Shown piece by piece: positions 1-46,246 of a DNA stretch of 46,246 nucleotides. The DNA is from an uncultured Myxococcales bacterium. GTDB taxonomy: Bacteria; Myxococcota_A; Polyangia; Palsa-1104; JAEUJZ01. The notes below the pieces were generated by a model. That model had not been told where the DNA came from and ran no database searches. It saw only the letters and a program-made list of their open reading frames with translations. Made by a program: the position numbers and the translations under genes. Location: NCBI GenBank assembly GCA_937868485.1, contig CALMML010000390.1, positions 1 to 46,246 on the forward strand. Reading direction: 5' to 3'. Positions within the stretch are counted from its first letter, which is position 1. Every line of letters starts with the position of its first letter.

Positions 1-133
1 GGTCTCGACCCTTCCCCATCGGCTCGCTGACCCGTTCGGCGATGGTCTCGACCCTGTTTGACCGCTTCCCACCGACATCCCACAAGCGCGGCCAGCTGCA
101 CTGGGTGCGACGGAAGCACAGCGAACCAGCGTT
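1..133. other. Unresolved leading stretch, probable contig edge
   Basis: No gene can be recognised here. A 12-bp direct repeat, GGTCTCGACCCT, lies at 1-12 and 44-55. The kinase frame that becomes recognisable near 134 is closed by a TGA at 59-61, and the residues between that stop and 134 do not resemble a kinase catalytic loop. Another plus-strand frame stays open across the stretch but recalls no family. The simplest reading is a contig edge with a wrong join or base errors, not true upstream sequence. Confidence 0.45.
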
Positions 134-1150
134 CAACCAGACAACGTCCTCATCGGTGAAGATGGGCGAGCGCGGGTGACTGACTTTGGCATTGCGCGGG
201 CGTATGACGAAAGCGCGCGGGAGATCTCGGGACCCATCCCAGCCATCGCGCTGGTGGGCGAGCGCTTGACACAGTTTGGCGCCATCTTGGGAACCCCTGG
301 CTATATGTCTCCCGAGCAGCTACGCGGCGAGTCCGCCGATGCACGCAGCGATCAGTTCAGCTTCTGTGCCGCGCTGTTTGAAGCCATCTACGGCTACCAG
401 CCGTTTGAAGGCAGCACCGTCGATGGCTACGGACGTAACGTGCTGGAAGGAAAGCTCCGGCTGCGGGCCCGAACCAGCTTTGGCTTTGAGGTTCCGCTCG
501 AGATCAAGCATGCGCTGCTGCGTGGTCTTTCGATCAATCCCGCCGATCGCTATCCGTCGATGCAAGAGCTGACCGCCGAGCTGACCAAGGGACTTCTGGC
601 CGACGCGGACTCGGAAAGCAGTCGCCGGTCCAAGCAGCGCTTTCTGGCGGCACTCTCGGTCAGCTTCTTGGTGATCTGCCTGGGTGTGCTGCTGCTGCTA
701 AGCAGTGCCGCCAAGACCGATCTGCGTCCGGCGCTCCTCAGCGCATGTGCACTGATGGTTGCGACAGCGAGCGTGACCTATGTGCTGCGCAAGCAGATCT
801 ATCTTCAGCCCGGCTATCGGCGGCTCAGCTACTTCCTGCTGTCGGCGATTGGCTATCTGGTGGTCGGGCGAGCCATTGGCGTCTTGCTCGCTGTGCCGGC
901 GGACCAGTTCCTGATTCAAGAAATGGTGGGGCTGGCAGCGCTGTTTGCCAGCGAGCTACCGAAAGTAGGTCGCCGCTACCTGTGGCTGGTGCTGCTGTGT
1001 CTGGGCTCGGTGGCGCTACAGATCCTGTGGCCAAGCGGACGACGGCTGCACCTCAACATCACCTATGGTGTGATGCTGTTTCTGTCGGTGTATCTGAACT
1101 TTTCCAAAGGGAAAGTCGATCACCGGCACAGTCCATCCATCATCGACTGA
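134..1150 (+). pseudogene. Ser/Thr protein kinase, C-terminal part with six-helix membrane tail
   Basis: This is the C-lobe of a Hanks-type Ser/Thr kinase. It runs from the catalytic-loop remnant QPDNVLIGEDG through DFGIAR and the activation segment GTPGYMSPEQL to the end of the kinase fold, near residue 150. The N-lobe (glycine loop, catalytic Lys) is absent, and the expected HRD-x-KPDN reads VQPDN, as if a base were lost just upstream. A GTG at 176 (VTDFG) is only the first start codon in the open frame and cannot be the real start. After the kinase come about six hydrophobic segments up to the C-terminus (residues about 155-315 of the remnant), so the protein would be anchored by a multi-pass domain instead of the usual single helix. 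The fragment ends 15 bp before the convergent response regulator. It is either a gene cut by the window edge or a broken gene. Confidence 0.75.
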
Positions 1151-1165
1151 TGCGCCGCACGCTGG

Positions 1166-1924
1166 CTACGGCACCAGCTTATAGCCGAAGCCATACACCG
1201 TCAGGATGTGGCGGGGATGATGCTGGTTTTCTTCCAGCTTCTTGCGCAGCTTGACGACGAAGTTATCGACCGTGCGGTTCGTGGGATAGGCTTCGATGCC
1301 CCAGATCTTGTCGAGGATCTCATCGCGCGACACCGGCTGACCTTCGCGCTCATGCAGCAGCTTGAGCAGCTCGACCTCATAAAACGTGAGCATGTAGCTC
1401 TTGCGCGCCCGCAAAAGGGTGTGGGTTCGCAGGTTGATCTCGCAGCCGCCGATCTTGATGACTTCGGGCTCTTTGCTGACCTGCGCGCGGGTCAGGCGTC
1501 GCAGGATCGCTTTGATCCGCGCAAGCAGCTCGCCCACGCTAAACGGCTTGGTGACGTAGTCATCGGCCCCCGCTTCGAGCCCTCGGATCTTGTCTAGCTC
1601 TTGGCCGCGCGCGGTCAGGATGATGATCGGAACGACCTGGTTTTCGGCGCGAATCTCTTCGCACACCTGGAAGCCGTTGATGTCGGGCAGCATCAGGTCG
1701 AGGATCACCAGATCGGCGCCACGCTCTTTCATTTCCTTGACGCCCGCGCGTCCGAGCATGTGGGTCACAACCTCGTAGCCCTCGAACTCGAGCACGTCGG
1801 TGAGTCCACGCACGATGTCGGGCTCATCTTCAACCAGCAGAATCCGCGCGCGCTTGCCGTGTTCGCCTGAGCCAGTGCCAGACGGACTTGCGCCGCTTGC
1901 TGAGCCTGATGAAGGAAGTGCCAT
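1166..1924 (-). CDS. OmpR/PhoB-family response regulator
   Basis: A 252-residue two-domain regulator. The receiver (about residues 26-140) has the acidic pair in LLVEDE, phospho-acceptor Asp76 in ILDLMLPD, Thr104 in ILTARG and Lys127 in TKPF. The output domain (about 155-252) is a winged helix of the OmpR type, ending in the recognition-helix region [15 protein letters not shown] and the wing [12 protein letters not shown]. The first 25 residues are a Ser/Gly-rich tail. The ATG lies 3 bp after the stop of the upstream sensor kinase, so translational coupling is likely: AGGAG touches the ATG and is too close to act alone. The pair forms one minus-strand operon. Its target genes cannot be told from the sequence. 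Confidence 0.93.
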
Positions 1925-1927
1925 CTC

Positions 1928-3535
1928 CTATTCGACTTCTTTCCCGGCAGCGTCCTCGCCGCCTTCGACGTCTTCTTTGATCACGGTAAGCGGCAGCGTC
2001 AGCGTAAACGTCGAGCCCTTGCCGCTCTGGCTATCGACCGAGATGTAGCCGCCATGCGCTTCGGCAATGTGCTTGACCAGCGCCAGCCCGATGCCCGAGC
2101 CGCGAATGTTGGTGTTGCGCACTGCGCGGGTTCGATAAAAGCGCTCAAAGACCTTGCGCTGCTCCTCTTCTGCGATGCCAAGTCCCTGGTCGGTGACGCT
2201 CAGCAGGATCTCTTTTCCGCGTGGGGACACCCGCAGCTTGACCGAGATCGGCCCGCTGCCACCGTATTTGACCGCATTATCTACCAAGTTCAGCAGCAGC
2301 AGCGTCATCGCATTTTCGTCCAGCAAGGTACGCGGAATCGGTGCTGCGATGTCCACCTCTAGCTGACGACCTTCGCGCTCTAAGCGATAGCGAAAGAAGT
2401 CGAGCGCCCGCTCCACCACTTCCCCCAGATCGCCGGGCTTCATCTCGTACGCTGCTTTGCCGCGCTCCATCCGTGAAAAGTCGAGCACATTGTCGATAAG
2501 CCGCGACAAGCGCTCAGACTCACGGGTGATGATTCCTGCGTACTCACGCCCTTTTTCTGGCGTCTTCACTTTGCCGAGCATGAGAAGCTCCGCAAACATC
2601 CGAATCAGCGACAGTGGCGTCTTCAGCTCATGGCTGACGTTGGAGATAAACTCAGACTTGAGCGCAGAGACTCGCTGCTCAGATGAGATGGAGTACACCA
2701 AAAAGGCTGTACCAATCAGAATCAGCCCGAGCATCAGACCAATCAATATCGTATCAGCCAGCACCTGCTTCTGACCACCTGCCCGTAGTCGCACATTGTC
2801 GAGCGGTGCCATCTGAAGTCGCCACTGATACACAGTTGACTCAAAGCGCTTGTCATATAGGTATTTGCCTGCGCCGGTGATCGGTTGACCGAAGATCACC
2901 TCTCCGCGACTGCCGATGACCGATACCAAGAAGCGTCCGGCGATCGGCTGGAACATCTCTGGAAAACAGGTGCCGACCAGATAGTCCAGGTTGACCTTCA
3001 AGATGATGTAATAGACGCGATTGCGCGCGGCATCGTAGCGCTTGATGTAGCTCAGCAGGTAATCGACACCATCGACGTTGGTATGCAGGTGACGATGGAA
3101 GTCGGCTCGCTGCTCTTCGAGCGGCAGCGAAGGCCGAATCCGTTCCATAAACAGTCGCAGGAAGGCTTCAGCCTCGGGCTTGTTGCGCCGTTTATTGACA
3201 TAACCACCCCGCACGAGCTGCTGGTTTTCATCGAGCACAATCGCCGCTTCGACCGCGTGGGATAGTCGAACAATCTCCGACCAGCGACGTGAGAAGTCTT
3301 GCAGGTGTTCGAGGTCGACCAGGTTGAACAGCTCACGATCGGAGTCAATGACGAAGCTCTCGACGCGACTGCGGGTCTGATCACCGAGCGCGAACAAACC
3401 GGCAATCACCGATCCTTCGCTGTTTTGTGCCAGCTGTCGTGCGTTACGATACGAGTATCGAGCCAGCGCGAGCGCCGCGATGAGCACGATCGGAAAGCTC
3501 AGATAGAGCGGTGAAAAGCGGAGTCGGATTCTCAT
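1928..3535 (-). CDS. Membrane sensor histidine kinase
   Basis: Partner of the adjacent response regulator. From the ATG at 3535 it is 535 residues: a transmembrane helix at about 11-27, an extracytoplasmic domain of roughly 230 residues with no family I recognise, and a second helix at about 262-281. A HisKA domain follows with the phospho-accepting His302 in NVSHELKTPLSLIR. The HATPase domain has N-box NLVDNAVKYGG (about 416-425), G1 DQGLGI, F-box VFERFYR and G2 GSGIGLALVKHIAEAHGG. The open frame continues upstream to a TTG at 3682, but the added residues are basic and unlike a signal anchor. The ATG at 3535, just before the first helix, is therefore preferred although no strong ribosome binding site is visible. 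The stimulus is unknown. Confidence 0.9.
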   Translation of the reverse strand: MRIRLRFSPLYLSFPIVLIAALALARYSYRNARQLAQNSEGSVIAGLFALGDQTRSRVESFVIDSDRELFNLVDLEHLQDFSRRWSEIVRLSHAVEAAIVLDENQQLVRGGYVNKRRNKPEAEAFLRLFMERIRPSLPLEEQRADFHRHLHTNVDGVDYLLSYIKRYDAARNRVYYIILKVNLDYLVGTCFPEMFQPIAGRFLVSVIGSRGEVIFGQPITGAGKYLYDKRFESTVYQWRLQMAPLDNVRLRAGGQKQVLADTILIGLMLGLILIGTAFLVYSISSEQRVSALKSEFISNVSHELKTPLSLIRMFAELLMLGKVKTPEKGREYAGIITRESERLSRLIDNVLDFSRMERGKAAYEMKPGDLGEVVERALDFFRYRLEREGRQLEVDIAAPIPRTLLDENAMTLLLLNLVDNAVKYGGSGPISVKLRVSPRGKEILLSVTDQGLGIAEEEQRKVFERFYRTRAVRNTNIRGSGIGLALVKHIAEAHGGYISVDSQSGKGSTFTLTLPLTVIKEDVEGGEDAAGKEVE

Positions 3536-3594
3536 TGGTCGAAAGCGCGCCAATCCTATCACGCTCACCAAGATGAGCGAGGGAAAGGTCTGTC

Positions 3595-3624
3595 TTGACA
3601 AGGCGCACGCTGTGGTTTTTGAAT
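3595..3624 (+). promoter_or_regulatory. Candidate sigma-70-type promoter for the gene at 3736
   Basis: A perfect TTGACA at 3595-3600 and TTGAAT at 3619-3624 are separated by 18 bp, in the divergent region between the sensor kinase and the winged-helix gene. The -10 matches 4 of 6 positions. A weaker alternative is TTGCAC (3665-3670) with TATCAA (3687-3692). Confidence 0.3.
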
Positions 3625-3735
3625 GCGCGCGAACGGTTTCTTGGTTCACAAAAGAACAAGACCGTTGCACATTAATTATCAAGTCCTATCAACAGACTTG
3701 AAGCACGCAACGAACAACCTCTCAGGAGACAAACA

Positions 3736-4281
3736 ATGGCTGGAAAAAAGACCGCTGGCGCTGGAACCGGTTTGGACATTGCGGCCCTGTTTGAGCAAGA
3801 GCTTCAGGCGCGCAACGAAGATCTGCGTCGCCAAGCTGCGCTCACGATGTTCTTCAAGCTTCATCCAACCAATAAAGTGTCGGTTGAGCAGTTCATCAAT
3901 GAACTCAAGCAGCACAAGGATGTGTGGGCTGCTGTGTCAGAGATGGGAATCCTTGATTTCGCTGAAAACCTGATCGGCGGAGCCAAGGTCAAGGCGGCGG
4001 CCAAGCCAGACGGCGAGTCCAAGCGCACGCGCCTGTCGGAAGGTCAGAAGAACTCGCTCAAAGGGATCATCGTAAGCGTCCTGTCGAGCGCAAACGGCGG
4101 TCTGAGCCGCACCGAGATCGCCGACAACATCTCGAACGATCTGCTCAACACCGTGGGCGTGGATCGCGCTGAGCTGGCCAACAAGCTGCGTCAGCCGCTC
4201 GGTGAGCTGGTGGCGGATCACAAGATCCACACCGTCGGCGAAAAGCGCCTGATGAAGTACCACCACGGCAAGAAGAAGTAG
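3736..4281 (+). CDS. Hypothetical protein with C-terminal winged-helix-like module
   Basis: A 181-residue soluble protein I cannot assign to a named family. Residues 1-95 look helical and charged. A Lys-rich linker (about 83-105) leads to a C-terminal module of about 75 residues, from GQKNSLKGIIVSVL through GLSRTEIADNI to KIHTVGEKRLMKYHHGKKK. Its pattern (helix, helix-turn-helix-like GLSRTEIA, then a beta wing and basic tail) suggests nucleic-acid binding. The ATG is preceded by a good ribosome binding site, CAGGAGACAAACA. The gene lies 179 bp upstream of rplT on the same strand and may be read with it. Function is unknown; a DNA- or RNA-binding role is inference from the fold-like pattern and the basic C-terminus. 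Confidence 0.75.
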   Translation: MAGKKTAGAGTGLDIAALFEQELQARNEDLRRQAALTMFFKLHPTNKVSVEQFINELKQHKDVWAAVSEMGILDFAENLIGGAKVKAAAKPDGESKRTRLSEGQKNSLKGIIVSVLSSANGGLSRTEIADNISNDLLNTVGVDRAELANKLRQPLGELVADHKIHTVGEKRLMKYHHGKKK

Positions 4282-4405
4282 GCGGTAGCCGTCCTTTTCC
4301 CAGCAGTTATCGACCTTTACAAGGTCCGCTGCGGCGTGATAGGTAGATGCCTCTCTATCGGTCGGCGAGATCGCTGGCCATCTAACACCAGGCTCAGGGT
4401 TCCAA

Positions 4406-4425
4406 GCTGCCTCTACGCAGGCAGC
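4406..4425 (+). promoter_or_regulatory. Hairpin in the rplT leader
   Basis: A perfect 7-bp stem (GCTGCCT at 4406-4412 with AGGCAGC at 4419-4425) encloses a 6-nt loop, 36 bp upstream of the rplT start. No U-tract follows, so it is not a simple terminator. Because L20 controls its own synthesis by binding leader RNA in other bacteria, this could be part of such an element. That link is inference. Confidence 0.3.
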
Positions 4426-4460
4426 CCCGATGCCGGTTCACCAGAGGAAACGAACGAGTC

Positions 4461-4820
4461 ATGGCAAGAGCAAAACGAGGTTTTAAGGCACGTCGCCGTC
4501 GCAATCGCATCCGGGAGTTCGCCAAGGGCTACCGTGGAGGCCGTGCGACGCTGTGGAAAGCGATGGTCGAGACGGTTCGTCATGCGTGGCGATTTGCCAC
4601 CTGGCACCGTCGTGAGCGCAAGCGCGACTTCCGCCGTCTGTGGATCGTCCGCATCAACGCGGCAGCTCGTGAGATTGGAACCACCTACTCGCAGCTCATC
4701 CACGCCCTGACCCAGGCCAACATCCGCATCGATCGCAAGATCCTGGCGGACCTGGCGATCAGCGATCCGGCTGGATTTAAGTCGATTGCGGTGCAAGCGG
4801 GCATCAAGACTCAGGCATAA
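4461..4820 (+). CDS. rplT: 50S ribosomal protein L20
   Basis: A 119-residue protein of full family length. The very basic N-terminal arm (ARAKRGFKARRRRNRI) leads into the globular domain with the conserved stretch AWRFATWHRRERKRDFRRLW and INAAAREIG. L20 binds 23S rRNA early in assembly of the large subunit and represses its own mRNA in several bacteria. In most genomes the order is infC-rpmI-rplT; here no infC or rpmI lies upstream, where a winged-helix hypothetical gene is found instead, while pheST follows as often seen. AGAGGAAA lies upstream of the ATG at a rather long spacing. Confidence 0.97.
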   Translation: MARAKRGFKARRRRNRIREFAKGYRGGRATLWKAMVETVRHAWRFATWHRRERKRDFRRLWIVRINAAAREIGTTYSQLIHALTQANIRIDRKILADLAISDPAGFKSIAVQAGIKTQA

Positions 4821-4856
4821 ACGGCTGAGGTCTGGATAGTCTGTACGCGCTTTGAG

Positions 4857-4874
4857 TGCCCGCTTCGGCGGGCA
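4857..4874 (+). terminator. Terminator or attenuator hairpin between rplT and pheS
   Basis: A perfect 7-bp GC-rich stem (TGCCCGC and GCGGGCA) closes on a TTCG tetraloop and is followed by the T-rich run TTGTCATTTCT. It ends 28 bp before the pheS ATG. It could stop rplT transcripts or act as an attenuator for pheST. I see no leader peptide with Phe codons in front of it. Confidence 0.6.
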
Positions 4875-4902
4875 TTGTCATTTCTGGGGGAAGGAATCGG
4901 CG

Positions 4903-5967
4903 ATGAACCAAAGTGACAGCCACGCGGGTGAGCTGGCCCGCCTCTTCGATGAGTCCCTGTCCCGCTATCAAGCAGCGCTGGCAGAAGCCAAAGACGAACC
5001 GGCGCTGCGCGTTGTCCATGCTCGCTTTGCAGGCAAAGAAGGTGAGATTCGCAAGCGACTCGCCGACGCGCTCAAAGCCGCACCTGGACCGGACAAGCGA
5101 GCCGTCGGTCAAGCCGGCAACACCGTGCTGCAAAAGGCCGAGGAGCTGTTCGCAAGCCGCCTGCGCGAGCTACACGAGCTGAAGCGACAAGCGGAGCTTG
5201 CGAGGAAGCTCGATGTGACGCTGCCGGGAAGGCCGCACAAGCTGGGTGGACTGCATCTTCTGACGCAGGTTCGACTGGAACTGGAAGGCATCTTCGCAGA
5301 GCTGGGCTTCCAAGTTGCCACCGGACCGCAGGTCGAGACGGACTTCCACAACTTCGAAGCGCTGGCGATGCCCAAGGATCACCCGGCGCGTGACATGCAG
5401 GACACGTTCTATCTGCGTGGAGCGCCCGGTGAGGACCCGCTGGTGCTGCGCACGCACACGTCGCCGGTTCAGATTCGCACGATGCTCGCGCAGAAGCCGC
5501 CGGTGCGGATCATCTCGCCGGGCAAGGTCTATCGCAAAGACGACGATCCGACGCACTCGCCGATGTTTCAGCAGATTGAAGGGCTGTGCGTCGATGAAGG
5601 CATCACGATGGCGGACCTCAAAGGCACGCTGCTGTACTTCGTGAAGCGCTTCTTTGGAGCCGACGTTGGGCTGCGACTGCGTCCGTCGTTCTTTCCCTTC
5701 ACCGAGCCGAGCGCCGAAGTCGACATCGAGTGCATCTTCTGCAAAGGCTCGGGCTGTCGAACCTGCAAAGGCTCGGGCTACATCGAGATCCTCGGCTGCG
5801 GCATGGTCGATCCCGAGGTCTTCCGTCACGTCGGTTATGACAGCGAGAAGTATTCGGGCTTCGCGTTTGGCACCGGCATTGAGCGCATGGCGATGCTGCG
5901 CTACGGCATCAGCGATCTGCGCCTGTTCTTCGCGGGAGACGCCCGCTTCACCGAGCAGTTTCGCTAG
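4903..5967 (+). CDS. pheS: Phenylalanine-tRNA ligase alpha subunit
   Basis: Catalytic subunit of the alpha2-beta2 PheRS, which charges tRNA-Phe. It is 354 residues from the ATG at 4903, chosen because AAGGA stands 7 bp upstream; an earlier GTG at 4852 lies in the hairpin region. The N-terminal coiled coil (about 1-95) is followed by the class II aminoacyl-tRNA synthetase core: motif 2 around [20 protein letters not shown] and motif 3 in [19 protein letters not shown] four-cysteine insertion, [17 protein letters not shown], looks like a small metal-binding knuckle as seen in some bacterial PheS. pheT follows after 15 bp in the same operon. Confidence 0.97.
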
Positions 5968-5982
5968 CCGGAGGAGTTTGCA

Positions 5983-8478
5983 ATGAAGGTTTCTTGGAAC
6001 TGGCTCTGTGAGCTTCTCGATATCCCGAGCGGACTGACGCCGCAGACCGTGGCTGCGCGACTGAGCGTCTCGGGTGTTGCCGTCGATGCGATTCATCCGA
6101 TTGGCAAAGGTCTTCACGGTGCGATCGTCGCGGAAGTCCGGGCGAAGCGTCCGCATCCCAAGGCCGATAAGCTGACGCTCGTTGATGTCTTTGACGGAAA
6201 CGAAGTCACGCAGGTGGTCTGTGGTGCGCCGAATGTGCCAAGTCCGACGGAGCCGGGCACGTCTCCGCGCGTCGTGTGGGCCAAGCCTGGTGCGCAGCTT
6301 CCATCGGGGATGACGCTGAGCGCACGCGAAGTCCGAGGCATCTTGTCGCCGGGAATGCTGTGCGCCGAAGACGAGCTGGGTCTTTCCGAAGACCACGCGG
6401 GCATCCTGATCCTGCAGCCGAGCGACGGCATCGCCATCGGAGCCGACTTTGCACAGGCCGCCGGACTGCCCGACTGGGTGCTGGAGCTGGACATCACGCC
6501 GAATCGTCCCGATCTGCTGGGTCACATCGGGGTCGCACGCGAGATTGCCGCGCTGTTCCGTCACGAAGGCGTGACGTGGAAGGCTTCGTCGATCGATGTC
6601 TCGGCGCTCAAAGGGTCGGGTCCGCAGACAACGCCCGCAAGCATTTCCATCGAAGATGCGTCGGGCTGTCCGCGCTACTTTGCGCATCGACTGAGCGGCG
6701 TCACCGTCGGTCCAAGCCCGCTGTTTTATCGCCTGCGGCTTCAGCGTCTGGGCGTGCGTGCGCTGTCGAATGTCGTCGATGCCACCAACCTCGCGCTGCT
6801 GCTTCACGGGCATCCGCTGCATGCGTTCGACTTCGGAAAGCTCGGCGGTCAGAAGATCGTCGTGCGTCGCGCCAACGCGGGCGAAAAGATGAAGACGCTC
6901 GATGGTCAAGACCGTGAGCTTGCGACGTCCGATCTGCTGATTGCCGATGCGGAACAAGCGGTTGCCATCGCGGGTGTGATGGGCGGACTGTCATCGGAAG
7001 TCAGTGAAGCGACGACGGAAGTGCTGCTGGAGTGTGCGTACTTTGCGCCCGCGAGCATCCGTCCGACGGCGCGTCGTCTGAAGCTTCACACCGAAGCCTC
7101 GCACCGCTTCGAGCGCGGCACCGATCCGAACGGACTGCCAGCGATCGCCGATTCATGTGCAGCGCTCATCGTGAAGCTTGCGGGTGGCTATCTGTCGTCT
7201 CAGCCGACCGATGTATATCCTCGCCCGATTGCGACGCAGAAGCTGACGCTGCGACCGGCGCGAACCTGCGCGATCTTGGGACTCGATATCTCGACGCAGG
7301 CCCAGAGCGAGTGTCTTGAGGCGCTGGGCCTAACGGTGCGGATCGACGGAAAGAACCTGCTCGTCGAGGTTCCCACGAATCGGCCCGATCTGACGCGGGA
7401 AATTGACCTCATCGAGGAGGTCGCGCGCATCTACGGGATTCACAACATTCCGGCGACGCTGCCGAAGCTGGCGATGACGGCCTCGCAGCCGCTTCATCAC
7501 GGAATGACGCGCTATCGCAATGCCGACCGTGCGCGTCAGCTCTGTGCGTCGCTGGGTCTTTTGGAAGTGATGCAGTTTTCGATGACCAGCCCCGAGCGCG
7601 TGCGCACCGGAGAAGGCCGAGCATCGACGACAGCGCCGCTACCGATCGACAACCCGCTGCGTGAAGAGCTGTCGGTGCTGCGGACCAAGCTTCTGCCGGG
7701 TCTCGTCGGGCTGCTTTCACAAAACCTCTCGCACGGACTGTCTGACGTTCGGCTGTTTGAAGTCGGCGAGGTGTTTCAGCCTTCAGGACAGCAGCTTCCG
7801 ACGGAAAAGACGCATGTTGCAGCGGTGCTGTGTGGTCATCGCGACTACTTCCTAAAGCCGACGAGCAGCGACGCGCTCGACTTTTACGATGTCAAAGGCT
7901 TGGTCGAGCAGCTTGTGAGCGGGCTCGGTCTGTCACTTTCGTGGCAGAAGCCAGAGCAGGCGAGCGCATCGTCGGTGTTTGTGCGGGTTGCAACGAGCGA
8001 CGAGGCTCCGATGCTTCATCCAGGCGCAGCGGCAGCGGTTGTGTCAGCGTCGAGCGGTGCGGTCGTCGGGACGTTCGGAGAGCTGCATCCCGATCTGCGC
8101 GCGTCGTTGGATCTGCCAAGCGCCGCGTTTGCGTTCGAGCTGGAAGTGCCGGACCTGCCGATCGTGAAGCCCGCGTACGTTCCCGCTTCGCGCTTCCCTG
8201 CGGTGAGCCGCGATCTGTCGTTCTTCATTCAGAGCGAGATCGAAGCGGCGTCGCTGCTCGGTACAATGCAAGCGTCGGCAGAGCCGCTGTTGCGAGGCGT
8301 CACGCTGCTGGAAGACTATCGCCAGGCGGGACACGTCGAGGCCGGGAAGAAAGCGCTGCTGTTTAGCCTGACGTATCGCTCGGATGAACGAACGCTGACC
8401 GACGAAGAGGTTCAAAAAGCGCATCAGCGCGTCGTCGATCACTTGGGCAAAGCGTTCCCGATTCAGCTCCGTCAGTAA
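5983..8478 (+). CDS. pheT: Phenylalanine-tRNA ligase beta subunit
   Basis: 831 residues, the full bacterial length. Order of domains: an N-terminal OB-fold tRNA-binding module (about 40-150, with GAIVAEVRAKRPHPKADKL and VCGAPN), then the B3/B4 editing region, the B5 domain, the inactive catalytic-like core, and at the C-terminus the ferredoxin-fold anticodon-binding (FDX-ACB) domain with RFPAVSRDLSFF and LLEDYR. It partners PheS and proofreads mischarged tRNA-Phe. The ribosome binding site CCGGAGGAG precedes the ATG. No frameshift is visible. Confidence 0.97.
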   Translation: MKVSWNWLCELLDIPSGLTPQTVAARLSVSGVAVDAIHPIGKGLHGAIVAEVRAKRPHPKADKLTLVDVFDGNEVTQVVCGAPNVPSPTEPGTSPRVVWAKPGAQLPSGMTLSAREVRGILSPGMLCAEDELGLSEDHAGILILQPSDGIAIGADFAQAAGLPDWVLELDITPNRPDLLGHIGVAREIAALFRHEGVTWKASSIDVSALKGSGPQTTPASISIEDASGCPRYFAHRLSGVTVGPSPLFYRLRLQRLGVRALSNVVDATNLALLLHGHPLHAFDFGKLGGQKIVVRRANAGEKMKTLDGQDRELATSDLLIADAEQAVAIAGVMGGLSSEVSEATTEVLLECAYFAPASIRPTARRLKLHTEASHRFERGTDPNGLPAIADSCAALIVKLAGGYLSSQPTDVYPRPIATQKLTLRPARTCAILGLDISTQAQSECLEALGLTVRIDGKNLLVEVPTNRPDLTREIDLIEEVARIYGIHNIPATLPKLAMTASQPLHHGMTRYRNADRARQLCASLGLLEVMQFSMTSPERVRTGEGRASTTAPLPIDNPLREELSVLRTKLLPGLVGLLSQNLSHGLSDVRLFEVGEVFQPSGQQLPTEKTHVAAVLCGHRDYFLKPTSSDALDFYDVKGLVEQLVSGLGLSLSWQKPEQASASSVFVRVATSDEAPMLHPGAAAAVVSASSGAVVGTFGELHPDLRASLDLPSAAFAFELEVPDLPIVKPAYVPASRFPAVSRDLSFFIQSEIEAASLLGTMQASAEPLLRGVTLLEDYRQAGHVEAGKKALLFSLTYRSDERTLTDEEVQKAHQRVVDHLGKAFPIQLRQ

Positions 8479-8499
8479 GCCCGCCACGTCTCCCCCTCG

Positions 8500-8537
8500 C
8501 CGAGCCTACACTCGCTGCACTTCGCGACAAGGCTCGG
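8500..8537 (+). terminator. Hairpin after pheT
   Basis: An outer stem CCGAGCC (8500-8506) with GGCTCGG (8531-8537) encloses a smaller TCGC/GCGA stem. It lies 21 bp after the pheT stop. The following TGACATTTCC is only moderately T-rich, so termination strength is uncertain. Confidence 0.4.
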
Positions 8538-8586
8538 TGACATTTCCGCTGTACGAGCCTGCGCGCTGCGCTAGGTTGGCTGCCTG

Positions 8587-8931
8587 ATGAATCCGCGCGA
8601 AAAACAGGACGCTGAGTTTGACAAGATCGCCGAGGCGATGATTCGTCGCATCGAGCGCGCTGTCTCGACCTTCGATCCCGACGAGCTGGACGTCGAGCTG
8701 AGCGGTGATGTGCTCAATCTGACGCACGAATCGGGACAGAAAATCGTGATCAATCGGCATCGCGCCGCGCGACAGATCTGGATGGCTGCGCTGCGCAAGG
8801 CGTGGCACTTCGATCCCGACGCAAGCGGTCAGCGCTGGAAGACAGGTGACGCCGAGCTGGTGACGCAGCTTGAACAGGTTCTGTCGACGCTCTTTTCGCG
8901 TGCTGTCAAGCTTTCGCTGGGTGGAAGCTGA
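8587..8931 (+). CDS. cyaY: Frataxin-like iron-sulfur assembly protein CyaY
   Basis: A 114-residue protein of the frataxin/CyaY family. It matches along its length: an acidic first helix (EFDKIAEAMIRRIERAVSTF), the strands DVELSGDVLNLTHESGQKIVIN, and the signature RQIWMAALRKAWHFD. CyaY binds iron and the cysteine desulfurase IscS and tunes Fe-S cluster assembly in the cytoplasm. No isc genes are nearby. The gene stands between pheT and a TPR protein on the same strand, with 48 bp to the latter. Confidence 0.93.
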   Translation: MNPREKQDAEFDKIAEAMIRRIERAVSTFDPDELDVELSGDVLNLTHESGQKIVINRHRAARQIWMAALRKAWHFDPDASGQRWKTGDAELVTQLEQVLSTLFSRAVKLSLGGS

Positions 8932-8979
8932 CTCGCAAGTCGCGGGGCAACTCGGACTCTCTCGGGGTAACATAAGGCT

Positions 8980-9753
8980 GTGCTGGGAATCTTCTTCCTG
9001 CTTGTCTGGGTGACCGTGATCGCGGCGCTGACCAGCCACGAGCGCAACCGATCTGCCCTGCTCTTGTCCGAGCACTCGGAAGATGAGCTGGGTCCCAGCC
9101 TGCCGAGCGACGATCCGGCGCTGCTGGTTCGCTACTATCGGGTGGCACTGGCGCGATCGATGCCGATTCGCGACGAGCAGCTGCTTCGGATCAACCTCGC
9201 GTGTGCGCTCAATGCACTGGCCGATCACCGTCAGGCGCTGGAAGAGCTGGATCGCGTGCAGCTTCAGCAGCTCAATCCGCTGGAAGTCGCGCTGTGGCTG
9301 AACAACCGAGCGTATACGCTGGTGTTTCTGGGTCAGCCAGACGATGCGGTCGGTCATCTGGACGATGCGGTGGAGCTGCTGCTGGGCGACGACGGCATGT
9401 CGCGCGATCCCCTCTTGTCGGCGTGCATCAGTGGCACTCGCGGCATTGCCGAGCTGCATCGCAAAAACTACGCGGCGGCGGAAGCGGCGCTTGTGTCGGC
9501 GCTGCGCAGTGAAGAAGAGTCGGTGTCGCTCCAGTTCGATCCCGAGTGGCAGGTCGATCCAGGACGCACGTCCGAGCGCTGGTTCTGGCTGGGCGAAGTC
9601 GCGCAAGCGGAGCAAAAACCCGTCGAAGCCCGTCGCCGCTATGAGCGCGCTGCGGCCTATGCAAGCACTCCGTTTGGTCAACGCGCGCAAACCAGCTTGG
9701 CCTTGCTACGTAGCCAGCTTCCCGCCGTCGCACCGTCTGCAAGCAGCGCTTAA
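8980..9753 (+). CDS. Membrane-anchored TPR-like protein
   Basis: 257 residues from a GTG start preceded by TAAGG. One hydrophobic segment at about 2-17 (signal anchor) is followed by helical repeats of TPR type: the pairs LLRINLACALNALADHRQALEEL, VALWLNNRAYTLVFLGQPDDAVGHL and CISGTRGIAELHRKNYAAAEAAL show the expected small/large residue spacing. The C-terminus has another repeat (WFWLGEVAQAEQKPVEARRRYERA). TPRs scaffold protein complexes; the partner is unknown. The stop codon overlaps the stop of the convergent glycosyltransferase gene in a TTAA palindrome. Confidence 0.8.
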   Translation: MLGIFFLLVWVTVIAALTSHERNRSALLLSEHSEDELGPSLPSDDPALLVRYYRVALARSMPIRDEQLLRINLACALNALADHRQALEELDRVQLQQLNPLEVALWLNNRAYTLVFLGQPDDAVGHLDDAVELLLGDDGMSRDPLLSACISGTRGIAELHRKNYAAAEAALVSALRSEEESVSLQFDPEWQVDPGRTSERWFWLGEVAQAEQKPVEARRRYERAAAYASTPFGQRAQTSLALLRSQLPAVAPSASSA

Positions 9754-11237
9754 CGAACGCGCAGGCTGCCGCCGCCCACCCACAGCAGTCCGGGCGCTAT
9801 CAGACCCGCAAAGCCGAGCGCCGTCAGATAATCGCCTCGTCGCAGAAGCAGAATCGCCATCACCGCATAGGCCAGTCCGATGAAGACCTCGACGCGTGCC
9901 AGACGATCAAACACGGGACGATACTGACCCATCGCCTGCTTCTGTCCGCCAGTCTTTGGGGTTCGCACAAACTCGGCGGCATGTCGCGACGACAGCGCGC
10001 CACGCAGAAGCTCACTCGTCAGCGACACGCACAGGCCCATCGACAGAATCATCACGAGCGGCGACAAAAAGACCGCCGCGATTCCCGACTGCCCCAGCCG
10101 TCGCAGCGCCGCGCCGTAATACACCGACAGCGCCAGCCAGATGAGCAGCACCGCGCTCCGCAGTCCTCCCGGCGGCGAAAACAGCGCATCCAGCATCCCC
10201 AGCGGTCCAAGCGGCAAAAACAGCAGCGCGAGCGCCAGATAAGGCTGTCGCGTGTGCCTCGTCAGATGAAGCAGCATCGTCAGCCGTTCCGACAGCGACC
10301 GTCCCGGCACAAGCAGCTTGGCAACGAGGCTTCGCAGCACCTGCGCACCACCGCGAACCCAGCGCTTTTGCTGGCTCCGAAACGCGGCCATGCGCTCGGG
10401 AAGCTCCGTCGGAATCGCCACCGAAGCCAGTGTCTGCGACGAATAACCAAGCAGACGGACGCGATAGGAAAGGTCCAGATCCTCAGTCACCGACGCGGTC
10501 ATGTCCGATTCTGGACCCACCCAGCCGCCTGCGCGCCGCAGCGCTTCCGTTCGCCACACGCCGCCCGATCCGTTGAACTGAACCGGCTGGTTGTGCGCCG
10601 AAAGATACGACTGCTCGACGAGAAACAGGCCATGCAGGATCAGCGCTTGGACGCGCAGCAGCAGGCTCTCTCGCTCGTTCAAAAACGACCAGCGACCTTG
10701 CACAAACGCAAGCTGAGGCGCTGCGACCAGCCGAGGCACCAGTCGCTGCAGAAAGTCCGGCGACGGCACAAAGTCCACGTCAAGCACCGCAACGAACTCG
10801 CCACGCGCCAGCGGCAGCGCATGATCCAAGTGCCCGGCTTTGAAGCTGCGACGATCCGTACGACGAACCACCGAGATGTCAAAGCCCGCCTGCTGCTGCT
10901 GAGCGACTGCTTCGTCGACGATGGAGACCGTCTCATCGGTCGCATCCGAGTCATCGAGCACCTGAATCTGAAGCCGCTGCCGAGGCCAGCGCAGCGCACA
11001 CGCAGCCGAAATCGCTCGCGCCGCCACCAGTCGCTCATTGCGCATCGGTAGCTGCACCGTCACAACGGGCAAGCTCGCTTCGTCAGGAAGCGGCACGCTC
11101 TCGTCGGTCAGCGGATGCCGCAGCGCCCACAGCCCGAGCCGAAGCAGATGCAGGCTCGCCGCCAAAAGCAGCAGCCAGAGCCCGAGCGAGAGCAGCGCAT
11201 ACAGCGCCTCTGCTACACCAAGCAGCGACGGAGCCAT
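9750..11237 (-). CDS. Membrane glycosyltransferase family 2 (processive type)
   Basis: 495 residues. One or two N-terminal transmembrane helices (about 10-38) are followed by a cytoplasmic GT-A domain with the inverting GT2 signatures: VQLPMRNE and LDDSDATD for nucleotide-sugar binding, DVD at 153-155 for the metal, TED at 251-253 for the base, and QQKRW at 289-293, the Q-x-x-R-W motif of processive polysaccharide synthases. Several transmembrane helices follow. The layout resembles CslA/mannan or glucan synthases and ceramide-glucosyltransferase-like enzymes. The substrate cannot be told. The ATG lies only 3 bp after the preA stop, so it is the last gene of the preT-preA operon although functionally unrelated to it. 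Confidence 0.9.
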   Translation of the reverse strand: MAPSLLGVAEALYALLSLGLWLLLLAASLHLLRLGLWALRHPLTDESVPLPDEASLPVVTVQLPMRNERLVAARAISAACALRWPRQRLQIQVLDDSDATDETVSIVDEAVAQQQQAGFDISVVRRTDRRSFKAGHLDHALPLARGEFVAVLDVDFVPSPDFLQRLVPRLVAAPQLAFVQGRWSFLNERESLLLRVQALILHGLFLVEQSYLSAHNQPVQFNGSGGVWRTEALRRAGGWVGPESDMTASVTEDLDLSYRVRLLGYSSQTLASVAIPTELPERMAAFRSQQKRWVRGGAQVLRSLVAKLLVPGRSLSERLTMLLHLTRHTRQPYLALALLFLPLGPLGMLDALFSPPGGLRSAVLLIWLALSVYYGAALRRLGQSGIAAVFLSPLVMILSMGLCVSLTSELLRGALSSRHAAEFVRTPKTGGQKQAMGQYRPVFDRLARVEVFIGLAYAVMAILLLRRGDYLTALGFAGLIAPGLLWVGGGSLRVR

Positions 11238-11240
11238 CGA

Positions 11241-12527
11241 TTACTGATCGTGACGGTTGGATCGAACGTGGGGATACAGCGACGGATTCTTGCTGTATTC
11301 CGTCCACGGCAGGCGCTCTTCCCCATACGAATCGATCCGCTTCATCGTGATGCAGTCGTCAACGGGACAGACCAAGCTACAGAGGTTACAGCCGACGCAC
11401 TTGTGCTCCAAGATCTCGACCGTCGAGCGGCCTCGATCGTTTGGCTTGACCGCAATCGCTTGGTGCGCACCGTCGTAGCACGCCGCGTAGCAGACGCCAC
11501 AGCCGATGCACTTGTCCTGCTTGATGTCGGCGATCACTCGATAGTTCAGGTTGAGCTGTTCCCAGCGCTGATACCGAGGCACGCTCAGGCCCACAAGCTC
11601 CTGCACGCTCGAAAAACCCTTGCTGTCCAGGTACGCAGACAGCCCGTCGATCATGTCGAGCACGATCCGAAAGCCGTGATGCATCACTGCCGTACAGACC
11701 TGCACCGTCGATGAACCGAGGAGAATAAACTCCACCGCGTCTTGCCAGCTTGCGATGCCGCCGATGCCCGAGATCGGGATCTTCACCGTCTGAGCCACCG
11801 ACGCAACCATCGACAGCGCTATCGGCTTCACCGCCGGACCACAGTAGCCACCGTGTGCCGACGCGCCATGCACCGACGGACGCGGCGTCAGCGTTTCCAG
11901 ATCAATCCCCGTCACCGAGTTGATCGTGTTGATGAGCGAGACCGCATCCGCACCACCTTTTTCCGCCGCTCGCGCTGGAAACGTCACGTCGGTGATATTC
12001 GGTGTCAGCTTGACGATCACGGGCGTCTTGGCGACTTCCTTCACCCACTCGACGATCTGACAGGTGTAATCGGGAACTTGTCCGACGGCAGATCCCATGC
12101 CGCGCTCGCTCATTCCGTGCGGACAGCCGAAGTTTAGCTCCAGCCCGTCGGCTCCTGCGTCTTCTGCGCGACGCACGATGTCATGCCAGGTCTCGCGCTT
12201 GGACTCGACCATCAGCGACACAATCAGCGCGTTCTTTGGATAGCGCTTTTTGACCTCGCTGATCTCTCGCAGGTTCACATCGAGCGGACGGTCGGTAATC
12301 AGCTCAATGTTGTTGAGCCCCATCATCCGTCGCCCAGCAAAGTCCACCGACGAATAACGAGACGACACGTTGACGATAGGCTGCCCGAGCGTCTTCCACA
12401 CCGCTCCGCCCCAGCCAGCGTCGAAAGCGCGCATGATCTGGTCGCCAGTGTTGGTCGGTGGTGCCGACGCCAACCAGAACGGATTCGGCGACTTGATTCC
12501 ACAAAAATCGACGGACAAATCGGCCAT
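11241..12527 (-). CDS. preA: NAD-dependent dihydropyrimidine dehydrogenase subunit PreA
   Basis: 428 residues. The N-terminal part (1-330) is an FMN-binding TIM barrel of the dihydroorotate dehydrogenase superfamily, from NPFWLASAPPTNT through NFGCPHGMSERGMG. The C-terminal part carries two [4Fe-4S] motifs, CIGCGVCYAAC (Cys340, 343, 346, 350) and CVGCNLCSLVC (Cys377, 380, 383, 387). With PreT it interconverts uracil or thymine and the 5,6-dihydro form using NAD(H). At the place where pig DPD has catalytic Cys671 (LACGQ, from memory) this protein has Val148 (SAVGQ). GGAGG stands 8 bp before the ATG. No dihydropyrimidinase or beta-ureidopropionase gene is in the window, so the rest of the pathway must lie elsewhere. 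Confidence 0.93.
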   Translation of the reverse strand: MADLSVDFCGIKSPNPFWLASAPPTNTGDQIMRAFDAGWGGAVWKTLGQPIVNVSSRYSSVDFAGRRMMGLNNIELITDRPLDVNLREISEVKKRYPKNALIVSLMVESKRETWHDIVRRAEDAGADGLELNFGCPHGMSERGMGSAVGQVPDYTCQIVEWVKEVAKTPVIVKLTPNITDVTFPARAAEKGGADAVSLINTINSVTGIDLETLTPRPSVHGASAHGGYCGPAVKPIALSMVASVAQTVKIPISGIGGIASWQDAVEFILLGSSTVQVCTAVMHHGFRIVLDMIDGLSAYLDSKGFSSVQELVGLSVPRYQRWEQLNLNYRVIADIKQDKCIGCGVCYAACYDGAHQAIAVKPNDRGRSTVEILEHKCVGCNLCSLVCPVDDCITMKRIDSYGEERLPWTEYSKNPSLYPHVRSNRHDQ

Positions 12528-12545
12528 CGTGAAAACCTCCGGCGC

Positions 12546-13871
12546 CTAGCGCGCCCCTCCGAGCTTGCCCAACACTTCGTCCGCGATGGTTCGCGCCGCA
12601 CGCTGGCCTTCAGCGACGGCATTGACTACTTCTTGGCCACCGGATACGCAGTCTCCCGCCGCAAAATAGCGAGGGTTCGACGTCCGTCCGTTCGAATCTG
12701 CCACCACTTTGCCACCGTCGGTACGAACCGGAAGCTCAGCGGTCAGCTTGGCGCCCTTTTGTCCCGTCGCACGAATCACCAGATCCGCAGGCAGCGTCTC
12801 TAGCCGCTCACCACCGTCGGGAAGCTTTCGACCCAGCTCCAGCCCGCTCACTCGGCTCAGCCTGGGCGACGGACCCCGCGACGGACCGAGCACGCGATGC
12901 GGCACCGCATGGAGCACCAGCTCGACGCCCGCGTCTTTGGCCAGCTCCAGCTCGTGCGGATAGGCCGACATCTGCTCACGTCCGCGACGATAGAGCAGCC
13001 AGACTTTCCCTGCACCAGCCCGGCTTGCTTGCGTGACCACGTCGATCGCCGTGTTGCCGCCACCAATCACCGCGACGCGAGCACCACGCAGCATCTCGAA
13101 GATCTCGCGATCACCGTTTTTGAGCGCCGCGATGAAGTCGAGTCCGTCCCACACACCCGGAAGCGACTCGCCCTCGATCTGGATGCCGGGAATTGCGCCC
13201 ATGCCAACACCGATGAAGATCGCGTCGTGACGGCTCTCTAGCTCGCTCAGCGAGACGTCTTTTCCGACGGTCACGCCGCAGCGAATCGTGACACCAGCTT
13301 CGATCAGCCAGTCCACTTCCGCCTGCGCGACCTCGGGCGTCATCTTGTACTGCGCCACGCCGTAGGTGTTGAGCCCGCCCGGACGCTCCGCTGCTTCGTA
13401 AATCACCGACTGATACCCGAGCTTGAGCAGCTCTGCCGCACAGGACAGACCCGCTGGACCCGCACCGATGATTCCCACCGAGCCCGCTTTCGGAGTCCCC
13501 GGCGTCAGGATCTTCTGCTTGACCGCCATCGCATGGTCGGTCGCAAAGCGCTGAAGTGGTCCTATCTGAATCGGCTTGTGCTGATCCTCCAGCACACACG
13601 CGCCTTCACACAGCACTTCCGTCGGACACACTCGAGCACAGCTTGCGCCCAGGATGTTCGCCGACAGGATGGTTCGCGCCGCGCCGCCCGGATTGCTCGT
13701 CGCAATCTGACGGATAAACAGCGGAACATCGATGTGCGTGGGACAGGCCCGCATACACGGTGCGTCGTAACAGAACAGACACCGGTTGGCCTCGGCGAGT
13801 GCTTCGTCCTTCGAGAGCGCAGAGCGAAGCTCGCGAGCAAGCGCTTTTTTGTGAAAACTCTCGGCCATCAT
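12546..13871 (-). CDS. preT: Dihydropyrimidine dehydrogenase NAD(P)H-oxidoreductase subunit PreT
   Basis: 441 residues, taking the first of two adjacent ATGs (13871). The N-terminal Fe-S region has the cysteine sets CLFCYDAPCMRAC and CARVCPTEVLCEGAC, as in the small subunit of glutamate synthase. A FAD-binding Rossmann fold follows (GIIGAGPAGLSCAAELL), then the pyridine-nucleotide fold (VAVIGGGNTAIDVV), and a closing FAD motif (RYFAAGDCVSG). It passes electrons from NAD(P)H to PreA. The frame stays open up to 14021, but the added stretch is a cysteine/arginine-rich sequence unlike PreT and is rejected. No clear ribosome binding site precedes the ATG. It heads the operon; preA begins 18 bp downstream. 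Confidence 0.92.
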   Translation of the reverse strand: MMAESFHKKALARELRSALSKDEALAEANRCLFCYDAPCMRACPTHIDVPLFIRQIATSNPGGAARTILSANILGASCARVCPTEVLCEGACVLEDQHKPIQIGPLQRFATDHAMAVKQKILTPGTPKAGSVGIIGAGPAGLSCAAELLKLGYQSVIYEAAERPGGLNTYGVAQYKMTPEVAQAEVDWLIEAGVTIRCGVTVGKDVSLSELESRHDAIFIGVGMGAIPGIQIEGESLPGVWDGLDFIAALKNGDREIFEMLRGARVAVIGGGNTAIDVVTQASRAGAGKVWLLYRRGREQMSAYPHELELAKDAGVELVLHAVPHRVLGPSRGPSPRLSRVSGLELGRKLPDGGERLETLPADLVIRATGQKGAKLTAELPVRTDGGKVVADSNGRTSNPRYFAAGDCVSGGQEVVNAVAEGQRAARTIADEVLGKLGGAR

Positions 13872-13881
13872 GTCGGGGAAA

Positions 13882-14034
13882 TTAACACAGCCGCATACCT
13901 GACAAGCCCCAAAATTGGTACAACCACCGCGCCGTTTCCTGCATCCTGTGCCAGCCTGCTTGCTCGTCCATGAGCGACGGAAACAGCAGCATTCGCTGCG
14001 TCTCCTCCAGCATCCGGGCACAGCGGTCTGACAC
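13882..14034 (-). CDS. Possible small protein upstream of preT
   Basis: A 50-codon frame, GTG to TAA, ending 10 bp before the preT ATG. Its translation looks like a helical protein (CARMLEETQRMLLFPSL, then WHRMQETARWLYQFWGL), richer in Met, Leu and Trp than random frames in this GC-rich DNA. It is open back to a TGA near 14066. No ribosome binding site is visible before the GTG, nor before the internal ATG 21 bp further on. It could be a small protein, the remnant of a larger gene, or the preT leader. I do not recognise it. Confidence 0.3.
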   Translation of the reverse strand: MSDRCARMLEETQRMLLFPSLMDEQAGWHRMQETARWLYQFWGLSGMRLC

Positions 14035-14051
14035 AGCGCGGTTGACGTAGA

Positions 14052-14068
14052 ATGACCATATATGTCAT
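14052..14068. promoter_or_regulatory. Inverted repeat ATGAC-N7-GTCAT
   Basis: Perfect 5-bp arms around an AT-rich 7-bp centre, 42 bp before the start of the gene at 14110 and within the divergent preT region. A TTGACG lies at 14042-14047, but no good -10 stands at the right distance. It may be an operator; short arms make chance possible. Confidence 0.25.
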
Positions 14069-14109
14069 GTAGTTTGTGCTTCAGTCGGTCGTTTCGCGTA
14101 GGAGCCTAC

Positions 14110-14874
14110 ATGACACTCGCCGCCCAGCCTGAGCCCACTGACCTTTCGTTTGCGCTCGCCTCGCTTCAGCAGGTGGCCGCATCGCTGCGTAGGGCGCGAT
14201 CGGGCTGGATTCCTTCCCGAGAGGAGCGAAGCCAGCTGCTGTCGCTGATGCGTACCGTTGGTCCGTCGGTGTTTCCGCAGCTGCTGCGATCGCTGGCTTC
14301 GGACAGCGACGACGAAGCAAGCTGGGCCGGACAGCTTCTGCGTCAAGCGAACATGCCGGAAGTGGCGGCACGACTCGGCAAGCTGCTGACCTCACCGAGC
14401 CACTCCGATGTGGTGAAAGCACGCGCGCTGGCGATTGTTGCGGACCTTGGACTGACGCCGCCGCAAGATGTCGCGCTGGCCAATCCCGAGCAGTTCATCG
14501 CCGATTCCGTCGCAGAGCTACTATCGACGATTGAATCACCAAGCGATCTCCGACGAGCAACCGACGATCTGCTGGGCTCGGTTCCAGAAGACGAGCTGTC
14601 CTCGGTTCTCCGCGAAGTGGTCTGTCACGGTGGACAGCAAGGTCAGTCGCTGCTCGAAGCCGTGCTCATCGATCCAAGAACACCGCTTACCGTCGTCGCG
14701 GAGCTTCTTCCGCTCACTCGCCCAAGCCGAAACCTGCCGGTTCGTCGATCCATTCCAGTGGTCACAGCGACCCGCGCCGCCCGCCCACCAGTCAGCCGCA
14801 ATCCATCTCGACGCGCGCTGCTCGATGCCCTGCCCTTGTACCGTCGCCGAAAACCGCCGCAAGCTCGCCTGTAG
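14110..14874 (+). CDS. HEAT-like helical repeat hypothetical protein
   Basis: 254 residues from the ATG at 14110, chosen because AGGAG stands 5 bp upstream; an earlier ATG at 14062 lies in the promoter region. The body (about 10-190) is a run of amphipathic helix pairs (TVGPSVFPQLLRSLASDSDDEASWAGQLL is one such unit) like HEAT or armadillo repeats. The C-terminal 50 residues are basic and proline/arginine-rich, probably disordered. No signal peptide or catalytic motif is seen. I cannot name the family. Its divergent neighbour is preT, and an MFS gene follows after 81 bp. Confidence 0.7.
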   Translation: MTLAAQPEPTDLSFALASLQQVAASLRRARSGWIPSREERSQLLSLMRTVGPSVFPQLLRSLASDSDDEASWAGQLLRQANMPEVAARLGKLLTSPSHSDVVKARALAIVADLGLTPPQDVALANPEQFIADSVAELLSTIESPSDLRRATDDLLGSVPEDELSSVLREVVCHGGQQGQSLLEAVLIDPRTPLTVVAELLPLTRPSRNLPVRRSIPVVTATRAARPPVSRNPSRRALLDALPLYRRRKPPQARL

Positions 14875-14955
14875 CCACAGCGCATAGACAAGCTATCGTA
14901 TCGTTAGGTAGGCTGCTGCGGGTTTTCGACCCCTCGCCTTCCCTTCGGAGTCCCT

Positions 14956-16185
14956 TTGAGTCGCGCACTAATCCCGATCTTTTTGATCGTCCTTGTGGAC
15001 GTGTTCGGTCTGACGTTGGTCCTTCCTCTTCAGGCCATTTATGCTGAAAAGCTGGGCGCTTCCCCGCTGCAAGCCACGATGCTGGTGTCGGTGTTCGCCG
15101 TCTGTCAGCTCGTTGCGAGTCCGCTGCTCGGGAGCTGGTCCGATCGCATCGGTCGCAAGTCGGTGCTGATCTTTAGCCAGCTCGGAGCCATCGTCGGCTA
15201 CCTGGCAATGGCGTCCGCATCGTCGATCTGGATGCTGTATCTTGCGCGGGTCATTCAAGGCACCACCGCCGGCAACCTATCGATCGCGCAGGCTTATATC
15301 GCGGACAACTCCGAGGCCAAAGATCGCGCCAAGTCGTTCGCCATCATCGGCATCGCGTTCGGCATCGGCTTCTTCATCGGTCCGGCGCTCACCGGCATGC
15401 TGGTTCGTTATGGCCTGGCTGCACCGATCTTCGTCGCTGCGCTGATGTCTGCGTTGTCGCTGGTCTGTACGCTCTTGCTGCTCCCCGGTGAAGTCAGCGT
15501 TCGCTCTGCGCAAAGCGATGTGGCCCTTCCCGGCGGCAAGCGTCTGTCGGTCTTCGAGTGGCGCGTTTACTTGCAGTACTTCGAGCGTCCGGTGCTCCGC
15601 GCGATGCTGATTCAGTTTCTGTTCTTCGCGATGTGCTTTTCGGTGTTCATGTCGGGCTTTTCGCTCTACGCCGAGCGTCGCTACGTCTACGACGGACATC
15701 CGTTTACCCCGCGTGAGATTGGCTATCTGTTCGCCTTCAGCGGCTTTTTGGGACTGATTCTGCAAGGCGGAATGATCGGTCGGCTGGTGAAGCGCTTTGG
15801 CGAGCGAGGCTTGGTGCTGTCGGGCTTTGTCTCGCTGGTGATTGGCTTTTCGATCTTGGCGGGAACCGACACGCTGGCTGGGCTTGTGATCTCGACCTCG
15901 ATCTCGACGTATGGAAACGCGGTGGTTCGTCCGACGCTGAGCAGCTTGATTTCGCAGAGCGCCGCGCGGCACGAGCAAGGAACTGTGATTGGACTGACGC
16001 AGTCGCTTCAGTCGGTCGCACAGATCGTTGCACCGTTTTTGGCCGGGCTGCTGCTCGAACGTCACATGCTGTGGCAGTGGGGAGCGATGGCTGCCATTGC
16101 GTCGCTGCTTGGGCTGATGATGGCGCCGCTTGGCTCGCAGAAGGCTGTGTCGGCAGCGCAGGTCGTCGCGACGGACGCGCACTAA
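14956..16185 (+). CDS. MFS transporter, drug:H+ antiporter (TetA-like) type
   Basis: 409 residues, 12 predicted membrane helices, start TTG with CGGAG 5 bp upstream. The loop between helices 2 and 3 has motif A (GSWSDRIGRKSVL), helix 4 has the LARVIQGTTAGNLSIAQAYIAD stretch, and helix 5 the GPALTG motif C variant, as in the DHA1 group that includes Tet(A). It likely exports a small molecule against proton entry. The substrate is unknown; the convergent boxB gene suggests no direct link. Antibiotic resistance should not be assumed from this similarity. Confidence 0.88.
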   Translation: MSRALIPIFLIVLVDVFGLTLVLPLQAIYAEKLGASPLQATMLVSVFAVCQLVASPLLGSWSDRIGRKSVLIFSQLGAIVGYLAMASASSIWMLYLARVIQGTTAGNLSIAQAYIADNSEAKDRAKSFAIIGIAFGIGFFIGPALTGMLVRYGLAAPIFVAALMSALSLVCTLLLLPGEVSVRSAQSDVALPGGKRLSVFEWRVYLQYFERPVLRAMLIQFLFFAMCFSVFMSGFSLYAERRYVYDGHPFTPREIGYLFAFSGFLGLILQGGMIGRLVKRFGERGLVLSGFVSLVIGFSILAGTDTLAGLVISTSISTYGNAVVRPTLSSLISQSAARHEQGTVIGLTQSLQSVAQIVAPFLAGLLLERHMLWQWGAMAAIASLLGLMMAPLGSQKAVSAAQVVATDAH

Positions 16186-16191
16186 GGAAGG

Positions 16192-16216
16192 ATCGGCCTG
16201 CATCACACAGGCCGAT
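16192..16216. terminator. Bidirectional terminator between the MFS gene and boxB
   Basis: A perfect 9-bp stem (ATCGGCCTG at 16192-16200, CAGGCCGAT at 16208-16216) with a 7-nt loop fills the 42 bp between two convergent stop codons. No long T-run is present on either side, but position and symmetry suit a two-way terminator. Confidence 0.65.
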
Positions 16217-16227
16217 TGTCGCGGACG

Positions 16228-17679
16228 TTATGCGGGCAGGTGACGGACGTACTCGAACTCCATCGGACGACCGTTTATGCCTCGCGCCGGCGGAGCAATC
16301 CAGCCCGCCATCTTGCCTGGCTCGATCACCCCACGCATGATCTGCTGTAGATACGCGCGGTCCGCTTCCGTCGGGAGCCACTTGCTGCGGTTTGACTCAA
16401 ACTCACCCTTGGAAATCGGGTTGCCGCTCGGATCGAAGTGGTTGCCCGAGTTCATGCCGTAGATGCCGATCTGACGGTGGAAGCGACGGCTCGGCAGGCT
16501 GAGCTTGAACGCAGCGCCTCGGTCGCCCAGCTGACGCTCGATCGTGCGATTCCACTTGTCGACGGCGCGCTGACAGTCGGCGACGTAGCCATCGCGCAGC
16601 ACTTCGTTCATCGCGTTGCGCAGCGGAACCTGCGTCATCACGATCTTGCCGCCTTCGCTCGGCACCGGCATCTCGTAGAACTGATTGAGCCCGGTGTGCT
16701 CGCTGTAGTTGTCTTCCTTGTAGCGACCCTTGAGCCCCGCCGCGAAGAACTCCGCCGCGTTCGACGAGATCTCGCCACCGAACAGATCTTCCGACAGCGA
16801 AAACCACAGGTGAAGGTGACGCTGAACCATGTCGAGCGGAATGCCGCCCGCCTTGATCACCGCTTCGGGATCGTCCGAGCCGGTCTCTTTCATCAGCTCA
16901 CAGGCGCGCTGCACCACGCGATCGACGCCGGTTTCCCCGACGAACATGTGATGCGCTTCCTCGGTGAGCATGAACTTACAGGTACGCGAGAGCGGATCGA
17001 AGCCCGACTCACTGAGCGCGCACAGCTGAAACTTGCCGTCGCGGTCGGTGAACATCGTGAACATGTAAAAGTCGAGCCACGACTTCACCGGCTCATTGAA
17101 TGCGCCGAGGATGCGCGGCTTGTCACGATCGCCCGAGCGTCGCTCCAGCATCGCTTCGGCTTCTTCGCGACCATCTTTGCCAAAGTACGAGTGCAGCAAA
17201 TACACCATCGCCCACAGGTGACGGCCTTCCTCGACGTTGACTTGGAACAGGTTGCGCAGATCGTACAGCGACGGAGCGGTGTGTCCGAGCATGCGCTGCT
17301 GCTCGACGGAAGCTGGCTCGGTATCGCCTTGCGTCACGATGATGCGACGAAGCGTGTTGCGATACTCACCGGGAACTTCCTGCCACGCGGGCTGACCGTA
17401 GTGATCTCCGAAGCCAATCGTGCGACCCGGAATCGCAGGCTCCAGGAAGATGCCCCAGCGATATTCCGGCATGCGAACGTAGTCGAAGTGCGCCCAGCCA
17501 TCGGTTTCGACGCTGATGGCGGTGCGCAGGTAGACATCGCTTTCCTGAAACTGGTCTGGCCCCATCTCTTTCCACCACGAGATGTAGTTCGGAAGCCACT
17601 GCTCCAGTGCCCGCTGTAGACGCTTATCCGCCGAGAGATTGACGTTGTTTGGGATCTTTTCAAAGAGTTCTACGGTCAT
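16228..17679 (-). CDS. boxB: Benzoyl-CoA 2,3-epoxidase subunit BoxB
   Basis: 483 residues, full length for the family. BoxB is the di-iron oxygenase that, with reductase BoxA, turns benzoyl-CoA into its 2,3-epoxide using O2 and NADPH. Metal-ligand candidates fit the known set with an offset of one: Glu121, Glu151 and His154 in VEEGRHLW, Asp212 in TDRD, Glu241 and His244 in TEEAHHMF (numbers for Azoarcus BoxB recalled, not checked). The N-terminus (MTVELFEKIPNNVNL) and the C-terminal MEFEYVRHLPA are also typical. AAAGG stands before the ATG. boxC lies upstream on the same strand with a 215-bp gap holding a hairpin. boxA is not in the window. Confidence 0.95.
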   Translation of the reverse strand: MTVELFEKIPNNVNLSADKRLQRALEQWLPNYISWWKEMGPDQFQESDVYLRTAISVETDGWAHFDYVRMPEYRWGIFLEPAIPGRTIGFGDHYGQPAWQEVPGEYRNTLRRIIVTQGDTEPASVEQQRMLGHTAPSLYDLRNLFQVNVEEGRHLWAMVYLLHSYFGKDGREEAEAMLERRSGDRDKPRILGAFNEPVKSWLDFYMFTMFTDRDGKFQLCALSESGFDPLSRTCKFMLTEEAHHMFVGETGVDRVVQRACELMKETGSDDPEAVIKAGGIPLDMVQRHLHLWFSLSEDLFGGEISSNAAEFFAAGLKGRYKEDNYSEHTGLNQFYEMPVPSEGGKIVMTQVPLRNAMNEVLRDGYVADCQRAVDKWNRTIERQLGDRGAAFKLSLPSRRFHRQIGIYGMNSGNHFDPSGNPISKGEFESNRSKWLPTEADRAYLQQIMRGVIEPGKMAGWIAPPARGINGRPMEFEYVRHLPA

Positions 17680-17724
17680 CGTGGCTGACCTTTCGTGTGT
17701 CGCTGTTCGCGCGTCTCGAGATTG

Positions 17725-17744
17725 AGATTCCGCCGCCGGAATCT
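17725..17744. repeat. Perfect inverted repeat in the boxC-boxB gap
   Basis: 8-bp arms (AGATTCCG, CGGAATCT) with a 4-nt loop, 46 bp upstream of the boxB ATG. The bases after it on the minus strand are not T-rich, so it is not a simple terminator. It could be an operator or an mRNA-processing hairpin that sets the boxC:boxB ratio; this is inference. Confidence 0.45.
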
Positions 17745-17894
17745 TTGGAGCGGTCTTATCACGACTTGCAGGGGAAGAACCAGTGCGACCAAGCGGCGGT
17801 TGCGACGAGAAAATGTGTCGTTTGGGAACATTTTCCGCATCGCCAGCGGCCTACGCGAAACCGAGGAGCCAGCGAGGAGAAGACAAAGCGCGGA

Positions 17895-19589
17895 CTAGGT
17901 GCGACGCCAGTCGAAGCTCGGTCGCTCGGGACGACCGTAACAGGTCAGCGCACCGAGTGGACCCGTCGCATTTTCGCGAATGAAGATCCAGTTTTGCCAG
18001 GCCGACAGCCGTCCGAAGATCTTGCCTTCGCTCAGGTCGGGACCGGGGAAGCGCAGGTTCTGTTCCATTCCAGTCAGCGCGTCGGGAGACAGGCTCACAC
18101 GCTCTTCCACAGCCAGTCGCAGCGTATCGTCGAAGTCGAGATCATCCGCGAGCACCGTACACAGTCCCAGCTCGTCGGCTTCCGTCGCGGAAATCGGACC
18201 TTTTTCGCCGCGCGCCAGCACTTCCGACACGCGCTCGGGTCGATCGTGCGATCGCAGCGCCAGTCGCGTCTGACCGTTGGCCGCCAAAAGCGATCCCGCG
18301 TTTAGCACATCCGTCGCAAACTGCACGTCCGGACTGTCCAGCACGTAGCTGCGATCCGACGCGAGCAGAAGCTCCAGCATCGATCCCGCGTAGCAGCTTT
18401 CGGGATCAGCCACCGCGAAGAACGACTTCGCCGTCATGTCCATCCGACGCAGAACGCGCGCCATTTGCAGCAGCACTTCGCGTCCCAGCCAGTAGCCTCG
18501 TTGAGCGTACAGCGCCGCATCTGCCGCCAGCACATCCGCCCGCGCGCCACGCGTGCTCACCATCACCAGACCAATCGTGGCTTCGTGAAAGCGCAGACGA
18601 CAGATCGCATCGTCTAGCTCACGGAACGCACGCAGCGCCCACAGCTCCCCGCGACTCGCCAGCGCATGCAGCGCATCCGCCGACTTCACCGCTTGATCTG
18701 CACCTGGACCCCGCAGCGTCAGGTGCGCTGTGCGATGTGCGCGATCGATGTGCAGCGTCACAAACCGATAGCTCACCGTGTCGCCTTCAATCGTCGGGGA
18801 CAGCGGCTCTAGCGTGATGCCCGTCTGCGGACCCGGCGCGCTGACATTCGCGGCGCTCGCTTCTTGTGCCAGCTTACGAGCCCTGTCGCCAACCACCTGC
18901 GCAAAGCGGCTACGCGGAGCAATCTGATCGACCAGACGCCACTCCACGGAGCGCTTGCCGCGAATGCCTTCCGCCAGCGTCGAAAAGATGTCCGCGCGAT
19001 CGCGACGAACTTTGCGCTTGTCGACGAGCCGCGTCAGTCCACCCGTTCCCGGCAGCACCCCGAGCAGCGGCACTTCCGGCAGCGCAACCGTGCTCGATCC
19101 ATCGTCGATCAAGATGATCTCGTCACAGGCCATCGCCAGCTCGTAGCCACCACCGGCACACGGACCGGACACCGCCGCCAGGTAGCGCTGATTGCTGTTG
19201 CGACAGGCGTCCTCGATCGAGTTTCGCGTCTCGTTGGTGTACTTACAAAAGTTCACCTTAAAGCCGTGCGTCGACTGCGCGAGCATGTGGATGTTGGCGC
19301 CCGCGCAGAAGATGCGATCTCGACCCGAGCCCACCACGACGGTGCGAACCTCGGGATGCTCAAACCGCAGCCGCTGCACCGCGTCGCACAGCTCAATGTC
19401 CACGCCCAAGTCATACGAGTTGAGCTTCAGCACATACCCAGCAACCAGCGGCTCGTCCTCGCGAACGGCCATCAGCAGACGCGCCACGTCACCGTCAAGC
19501 TCCAGCTTCCAGTGACGATATTGCGCCGGAGAGGTCTCAAACGACGACGGTACCGGGTGCGTAGATTCAGTCTTAGCAGCAGTCTCCAT
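17895..19589 (-). CDS. boxC: Benzoyl-CoA-dihydrodiol lyase BoxC
   Basis: 564 residues from the ATG at 19589 (METAAKTES). The open frame runs a further 22 residues upstream without resemblance to the family. BoxC belongs to the crotonase superfamily and hydrolytically opens the epoxide made by BoxAB, giving 3,4-dehydroadipyl-CoA semialdehyde and formate. The first crotonase domain has FCAGANIHML, GPCAGGGYELAMACDEI and VPLLGVLPGTGGLTRLVDKRK. The second, degenerate one includes YAGSMLELLLASDRSYVLDSPD. The gene is 79 bp downstream of a Ser/Thr kinase gene on the same strand and upstream of boxB, so it may be part of a longer transcript. Confidence 0.94.
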   Translation of the reverse strand: METAAKTESTHPVPSSFETSPAQYRHWKLELDGDVARLLMAVREDEPLVAGYVLKLNSYDLGVDIELCDAVQRLRFEHPEVRTVVVGSGRDRIFCAGANIHMLAQSTHGFKVNFCKYTNETRNSIEDACRNSNQRYLAAVSGPCAGGGYELAMACDEIILIDDGSSTVALPEVPLLGVLPGTGGLTRLVDKRKVRRDRADIFSTLAEGIRGKRSVEWRLVDQIAPRSRFAQVVGDRARKLAQEASAANVSAPGPQTGITLEPLSPTIEGDTVSYRFVTLHIDRAHRTAHLTLRGPGADQAVKSADALHALASRGELWALRAFRELDDAICRLRFHEATIGLVMVSTRGARADVLAADAALYAQRGYWLGREVLLQMARVLRRMDMTAKSFFAVADPESCYAGSMLELLLASDRSYVLDSPDVQFATDVLNAGSLLAANGQTRLALRSHDRPERVSEVLARGEKGPISATEADELGLCTVLADDLDFDDTLRLAVEERVSLSPDALTGMEQNLRFPGPDLSEGKIFGRLSAWQNWIFIRENATGPLGALTCYGRPERPSFDWRRT

Positions 19590-19667
19590 GCCCTGCGGTG
19601 TACCGCAACTGGGGCTGCTTGGGCAACCGCTCCGACGCACCCAGGCGTGCGCCACAACCCGAGCGCG

Positions 19668-21386
19668 CTACCGCTTCTTGCTCTTCGCCTTTGTCTTTTT
19701 GACCTTGCCCGCTTTGCCCGCTGGCTTGTCCGCGTCGAGCTGAATCGGAATCAGCACCGCTTTGCCTTTCCCGGCACCGCGAATCGCATCGGCCACATCG
19801 ACGGACTGACTGCGAAATCCCGTCGCACTCGCTTCGCACTTGGTGTCTTCGGGCAGCACCAGCTCACACGACTTGCCGACATCGAGAATGCAGTTCTTCT
19901 TCGACCCACACAGCAGCGTCACCTTACCGGTCGACTGATTCTCGAAGGAAATCTTCTGCTCTTTGGGTGCAGCAGGCTCGCCCAGCGACGGCATCACGGA
20001 CTTCCCTGCGCCCAGATCCGCAGCCTCGGTGGCGTGCGACTTGCTACCTCCGCCCAGCTTCACCGCCAGCACCGCCACGAGCAGCAGCACCATCACACCC
20101 GCCACCCCAAGCAGCACCACCGGCAGCGACGAGCGCTTCGACAGCACAATCGGCGGCACTCGCTCGGTCGCAAGGTGTGGCTTTGGCTCAATCCCCGACG
20201 GATTCTCTTTGAGCCGCGCCTTTTCCTTCGCAATGTCCGCCTTGCTCGGAATCGCCGCTTGCAGCGTCGGAGCGAACATGTCTCCCGACGTTAGTGGCGA
20301 CAGCTCTGGCTGAGCGCTCGGCGTCCCCGGTGACGGCGACGTAGCCACCGTTTGCAGCGACGAAGAAGGCCGCATCATCGCCGGGTCAGGAGGAAGCGTT
20401 CCGCTGTCGATCAGCTCCTGAAGAACGTTCGCCAGCTCGTCCATGCTCGCGTAGCGGTTTTCCTTCTGCTGCGCCATCGCCTTGAGGACGATCTTTTCCA
20501 GCGACTCCGGGATGTTCAGATCCGCACGACGCTTGCGAGGCGGCACCGGCTTTTCCGTCAGGTGCTTCATCAGCGTCGACATCGGTCCGTTGCCTCGGAA
20601 CGGAACCTGGCCCGTCAGCATCTCGTACATGATGCAGCCGAGCGCATACTGATCGACGCGCGCATCAAACGCTTCACCCGCGCCTTGTTCCGGCGACAGA
20701 TATTCCGGCGTTCCCAACACAGTTCCCGTCGCAGTCGCTCGCAGGTTCGGCAGGTTCGCGCCACCGGACAGCGACTCACGAGTACCCGCCATCACCTTTG
20801 CGATGCCAAAGTCGAGGATCTTGACGAAGTCTTTGCGTCCTCTCTCGAGGATAAAGATGTTCCCCGGCTTGAGGTCGCGATGGACAATTCCTTTTTCGTG
20901 AACCGCGTGCAGTCCACGCGCAATCTGCTCGGCAATCCGACACGAGCGCAGCGGCGGAAGCGCGCCTTTGGCAATCACGCTTTCCAGCGACTGACCTTGC
21001 AGAAACTCCATCACCAGATACGGACGCCCGTCGTCGAGCACGCCGAAGTCTGTGATGTCGACAATGTTTTCGTGTCCGATGTGACACGCGCTCTTTGCTT
21101 CGAGCAAAAAGCGCTGCTGCATCATCGGATCTTGCGCCTCGCGCAGCAGCTTGATCGCCAGCGGCTTGTCGAGCACCGAGTGCTTGGCGCGATAGACCAC
21201 GCCCATTCCGCCCGACGACAAAAACGACTCGATGAGATACCGCCCACCGAGCGTTGCGCCAATCAGCGGATCGGCTGGAACCTCTGCCGCGCCGCCTTTG
21301 GGACAGACATGCTTCTCTTTATATCCGTAAACCTGTTGACAGTTCCCACACACCCGCGTGACGCCGGTCGAAGGTGACTCGCTCAT
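19668..21386 (-). CDS. Ser/Thr protein kinase with N-terminal Cys motif and C-terminal transmembrane tail
   Basis: 572 residues from the ATG at 21386, chosen for the CAAGG 8 bp upstream. A short N-terminal C-x2-C...C motif (CGNCQQVYGYKEKHVC) suggests a three-cysteine metal knuckle. The kinase domain (about 50-310) is complete: glycine loop SSGGMGVVY, catalytic Lys in LAIKLL, HRDLKPGNIF, DFGIAK and GTPEYLSPEQG. A Pro/Ser linker leads to one transmembrane helix (LPVVLLGVAGVMVLLLVAVLAV). Beyond it is an extracytoplasmic domain of about 110 residues with two cysteine pairs, ending in a Lys-rich tail. It lies upstream of boxC on the same strand. A role in controlling aromatic degradation is possible but unproven. 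Confidence 0.93.
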   Translation of the reverse strand: MSESPSTGVTRVCGNCQQVYGYKEKHVCPKGGAAEVPADPLIGATLGGRYLIESFLSSGGMGVVYRAKHSVLDKPLAIKLLREAQDPMMQQRFLLEAKSACHIGHENIVDITDFGVLDDGRPYLVMEFLQGQSLESVIAKGALPPLRSCRIAEQIARGLHAVHEKGIVHRDLKPGNIFILERGRKDFVKILDFGIAKVMAGTRESLSGGANLPNLRATATGTVLGTPEYLSPEQGAGEAFDARVDQYALGCIMYEMLTGQVPFRGNGPMSTLMKHLTEKPVPPRKRRADLNIPESLEKIVLKAMAQQKENRYASMDELANVLQELIDSGTLPPDPAMMRPSSSLQTVATSPSPGTPSAQPELSPLTSGDMFAPTLQAAIPSKADIAKEKARLKENPSGIEPKPHLATERVPPIVLSKRSSLPVVLLGVAGVMVLLLVAVLAVKLGGGSKSHATEAADLGAGKSVMPSLGEPAAPKEQKISFENQSTGKVTLLCGSKKNCILDVGKSCELVLPEDTKCEASATGFRSQSVDVADAIRGAGKGKAVLIPIQLDADKPAGKAGKVKKTKAKSKKR

Positions 21387-21524
21387 GCGACACCTTGCGG
21401 TGCCTGGGCAGACCAAGACATCCGTCGGAGGTACGTAGATAGGTCAAAGCGCATTACTGGTATAAGAGCCCAATATTATGGGACGCCATTTTCATCGAGC
21501 GGTCAAGCTGAACGGTGTCCGCCG

Positions 21525-22577
21525 TTACTTGCTGCGGCCTAGCGAGCTATCCACTTCCCGGTAGCGCTTGCGCAGCTCTGCGATTCGCTTCAGAAGCTCA
21601 TAGTTTTCGGATCGAAACTCCGCCAGATAGCGTCGCTCACGCCGACGGGCCGCTTGTGCTTGCTGAAGCTCGACGAGCCGCTCGGCCAGCTGCTTGGCTG
21701 ACGTAAACGCGCTGACCAGCGTGGTCACCCGCGAGCCTTCCAGCCGATCGATCCGGCCTGGCTTTCCTCGCGATGGCGGAAAGTACATCATCACCAGCGT
21801 TTCCGGCGACTGCGCTTGCAGCGAGCGAACCACGGTTCGGCTCGGAAGATCCGGCAGCGTTTCCTTGATCAGCGCCAAGTCAAACGGTCGCTCCGACGAA
21901 CGATCAAGCGCTTCACCACCGCTTACCACCGTCGTCAGCGAAAACGAACTGGTCACCAGCGGCGACAGCGACTGCGTCAGCCAGCCATCGTCTTCCACAA
22001 GCAGCACGCTCACGTAATCATCCGTCGGTGATGCTGGAGATCCCGAGCCTCGCTGGGTCAGCTGCGCCTTCAGCTCACCGATGCGCCGCGCCGTGTCCGT
22101 CAGACGATACAGAAGATCTTCCGCCAGCGTGCTGTAGTCACGCAGCATCTGGCTGCGATCGGCACGCTGCTTGGCATCTTTCAGCGATGACAACACGCGC
22201 GGTCCAAGCAGTCGCTTGTCATCGGTCGATCGACAGATGATATCGACCGCCCCCCGCCGGACCAGCTGCACCGTGGTGTCAAAGCTCGGTTCGTCGATCA
22301 AAGCGATCAGATCGGTACGCGGAGCCAGGAGGCGAAGCTCGGTCAGCAGCGTCAGCACCGACGAAAGAGGCAGCGAGTCTACATCGATAAGCACCACCGG
22401 ATACGGCGTCTTTGCGATCACCGCGCGGGCAGCATCCGCATCAGCGACGACGACGGAGTTTATCTCGGATTGACTCAGCAGATCCTGCAGCGCGGCTTGG
22501 GCCGTCTGCCTCTGTGAGACAATCAGCGCCGACTCTGTCAGCATCGACGACTGTTTTTCGTCTCCAGGTTTGCTCAT
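21525..22577 (-). CDS. Tandem receiver-like protein with degenerate phosphorylation sites
   Basis: 350 residues. Two receiver-like folds are joined by a helical linker (about 130-185), and a coiled coil ends the protein (about 300-345, ending REVDSSLGRSK). Domain 1 (about 16-128) keeps an Asp after strand 3 (VVLIDVDS, Asp65) but lacks the acidic pair, the Thr and the Lys. Domain 2 (about 190-298) keeps the acidic pair (VLLVEDD) but has Lys238 where the phospho-acceptor Asp belongs (LALIKETLPD) and also lacks the Lys. Neither domain should be phosphorylated in the usual way. No output domain is seen, so it is probably a protein-protein adaptor. The stop TAA lies in a short inverted repeat (21511-21526). 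Confidence 0.75.
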   Translation of the reverse strand: MSKPGDEKQSSMLTESALIVSQRQTAQAALQDLLSQSEINSVVVADADAARAVIAKTPYPVVLIDVDSLPLSSVLTLLTELRLLAPRTDLIALIDEPSFDTTVQLVRRGAVDIICRSTDDKRLLGPRVLSSLKDAKQRADRSQMLRDYSTLAEDLLYRLTDTARRIGELKAQLTQRGSGSPASPTDDYVSVLLVEDDGWLTQSLSPLVTSSFSLTTVVSGGEALDRSSERPFDLALIKETLPDLPSRTVVRSLQAQSPETLVMMYFPPSRGKPGRIDRLEGSRVTTLVSAFTSAKQLAERLVELQQAQAARRRERRYLAEFRSENYELLKRIAELRKRYREVDSSLGRSK

Positions 22578-22683
22578 CCTAGGCCCCCAGGCACAGCGCC
22601 GCTACCCAAAGCTGTGTTGCTTCATTATCAGCCCAATCCATTTCTGCTTGGTATCTCAAAAATCACCAAGCGATGCGACAAAG

Positions 22684-24015
22684 TCAGGGCTTGCTTCCCG
22701 AAAAAGCGAACGGAAAGCGAAAGGTACGCAGCGGACCCACTGGGCGGGGAAAGCGCCACTCGGACACGCGCTGAGACAGGCAGGACTGAAGCACCGGCAG
22801 GCCCAATGTATCGTCACTGACCGCGACATTTTGAGCCATTCCCACGTCGCTCAGCGTAAAGACCAGCTCAACCCGTCCACGCGGAGGCTCCCCGCCGAGT
22901 CCACGCACCGCTCGCTCGTAGCAAGCGCGAACCTGTGCGGAGTATGTCGAGGCCACAAACTCAATGTTGGCCAGATCTTGCTGCCAAGCCGCACGCTCTG
23001 CCGCGCTCAGGGGTCGATCTTCGTTCGCTGGAGCCGTCTGCGCAGTGGCCATCGCAGGGGACGCAGCCGACGCAGAAGAAGGCGGAACAGCAGGCAATCC
23101 ACTGGGCGGAACCGAGGCTGAAGCGCTCCCTGCGGGCTGAAGCGAAGCAGACCCAGCTTGCGAGGGCAGCGCTGATGACAGTGCGCCAGGACTTGATGAA
23201 GCGCTCGGCTTGCTCGTCGGTCGCGAGGTCCGAGCTGGCTCAGAGCGAACGCTCGTCGCCGGACTCATCGCCTGCGGCTGCAGCGGACTCGGATGTTCCA
23301 TCGAACGTTCTGGCTGACGTTCTGGCTGACGTTCTGGCAGCACCCACACCACCAGCATCGCAACCAGCCCCGCGAGCAGCAGCCACAAAAGACCGAACAG
23401 CACCGACCGCAGCAGTCCAAATCCAGCGCGAGTCTGCGTGGGACGATAGGAAATCGGAACGGTCGGCTCATCGGCCACGGATCGCGGCACACCGCTTGGC
23501 TGCGCACGATCACGCGATCCCGACGACATCGCGACAAACTGAGGCGCCGTCTCAACATTCGGTTGCAGTGTGCGCGGTGGACGTCCCGACGAGCGTCCCG
23601 AGGACTGAGACGACCCCGCGGCTGGCCGGGCACGGCGAGGTGTCTCATCGGCTCGATCGACCGCTCGATCGACGGCTCTGTCCGCAGCTCGGTCCGATGT
23701 CGCAGCGTGTAATACGGACAGCACATCGTCAGGCAGCACGGTGCCCACCGGCGAGGTCTGGACGCGACGATCGGGAGACGAAGCCCGCACTTCATGTCCA
23801 GCGCTCGGAGGCTCGCTGTGCGCACGCTGCGGCTCTACATCATCGCGATCGGCATCTGGACGCGAGCTTCCAGAAAGAGCCGGACCAGGACTGCTGTCGC
23901 GCCGCTCCGCAGGCCCAAGGGGTTGCCCACACATGCCACAGAAGCGACTCCCCAAAGGGGCCTCTGTACGGCAGGTCGGACACACCAACGGTACCATGTC
24001 GGGAAAATCTATCAT
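22684..24015 (-). CDS. Zinc-ribbon, single-helix membrane protein with AgmX/PglI-type C-terminal domain
   Basis: 443 residues. A four-cysteine zinc ribbon (CPTCRTEAPLGSRFCGMCG) opens the protein. About 170 disordered residues follow, then one transmembrane helix (about 205-230, LLRSVLFGLLWLLLAGLVAML), a Ser/Pro/Ala linker and a C-terminal domain of about 95 residues. That domain has the pattern VRACYERAV, GRVELVFTL, VAVSDDTLGLPVLQSCL, WRFPRP and a final PFAF, as in the domain named after myxobacterial gliding proteins AgmX/PglI, which resembles the TonB C-terminus. It probably links the inner membrane to a periplasmic partner. A second ATG 18 bp inside is an equally good start; neither has a clear ribosome binding site. 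Confidence 0.8.
   Translation of the reverse strand: MIDFPDMVPLVCPTCRTEAPLGSRFCGMCGQPLGPAERRDSSPGPALSGSSRPDADRDDVEPQRAHSEPPSAGHEVRASSPDRRVQTSPVGTVLPDDVLSVLHAATSDRAADRAVDRAVDRADETPRRARPAAGSSQSSGRSSGRPPRTLQPNVETAPQFVAMSSGSRDRAQPSGVPRSVADEPTVPISYRPTQTRAGFGLLRSVLFGLLWLLLAGLVAMLVVWVLPERQPERQPERSMEHPSPLQPQAMSPATSVRSEPARTSRPTSKPSASSSPGALSSALPSQAGSASLQPAGSASASVPPSGLPAVPPSSASAASPAMATAQTAPANEDRPLSAAERAAWQQDLANIEFVASTYSAQVRACYERAVRGLGGEPPRGRVELVFTLSDVGMAQNVAVSDDTLGLPVLQSCLSQRVSEWRFPRPVGPLRTFRFPFAFSGSKP
23305..23340 (-). repeat. Three 12-bp tandem repeats in the AgmX/PglI-type gene
   Basis: Three copies of ACGTTCTGGCTG (plus strand; the last ends CAG) encode a PERQ repeat just outside the membrane helix. 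Twelve-bp units keep the frame, so copy number could vary without breaking the protein. Confidence 0.8.
23651..23698 (-). repeat. Degenerate 12-bp repeats encoding DRAV units
   Basis: Four 12-bp units: the first two (GCTCGATCGACC, GCTCGATCGACG) differ by one base, the next two have diverged. They encode DRAADRAVDRAVDRAD in the cytoplasmic linker of the same protein. Confidence 0.65.
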
Positions 24016-24143
24016 GAAGGCGCGCCCCGTGATTCCCCGAAGTGGCCACCGCTTGCTGTGATATTATGCTCCAGAGTTTTGTATTGGCCCGTGGCAGAAC
24101 CTCTGAGCGCGATGAACTGCCCTCTGTACTTCGTGGAGACCCC

Positions 24144-25835
24144 ATGGTGAGCTTGCGACGCCCCAGTTCTAGGCCCCTCAATTTTTGTCTGCCTTCTTAC
24201 GCACATCTACGCCGCCTGCCCCATGCCATGCTGGCAATGCTGGTCGGCCTGTTTGCGCTGGTGTGGCAGTCGACTCCTTCCTTCGCTCAAGACAAAAAGA
24301 GCGTCGCGGTTCTCGCCATTGAAGGCGGTCCGCCCAAGCTGCAAAAAGCCATCGAAAATGCGCTCAAGAAGGACTACACGATCGTCCCCGAGAGCAAGTG
24401 GAACGCATCCGCCAAGAAGCTGAACGTGACGGGCCACGGCACCGAAGACGTCGCGATGGTCGCCAATGATCTGAAGGTGGACGTCGTCATCACCGGCAAA
24501 GTGAAGACCGATAAGGACACCGGCACCTGGAAGCTCAACATCGCGGCGCGGCACGGATCGTCGGGTAAACCGGTCGGCAAGCTCAGCTACGATCTGAAGA
24601 GCGAAAAGGTAGATGCCGCAACGATCTCGACGGTAGAAACGGAGATCGGCCCGGCGGTGGTGGCTGCGATCGCAGGTCCGCCAGAAGACAAGGTCGCGGT
24701 TGCGCAGATTGAGCCGCCTCCGTCGACGCCCGGTTCCACGCTTGGCAAGGAAGAAGATCCGATCGCCAAGCTCGCTCGTGAAGAAGCCGCCAAGCGTCAG
24801 CGCGAAGAAGCACTCTCGCGTCCGATCTACTATCCGTACATTGATGCCAGCGCCGGCGCGATCATCGGTGGTCGTAACTTCAGCTATACCGAGGATGCCG
24901 ATGCTGCTTCGCCGCTCAAGTGCTACGACCTCGACAAGCGCGTTCCCGATCCCAAGGATCCAGGTGGACGAGGCTACGTGTCGCGCTATCTGCCGTATAA
25001 GCGTGGCAGCACGCCAGCCTGCCCGGGCTTTGCAACGTCGGTGGCCGCTGGTGTTCGTGCCGATGTGACTGCATATCCGCTCGCGTTTTTGCGCTTTAAC
25101 CCGGTAAAGGGTCTCGGACTCGGTGCCACGTTCGATTACATGTTCTGGCCGGACTCGAAGTACGGTTCGGGCACGTCGCAGGTGCTGCTCAACACCCGTG
25201 AGTGGCGCGTCGAAGGCGGTCTCCGCTACCACTACAACATCCTGAACAAGCGCAACATGCCGTCGGTGCTGTTCAACGCGCAGTACGGTGCGCACTTCTT
25301 CGCCGTCGCCAAAGAGCAGAAGCAGTACGACTATCTCGACGAAAACTTCAACCCGAAGAAAGCCGACGGAATCAACGATCACGGTCTGCCCGACATCCTG
25401 TACCAGTACGTGACCATCGGTCTGGGCGCGCGCATTCCGTACTTTGTCACCGAGAAGCTGTACTTCGCGGGCTTGGTTCACTTTAACTTCCACGTTCCGC
25501 TCAGCTACGGCGAGATCACCAACCGCTTTGACGGAAGCAACACCGACACCTCGTCGGGTCCGGTTCCCGAGATCTACGGCAACGGTGGCTTTGGTCCGGC
25601 GAGCGGCTGGGGTCTGCGCGCCAACGTCACGCTGCTCGAAGCGATGGTCTGGAAGGGCCTCACCGTTCGTCTGAGCGGCTACTACGAAATGTTCCAGTAC
25701 ACGTTCGACCTGGGCAAAAACCTGTCGAGCCAAGAGCCTGGCGATGTCGCGACGGGTCGCGATGCACGTCACCTGGCCGCAGGCGCCAGCGACAACTACT
25801 TCGGTGGCGTGATTCAGGTCGGCTACCAGTACTAA
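24144..25835 (+). CDS. Secreted protein with C-terminal outer-membrane beta-barrel
   Basis: 563 residues from the ATG at 24144, preceded by GGAG at 6 bp. An N-terminal signal sequence (hydrophobic core MLAMLVGLFALVW, likely cut after SFA) is unusually long because about 25 basic residues precede it. Residues about 50-190 form a small periplasmic domain (SVAVLAIEGGP, VDVVITGKVKT) reminiscent of the FlgO/TolB-like alpha-beta fold used for lipoprotein-borne sensing. From about 230 to the end, alternating aromatic strands and a terminal aromatic residue (GVIQVGYQY) indicate a beta-barrel. I do not recognise the exact family. It is divergent from the AgmX/PglI-type gene, whose product could reach it across the periplasm. 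Confidence 0.75.
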   Translation: MVSLRRPSSRPLNFCLPSYAHLRRLPHAMLAMLVGLFALVWQSTPSFAQDKKSVAVLAIEGGPPKLQKAIENALKKDYTIVPESKWNASAKKLNVTGHGTEDVAMVANDLKVDVVITGKVKTDKDTGTWKLNIAARHGSSGKPVGKLSYDLKSEKVDAATISTVETEIGPAVVAAIAGPPEDKVAVAQIEPPPSTPGSTLGKEEDPIAKLAREEAAKRQREEALSRPIYYPYIDASAGAIIGGRNFSYTEDADAASPLKCYDLDKRVPDPKDPGGRGYVSRYLPYKRGSTPACPGFATSVAAGVRADVTAYPLAFLRFNPVKGLGLGATFDYMFWPDSKYGSGTSQVLLNTREWRVEGGLRYHYNILNKRNMPSVLFNAQYGAHFFAVAKEQKQYDYLDENFNPKKADGINDHGLPDILYQYVTIGLGARIPYFVTEKLYFAGLVHFNFHVPLSYGEITNRFDGSNTDTSSGPVPEIYGNGGFGPASGWGLRANVTLLEAMVWKGLTVRLSGYYEMFQYTFDLGKNLSSQEPGDVATGRDARHLAAGASDNYFGGVIQVGYQY

Positions 25836-25917
25836 GCGCTCCGCGACTTCACACATACCGCATCCGCCCCGCCCTTCTTTCGCAGCAACTTCCGCACAAC
25901 TGAAGACCAAGCGCCTC

Positions 25918-25937
25918 GCTCGCTCACCGAAGCGAGC
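25918..25937 (+). terminator. Hairpin after the beta-barrel gene
   Basis: A 7-bp stem GCTCGCT/AGCGAGC with a 6-nt loop, 82 bp after the stop codon, followed by CGATTCCTGTT. The T-run is weak, so this is a modest candidate. Confidence 0.35.
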
Positions 25938-26074
25938 CGATTCCTGTTATGCGCACTCGATTCAGCGCCAAGAAAACGGTCGGAAGCGACTTCGCAAAGA
26001 AGCGCGCAGAACACCAAGGTGTGGAAAAGCGGCGAAATGAACAGGCGAACTGGATAGAAAGACGGAGGAAGGAA

Positions 26075-26100
26075 GATGCTCTGCGACGAAGGAGAGCATC
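26075..26100 (-). terminator. Terminator of the MerR/sigma-4-like operon
   Basis: A perfect 8-bp stem (GATGCTCT, AGAGCATC) with a 10-nt loop begins 16 bp after the stop of the gene at 26117. On the minus strand it is followed by a pyrimidine-rich run beginning TTCCTTCCTCC, which suits factor-independent termination. Confidence 0.55.
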
Positions 26101-26116
26101 GATAGGAGCGTGGCTG

Positions 26117-26620
26117 TTACGGCATATCGCGACCGACGTCGCCGTCCGGGCTCACCGCGCGTAGCTTGAGCAGGCCTCGGACTTCCACTTGACGAATGCG
26201 CTCACGCGTCAGGTTCAGAATCGCACCGACTTCTTCCAGCGTGATTCCGCCTCGGTCCGCAACGTCGAGCGCACAGGTCTCGCGCATCTCGGTCAGATCC
26301 TTGTCCGGGAAGTTCAGCTTGATGCTGCCCGTCTCCGGATTCACATCGAGGAACAGATGGTGCTTGCACGACACCCACGGGCACGGTCGCTGACCACTCG
26401 CACAGTCGGCCCGCGTCTGCGGACGGTCTGAGTCATCAATGATCGGAAGCAGCGCCGCTTCGCGAAGCTCTTCCTTGGTCAAGCGTCGCGGCGCAATCGT
26501 CTTGCTGCGCGAGCGCTTGTGATGCTTGCGAACCTTGCGGCTGACTTCGGGCGTATCACTGCCTTCGGTTGCCGAAGACGCAGACTCAGTGCTGTCCGGT
26601 GGTTGGGTAATGTCGTGCAT
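26117..26620 (-). CDS. Sigma-70 region 4-like DNA-binding protein with four-cysteine insert
   Basis: 167 residues from the ATG at 26620, chosen because GAGGAG stands 5 bp upstream and overlaps an earlier ATG at 26632. Residues 1-45 are Ser/Thr then Lys/Arg-rich. Residues 66-118 carry Cys73, Cys80, Cys85 and Cys116 around the conserved-looking [21 protein letters not shown]. Residues 123-153 match the helix-turn-helix of sigma-70 region 4 ([29 protein letters not shown]). There is no region 2, so it is not a complete sigma factor. The four cysteines could hold zinc or an Fe-S cluster (inference). It follows the MerR-like gene after 46 bp and ends at a terminator. Confidence 0.8.
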
Positions 26621-26666
26621 ACTGCTCCTCATTTCGCATTTCGCCCGGTGGTCAAGACCACCTCAT

Positions 26667-27398
26667 CTACAAAAGTTCGTCGCTGCCGCCGGTCCCAAAG
26701 ACCCGCTGCCGTGCCGCGCGCTCCAGCGGAGAAACCAGCTCCCGCTCGAGCGCTTCAATTCGCTGCACCACGTCGCCGCCGAGCTTGCGAATGGCCAGCA
26801 CTTCTTTGGACATTGCGCGTCGTCGATCGGCGGAAAACTGCCCTCGCTCCAGCTCTCGCGACAGACCATCGAGCAGACTGCCCAGCACACGCTGAAGTCC
26901 GTCGATCTCGTCCGCAAAGCGCAGAAACGAGCGCTGAATGTCCTCGATGGTGTAGTGCGAGGCCAGCATCTGACGAATCGTGTTCAGACGCCGCACCGTC
27001 GTCGCTGGATACATTCCCAGCGAGCCTTGGTGCTTGCCCTTGCGCCCCACGCGGCGGCTCCGACCGAGCAGCCCCAGCTGGACGTATTTCCGAAACGTGG
27101 CTTCGGACAGGTTGATTCCGTGCTCACCGAATGCCGATAGAACCTGAGACAGCGTCATTCCCTCGGGATGCTTCTGCTCTAGCTCAACCAGATCCGCTTC
27201 CAGCAGGTGGCTGACGCGGCTTTTTTGCGCTGCGGGCCGACCACGCAGAGGCCGACGACTCGCCACCGATCGGGTGACGGTCATGGCCGCAGCAGGTTGT
27301 GTCAGCAGTTCTTCGCTCAGCACTGAATCGATCCTTGTTGTGGTTGCGCGGCTGCCCTTCTTCGCTACCGAGGATTTCGCGTCGCGTTTCTGGCTCAT
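26667..27398 (-). CDS. MerR-like helix-turn-helix regulator
   Basis: 243 residues from the ATG at 27398. The frame is open further upstream but would run through the promoter and operator. After a basic N-terminal tail of about 70 residues, residues about 80-165 resemble a MerR winged helix: GMTLSQVLSAFGEHGINLSEATFRKYVQLGLLGRSRRVG, then YPATTVRRLNTIRQMLASHYTIEDI. A long helical part ends the protein (about 165-243) and could form the antiparallel coiled coil of MerR dimers. No effector-binding cysteine cluster is seen. A perfect palindrome at 27420-27440 overlaps its promoter, which suggests autoregulation. Confidence 0.78.
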   Translation of the reverse strand: MSQKRDAKSSVAKKGSRATTTRIDSVLSEELLTQPAAAMTVTRSVASRRPLRGRPAAQKSRVSHLLEADLVELEQKHPEGMTLSQVLSAFGEHGINLSEATFRKYVQLGLLGRSRRVGRKGKHQGSLGMYPATTVRRLNTIRQMLASHYTIEDIQRSFLRFADEIDGLQRVLGSLLDGLSRELERGQFSADRRRAMSKEVLAIRKLGGDVVQRIEALERELVSPLERAARQRVFGTGGSDELL

Positions 27399-27419
27399 CC
27401 GTGCCGCCCCAATTGATAG

Positions 27420-27440
27420 ATTGAATGTATTCCATTCAAT
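27420..27440. promoter_or_regulatory. Palindromic operator upstream of the MerR-like gene
   Basis: Perfect 8-bp arms ATTGAATG and CATTCAAT flank TATTC, 22 bp before the MerR-like start codon. The site is AT-rich in GC-rich surroundings and covers the proposed -10 box, which fits repressor or MerR-type control. Confidence 0.6.
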
Positions 27441-27453
27441 AGAATCGCGGCAA
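27424..27453 (-). promoter_or_regulatory. Candidate promoter of the MerR-like operon
   Basis: TTGCCG (27453-27448) and TACATT (27429-27424) are separated by 18 bp on the minus strand. The -10 lies inside the palindrome. A spacer longer than 17 bp is common for MerR-controlled promoters. Confidence 0.4.
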
Positions 27454-27831
27454 GCGAAAAATGCGAGCTGAACCAATTGTTTAGATACCACTACCGTCGG
27501 TGGATTGAGTTCACGCGTTCAGCGAGCAGGAGTCGATGTGTGCTGCGTCTTTTGCTTCCCAAAACCAAGCACGAGGGTCTGACAAACGCACAGTTTCATC
27601 CCGAGGGAAATCCGACGAAGTGATTTTGGCCAGCGTGAGCGAAGCGGCTGCGCAGTTTCATCCGCTCGATGGCTGAACCAAGAAGCCCGCGAATTTGTGG
27701 CCAAATTTCAGCGCCTGCGGAAGCCGTGTTTGCAGACGAGACAGCGGTCCCACAAACCTGCTATCGTAGTGCTTGTCTCGACGGGTACTTCGGGACTGGC
27801 AGCCTGAGCAAACGGGGGACAGGCCGCAACC

Positions 27832-29337
27832 ATGACGGACAGCGACGAACCAGGCTCGAACCGGCAGTTTGAGCCACCGCACACGACGCTGGGCAAATAC
27901 TGCCCGAGCTGTCATCGCATCTACGTCGCCCCTGAGTCGGATGCGAACTTCTGTGCCAAAGACGGAGCGCCGCTCGTCGCCAACCAGCGAATCTTTGGCG
28001 ACAAATACGTGCTCGGTGAGCCGCTCGGTTTCGGTCACATGAGCGAGGTGTACGTCGCCATCCAAGCCGGAATCGGACGCAACGTCGCGCTCAAGCTACT
28101 GCGCAGCGAACACGAAACCAGCCCCGAGATTCGCAAACGATTCGAGCGTGAAGCGCAGATTGCAAGCTCGCTGGATCATCCCAACGCCGTCACAATCTTC
28201 GAAAGCGGTCACACGAGCGATGGACAAAGCTACATCGCAATGGAGCTTCTGAGCGGCGAGACGCTCGATCGCGTCATCCAGCGCGAAGCCCCGATGCCGG
28301 TGGGCCGAGCGCTCGAGCTGCTGATTCCTGCGGTCCGCGCGCTCGCTGCCGCGCACAGCCGAAACATCATCCACCGCGACGTCAAGCCAGAGAACATCTT
28401 CGTCGCGCACAAGCGACTTTCTGTCGGCACCGAAGAAGTGGTGAAGGTGCTCGACTTTGGCATCGCGCGCGTGCTTGGTCGCAAAACAAGAGTCACTGCG
28501 ACGCAGACAGCGCTGGGAACCCCGCACTACATGGCGCCCGAGACACTGCAAGGGGAAGAAGCGACCACGCAGTCGGATGTCTACGCGGTCGGCGTGATGC
28601 TGACGGAAATGCTGACGGGAAAGCTACCGTGGGGAGAAAGCAGTCGGTCCGAGATCTCGACGGTGATGGCGCGGATGGTTGCGCCGCCACAGCGGTTACT
28701 GACGCTGCTGCCTGGCGGATTGTTTCCAGAAGATCTGCAGCCCGCACTGGATCAGTTTCTCTCGCTGACGCTGGAAGATCGACCCGTGGACTGTGCGGTG
28801 GCACTACAGGTTCTGCTACAGATTGGAATCAGCGTCGGAAGCATCACAGCGCTCAGCTTGTCTTCGCTGCCCGCGATTCATCCGCTTGCGTCGGGTCGTC
28901 AGCCCGTCAGCGCACCACAGTCGTTTGAAGGCGCGCAGGCGCTCAGCTTGGATCAAGCGGAGCGTTCCACCCAGCCGCTGCGCAGCGCCACAGCCGTTCT
29001 GCATGGAACGCGCGTCATTTTGCCGCCGGAGCGCTCGCGATGGCTTCCTGTGGCCGCGCTGATTGCAATCGTGGCGCTTCCGATGATGTGGTGGGCCAAG
29101 CAGCGACCGCCAAAGGTCAGTCAGCATCCCGAAGTGGCTGCGGCAGCGATTCCGGCTGTTCCCGTAACGCCGACCGCACCCGAGCCAGCGAAGCCTGACA
29201 CCCACGCACCTCTGCCAACCGCGCCAGCCAAGGGCGAAAAAAAAGCGCCCGTGCATAAGCACAGACGCCATAGCAAACGAACCAAGGCTTCCGGTTCTCC
29301 GAGCCTTTTGTATCCCCTCGATACCAAAGGCTACTAA
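27832..29337 (+). CDS. Ser/Thr protein kinase with N-terminal Cys motif and C-terminal transmembrane helix
   Basis: 501 residues. An N-terminal knuckle has Cys24, Cys27 and Cys41 (CPSCHRIYV...FCAKDG) with Asp in the place of a fourth ligand, close to the one in the kinase at 19668. The kinase domain (about 58-330) is complete: a glycine-loop variant GFGHMSEVY, Lys88 in ALKLL, HRDVKPEN at 181-188, DFG at 208-210, and GTPHYMAPE. The glycine loop has Met-Ser where Gly-x is usual (GxGxxG relaxed to GFGHMS). A Pro-rich linker leads to one helix (WLPVAALIAIVALPMMWWA), and a short Pro/Ala/Lys-rich outer tail ends the protein. The stop lies 4 bp from the 3' end of a convergent tRNA gene. Confidence 0.93.
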   Translation: MTDSDEPGSNRQFEPPHTTLGKYCPSCHRIYVAPESDANFCAKDGAPLVANQRIFGDKYVLGEPLGFGHMSEVYVAIQAGIGRNVALKLLRSEHETSPEIRKRFEREAQIASSLDHPNAVTIFESGHTSDGQSYIAMELLSGETLDRVIQREAPMPVGRALELLIPAVRALAAAHSRNIIHRDVKPENIFVAHKRLSVGTEEVVKVLDFGIARVLGRKTRVTATQTALGTPHYMAPETLQGEEATTQSDVYAVGVMLTEMLTGKLPWGESSRSEISTVMARMVAPPQRLLTLLPGGLFPEDLQPALDQFLSLTLEDRPVDCAVALQVLLQIGISVGSITALSLSSLPAIHPLASGRQPVSAPQSFEGAQALSLDQAERSTQPLRSATAVLHGTRVILPPERSRWLPVAALIAIVALPMMWWAKQRPPKVSQHPEVAAAAIPAVPVTPTAPEPAKPDTHAPLPTAPAKGEKKAPVHKHRRHSKRTKASGSPSLLYPLDTKGY

Positions 29338-29341
29338 CTTG

Positions 29342-29415
29342 TGGGTGTACCTGGATTCGAACCAGGGACCTCAGCCTTATCAGGGCTGCGCTCTAACCAA
29401 CTGAGCTATACACCC
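29342..29415 (-). tRNA. tRNA-Ile (anticodon GAT)
   Basis: A complete cloverleaf on the minus strand: acceptor stem GGGTGTA/TACACCC, D-arm GCTCAGTTGGTTAGAGC, anticodon stem CAGCC/GGCTG around CTGATAA (anticodon GAT), variable AGGTC, and T-arm CCTGG-TTCGAAT-CCAGG. The discriminator is A. CCA is not encoded: the next bases are CAA, so tRNA nucleotidyltransferase must add it. It stands alone, not between 16S and 23S genes where tRNA-Ile(GAT) is often found. Confidence 0.96.
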
Positions 29416-29436
29416 AAAGCGCGAGTGAGGATTGGC

Positions 29437-29466
29437 TAACTACCATGCCGTTTTTGGGGCTGTAAA
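29437..29466 (-). promoter_or_regulatory. Candidate tRNA-Ile promoter
   Basis: On the minus strand TTTACA (29466-29461) and a weak TAGTTA (29442-29437) are separated by 18 bp, 22 bp before the mature tRNA 5' end. The -10 is poor, but the A/T-rich repeat upstream could act as an UP element. Confidence 0.3.
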
Positions 29467-29497
29467 GAAAAAATCCTCATGCGCTTCATTTTTTCTT
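29465..29497. repeat. A/T-tract inverted repeat between the tRNA and HMG-CoA synthase genes
   Basis: Perfect 10-bp arms (AAGAAAAAAT and ATTTTTTCTT) around a 13-nt loop. On the plus strand the second arm is T-rich, so it could end kinase transcripts running antisense through the tRNA. On the minus strand it lies just upstream of the proposed tRNA promoter. Confidence 0.6.
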
Positions 29498-29549
29498 GGC
29501 GCGGGATGTTGAACAGCCGCACGCCAAGGCTAGTCAGCGACGAAACCAG

Positions 29550-30833
29550 CTACGCAACGGTGTAGATGCGGCGCTCGTCTTTGTCGATGCCCGAAAAGCG
29601 CGGCAAGCGGTCTGATTGAGCCAGCGCAGCACCCATTTCCGCAGCAGTGGGGAAGTCCGACGGTCGCTGATCGACGTTGGCATCGTTGCGACGTAGGTCT
29701 TCGTACGCAGGAATCGTGAGCCGCTGCCGATGAGCGAGCGTCTGGTCCACTTCCGCACGCGCAACCTGGGCCGCCGCAGTCGGCATCACGCGACCGGCAA
29801 AGAACTCCGCAGCGCAGCCCGAGCCGTAGCTAAACAGGCCGATGCGCTGACCGGATAGCTCGCTGGCTTGGTGATGCAGCAGCGACAGCAGGGCCAGATA
29901 CAGCGAGCCCGTGTAGATGTTGCCAACCTGCGAGGGCAGACGCAGCGACGGTTCCACTTGGTCGGTGTAGCTCTTGTCGGCGGCTTCGTCGGTCAGACCA
30001 TCAATCTGGCAGCGACGCTGGTGCGCCTTGCGAGCCATCTTGCCGTACGGAACGTGATAGCAGGTCCGAACAAGCGGCGAGTCATCTTGGTTGAGTCGCT
30101 GCCACTCGGAATACGCACCGGCGAGCGCATCGAGATAGCACTGCACGGAAAATTGTCCGTCGACGAGCGCATCTTTGCGATACAGCGGACGCCAGAAGTC
30201 GTGGACGTTTTGGGAAAAGGTGCCGCTCACGCCGGGTTCGAGCTGCAGCACACGCGGATCCTCGCTGATGAGCATCGCCACAGCGCCAGCACCTTGCGTC
30301 GGCTCTCCGGCGGTTCCCACGGAATAGCGCGCAATGTCCGTGCAGACGATGAGAGCGCAGCGACCTCGCGCCGATCCCGACGCCAGCCAGTCGAGCGCAT
30401 TCATCAGACCGGCGGTACCGCCAAAGCAGGCATGCTTGGTTTCGAACACGCGACAAGCGCTCGACAGGCCCAGCAGGCCATGCAGATACGAGGAAACCGG
30501 CTTCGAGTGATCGACTGCGGTTTCTGTACCGACGATGCATAGACCGATTTCCGACGGGGATCGACCTGACGCCATCAAGCAGCGTCGCGCCGCCTCGGTC
30601 GCCAGCGTCACCGGATCTTCATCCGCGTGCGCCACCGACATCTGCGAGACACCGAGCCCTTGTATGTACTTCGACGGCTGGACACCACGCGCAGCGGCCA
30701 GGTCGGTCAGGTCGACGTAGGCCCGAGGAACCGCAAACGCGATGGCATCGATCCCGATCGGTCGACGCTCGCCGTTCTGCGCGGGTTGCGAAGAGGGTTG
30801 ATTGGAAACAGAAGAAGCTTGGTCTTTGGTCAT
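29550..30833 (-). CDS. mvaS: Hydroxymethylglutaryl-CoA synthase
   Basis: 427 residues from the ATG at 30833, preceded by TGAGGA; an alternative start 42 bp upstream adds nothing family-like. A thiolase-fold enzyme that condenses acetyl-CoA with acetoacetyl-CoA. The catalytic triad is in place: Glu104 (GTETAVDHSKP), Cys136 (KHACFGGTAGL) and His260 (CYHVPYGKMA). The spacing is near that of Staphylococcus MvaS (Glu79, Cys111, His233, from memory). Roles in myxobacteria include the mevalonate pathway, the alternative isovaleryl-CoA route and beta-branching in polyketide clusters. No mevalonate, aib or polyketide gene is nearby to decide. The first 25 residues are a Ser/Gln-rich extension. It is divergent from the di-heme lipoproteins. 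Confidence 0.9.
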   Translation of the reverse strand: MTKDQASSVSNQPSSQPAQNGERRPIGIDAIAFAVPRAYVDLTDLAAARGVQPSKYIQGLGVSQMSVAHADEDPVTLATEAARRCLMASGRSPSEIGLCIVGTETAVDHSKPVSSYLHGLLGLSSACRVFETKHACFGGTAGLMNALDWLASGSARGRCALIVCTDIARYSVGTAGEPTQGAGAVAMLISEDPRVLQLEPGVSGTFSQNVHDFWRPLYRKDALVDGQFSVQCYLDALAGAYSEWQRLNQDDSPLVRTCYHVPYGKMARKAHQRRCQIDGLTDEAADKSYTDQVEPSLRLPSQVGNIYTGSLYLALLSLLHHQASELSGQRIGLFSYGSGCAAEFFAGRVMPTAAAQVARAEVDQTLAHRQRLTIPAYEDLRRNDANVDQRPSDFPTAAEMGAALAQSDRLPRFSGIDKDERRIYTVA

Positions 30834-31112
30834 GGCAGCCGTCCTCAGCAAGGTAGGTGCCAATGACAACAGCACACAAACGGAAGGCCCAGTGCGCGCT
30901 TGTCACTCGACAGGATGCGGCGTCGGCGGACACATGGCCGGACCTTCGCAGCACCCGCTCTTGCGATGTCGCACCGAAGGAGCGCCGCCGCACAAGCCAG
31001 GCGATCCCCTTAGCACCCCTATTCGTTTCGTAGCCTTTGAAGATAAGATGGATCCGGGGGGAAAAAGCGTAGGATGCACTCGCACGCACTGCATAGAAAA
31101 GGAGACGTGACG

Positions 31113-31616
31113 ATGAACCTACGGACGATTGTTTGCGCCCTCATGCTGGCCCTGCCGATTGCTGGCTGCGACAGCGTTGATCTTGATGCGGTCCCGCAAG
31201 CCAAAGTGGGCTGCGAGACCCCAACTGCCGAGCAGCTCAATGCCGGCGACGCGATGCTGCCAGGCCGAAACTGCATCTCTTGCCACGCATCCGGCGGTCA
31301 AGCCAGCGGCGAAGCGTTTGGCACCGCAGGCACGGTCTATGGCGCACGCAGCAGCAAGACCTGCAACACCGGCGGCGTCGATGGCGTCACGGTAGAGCTG
31401 CTCGATACGGCGGGCAAGGTTGTGGCAAGCACCACGACCAATTCTGTCGGCAACTTCCACTTCCCGCCGAGTGCAACCAACTTTAAGAATGTTTCGGCGC
31501 GGGTAACCAAAGGCACCATGAGTGTGAAGATGAACTCGGCAGTTGACGTGTCCGTCGGCTGCGCGAGCTGCCACTGGGCCTCTGGGATCGCGGGGGACCG
31601 CATTTACATCCAATGA
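31113..31616 (+). CDS. Di-heme c-type lipoprotein, first of a paralogous pair
   Basis: 167 residues from the ATG at 31113, with AAAAGGAG 8 bp upstream. A lipoprotein signal ends at Cys19 (lipobox IAGC), with Asp at +2. Two CxxCH heme-binding motifs stand near the two ends of the mature protein, CISCH (54-58) and CASCH (150-154). Between them is a beta-rich module with the repeat-like GVTVELLDTAGKVVASTTTNSVGNFHF, as in carboxypeptidase-regulatory or Cna-B type folds. Two more cysteines (34, 84) could form a disulfide. It should be an outward-facing membrane-anchored electron carrier or sensor. I do not know a named family. The paralog follows after 21 bp. Confidence 0.8.
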   Translation: MNLRTIVCALMLALPIAGCDSVDLDAVPQAKVGCETPTAEQLNAGDAMLPGRNCISCHASGGQASGEAFGTAGTVYGARSSKTCNTGGVDGVTVELLDTAGKVVASTTTNSVGNFHFPPSATNFKNVSARVTKGTMSVKMNSAVDVSVGCASCHWASGIAGDRIYIQ

Positions 31617-31637
31617 TGACCAAAAGGAGTAGTCACT

Positions 31638-32252
31638 ATGAGTTCGCATCGTGGTAGGAAGCCGCTCGGTCGGCTGTTGGCGTTGGGCTTTTGCGTGTCT
31701 CTGCTGGGGGTTGGAGCTTGCGGAAACGACGACGGACTAACGGTCACCGCGGAGGCCCAAGCCAGTTGCGTGGGTGAAGAGCCCACCGAAGCCATGAAAC
31801 TGGCTGGCGCTGCGATGCTGCCCGGACGCGTGTGTGGTGCCTGTCATCGCACGGGCGGCCAGGCTCAGAACTCACCGTGGACGGTCTCGGGAACGGTGTT
31901 CAAGGGCGCCAACTCGAGCTGTAACTCCACCGAGGGACTTCCCGGCGTATTCGTCGAGATCCTCTACGGACAAGACGATCCGATGGGCTCGTACCGGGCC
32001 GGCGCGCTCCAGCCCAACGGTCGTCTGAAGACCAACTCCGGTGGCAACTTCTACACCGCGCAAAAGTTCGTCGCACCGATCCGCGCTCGCATCTGTGAGT
32101 CGACGGGCGCGGACTGCAGCAGTGCAACACGCGTTGCGACGATGACGCTCAAGGTCGGAGCCGATCCGGTCACGGGCGCCACGCAGCGCGTCGACTGCAA
32201 CCTGTGCCACTACGCAAGCGGCCAGGCCCTTACCCGCATTTACCTTCCGTAA
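31638..32252 (+). CDS. Di-heme c-type lipoprotein, second of the pair
   Basis: 204 residues. AAAAGGAGTAG precedes the ATG. A lipoprotein signal ends at Cys28 (VGAC). Heme motifs CGACH (66-70) and CNLCH (187-191) flank a beta-rich module (GVFVEILYG...NSGGNFYT). It aligns with its upstream neighbour along the whole mature part: MLPGR-x-C-x2-CH-x2-GGQA, GTV, NS-x-GNF, and CxxCH-x-ASG-x-A...RIY. The insert is about 28 residues longer and has an extra cysteine pair (153, 160). Tandem duplication and divergence are evident. No cytochrome-maturation gene is nearby. Confidence 0.8.
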   Translation: MSSHRGRKPLGRLLALGFCVSLLGVGACGNDDGLTVTAEAQASCVGEEPTEAMKLAGAAMLPGRVCGACHRTGGQAQNSPWTVSGTVFKGANSSCNSTEGLPGVFVEILYGQDDPMGSYRAGALQPNGRLKTNSGGNFYTAQKFVAPIRARICESTGADCSSATRVATMTLKVGADPVTGATQRVDCNLCHYASGQALTRIYLP

Positions 32253-32377
32253 GTCCTCGCGCCGATCGCGCGCAGAGCTCCTTTCGTACATCGAACCGTA
32301 CGCTGTGCCGTCAGCATGGTGCAGCGCACGGATACGAATCTGCGACGGTGGAAACACTGTAACTGCGGCGTATCCAT

Positions 32378-33817
32378 GTGATAAACTGCTACGTTGTGCC
32401 GCAGCTCTACTCTCAGGCGCGAGAAGTCCTGCTTAAGCTTGTGTTTTACGGGCCAGCCGGAGCTGGAAAAACGTCAGCGCTGACCCAGCTACATAAGCTG
32501 CTTCGTCCCGATGTCCGAGGCCAGATCGTCTCGGTGAATACCGGCGCGGATCGGACGCTGTTCTTCGACTTTTTTCCACCGCCACCGCCGCTGCTGGGTG
32601 CGCCAGTTCATGCCCAGGTGTTTGCGGGATCGGGAACGGTTCAGAACGAATCGACCCGTCGAGCGCTTCTCGCTGGCTGTGACGGTGTGCTGTTCGTGTG
32701 GGACAGTCGACGCGGACGAGAAGCCGAAAACACCGCCGCGATGGAAGAGCTGCGAACCTGTCTGTCCGATTTGGGCGTAAAGCCGCAAGATGTGCCGCTC
32801 GTGGTGGCGTGGAACAAGCGCGATCTGTCCGACGCGGTGCCCCTGTCGGATCTGGAGCCGACGTTTGGGATCAAGCGCGCTCAGTCGGTGCCGATGATCG
32901 CGCGAACGGGTCAGAGTGTGTTTGACGCCTTCCGTGTGCTGGCGACGGAAGCGCTGGAAGGTGCGCTGCGCAAGCGACCGGAGCTGGCGCAAAGCGGAGC
33001 CATGCCGACGAGCGATCTGTCGTTTGGCAATGACATGGTCACGGCGCGTCGGATGCTCGCCGCACAAGAAGCGCAGATGGCGCTGCGAAGCTTGGTGGGT
33101 CGCTACACGCTCGATCAGCCGCTGCGCATTGATGAGTCGGCGCTGGCCCGAGAGCAGGCCGGACGCTCGCAGGAAATGATGCCCGTGAGTGGTCTGTCGG
33201 CACCGCCACTGCCCGCACTGGAGCAGTCCAACGACGCGCTTGCGGCGGTTAAGCTCGACAATCCGACGGGCGCGCAGGTGCTGGAAGAGACGCTCCGTCC
33301 ACGACCGAATCAGCCACTGCGATCGACGCCACGACCGAGCGATCCGACGCTGGCACAGCCGGGACTGCGACCGCCGGGAGGAGCCGCGCTCGATAAGACC
33401 ATGCCGGGCACGCGGATTCCGCAGCGCAGCAAGCCGCCGCTCGCGCCCACTCCGCCGAAGATGGAGTCGAGCACGCGCGATCAAGGCATCAGCTTGCTGC
33501 TTTCGCCCGGTCCGATGCGTGCGCAAGTGCAAGAGGTTGAGCGGCTGATTCAGTCGACGCAGTTTGTCCAAGCCGTCCGACGATCGATGAGCATCTTTTT
33601 TTCGCTGCAAGTCAGTGACACCACGCGCGATCCCGACGAAGGTCCGGCGTGGCGAGCGCTCGCGCTGGGACTGCCCGCCGATCGCTACCTACGCTTCCGT
33701 CAGGTCGGTCAGAGCGCCGATGCAAGTCGCTCGACGGTGGAAGATGCGATGTTTGCGCTGTTTTTCCTGGTCGATGCGGTGATGCGCAAAGAGTCCACCG
33801 GCCCACGCGGAAGCTAA
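32378..33817 (+). CDS. MglA-like small GTPase with long C-terminal extension
   Basis: 479 residues from GTG 32378; another GTG at 32396 is possible. The first 200 residues are an MglA-type Ras-like domain: P-loop GPAGAGKTS (25-33), switch region NTGADRTLFFDFFP, guanine motif NKRD (146-149). The usual TPGQ of the PM3 region (TVPGQ in MglA, from memory) is replaced by AGSGT, and a run of five prolines sits in the switch region, so hydrolysis or partner control may differ. Residues about 215-380 are Pro/Arg-rich and likely disordered. The last 100 residues form a helical domain of unknown kind. MglA directs polarity and motility in Myxococcus; no MglB-like roadblock gene is adjacent. Confidence 0.82.
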   Translation: MINCYVVPQLYSQAREVLLKLVFYGPAGAGKTSALTQLHKLLRPDVRGQIVSVNTGADRTLFFDFFPPPPPLLGAPVHAQVFAGSGTVQNESTRRALLAGCDGVLFVWDSRRGREAENTAAMEELRTCLSDLGVKPQDVPLVVAWNKRDLSDAVPLSDLEPTFGIKRAQSVPMIARTGQSVFDAFRVLATEALEGALRKRPELAQSGAMPTSDLSFGNDMVTARRMLAAQEAQMALRSLVGRYTLDQPLRIDESALAREQAGRSQEMMPVSGLSAPPLPALEQSNDALAAVKLDNPTGAQVLEETLRPRPNQPLRSTPRPSDPTLAQPGLRPPGGAALDKTMPGTRIPQRSKPPLAPTPPKMESSTRDQGISLLLSPGPMRAQVQEVERLIQSTQFVQAVRRSMSIFFSLQVSDTTRDPDEGPAWRALALGLPADRYLRFRQVGQSADASRSTVEDAMFALFFLVDAVMRKESTGPRGS

Positions 33818-33898
33818 TCCCACCGAGCGAAGAACCGCTGGTTCGGCCCGCCCTCAAGTGTGCTAAGAGGGTGCGGTGCCGAGTCAAGGAACGCTGCG

Positions 33899-34687
33899 GT
33901 GAGTCGAGGAATCGAGGTCTTTGAAGCGCTGGTCCAAGCGGACGCGCAGACAGAGCCGGTGGTGCTCTGTACGGTGATTCGAACCGCTGGCAGCACGCCG
34001 CGTAAGCACACGACGCGAATGATGGTTCGCGCAGGCGGCAGCATCGTCGGAACCATCGGTGGCGGTCGCGTGGAACGGCAAGTCGTCGAGCGGGCCGAGC
34101 AGCTCCTTGCGATGGGTCCGTCGGCACAGAGCGAGCGTGTTCGCTATCACCTGACCCACGAGCTGGCGATGTGCTGCGGCGGCGAGATGGAGATCTTGAT
34201 GGAACCGATTTTCCCCGATCCGATCGTCGTCGTGTGCGGAGGCGGTCACGTCGGCAAAGCGCTGGTTCCGTTGCTGCCAGCGCTCGACTTTACGCCGATT
34301 GTCGTCGAAGACCTGCCAGAGCTGGGAAGTCCTGAGCGATTTCCCGACGCCAAGCAGATCGTCGACAGCTTCGATGTGCGGGACTGGAAAGGCATTCGGC
34401 TCGACGAACATACCTATGTGGTCGTCGTAACGCGCGAGCACTCGACCGATCAGGCGATCTTGGAGCAGCTTCTGCCGAAGAACCTGGCGTATGTGGGAAT
34501 GATTGGCTCACAGCGCAAAGTGCTGACGTTTCGACAGCGCCTGCAAAACAAAGGGTTTTCCGACGAGCAGCTTGCACGACTACACGCACCGATTGGGCTG
34601 CCGATTGGCGCGGAGACGCCGCATGAGATCGCGCTGTCGATCGCCGCAGAGCTGACGCAGGTTCGCAGCAGGCGACGCGGAGCATGA
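33899..34687 (+). CDS. XdhC/CoxI-family protein
   Basis: 262 residues from a GTG at 33899, chosen because AAGGA stands 9 bp upstream; the frame is open before it. The N-terminal XdhC/CoxI domain has VLCTVIRTAGSTPRKHTTRMMV and GTIGGGRVE, plus the conserved ELAMCCGGEMEILMEP. The C-terminal part is a Rossmann fold (VVVCGGGHVGKALVPLL, then YVGMIGSQRK). XdhC proteins bind molybdenum cofactor, help sulfurate it and hand it to xanthine-dehydrogenase-type enzymes. Its stop overlaps the start of a MobA-like gene (ATGA). No molybdenum hydroxylase subunit is in the window. Confidence 0.9.
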   Translation: MSRGIEVFEALVQADAQTEPVVLCTVIRTAGSTPRKHTTRMMVRAGGSIVGTIGGGRVERQVVERAEQLLAMGPSAQSERVRYHLTHELAMCCGGEMEILMEPIFPDPIVVVCGGGHVGKALVPLLPALDFTPIVVEDLPELGSPERFPDAKQIVDSFDVRDWKGIRLDEHTYVVVVTREHSTDQAILEQLLPKNLAYVGMIGSQRKVLTFRQRLQNKGFSDEQLARLHAPIGLPIGAETPHEIALSIAAELTQVRSRRRGA

Positions 34688-35280
34688 GCCAGGCCCTGAT
34701 CTTGTGTGCCGGTTCGTCGACGAGAATGGGTCAACCCAAAGCGCTCTGTTCTCTCGGCAATCAGACGCTGCTCGAGCGAATCTTGACGACGCTGGAACAA
34801 AGCAGCGCGCAGCAACCGATCCTGGCGACGATTGTCGTCGCAGAACCGCATGGACACGCGATCTGTCGCTGGCTTTTGGAAAGTCGGTTTCACTCGCTGC
34901 GTGTGGTGTGGAATCAGCGACCGAGCGATGGGATGCTGTCGTCAATTCAGCACGGACTGCGATCGCTCGACGAACGTGCAACGGGAACGCTGCTGTGGCC
35001 GGTTGATGTCCCGCTGGTGAAAGAACAGACGGTGCGAACGCTGTTGCAGCACGCGGCGCAGCGCTGGCTGGTGCCGACAAGTGAAGGTCGCGGAGGTCAT
35101 CCGGTGTGGCTGCCGGCTGCGCTGTGGTCGGATGTGCTCGCGCTGCCGGTGGATTCGTCGCTGCGTGCGCTGCGAGATCATCATCCGGCGCTGCGAATTG
35201 CCGTCGAGGATCCCGAGATCATCTGTGACATCGACACGCCGGAAGCGCTAAAGCAGGCGGATCTCCGACTGCGGCGGTAG
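34684..35280 (+). CDS. MobA/MocA-like nucleotidyltransferase
   Basis: 198 residues. The N-terminal nucleotide-binding signature ILCAGSSTRMGQPKAL fits the NTP-transferase group that includes MobA (GMP) and MocA (CMP) of molybdenum cofactor maturation. Further motifs are NQRPSDGMLSSIQHGL, WPVDVPLV (metal-binding Asp) and the late EGRGGHPVWL. Next to XdhC it most likely makes the cytosine-dinucleotide form (MCD) used by xanthine-dehydrogenase-type enzymes. Its start ATG overlaps the xdhC-like stop by 4 bases. Confidence 0.88.
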   Translation: MSQALILCAGSSTRMGQPKALCSLGNQTLLERILTTLEQSSAQQPILATIVVAEPHGHAICRWLLESRFHSLRVVWNQRPSDGMLSSIQHGLRSLDERATGTLLWPVDVPLVKEQTVRTLLQHAAQRWLVPTSEGRGGHPVWLPAALWSDVLALPVDSSLRALRDHHPALRIAVEDPEIICDIDTPEALKQADLRLRR

Positions 35281-35328
35281 CAAACCCAGAAGCGGGCCGA
35301 TACACTGAAAAGCGTCAGAGCTCTCGGC

Positions 35329-37833
35329 ATGGACAAACAACTGCAGCGCGACGAGTCGCCCATTTCATCGTTTTCCAGCGTCGATCTGGCACAGGTCGAG
35401 CGTGCGGTCGATCTCGTCAGACGACGGCTTCGACTGCAAGCTGCGGTGCAAGGGCTGGTGTTCGGACTGATTGCCGCTGCGACGGTGATGCTGCTTGCGC
35501 TGTCGCTCTATCGGTTCGGCGTGCTGAGCCGGTCGGGACTGCGCACGGTGACGTACTGCTTGCCGCTTGGCGTGGTTCTGACGGTGCTGGCTTCGGCGCT
35601 GCGACGGATTGATTCGCTGTGGGTTGCATCGCTGATCGACAAAAGTCATACGCTGAGCGATCGGCTGTCGTCGGCGCTTCAGCTGGCACGCGGTCACACG
35701 GCGCAGCCGAAGACGGACACAGCACGCGGGCTGGTCGAGCTGGCAATTGCCGATGCAGCGAGAGCGTCAGCGTCGGTGACATCCTCGCAAGCGGCACCGT
35801 GGAAGCGACCGCTGCTGCTGCCGGTGCTGTGCGGACTGCTGGTTCTCAACGGGCTGGTGGCGCTGGTACGGTTCGATCGGCTGAAGGCTCCGACGGGAAA
35901 GACCCAAGTGAGCGCAACCGAACCGTCGGAAGCAACGCTGCGGATCGATCCCGAGCTGATTGGACCGGAAAAAGAAGAGCTGTTGCAGAAGCTGGCCGAG
36001 GCGGAGCAGCGCGGTGATCACGAGACAGCGCAGCTTCTGCGAGACATGCTGGGCGTGTTGTCGCAGGTCGAGCGGGGCGAGCTGACGCGGCAGCAAGCGT
36101 TTGACCGTCTGAGCGAGATCGAACAGCGCATCTTGCAAGGCAGTGACGCGACGCTGGCTGAGCTGGAGCGACGACTTCATCAGGCGGGAAATGAGCTGAG
36201 CGAGTCGAAGCTGACCAAAGAGCTGGGCAAAGCACTGTCGAAAGACGACGTCGAAAAAGCGAAGGCAGAGCTCAAAGAGCTGGCGGACAAGGCACTGGCG
36301 AAGGCGGCAGCGACGGACAAACAGCAGATGGCGGAAGCGTTTGAGCGCGCGGCGCGTGCGCTCCAGAGCCGTCCCGACGACAAAGCCAAAGCGGACCCAA
36401 GTGATCCGTCGAAGCAAAAAGACGAGTGGCAGAGCAGAGGCAAGTCCGAGGAGCTGATTCAGAAGCTCAACGAGCTGTCGGCGGAGCAGCGCAAGGTCAA
36501 AGAGCAGCTGGAAAAGAACCCGCAGGACAAGGAACTTCAGCGAAAGCTCGACGAGCTGGCGCAGCAAGAAAAGAAGCTGAGCGAGCAGCTCAAAGAAGAG
36601 CGCGCCAAAGAGCAGCAGCAAAAGGAACAGCAACAGAAAGAGCTGGAGCAACAGCAAAAAGAGCTGCGCGAGGAAGAGCGACGGCTCAAAAAGAAGCTGC
36701 AAGAAAATCCGCAAGACGAAGAGTCGGAGCGACGGCTGAAGAAGACGCAGCGGCAGCTCGAACAGCTGGAGCAGAAGCTGCAAGAAAACAGCGGAAGTGG
36801 CGAGCGACGACTTCAGCGGCTCGGCGACGAAAAGCAGCCGGAATACCAAAACGAAGCGCGCAAGCTGATGTCGGAAATGGAGCGCGAGCAGCAAAAGTTC
36901 GAGGACGAAATCCGCAAGCTCAAGGCGCAAAAGCAGAAGCTCGAAGAAGACATCAGCAAGCTCAAAGAGCAGCTGAAAAAGAACCCGCAGGATCAGCAGG
37001 CGAAGCGGGAGCTGGAGCGCAAGCAGCAGCAGCTATCCGACGTGGAACGGCAGCTTCGTGAAAAGCAGGAAGCGCAGCGGCAGATGGAGCAGCTTCAGCG
37101 CGATCTCCAGCAAGCGGCGGAGCGGATGCGTCAGTCGATGGAAAAGATGACGCCGGAACAGCGTCAGGCGATGGAAGAGCTGGCAAAAGACATCTCGCGA
37201 TACCAAGACGAGGTGCGCAAGCTGCAAAAGCAGAAGCAAGGCCAGAAGCAAAACATCGTCACGCTGGATCAGATCAAGCAGGTTCTGCGACGGCTCGGGC
37301 GATCGGGTCAAGGTCAGGGACAGCAAGGCCAGGGCCAAAAAGACATGCAGGACTTCAAGCGTCGCGCCGGAGGTCAAGGTGATGGCGACGGACAGACGCT
37401 GGTGCTCGGTGGCAGCGGTCAAGACGGACAGTCGACGATTGTGCTCATGCCGGGTCAGGGTCAGTCGGGTCAGGGTCAGTCGGGTCAAGGTCAAGGCGAC
37501 AAAGGAAACCAAAACGGCCAAGGCGGACCGGGACAAGGTCAGTCGGGCGACAAGCCGGGTACCAATCACGATCCGAACTTCGTCGGTGATGTGACGCAGA
37601 TTGAGAGCAAGCGCAAGCTCACGCGGGTCTATGGCAAAGAAGGCGCGGGTCCGACGCGCTCTCAGACCATCTTGGGAGCTGCCGAAAAAGGCTTCGCGAC
37701 GCAGGCCTATCGCAAGGTCTATGGCGATTACACATCGGTGTCCGAGGAAGTGATGTCGAAGCAGCGCGTCCCACCGGGCTATCGCTTCTACGTGAAGCGC
37801 TATTTTCAGATGATCAAGCCTCGCGGCAACTAG
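35329..37833 (+). CDS. Large coiled-coil membrane protein
   Basis: 834 residues. Three transmembrane helices (about 38-60, 73-91, 161-181) are followed by a very long charged segment (about 210-660) rich in Glu, Lys, Gln and Leu with heptad spacing. A Gly/Gln-rich repeat stretch follows (about 660-745) with (GQGQS)n, then a conserved-looking tail (RKVYGDYTSVSEEVMSKQRVPPGYRFYVKRYFQMIKP). The general plan (helical hairpins in the membrane, coiled coil, Gly-Gln linker, short end domain) recalls DUF4175-type proteins found in clusters with MoxR/DUF58 genes, none of which are seen here. Lys/Gln-rich coils attract false matches, so no function is claimed. Confidence 0.72.
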   Translation: MDKQLQRDESPISSFSSVDLAQVERAVDLVRRRLRLQAAVQGLVFGLIAAATVMLLALSLYRFGVLSRSGLRTVTYCLPLGVVLTVLASALRRIDSLWVASLIDKSHTLSDRLSSALQLARGHTAQPKTDTARGLVELAIADAARASASVTSSQAAPWKRPLLLPVLCGLLVLNGLVALVRFDRLKAPTGKTQVSATEPSEATLRIDPELIGPEKEELLQKLAEAEQRGDHETAQLLRDMLGVLSQVERGELTRQQAFDRLSEIEQRILQGSDATLAELERRLHQAGNELSESKLTKELGKALSKDDVEKAKAELKELADKALAKAAATDKQQMAEAFERAARALQSRPDDKAKADPSDPSKQKDEWQSRGKSEELIQKLNELSAEQRKVKEQLEKNPQDKELQRKLDELAQQEKKLSEQLKEERAKEQQQKEQQQKELEQQQKELREEERRLKKKLQENPQDEESERRLKKTQRQLEQLEQKLQENSGSGERRLQRLGDEKQPEYQNEARKLMSEMEREQQKFEDEIRKLKAQKQKLEEDISKLKEQLKKNPQDQQAKRELERKQQQLSDVERQLREKQEAQRQMEQLQRDLQQAAERMRQSMEKMTPEQRQAMEELAKDISRYQDEVRKLQKQKQGQKQNIVTLDQIKQVLRRLGRSGQGQGQQGQGQKDMQDFKRRAGGQGDGDGQTLVLGGSGQDGQSTIVLMPGQGQSGQGQSGQGQGDKGNQNGQGGPGQGQSGDKPGTNHDPNFVGDVTQIESKRKLTRVYGKEGAGPTRSQTILGAAEKGFATQAYRKVYGDYTSVSEEVMSKQRVPPGYRFYVKRYFQMIKPRGN
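37451..37495 (+). repeat. Three 15-bp tandem repeats encoding GQGQS
   Basis: Two exact copies of CGGGTCAGGGTCAGT (37451-37480) and a third, diverged copy to 37495. The unit is a multiple of three and keeps the frame of the coiled-coil protein; similar looser copies lie on both sides (about 37300-37340 and 37530-37560). Confidence 0.8.
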
Positions 37834-38034
37834 CGAAGTGCGGTCCGCGGCGATCCTCGCAACGGCTGGAAAACGGTCAGAGATCTTGAGCACGCAAGCG
37901 GCCCTACCGTCGGACTTGACACCCGCCTACAGCATCCGGCATGTTGCCCTATCAGGCTGCTCTGTCTTGCCCGTGCCCGCCGACAATCGCTCCGATGCGG
38001 CGCTTTCGCACCTTGGCAGCCTCAGGAAACAGTG

Positions 38035-40383
38035 ATGAGCACGAACAAGCGGACCCCTTCGCACGAGCAATCGGCTGTCGGTACACGCAAACGTCTGCCC
38101 CGCGTTGCCGCATTCACACTTTATGGACTCGGATTTCTGACGAGCCAGGTTTCACTGACTGGCTGCGGTCCGTCGACGAACTCAGAGGTCAAGCCAAGCG
38201 GCACCGTCACAGCGGCCAACACCGGCGGAAGCAGCGCGCCTGTTCGGGTCCGAAGCTTTTCGGACTCGCGCCCGGTGAAGTCGCTGGCCGCCGCTGCGGG
38301 ACTGGTCTGGGTCGGTACGCCACGCGGCCTGGTTCGCTGGAGCACCACGTCTGAGCCGCCAACGCCCGCAGTGCTCACCACCATCGACGGACTGCCCGCC
38401 GATCGGATCGAAGGCATCGCGCTCGACCAAAAAGGCGGCGTCTGGGTCACAACGTCCAAAGGCGTCGGTCACTTCGCCAGTGGAAGCTGGACAAAGTACC
38501 CGAAAGCTCCCGTCGGAGATCTCGTCGCTGGCATCGTTGTCACGCCCGATGGCGACAACGTGTGGGTCGGCGGCAGCGACGGTCTGGCTCGGCTCAAAGA
38601 CGGTCAGTGGGAACGCTACGCTGCAGGCACGACGGTGACATCGCTGGTCCACGACGGCGGCAGCGGCGTCTGGATCGGGACGAGCGGCAAAGGCATCATG
38701 CGCGTCGTCAAGCAGGACATGCTCCAGTACGGCATGGCCGAAGGCAACGACATCGACAACGTGCGCGCCATGGTAGCCGATGCGAGTGGCTCGCTCCTAT
38801 CGGTGGGCGACGGTCCCGGCGGTCAGCGTGTCGCATTCTTCGACGGCAACCGCTTCTGGTCATATCGCGTCGACAACGCCAACGTCATTGAGTGGGTCCA
38901 GCGCGTTGGCAGCGATCTGTTCCTCGGTGCGGGTCAGTCGGTGTGGACGATGAAGCGCGTCGCGACCGCAGCAGAGGTTCGCGGTCCGATCAAGTTTTCC
39001 TATTCGGGCAGTCCGTCGCTGGGTGCCCCCAAGGCGCAGCCGCTGGCTGGCATGATTGTGAAGGACGCGGCACCACCGCCCCCGCCGCCGGAAGCTGCGC
39101 CGCCACCACCGCCCGTCGATCCCAAGGCCAAGGGCGGCAAAAAAGACAAAGCTGGCAAAAAGACAAGCGCGCTGTCTGTTCCTTCGACGGAAACCTACGC
39201 ATCAGCGACGATGGAAGCGGCTTCGCCCCAAGGTCCGCGACCGGTTCGTCCGTGGCTCGTCGCTGGTCCCGGTGGATCGGGAGGCGCAGCCCCGCTGTTT
39301 GACACAGATCTGGTTGATGTTCGTCTTCCCGACGGAATCACGACGGTCTCTGCCGATGCGGACTCGCTGTACGTTGGCACGCGCTTCCTCGGGGTGATGC
39401 GGATTCAGAAAGGCAAGCAGACACCGCTTCGCCTGTTCGATCTGACCGCCGGAGCCGAGCGACTTTCCGTCGCATGCGTGAACAACAATGACTGCTACGT
39501 CGCGACCGGAGGAACCCAGGCCTGGCGCTTCGACGGACAGACGTTCGAAGTGACCAATGTCGATCCCGAAAAAGGCTCGCACGTCCTGTCGGTGGTTCGT
39601 GATCCGATGGGCGCGGTCATCGCACTTCACCGAGGCGCAAGCAGCCGCGTGGTACGAATCTCGCGCGTTGGAAGCAAAGGCGACTGGGCCCCAGTGGGAC
39701 TGACGCCGCTGGAAGTGCCAACCGGCGTGCCGGATCTGTCGTTTGCAAACTTTTCGCCCAAAGGCCAGCTCTGGGTGGGTCTGCGCTACGTCGACAAAGA
39801 GCAAGATGCGCGCGCCTACGGTGCAGCGGAAGTGTACGTCGACGACGGTCGCGTGGTGTATCACCGACAGCGTCCGACGGGAACTCAGCCAGGTGTCTCG
39901 CAGGGTGTGAACGTTCCGTCGGATGTCACCGCGATTGCGTGGAAGGGATCCACGGAAGCGTGGCTTGCGTCCGGCGCTGGTGCGGTTCGTCTCGTCGACA
40001 ACAAGACCGTCAAAGTCTTTACCGAAAACGACGGCCTGGAATCCGAGCTGGTTCACGACGTCATCGAAGGCTTGAGCAGTCAGATCTGGATCGCAACGAG
40101 CCGAGGCATTGGTGTGTGGGACGGCAATCGCTGGGCATTCCCCAAAGAGCCGCCGTACAACGTGAAGGCGAGCGCGCTCACTCGCGATCCCGACGGACGA
40201 ATCTGGATCGGCACCGATCGCGGCGTCATCCAAGTTCTGTCGGAAAAGCGCACGTATCAGATCGGCACGCGCTCGGGACTGCTCGACGACAAGATCTTGA
40301 ACATGGGCGTCGACGTACGCGGTCGCGTGTGGGTGCTCACGGAAAAAGGCATCTCGGTCATCGAGTCCATTCAGGCGAACTAA
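38035..40383 (+). CDS. Lipoprotein with beta-propeller repeats
   Basis: 782 residues from the ATG at 38035 (AGGA upstream; a GTG directly before it is also possible). A long signal sequence ends at the lipobox LTGC (Cys44). The mature part repeats the short propeller signature of the two-component-regulator type, for example GLVWVGTPRGLVRW, GGVWVTTSKGVGHF, SQIWIATSRGIGVW, GRIWIGTDRGVIQV and GRVWVLTEKGISVI, about ten in all. Blades 1-6 and 7 onward are split by a Pro-rich, Lys-rich linker (PPPPPPEAAPPPPP, about 345-380). Such propellers usually sense extracellular ligands, but no kinase part is attached. A perfect TTGACA stands at 37916-37921 without a good -10. Confidence 0.82.
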   Translation: MSTNKRTPSHEQSAVGTRKRLPRVAAFTLYGLGFLTSQVSLTGCGPSTNSEVKPSGTVTAANTGGSSAPVRVRSFSDSRPVKSLAAAAGLVWVGTPRGLVRWSTTSEPPTPAVLTTIDGLPADRIEGIALDQKGGVWVTTSKGVGHFASGSWTKYPKAPVGDLVAGIVVTPDGDNVWVGGSDGLARLKDGQWERYAAGTTVTSLVHDGGSGVWIGTSGKGIMRVVKQDMLQYGMAEGNDIDNVRAMVADASGSLLSVGDGPGGQRVAFFDGNRFWSYRVDNANVIEWVQRVGSDLFLGAGQSVWTMKRVATAAEVRGPIKFSYSGSPSLGAPKAQPLAGMIVKDAAPPPPPPEAAPPPPPVDPKAKGGKKDKAGKKTSALSVPSTETYASATMEAASPQGPRPVRPWLVAGPGGSGGAAPLFDTDLVDVRLPDGITTVSADADSLYVGTRFLGVMRIQKGKQTPLRLFDLTAGAERLSVACVNNNDCYVATGGTQAWRFDGQTFEVTNVDPEKGSHVLSVVRDPMGAVIALHRGASSRVVRISRVGSKGDWAPVGLTPLEVPTGVPDLSFANFSPKGQLWVGLRYVDKEQDARAYGAAEVYVDDGRVVYHRQRPTGTQPGVSQGVNVPSDVTAIAWKGSTEAWLASGAGAVRLVDNKTVKVFTENDGLESELVHDVIEGLSSQIWIATSRGIGVWDGNRWAFPKEPPYNVKASALTRDPDGRIWIGTDRGVIQVLSEKRTYQIGTRSGLLDDKILNMGVDVRGRVWVLTEKGISVIESIQAN

Positions 40384-40514
40384 GCGCGCCGCTGACGTCC
40401 CAATCCCACCGACATCCTGGACGCCCTGCCCTGCTTCCTTCGGCGCGAAAAGGCCCGGAAAACCGGTGATATCCGTCGTGACAAGGAAAGCCCGGTTGGG
40501 CTAGCTTACGGAGC

Positions 40515-41150
40515 ATGAAAGTGATCACCCTACAAGAGATCCAGCAAGCGTTTGCCTACCTGGTTTCAAGGCCAGACTATCTCTTGCGCAGTGCCGTGAA
40601 TGCGACCAAGCTCCGCTTCGGGGTGCCGATGGATGCGGTGACGTGGCTCCTCGGGAAGCTGAGCAAAGGCAAGCTGCCGGATGACTTGTCGCTGGCCGCA
40701 GTTCCGCCGGGTGTTCGCTTCGCTGCGACGTTCAACGTGATGGGTACACCGCTGTTTGTGTCGGCGGTGGTCTCGATTGATACGGTGCAGCTATCAGCCG
40801 AAAGCGTGCGTGTCACGCTGCATGTCCGAGAGCTGGCCGTCAAGCCGCCCGCTGACAGTCCGATGGGCTCGATGCTGATGATGATGGACCTGTCGAAGCC
40901 CGGCGACATGCTGGCGTTTCTGCCGTTCCGTCCGACGGTGATTCTGTCGGCTCAAGGTGATGAGTTCGTGCTCGACCTGCTCCAGCTTCCGAAGCTGAAA
41001 CAGAATCCGGTGGCCAAGCGAATCATCGCAGCGGTGTCGGAAGTGCTGGTCATCCGCGAGCTGGCCACCGAGGACGACATGCTGGTGATTGGACTGCGTG
41101 CCATGCCGTCGGGCATTGTGTCCGCGCTCGGCCATCTGCGTGGTGCGTAG
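40515..41150 (+). CDS. Hypothetical protein
   Basis: 211 residues, soluble, without signal peptide or cysteine. It begins MKVITLQEIQQAFAYLVSRPDYLLRSAVNATKLRFGVPMDAV and contains a helical start followed by alternating strands (RFAATFNVMGTPLFVSAVVSID, SVRVTLHVRELAV). A short Met-rich turn (SMLMMMDL) lies midway. The pattern suggests a folded alpha-beta protein, not a spurious frame. I do not recognise the family. ACGGAG precedes the ATG, and glgA starts 24 bp after it, so it is probably co-transcribed with glgA. Confidence 0.68.
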   Translation: MKVITLQEIQQAFAYLVSRPDYLLRSAVNATKLRFGVPMDAVTWLLGKLSKGKLPDDLSLAAVPPGVRFAATFNVMGTPLFVSAVVSIDTVQLSAESVRVTLHVRELAVKPPADSPMGSMLMMMDLSKPGDMLAFLPFRPTVILSAQGDEFVLDLLQLPKLKQNPVAKRIIAAVSEVLVIRELATEDDMLVIGLRAMPSGIVSALGHLRGA

Positions 41151-41174
41151 GCTGGCATTTCAAAGGTTTTTCTG

Positions 41175-42686
41175 ATGAACGTCCTGCATGTAGCCTCGGA
41201 AGTTGCTCCATTTTCTAAGACAGGTGGCCTGGGTGATGTCCTGGCCGCACTGCCCCGCGCACTGGCGCAACAAGGAGCGTCGCGCGTCACAGTAGTCTCG
41301 GCGCGCTACGGATCGATCAATCCCCAGCAGCACGGGCTGGCTCGGCGCTTAAAAAAGCTGAGCGTTCCCGTCGGAGCGCAGACCTTCGAAGTCGGTCTGT
41401 ACGAAGGTCGGCTGCCTGGTCCCGGTCCGCAGGTGACGGTCTATCTGATTGATCATCCGCTGTTTTCCGAGCGTCCTGGCGTCTACGGTCCGCCCGACAA
41501 TCCCGGCGAAGGCTATGCCGACAACCCGCTGCGCTTTGCGCTGCTGTCGCAAGCGGCGATCTGTCTCGCCAAGGAGCTGGTGCCGCGTCCCGATGTGATT
41601 CACGCGCACGACTGGCAAGCGGGACTCGCGGTGTATTACGCGCAGCAGGCCGAGTGGGATACGCCGCCCGCGACGGTGTTTACCGTTCACAACCTGATGT
41701 TCCAAGGACTGTTTCCGCTGTCCGAGGCGCAGGGCTTGGGTGTGCGACCGGAGCTGCTGACTCCCGACGGGATCGAGTTCTACGGTCAGGCGTCGTTTAT
41801 CAAAGCGGGTCTTCAGCTCGCGGATCGACTGACGACGGTGAGCCCGCGCTATGCACAGGAAATCTGCACGCCGGAGTTTGGCTACGGTCTCGATGGTGTG
41901 ATGCAAGCTCGTCGAGGACGACTGACGGGCATCCTAAACGGCGTGGACTACGATCGCTGGAGCCCATGGCTCGACGGATCGCTGCCGGTTCGCTTCGGTC
42001 GTCCGCCCGCCGAGCTGGAGACGCTGTCGGAAGATGCGTTCGCGGCAGAGCTGGTTGGCAAAGCGCGCTGCAAGGCAGAGCTTCAGCGCGAGCTGTCTCT
42101 GCCGGTTCGTCCGAAGACGCCGCTGCTGCTTACGATCTCGCGGCTGACGGACCAAAAAGGCATCGACCTGCTCATTTCGTGGCTGGAGTCAGAGCTGCAC
42201 AGCCGCAGCGAGTTCCAGTTCGCACTGCTTGGGCAAGGTCAGCCCGCGTTTGAGCAGCGACTGCGGATGCTCGCGGAGCGCCATCCGACGCGCATTGCCC
42301 TGCGCCTGACCTTCGATGAAGGGCTGGCTCACCGAATGGAAGCCGGCGGTGACTTCTTCGTGATGCCGTCGCGCTTTGAGCCGTGTGGGTTAAACCAGAT
42401 CTACAGCATGCGCTACGGAACCATTCCGATCGTTCGCAGCGTCGGTGGACTGTTCGATACGGTGGTGGACTTCGACGCACGGTCACGCAGCGGCACGGGC
42501 TTTACGTTCCAGCCGTTTGAGACGGCGGCGCTCGGCAATGCGATTCGGCGTGCGCTGGCTGCGTATCACAGCGACGAACCGAGCATGCTGGCGCTGCAAA
42601 AGCGTGCGATGCGAGCGGACTTTGGCTGGTCGACGTCGGCGCGCGCGTACCTCAACGTCTATCGACAGGCGCAGAGCGGCAAGTAG
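41175..42686 (+). CDS. glgA: Glycogen (starch) synthase, ADP-glucose type
   Basis: 503 residues, a GT5 enzyme that adds glucose from ADP-glucose to the non-reducing end of alpha-1,4-glucan. The N-terminal domain opens with VASEVAPFSKTGGLGDV, with the ADP-glucose-binding Lys15 in KTGGL. HAHDWQAGL and the C-terminal active-site stretch FEPCGLNQIYSMRYGTIPIVRSVGGL follow. AAAGG stands upstream of the ATG. No other glycogen gene (glgB, glgC, glgP) is in the window. An ABC ATPase gene begins 3 bp after its stop. Confidence 0.96.
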   Translation: MNVLHVASEVAPFSKTGGLGDVLAALPRALAQQGASRVTVVSARYGSINPQQHGLARRLKKLSVPVGAQTFEVGLYEGRLPGPGPQVTVYLIDHPLFSERPGVYGPPDNPGEGYADNPLRFALLSQAAICLAKELVPRPDVIHAHDWQAGLAVYYAQQAEWDTPPATVFTVHNLMFQGLFPLSEAQGLGVRPELLTPDGIEFYGQASFIKAGLQLADRLTTVSPRYAQEICTPEFGYGLDGVMQARRGRLTGILNGVDYDRWSPWLDGSLPVRFGRPPAELETLSEDAFAAELVGKARCKAELQRELSLPVRPKTPLLLTISRLTDQKGIDLLISWLESELHSRSEFQFALLGQGQPAFEQRLRMLAERHPTRIALRLTFDEGLAHRMEAGGDFFVMPSRFEPCGLNQIYSMRYGTIPIVRSVGGLFDTVVDFDARSRSGTGFTFQPFETAALGNAIRRALAAYHSDEPSMLALQKRAMRADFGWSTSARAYLNVYRQAQSGK

Positions 42687-42689
42687 GTC

Positions 42690-43442
42690 GTGCTCGAGTT
42701 CCGTTCGGTCTGGAAGTCGTTCGGCAGCCAAGCGGTCCTGCGCGGGCTCACGCTGCACGTCAAAGACCGCGAGATCTTGTTTGTGATCGGCGCTTCGGGC
42801 GTCGGCAAGTCGGTGGCGATCAAGCACGTCATCGGGCTTCTGCGCGTCGATCGCGGCGAGATCTGGCTCGACGGAGAGCGCATCGATCAGCTGTCCGAGC
42901 CAGCGTTATACAAAGTGCGTCGTCGCTGCGCGATGGTGTTTCAAAGCTCGACGCTGTTTGACTCGATGTCGGTGGTGGACAACGTGGCGCTGCCGCTGCG
43001 CAAACACCAAGGGCTGTCCGACGCGGCGGCCCGCAAAGCAGCGACAGAATATCTCGGCGAAGTCCACATGGTGGAGTTTGCCGATCACTTGCCCGCGACG
43101 CTGTCCGACGGAATGCGCAAGCGGGTTGCGATTGCGCGCGCGCTGACGATGAAGCCGGACTATCTGCTGTTCGACGAGCCGACGACGGGACTGGATCCAG
43201 TGAGCGCACGTCGCGTCGATGCCTTGATCCGCAAGCTCAGCAGCGCGCACGGCGTGACCTCGATCGTGGTGTCGCACGACCTGACCAGCATCTTTTCGAT
43301 CGCCGATCGCATTGCCCTGATTTATCAAGGTCGCGTTCACATGCTCGGAACGCCCGACGAGTTTCGCGCCACCGAAGATCCTGTCGTCCGTCAGTTTGTC
43401 AGCGGCAGCAGCGTCGGACCGATGGAAACGCCGGGCTTCTAA
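42690..43442 (+). CDS. ABC transporter ATP-binding protein, MlaF type
   Basis: 250 residues from a GTG. Walker A is GASGVGKS (34-41), Q-loop Gln85 (MVFQ), Walker B YLLFDE (158-163) and H-loop His196. The signature reads LSDGM (138-142) where LSGGM or LSGGQ is usual. The sequence is closest in style to MlaF/Ttg2A, the ATPase of phospholipid-transport systems of the MCE kind ([39 protein letters not shown]). The partner permease (MlaE) and MCE protein (MlaD) are not adjacent. It is translationally close to glgA (3 bp), a chance operon or a hidden link. Confidence 0.9.
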
Positions 43443-43466
43443 GCGCACGCGAGTCGAGGAGTGACG

Positions 43467-44147
43467 GTGAACCAGATCGAAGAAAACCTTGCGTCTGTTC
43501 GGCTCAAGATGGCAGCGGCGTGTCAGCGCGCTTGTCGATCGCTGGATGAGGTGACGCTGATCGCGGTGTCCAAGCTTCAGCCAAGTGGTCTCATCGAGCA
43601 GGCGTATCAGGCGGGACAGCGCGACTTTGGCGAAAACTACGCGCAAGAGCTACGCGACAAAGCGAGTGAGCTTGCGCACCTGCCCGGGCTGCGCTGGCAC
43701 GCGATCGGACCGCTTCAGTCGAACAAGGTGAAGTATGTCGCCAAGGTCGCGCAGTCGTTTCACGCGCTGTGCAGCCTGGACATCGCGATCGAGCTGGGCA
43801 AGCGCCGCAGCGAGCCGCCGATCGACGTGCTGATCGAGGTCAACATCGCGGGCGAAGACAGCAAGTGCGGAATCGCACCATCAAAGCTGGCGTCGCTGGC
43901 GGATGAGGTGCGCAAGGTCGCAGGTGTGCGACTTGTGGGGCTGATGTGTATGCCGCCGCAGCCGGAGCCGCCGACTCCGTGGACACCGGAAGACAACCGA
44001 CCGCACTTTGCCGCGCTGCGGGCGCTTGCACGGTCGCTCGGGCTGTCGCAGCTGTCGATGGGCAGCACGTCGGACTATGAAGTGGCGATCGAAGAAGGCG
44101 CGACGATTGTGCGTGTCGGGCGATCGATCTTCGGGGAACGCGCCTAG
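43467..44147 (+). CDS. YggS/PLPBP-family pyridoxal-phosphate homeostasis protein
   Basis: 226 residues from the GTG at 43467. An in-frame GTG at 43461 overlaps the AGGAG (43457-43461), which has the right 5-bp distance to the second GTG, so the latter is chosen. A single alanine-racemase-like barrel with the PLP-binding Lys in LIAVSKLQP, then FGENYAQEL, WHAIGPLQSNKVKYV, VLIEVNIAGEDSKCGI and LSMGSTSDYEVAIEEGATIVRVG. Family members buffer pyridoxal phosphate and have no known catalytic turnover. It lies 24 bp after the ABC gene. Confidence 0.93.
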   Translation: MNQIEENLASVRLKMAAACQRACRSLDEVTLIAVSKLQPSGLIEQAYQAGQRDFGENYAQELRDKASELAHLPGLRWHAIGPLQSNKVKYVAKVAQSFHALCSLDIAIELGKRRSEPPIDVLIEVNIAGEDSKCGIAPSKLASLADEVRKVAGVRLVGLMCMPPQPEPPTPWTPEDNRPHFAALRALARSLGLSQLSMGSTSDYEVAIEEGATIVRVGRSIFGERA

Positions 44148-44198
44148 ACGGGAACCCGCAGCACGCAAGCCGATAACCAGAAAAAGAGATCCGTTCCG

Positions 44199-45248
44199 AT
44201 GAGCAAGACTGACGAATACCTAGACTTCAACCCGAGCAGCGTCGGCGTTCGCAATGGCAAGCTGTTCGGTCTGCCGTTTGAGTACGAAGACAGCCACGTC
44301 GTGATCCTGCCGGTGCCGTGGGAAGTGACGGTGTCGTATCGCGCAGGAACCGCGCAGGGACCGCAAGCGATCCTCGAAGCGTCGACGCAGGTGGATCTGT
44401 TCGATCCGGTCTGGCCGGACGGCTGGCGCGCGGGCTACTACATGCTGCCGCTCTCTCGCGAGTGGCAGGCCAAAAACGAAGCGATGCGCGCCGTCGCCGC
44501 CGAGTGCATCCGCAAGATGGAACAAGGCGTCGCGCAAGACGATCCCGATCTGCTGGTGCCACAAGGCGAAGTGAACGCGGCATCGAGCGAGCTAAACGAC
44601 TGGGTCGAGCGCCAAGCGCAGTCGCACCTGTCGCTTGGCAAAGCGGTGGGCGTGCTCGGAGGCGACCACAGCGTGCCGCTTGGGCTGATTCGCGCGCTGG
44701 CGACTCGCTATGACTCCTTTGGCGTGCTGCACATTGATGCGCATGCGGATCTGCGGCGCGGCTACGAAGGGTTTCAGTACTCGCATGCGTCGATCATGGA
44801 AAACGTGCTGCACCTGCCGCATGTCAGCAAGATCACGCAGGTCGGAATCCGCGACTACTGCGAAGAGGAAGAACAGACCGCGCGACAAGCCGGCGATCGC
44901 GTCAGCTTCTTTTCGATGCGCAGCCTCCGCACGCGAGGCTTTCACGGCGAACCGTGGGCGCGCACCTGTCAGCACATCGTCGAGACACTGCCCAAGCAGG
45001 TCTACATCAGCTTCGATGTGGACGGACTCGATCCCGCGCTGTGTCCGCAGACCGGAACGCCGGTGCCGGGTGGACTGACGTGGGATGAAGCGATCCATCT
45101 GCTCGATACCGTGGTCGAAAGCGGTCGTCAGGTGATTGGCTTCGATCTGGTGGAAGTCGCCGGTCACGGAGAGTGGGACGCCATCGTCGGAGCGCGCCTT
45201 CTGTCTCGGCTCTGTCTGCTCACCGCGCAGAGCAGTCCGCGTCCGTAG
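44199..45248 (+). CDS. Agmatinase/arginase-family ureohydrolase
   Basis: 349 residues with all metal ligands of the ureohydrolase family: His157 in GGDHS, Asp180, His182 and Asp184 in HIDAHADLR, and Asp273 and Asp275 in SFDVDGLDP. Two Mn ions activate water to cleave urea from arginine, agmatine or a related guanidino compound. Compared with SpeB it has an N-terminal extension and an insertion of about 40 residues (about 90-135), so the substrate is uncertain. AAAAGAGA precedes the ATG by about 10 bp. The gene is the last before a pyrimidine-rich repeat stretch. Confidence 0.87.
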   Translation: MSKTDEYLDFNPSSVGVRNGKLFGLPFEYEDSHVVILPVPWEVTVSYRAGTAQGPQAILEASTQVDLFDPVWPDGWRAGYYMLPLSREWQAKNEAMRAVAAECIRKMEQGVAQDDPDLLVPQGEVNAASSELNDWVERQAQSHLSLGKAVGVLGGDHSVPLGLIRALATRYDSFGVLHIDAHADLRRGYEGFQYSHASIMENVLHLPHVSKITQVGIRDYCEEEEQTARQAGDRVSFFSMRSLRTRGFHGEPWARTCQHIVETLPKQVYISFDVDGLDPALCPQTGTPVPGGLTWDEAIHLLDTVVESGRQVIGFDLVEVAGHGEWDAIVGARLLSRLCLLTAQSSPRP

Positions 45249-45263
45249 TCTGTCTGTCTGTCT
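45249..45263. repeat. TCTG tetranucleotide repeat
   Basis: Three and three-quarter copies of TCTG start directly after the stop codon of the ureohydrolase gene. Such a tract can slip in replication, though here it lies outside coding sequence. Confidence 0.75.
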
Positions 45264-45280
45264 CGTCCTTCCCTCCCTCT

Positions 45281-45327
45281 CCGTTTCGTTCCCTTTCCGT
45301 TTCGTTCCCTTTCCGTTTCGTTCCCTT
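45281..45327. repeat. Pyrimidine-rich 16-bp tandem repeat, three copies
   Basis: Unit CCGTTTCGTTCCCTTT, copies at 45281-45296, 45297-45312 and 45313-45327 (last one a base short). With the preceding run of T and C (45261-45280) it makes a nearly pure pyrimidine strand of about 80 bp between two genes. Confidence 0.9.
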
Positions 45328-45447
45328 CCTATCCGGTTGCCCGTTATGATCGGAGGTTGCGAGCCGATGCTGCTGCATCCCCCGTGACCGCGCACAGTGT
45401 CAGGCCGTTCGCACAAACAGCCGACAACCTTCGCGTCAGAGAATCCG

Positions 45448-46246
45448 ATGGGCAGCAAACTCCACTTCGTAAAGAGCATCGCGCTGCTGCTGCTGCTGAC
45501 GCTGCTCTACGTGGGCTGCGCACGACTCGGACTGCTGTTCGCGACCGCACACAAGCAAGCGTCGCCAGTCTGGCCTGTGACAGGTCTTGCGATCGCAGCA
45601 TGTAGTCTGTTCGGACTGCGGGTCTGGCCTGCCGTGTTTGTGGGAGCCGCACTCGCAAACTACGACAACGGAACCGCACTACCGACCAGCTTGATCATCG
45701 GGGTAGGAAACACCCTAGAAGCAGTTGTGGGAGCGCTGCTGCTTCGCCAGTTTTCGCAGTATCGGAGTCTGTTCGGAAGCCAGACCGAGCCCATTGCGAT
45801 CATCTGTGCCGCGCTGTTTGCCACGATGTGCAGCGCAACCATCGGAATCGGAATCCTGACCGCACAGCACATCATTCCGGTGGGAGAAGCGACCCGCGCC
45901 TGGGTGACGTGGTGGATCGGCGATGTGCTCGGTGCGCTGATGGTGACACCGACGCTGCTATCGCTGTATCGGGCGCAGCTTTCCTTCCGTAGCGTGTCTG
46001 TGCGAAAGGTCATCGAGTTCGTGCTGGCGCTCGGACTTCTGACCGCGCTGTCAGTGGCTCTGTTTGGAACCATCGCGGGTCTGTCGTTTCTGTTTTTGAT
46101 CTTTCCGATCGTGCTGTTCTGCTGCGGCGCGGCGTTCGCCTATTTCATCGTCTTCCCGATCATGTTCAAGTTCTTCGTCAGCACGCTGCCGAACGGCGTG
46201 CAGATGATGGCGGACATCACCAACTACATGGACTTCGTGCTGGTCA
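45448..46246 (+). CDS. MASE1 membrane domain joined in frame to the middle of TatC; incomplete
   Basis: An open frame from ATG 45448 runs off the window at 266 codons. Residues 1 to about 215 are a MASE1-type sensory membrane domain: about eight helices, with SPVWPVTGLAIAACSLFGLRVWPAVF, GNTLEAVVGALLLR, TWWIGDVLGALMVTPTLL and a last helix ending near LFLIFP. From about residue 222 the sequence is TatC, the Tat protein-export subunit, beginning in its third helix (CCGAAFAYFIVFPIMFKFF) and going on with LPNGVQMMADITNYMDFVLV. The N-terminal half of TatC is missing, and so is any kinase or GGDEF output part of the MASE1 protein. The switch lies at about 46095-46115. A wrong join at a contig edge is the likely cause; a true fusion is possible but would leave TatC without its first two helices. 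Confidence 0.7.
   Translation, partial: MGSKLHFVKSIALLLLLTLLYVGCARLGLLFATAHKQASPVWPVTGLAIAACSLFGLRVWPAVFVGAALANYDNGTALPTSLIIGVGNTLEAVVGALLLRQFSQYRSLFGSQTEPIAIICAALFATMCSATIGIGILTAQHIIPVGEATRAWVTWWIGDVLGALMVTPTLLSLYRAQLSFRSVSVRKVIEFVLALGLLTALSVALFGTIAGLSFLFLIFPIVLFCCGAAFAYFIVFPIMFKFFVSTLPNGVQMMADITNYMDFVLV

Follow-up and report, generated by a model that had tools for sequence, protein, structure and literature searches.

Outer-membrane cytochromes of the OmcA/MtrC type carry ten hemes, their beta domains alternating with pentaheme domains. The two adjacent proteins analysed here, P1 and P2, resemble them as lipoproteins with c hemes beside beta domains, but have only two predicted hemes on the flanks of one sandwich, and no MtrAB partners were seen beside the pair. 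Each of the two proteins has two CxxCH motifs, and the MtrC/MtrF domain reached 12.3 bits versus 30 in P2. With the cytochromes of the c7/c3 and doubled-CXXCH types (PF14522, PF09699, TIGR01905), P1 and P2 have the CxxCH motif in common, and many of their relatives show weak local matches to such models at the heme sites. However, these matches are confined to the sites, and the fold predicted for P1 and P2 is a beta-sandwich and not a small heme-wrapped chain. Cytochrome_C7 stayed below its cut-off of 24.8 in both proteins (P1, 15.5; P2, 14.8), as did Paired_CXXCH_1 in P1 (14.8 versus 20.6).

The carboxypeptidase-regulatory and transthyretin-like domains (PF13620, PF01060; 5aq0) are alike in the sandwich predicted for mature P1 residues 51-149, from which P1 and P2 differ by a CxxCH before the first and another before the last strand. 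The Pfam model CarboxypepD_reg scored 22.1 bits versus 32.3 in P1 and did not match P2. A weak match to choice-of-anchor V proteins (NF041895) in 23 of the 107 listed relatives, with P1 unmatched at that threshold, is a lead only.

A different kind of likeness is found in gene order. In Burkholderia cenocepacia, lipid peroxidation is kept in check by the b561 protein LcoA together with BcnA, a lipocalin of the YceI type (PMC9113575). A YceI gene with a b561-like neighbour also lies beside close relatives of P1 and P2 (e.g., L057, L043, and L154), whereas neither these genes nor barrel genes were found beside the pair itself. Compared with LcoA-BcnA, the sets of the relatives add a diheme lipoprotein as a third gene, and their b561-like protein has no convincing match in Pfam or NCBIfam.

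Neither P1 nor P2 scored above any cut-off in Pfam and NCBIfam, no single model of these libraries spans the family among its 107 listed relatives, and a literature search on YceI with Myxococcota and cytochrome c, or on transthyretin-like c-type cytochromes, returned nothing on the P1/P2 family. No description of the pair, which a preliminary description had put forward as a candidate for an undescribed system, was thus found in the libraries and literature covered; it is a variant of c-type cytochrome and not a new kind.

The tandem genes and their neighbours

The window, i.e., the whole stretch of DNA analysed, comprises 46,246 nucleotides from an uncultured Myxococcales bacterium. P1 (31113..31616; 31113-31613 plus stop; 167 aa) and P2 (31638..32252; 31638-32249 plus stop; 204 aa) are tandem ORFs on the forward strand. 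A ribosome-binding site, AAAAGGAG, precedes each of them (31097-31104 and 31622-31629, respectively). P2 is a paralog of P1, with 40% identity over residues 8-166 (E 2.7e-12), and orthologs of P1 were found at 90% and 77% identity. In comparisons with two congeners by the Nei-Gojobori method, dN/dS was 0.10-0.17 for P1 and 0.08-0.10 for P2, indicating purifying selection and, therefore, that both are real, constrained genes. No promoter was found for the pair, and terminator-like sites were not above chance.

The predicted P1 protein carries a lipobox, IAGC (31158..31169, +), which is retained in orthologs and whose Cys19 would be mature residue 1. It is followed by Met48 (31254..31256, +), six residues ahead of the predicted heme site 1, C54-I-S-C-H58 (CISCH; 31272..31286, +), by a transthyretin/CarboxypepD_reg-like beta domain (31323..31547, +), Met140 (31530..31532, +), the predicted heme site 2, C150-A-S-C-H154 (CASCH; 31560..31574, +), and the predicted last beta strand, RIYIQ (31599..31613, +). 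P2 repeats this arrangement on the same strand, with a predicted lipidated Cys28 (lipobox VGA-C28; 31719..31721), Met60 (31815-31817) ahead of the predicted site 1, C66-G-A-C-H70 (CGACH; 31833..31847), and Met169 (32142-32144) ahead of the predicted site 2, C187-N-L-C-H191 (CNLCH; 32196..32210). The C-terminal ends are alike, with RIYIQ in P1 and RIYLP in P2, i.e., RIY(I/L) in both. The ORFs, their identity, and their dN/dS values thus bear out the initial observation of two adjacent paralogs that each combine a lipobox, CxxCH, a beta-rich insert, and a second CxxCH.

The neighbour kept with the pair is a divergent mvaS-type HMG-CoA synthase gene (29550..30875, −; TIGR01835, 362.3 bits versus a cut-off of 360.35), which adjoins it in the source genome (G000) as well as in G001, G002, and G005, and in G004 is one gene removed from it. 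The P1-like and P2-like genes of G003 do not lie together. An MglA-like GTPase gene downstream (32378..33817, +; weak Arf/DO-GTPase2 matches) had been considered as a possible constant partner. It accompanies the pair within the genus only (G001 and G002) and is absent beside it in G004 and G005, so that the proposed link was dropped. Porins, the other partners envisaged, do not adjoin P1 or P2 either, though outer-membrane barrels adjoin other family members. Elsewhere in the window, genes for molybdenum cofactor maturation, of the XdhC family and MocA-like, adjoin each other (33860-35280), with no oxidoreductase recognised among the neighbours scanned, and a Ser/Thr kinase (27832-29337) has an N-terminal CPSCH within a zinc-ribbon-like stretch, a heme-motif look-alike.

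The residue at position +2 of the lipoproteins, Asp in P1 and Gly in P2, had been read as a sign that the two may be sorted to different membranes; P1 would stay in the inner and P2 reach the outer membrane, with electrons relayed across the periplasm. This difference is found in G000 and G002. However, it is lost within the genus, as P1 also has Gly in G001, where P2 has Gly, and it is reversed in G005, with Gly in P1 and Asp in P2. Moreover, in Myxococcus xanthus +2 Lys is favoured by inner-membrane and +7 Ala by matrix lipoproteins, whereas no signal was seen for outer-membrane lipoproteins (PMC3222651). P1 and P2 have neither +2 Lys nor +7 Ala and are therefore both predicted at the outer membrane by default; +2 Lys was absent from all family members with a recognised lipobox. 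With the sorting difference abandoned on these grounds, we regard a two-membrane relay as most improbable.

Predicted fold and the case for heme

AlphaFold models of P1 (pLDDT 86.4, pTM 0.83) and P2 (pLDDT 76.6) suggest that both proteins adopt a sandwich like that of transthyretin and of the carboxypeptidase regulatory domain. For mature P1, about residues 51-149 matched transthyretin and carboxypeptidase D domains in VIA with Z 6-7, among them 5aq0_B (carboxypeptidase D; Z 6.9, rmsd 2.4, 75 aligned), and P2 fell into the same fold class with Z 5.5-6.3. For both proteins, these values are below 8 and may reflect a common arrangement. Many VIA rows of both proteins belong to the transthyretin/carboxypeptidase D class. 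In line with this, CarboxypepD_reg was matched in 42 of the 107 listed relatives (E up to 0.01), and SdrD_B, bMG3, and CarboxypepD_reg matched P1 below their cut-offs. Foldseek alone gave no match below E 0.001. A profile search of the PDB returned no credible relative, its hemagglutinin rows covering only beta strands with E >0.05. Together, the models, the VIA rows, and the matches of the relatives support the suggestion that a beta domain of the regulatory type separates the two CxxCH motifs.

In an alignment of the AlphaFold model, site 1 comes just ahead of the first strand and site 2 falls in the loop that leads into the last one, which is modelled near residues 146-147; the match to transthyretin extends to residue 112 of that protein. 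Thus, the statement that heme motifs lie at both ends of the insert holds for the sequence but probably not for the fold. Ig-like sandwiches, including that of transthyretin, have adjacent and parallel first and last strands. By this strand order, the two hemes of P1 and likewise those of P2 would probably be found at the same end.

Most of the 107 relatives used for conservation were drawn by a DNA pattern in which Met, PG, site 1, and GNF were fixed. These columns are therefore conserved by construction, while M122, site 2, and G55 (numbered as in mature P1) are independent of it. Invariant among these listed relatives are the four motif Cys, both motif His, M122, G55, and G95-N96-F97, and for the residues outside the search pattern, i.e., G55, M122, and the second CxxCH, such invariance is far beyond chance. 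Met140 of P1, a candidate axial ligand ahead of site 2, is accordingly present in 107 of 107. Practically all members of the similarity-drawn set keep site 2 as CxxCH or CX4CH, with a single loss in L069 (CNMHH).

Several lines of evidence point to heme at these sites. The spacing CX4CH, which is known from cytochrome c3, replaces CxxCH in five relatives, at site 1 in two of them (L056 and L076) and at site 2 in L067, L068, and L073. As it is not expected of a bare disulfide, this variant counts for heme. Six residues before site 1, where P1 has Met48, most similarity-drawn relatives have Met and an HRPGQPC-type group has His, the His forms falling largely into one clade of the tree; L068 has its Met displaced by one position. 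Such a swap between Met and His is what an axial ligand should show and therefore also supports heme. Furthermore, an N-terminal cytochrome c domain is fused to the family domain in L057 (3594-4607) and L136, and L103 (2823-4151), from a MAG titled Alphaproteobacteria, has eight CxxCH in total with the diheme domain at its C-terminus. The source genome encodes three Cytochrom_C_asm proteins above the cut-off, so that P1 and P2 present the features of c-type cytochromes: conserved CxxCH/CX4CH sites with His, Met/His ligand candidates, and a lipobox together with maturation genes.

Alternatively, the CxxCH motifs could be redox disulfides or metal sites in an adhesion-type beta domain without heme, in keeping with the matches to SdrD_B and CarboxypepD_reg, which are also known in surface proteins, and with extra conserved Cys that suggest disulfides in the family. 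An additional Cys pair, at mature position 16 and near 66, is present together in 78 of the 107 listed relatives and may, judging by this pattern, form a disulfide. Yet the invariant His of both motifs, the CX4CH variants, the Met/His exchange, the cytochrome c fusions, and the maturation genes all speak against a heme-free protein and make it very unlikely. The same evidence upholds the initial assignment of the near-invariant motifs as heme-type sites, and we consider it highly probable, from sequence, that P1 and P2 are diheme c-type cytochromes.

Distribution and gene settings of the family

Six family members are encoded in the source genome, two in the window and two each on contigs C12 and C190. 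A profile search of 282 genomes from across the phylum Myxococcota detected the family in 91, and a similarity search gave matches in 27 of 58 genomes. Scanning GTDB representatives with the DNA pattern yielded at least 113 stretches, with a family ORF in 112 of those listed, and the taxonomic titles of the listed matches are mostly Myxococcota or their older names. Members L122, L156, L163, and L184 come from MAGs titled Spirochaetaceae, which could reflect transfer out of Myxococcota or mis-titled MAGs. Cultured carriers include Corallococcus, Pyxidicoccus, Myxococcus sp., and Citreicoccus, so the family is open to bench testing. In a tree of 154 domains, whose deep branches are uncertain, P1 and P2 fall into an MLPGR group together with YceI/b561-linked lipoproteins of the same GTDB family.

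Three gene settings recur among the relatives, counted as raw occurrences from gene calls of a simple script that missed or overextended a few ORFs. The first combines a b561-like gene, a YceI gene, and a family member, and is found in the source genome (L057) and in L040, L043, L118, L139, and L154, among others. On contig C12 of the source genome, the b561-like four-helix protein, YceI, and the diheme lipoprotein are encoded in a row on the forward strand (L057:4789-6721). Four His of the b561-like protein are invariant in ten of ten sequences, one near each hydrophobic segment, and YceI scores above its Pfam cut-off.

In the second setting, a DUF3570 barrel adjoins the family member, often together with a CX4CH lipoprotein (CxTLDCHG), as in L046, L047 (7706-11147), L053, L061, L070, L074, and L102. 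The members there mostly have His instead of Met before site 1. The source genome has the DUF3570 barrel beside a family member on contig C190 (L058) without the CX4CH lipoprotein. The third setting comprises a barrel with its own CxxCH, sometimes accompanied by YceI (L076, L096, L100, L113, L133, L138, L170, and L179). These heme-motif barrels recall the fused porin cytochromes of the Cyc2 type. Barrel-like proteins of this kind are encoded at L100:726-1922, L138:4069-5289, L170:1547-2848, and L113:1705-2910, and their N-terminal motif has the form PWMIRHxYxxCxxCHxDPSGxGxLTxYGR. Those tested gave no Pfam or NCBIfam match, and a search of the source genome with one protein query found no relative of the heme barrel.

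The diversity of neighbours, the N-terminal fusions, and the several copies per genome could also suit a heme-based sensor or redox switch, in which the sandwich would be a regulatory module whose partner binding is set by the redox state or ligand of the heme. No signalling output domain was found in the relatives examined, however, and the recurrent neighbours are electron-transfer proteins and barrels, which leaves such a sensor very improbable. The family often adjoins genes for membrane electron transfer or outer-membrane pores and so probably constitutes an electron carrier that recurs in the envelope of myxobacteria.

Proposed electron path

We propose that each sandwich of P1 and P2 would hold two covalently bound hemes, one ahead of the first strand and the other in the loop that leads into the last. 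For each heme, one axial ligand would be the motif His and the second probably a conserved Met, or at site 1 either Met or His. Located at one end of the sandwich, the two hemes could be close enough for electrons to pass between them. In the sets of three genes, electrons would flow from quinol to the four-helix b-heme membrane protein, on to YceI with a bound isoprenoid quinone, and from there to the diheme lipoprotein, which would deliver them to an acceptor located either at the outer membrane or on the surface of the cell. P1 and P2 themselves would be a duplicated, separately placed offshoot of the carrier in these b561-like/YceI/diheme-lipoprotein sets. No b561, YceI, or barrel gene lies beside them, and it is by kinship that they would belong to this chain.

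On balance, we favour this explanation as a whole, namely that P1 and P2 are outer-membrane diheme cytochromes derived from the carrier of a quinol-b561-YceI-lipoprotein chain, and hold it to be reasonably likely; that they act as envelope electron carriers of the quinone-linked kind appears about equally plausible. A broader version, in which the family provides minimal outer-membrane electron carriers throughout the phylum by joining a sandwich with two neighbouring hemes at one end to differing partners (b561 and YceI, a DUF3570 barrel with the CX4CH lipoprotein, or a heme-site barrel), is offered tentatively, as less likely than not.

The main rival to a respiratory-type carrier is a protective role, as the b561/YceI part resembles the LcoA-BcnA defence against lipid peroxidation. 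The cytochromes would then take electrons from an LcoA/BcnA-like pair and, at the outer membrane, scavenge peroxides or the peroxyl radicals of lipids, a possibility to which the YceI and b561-like proteins beside close relatives lend support. In the available part of PMC9113575, however, LcoA-BcnA is described without a c-type cytochrome, and other family members adjoin outer-membrane barrels instead, so that we judge this role rather unlikely, although less so than the other alternatives considered above.

If the electron-carrier reading is true, cytochromes that are built on a transthyretin-like sandwich, are used multiply within one phylum, and are not represented in the searched family libraries would add an architecture to the heme proteins and indicate a so far unrecognised electron transfer in the envelope of myxobacteria. 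The recurrent b561-YceI-diheme arrangement yields a testable proposal for the electron recipient of YceI lipocalins. Should the phylum-wide version also be true, it would represent a new, non-Mtr electron path across the myxobacterial envelope, with the YceI-bound quinone as a periplasmic shuttle.
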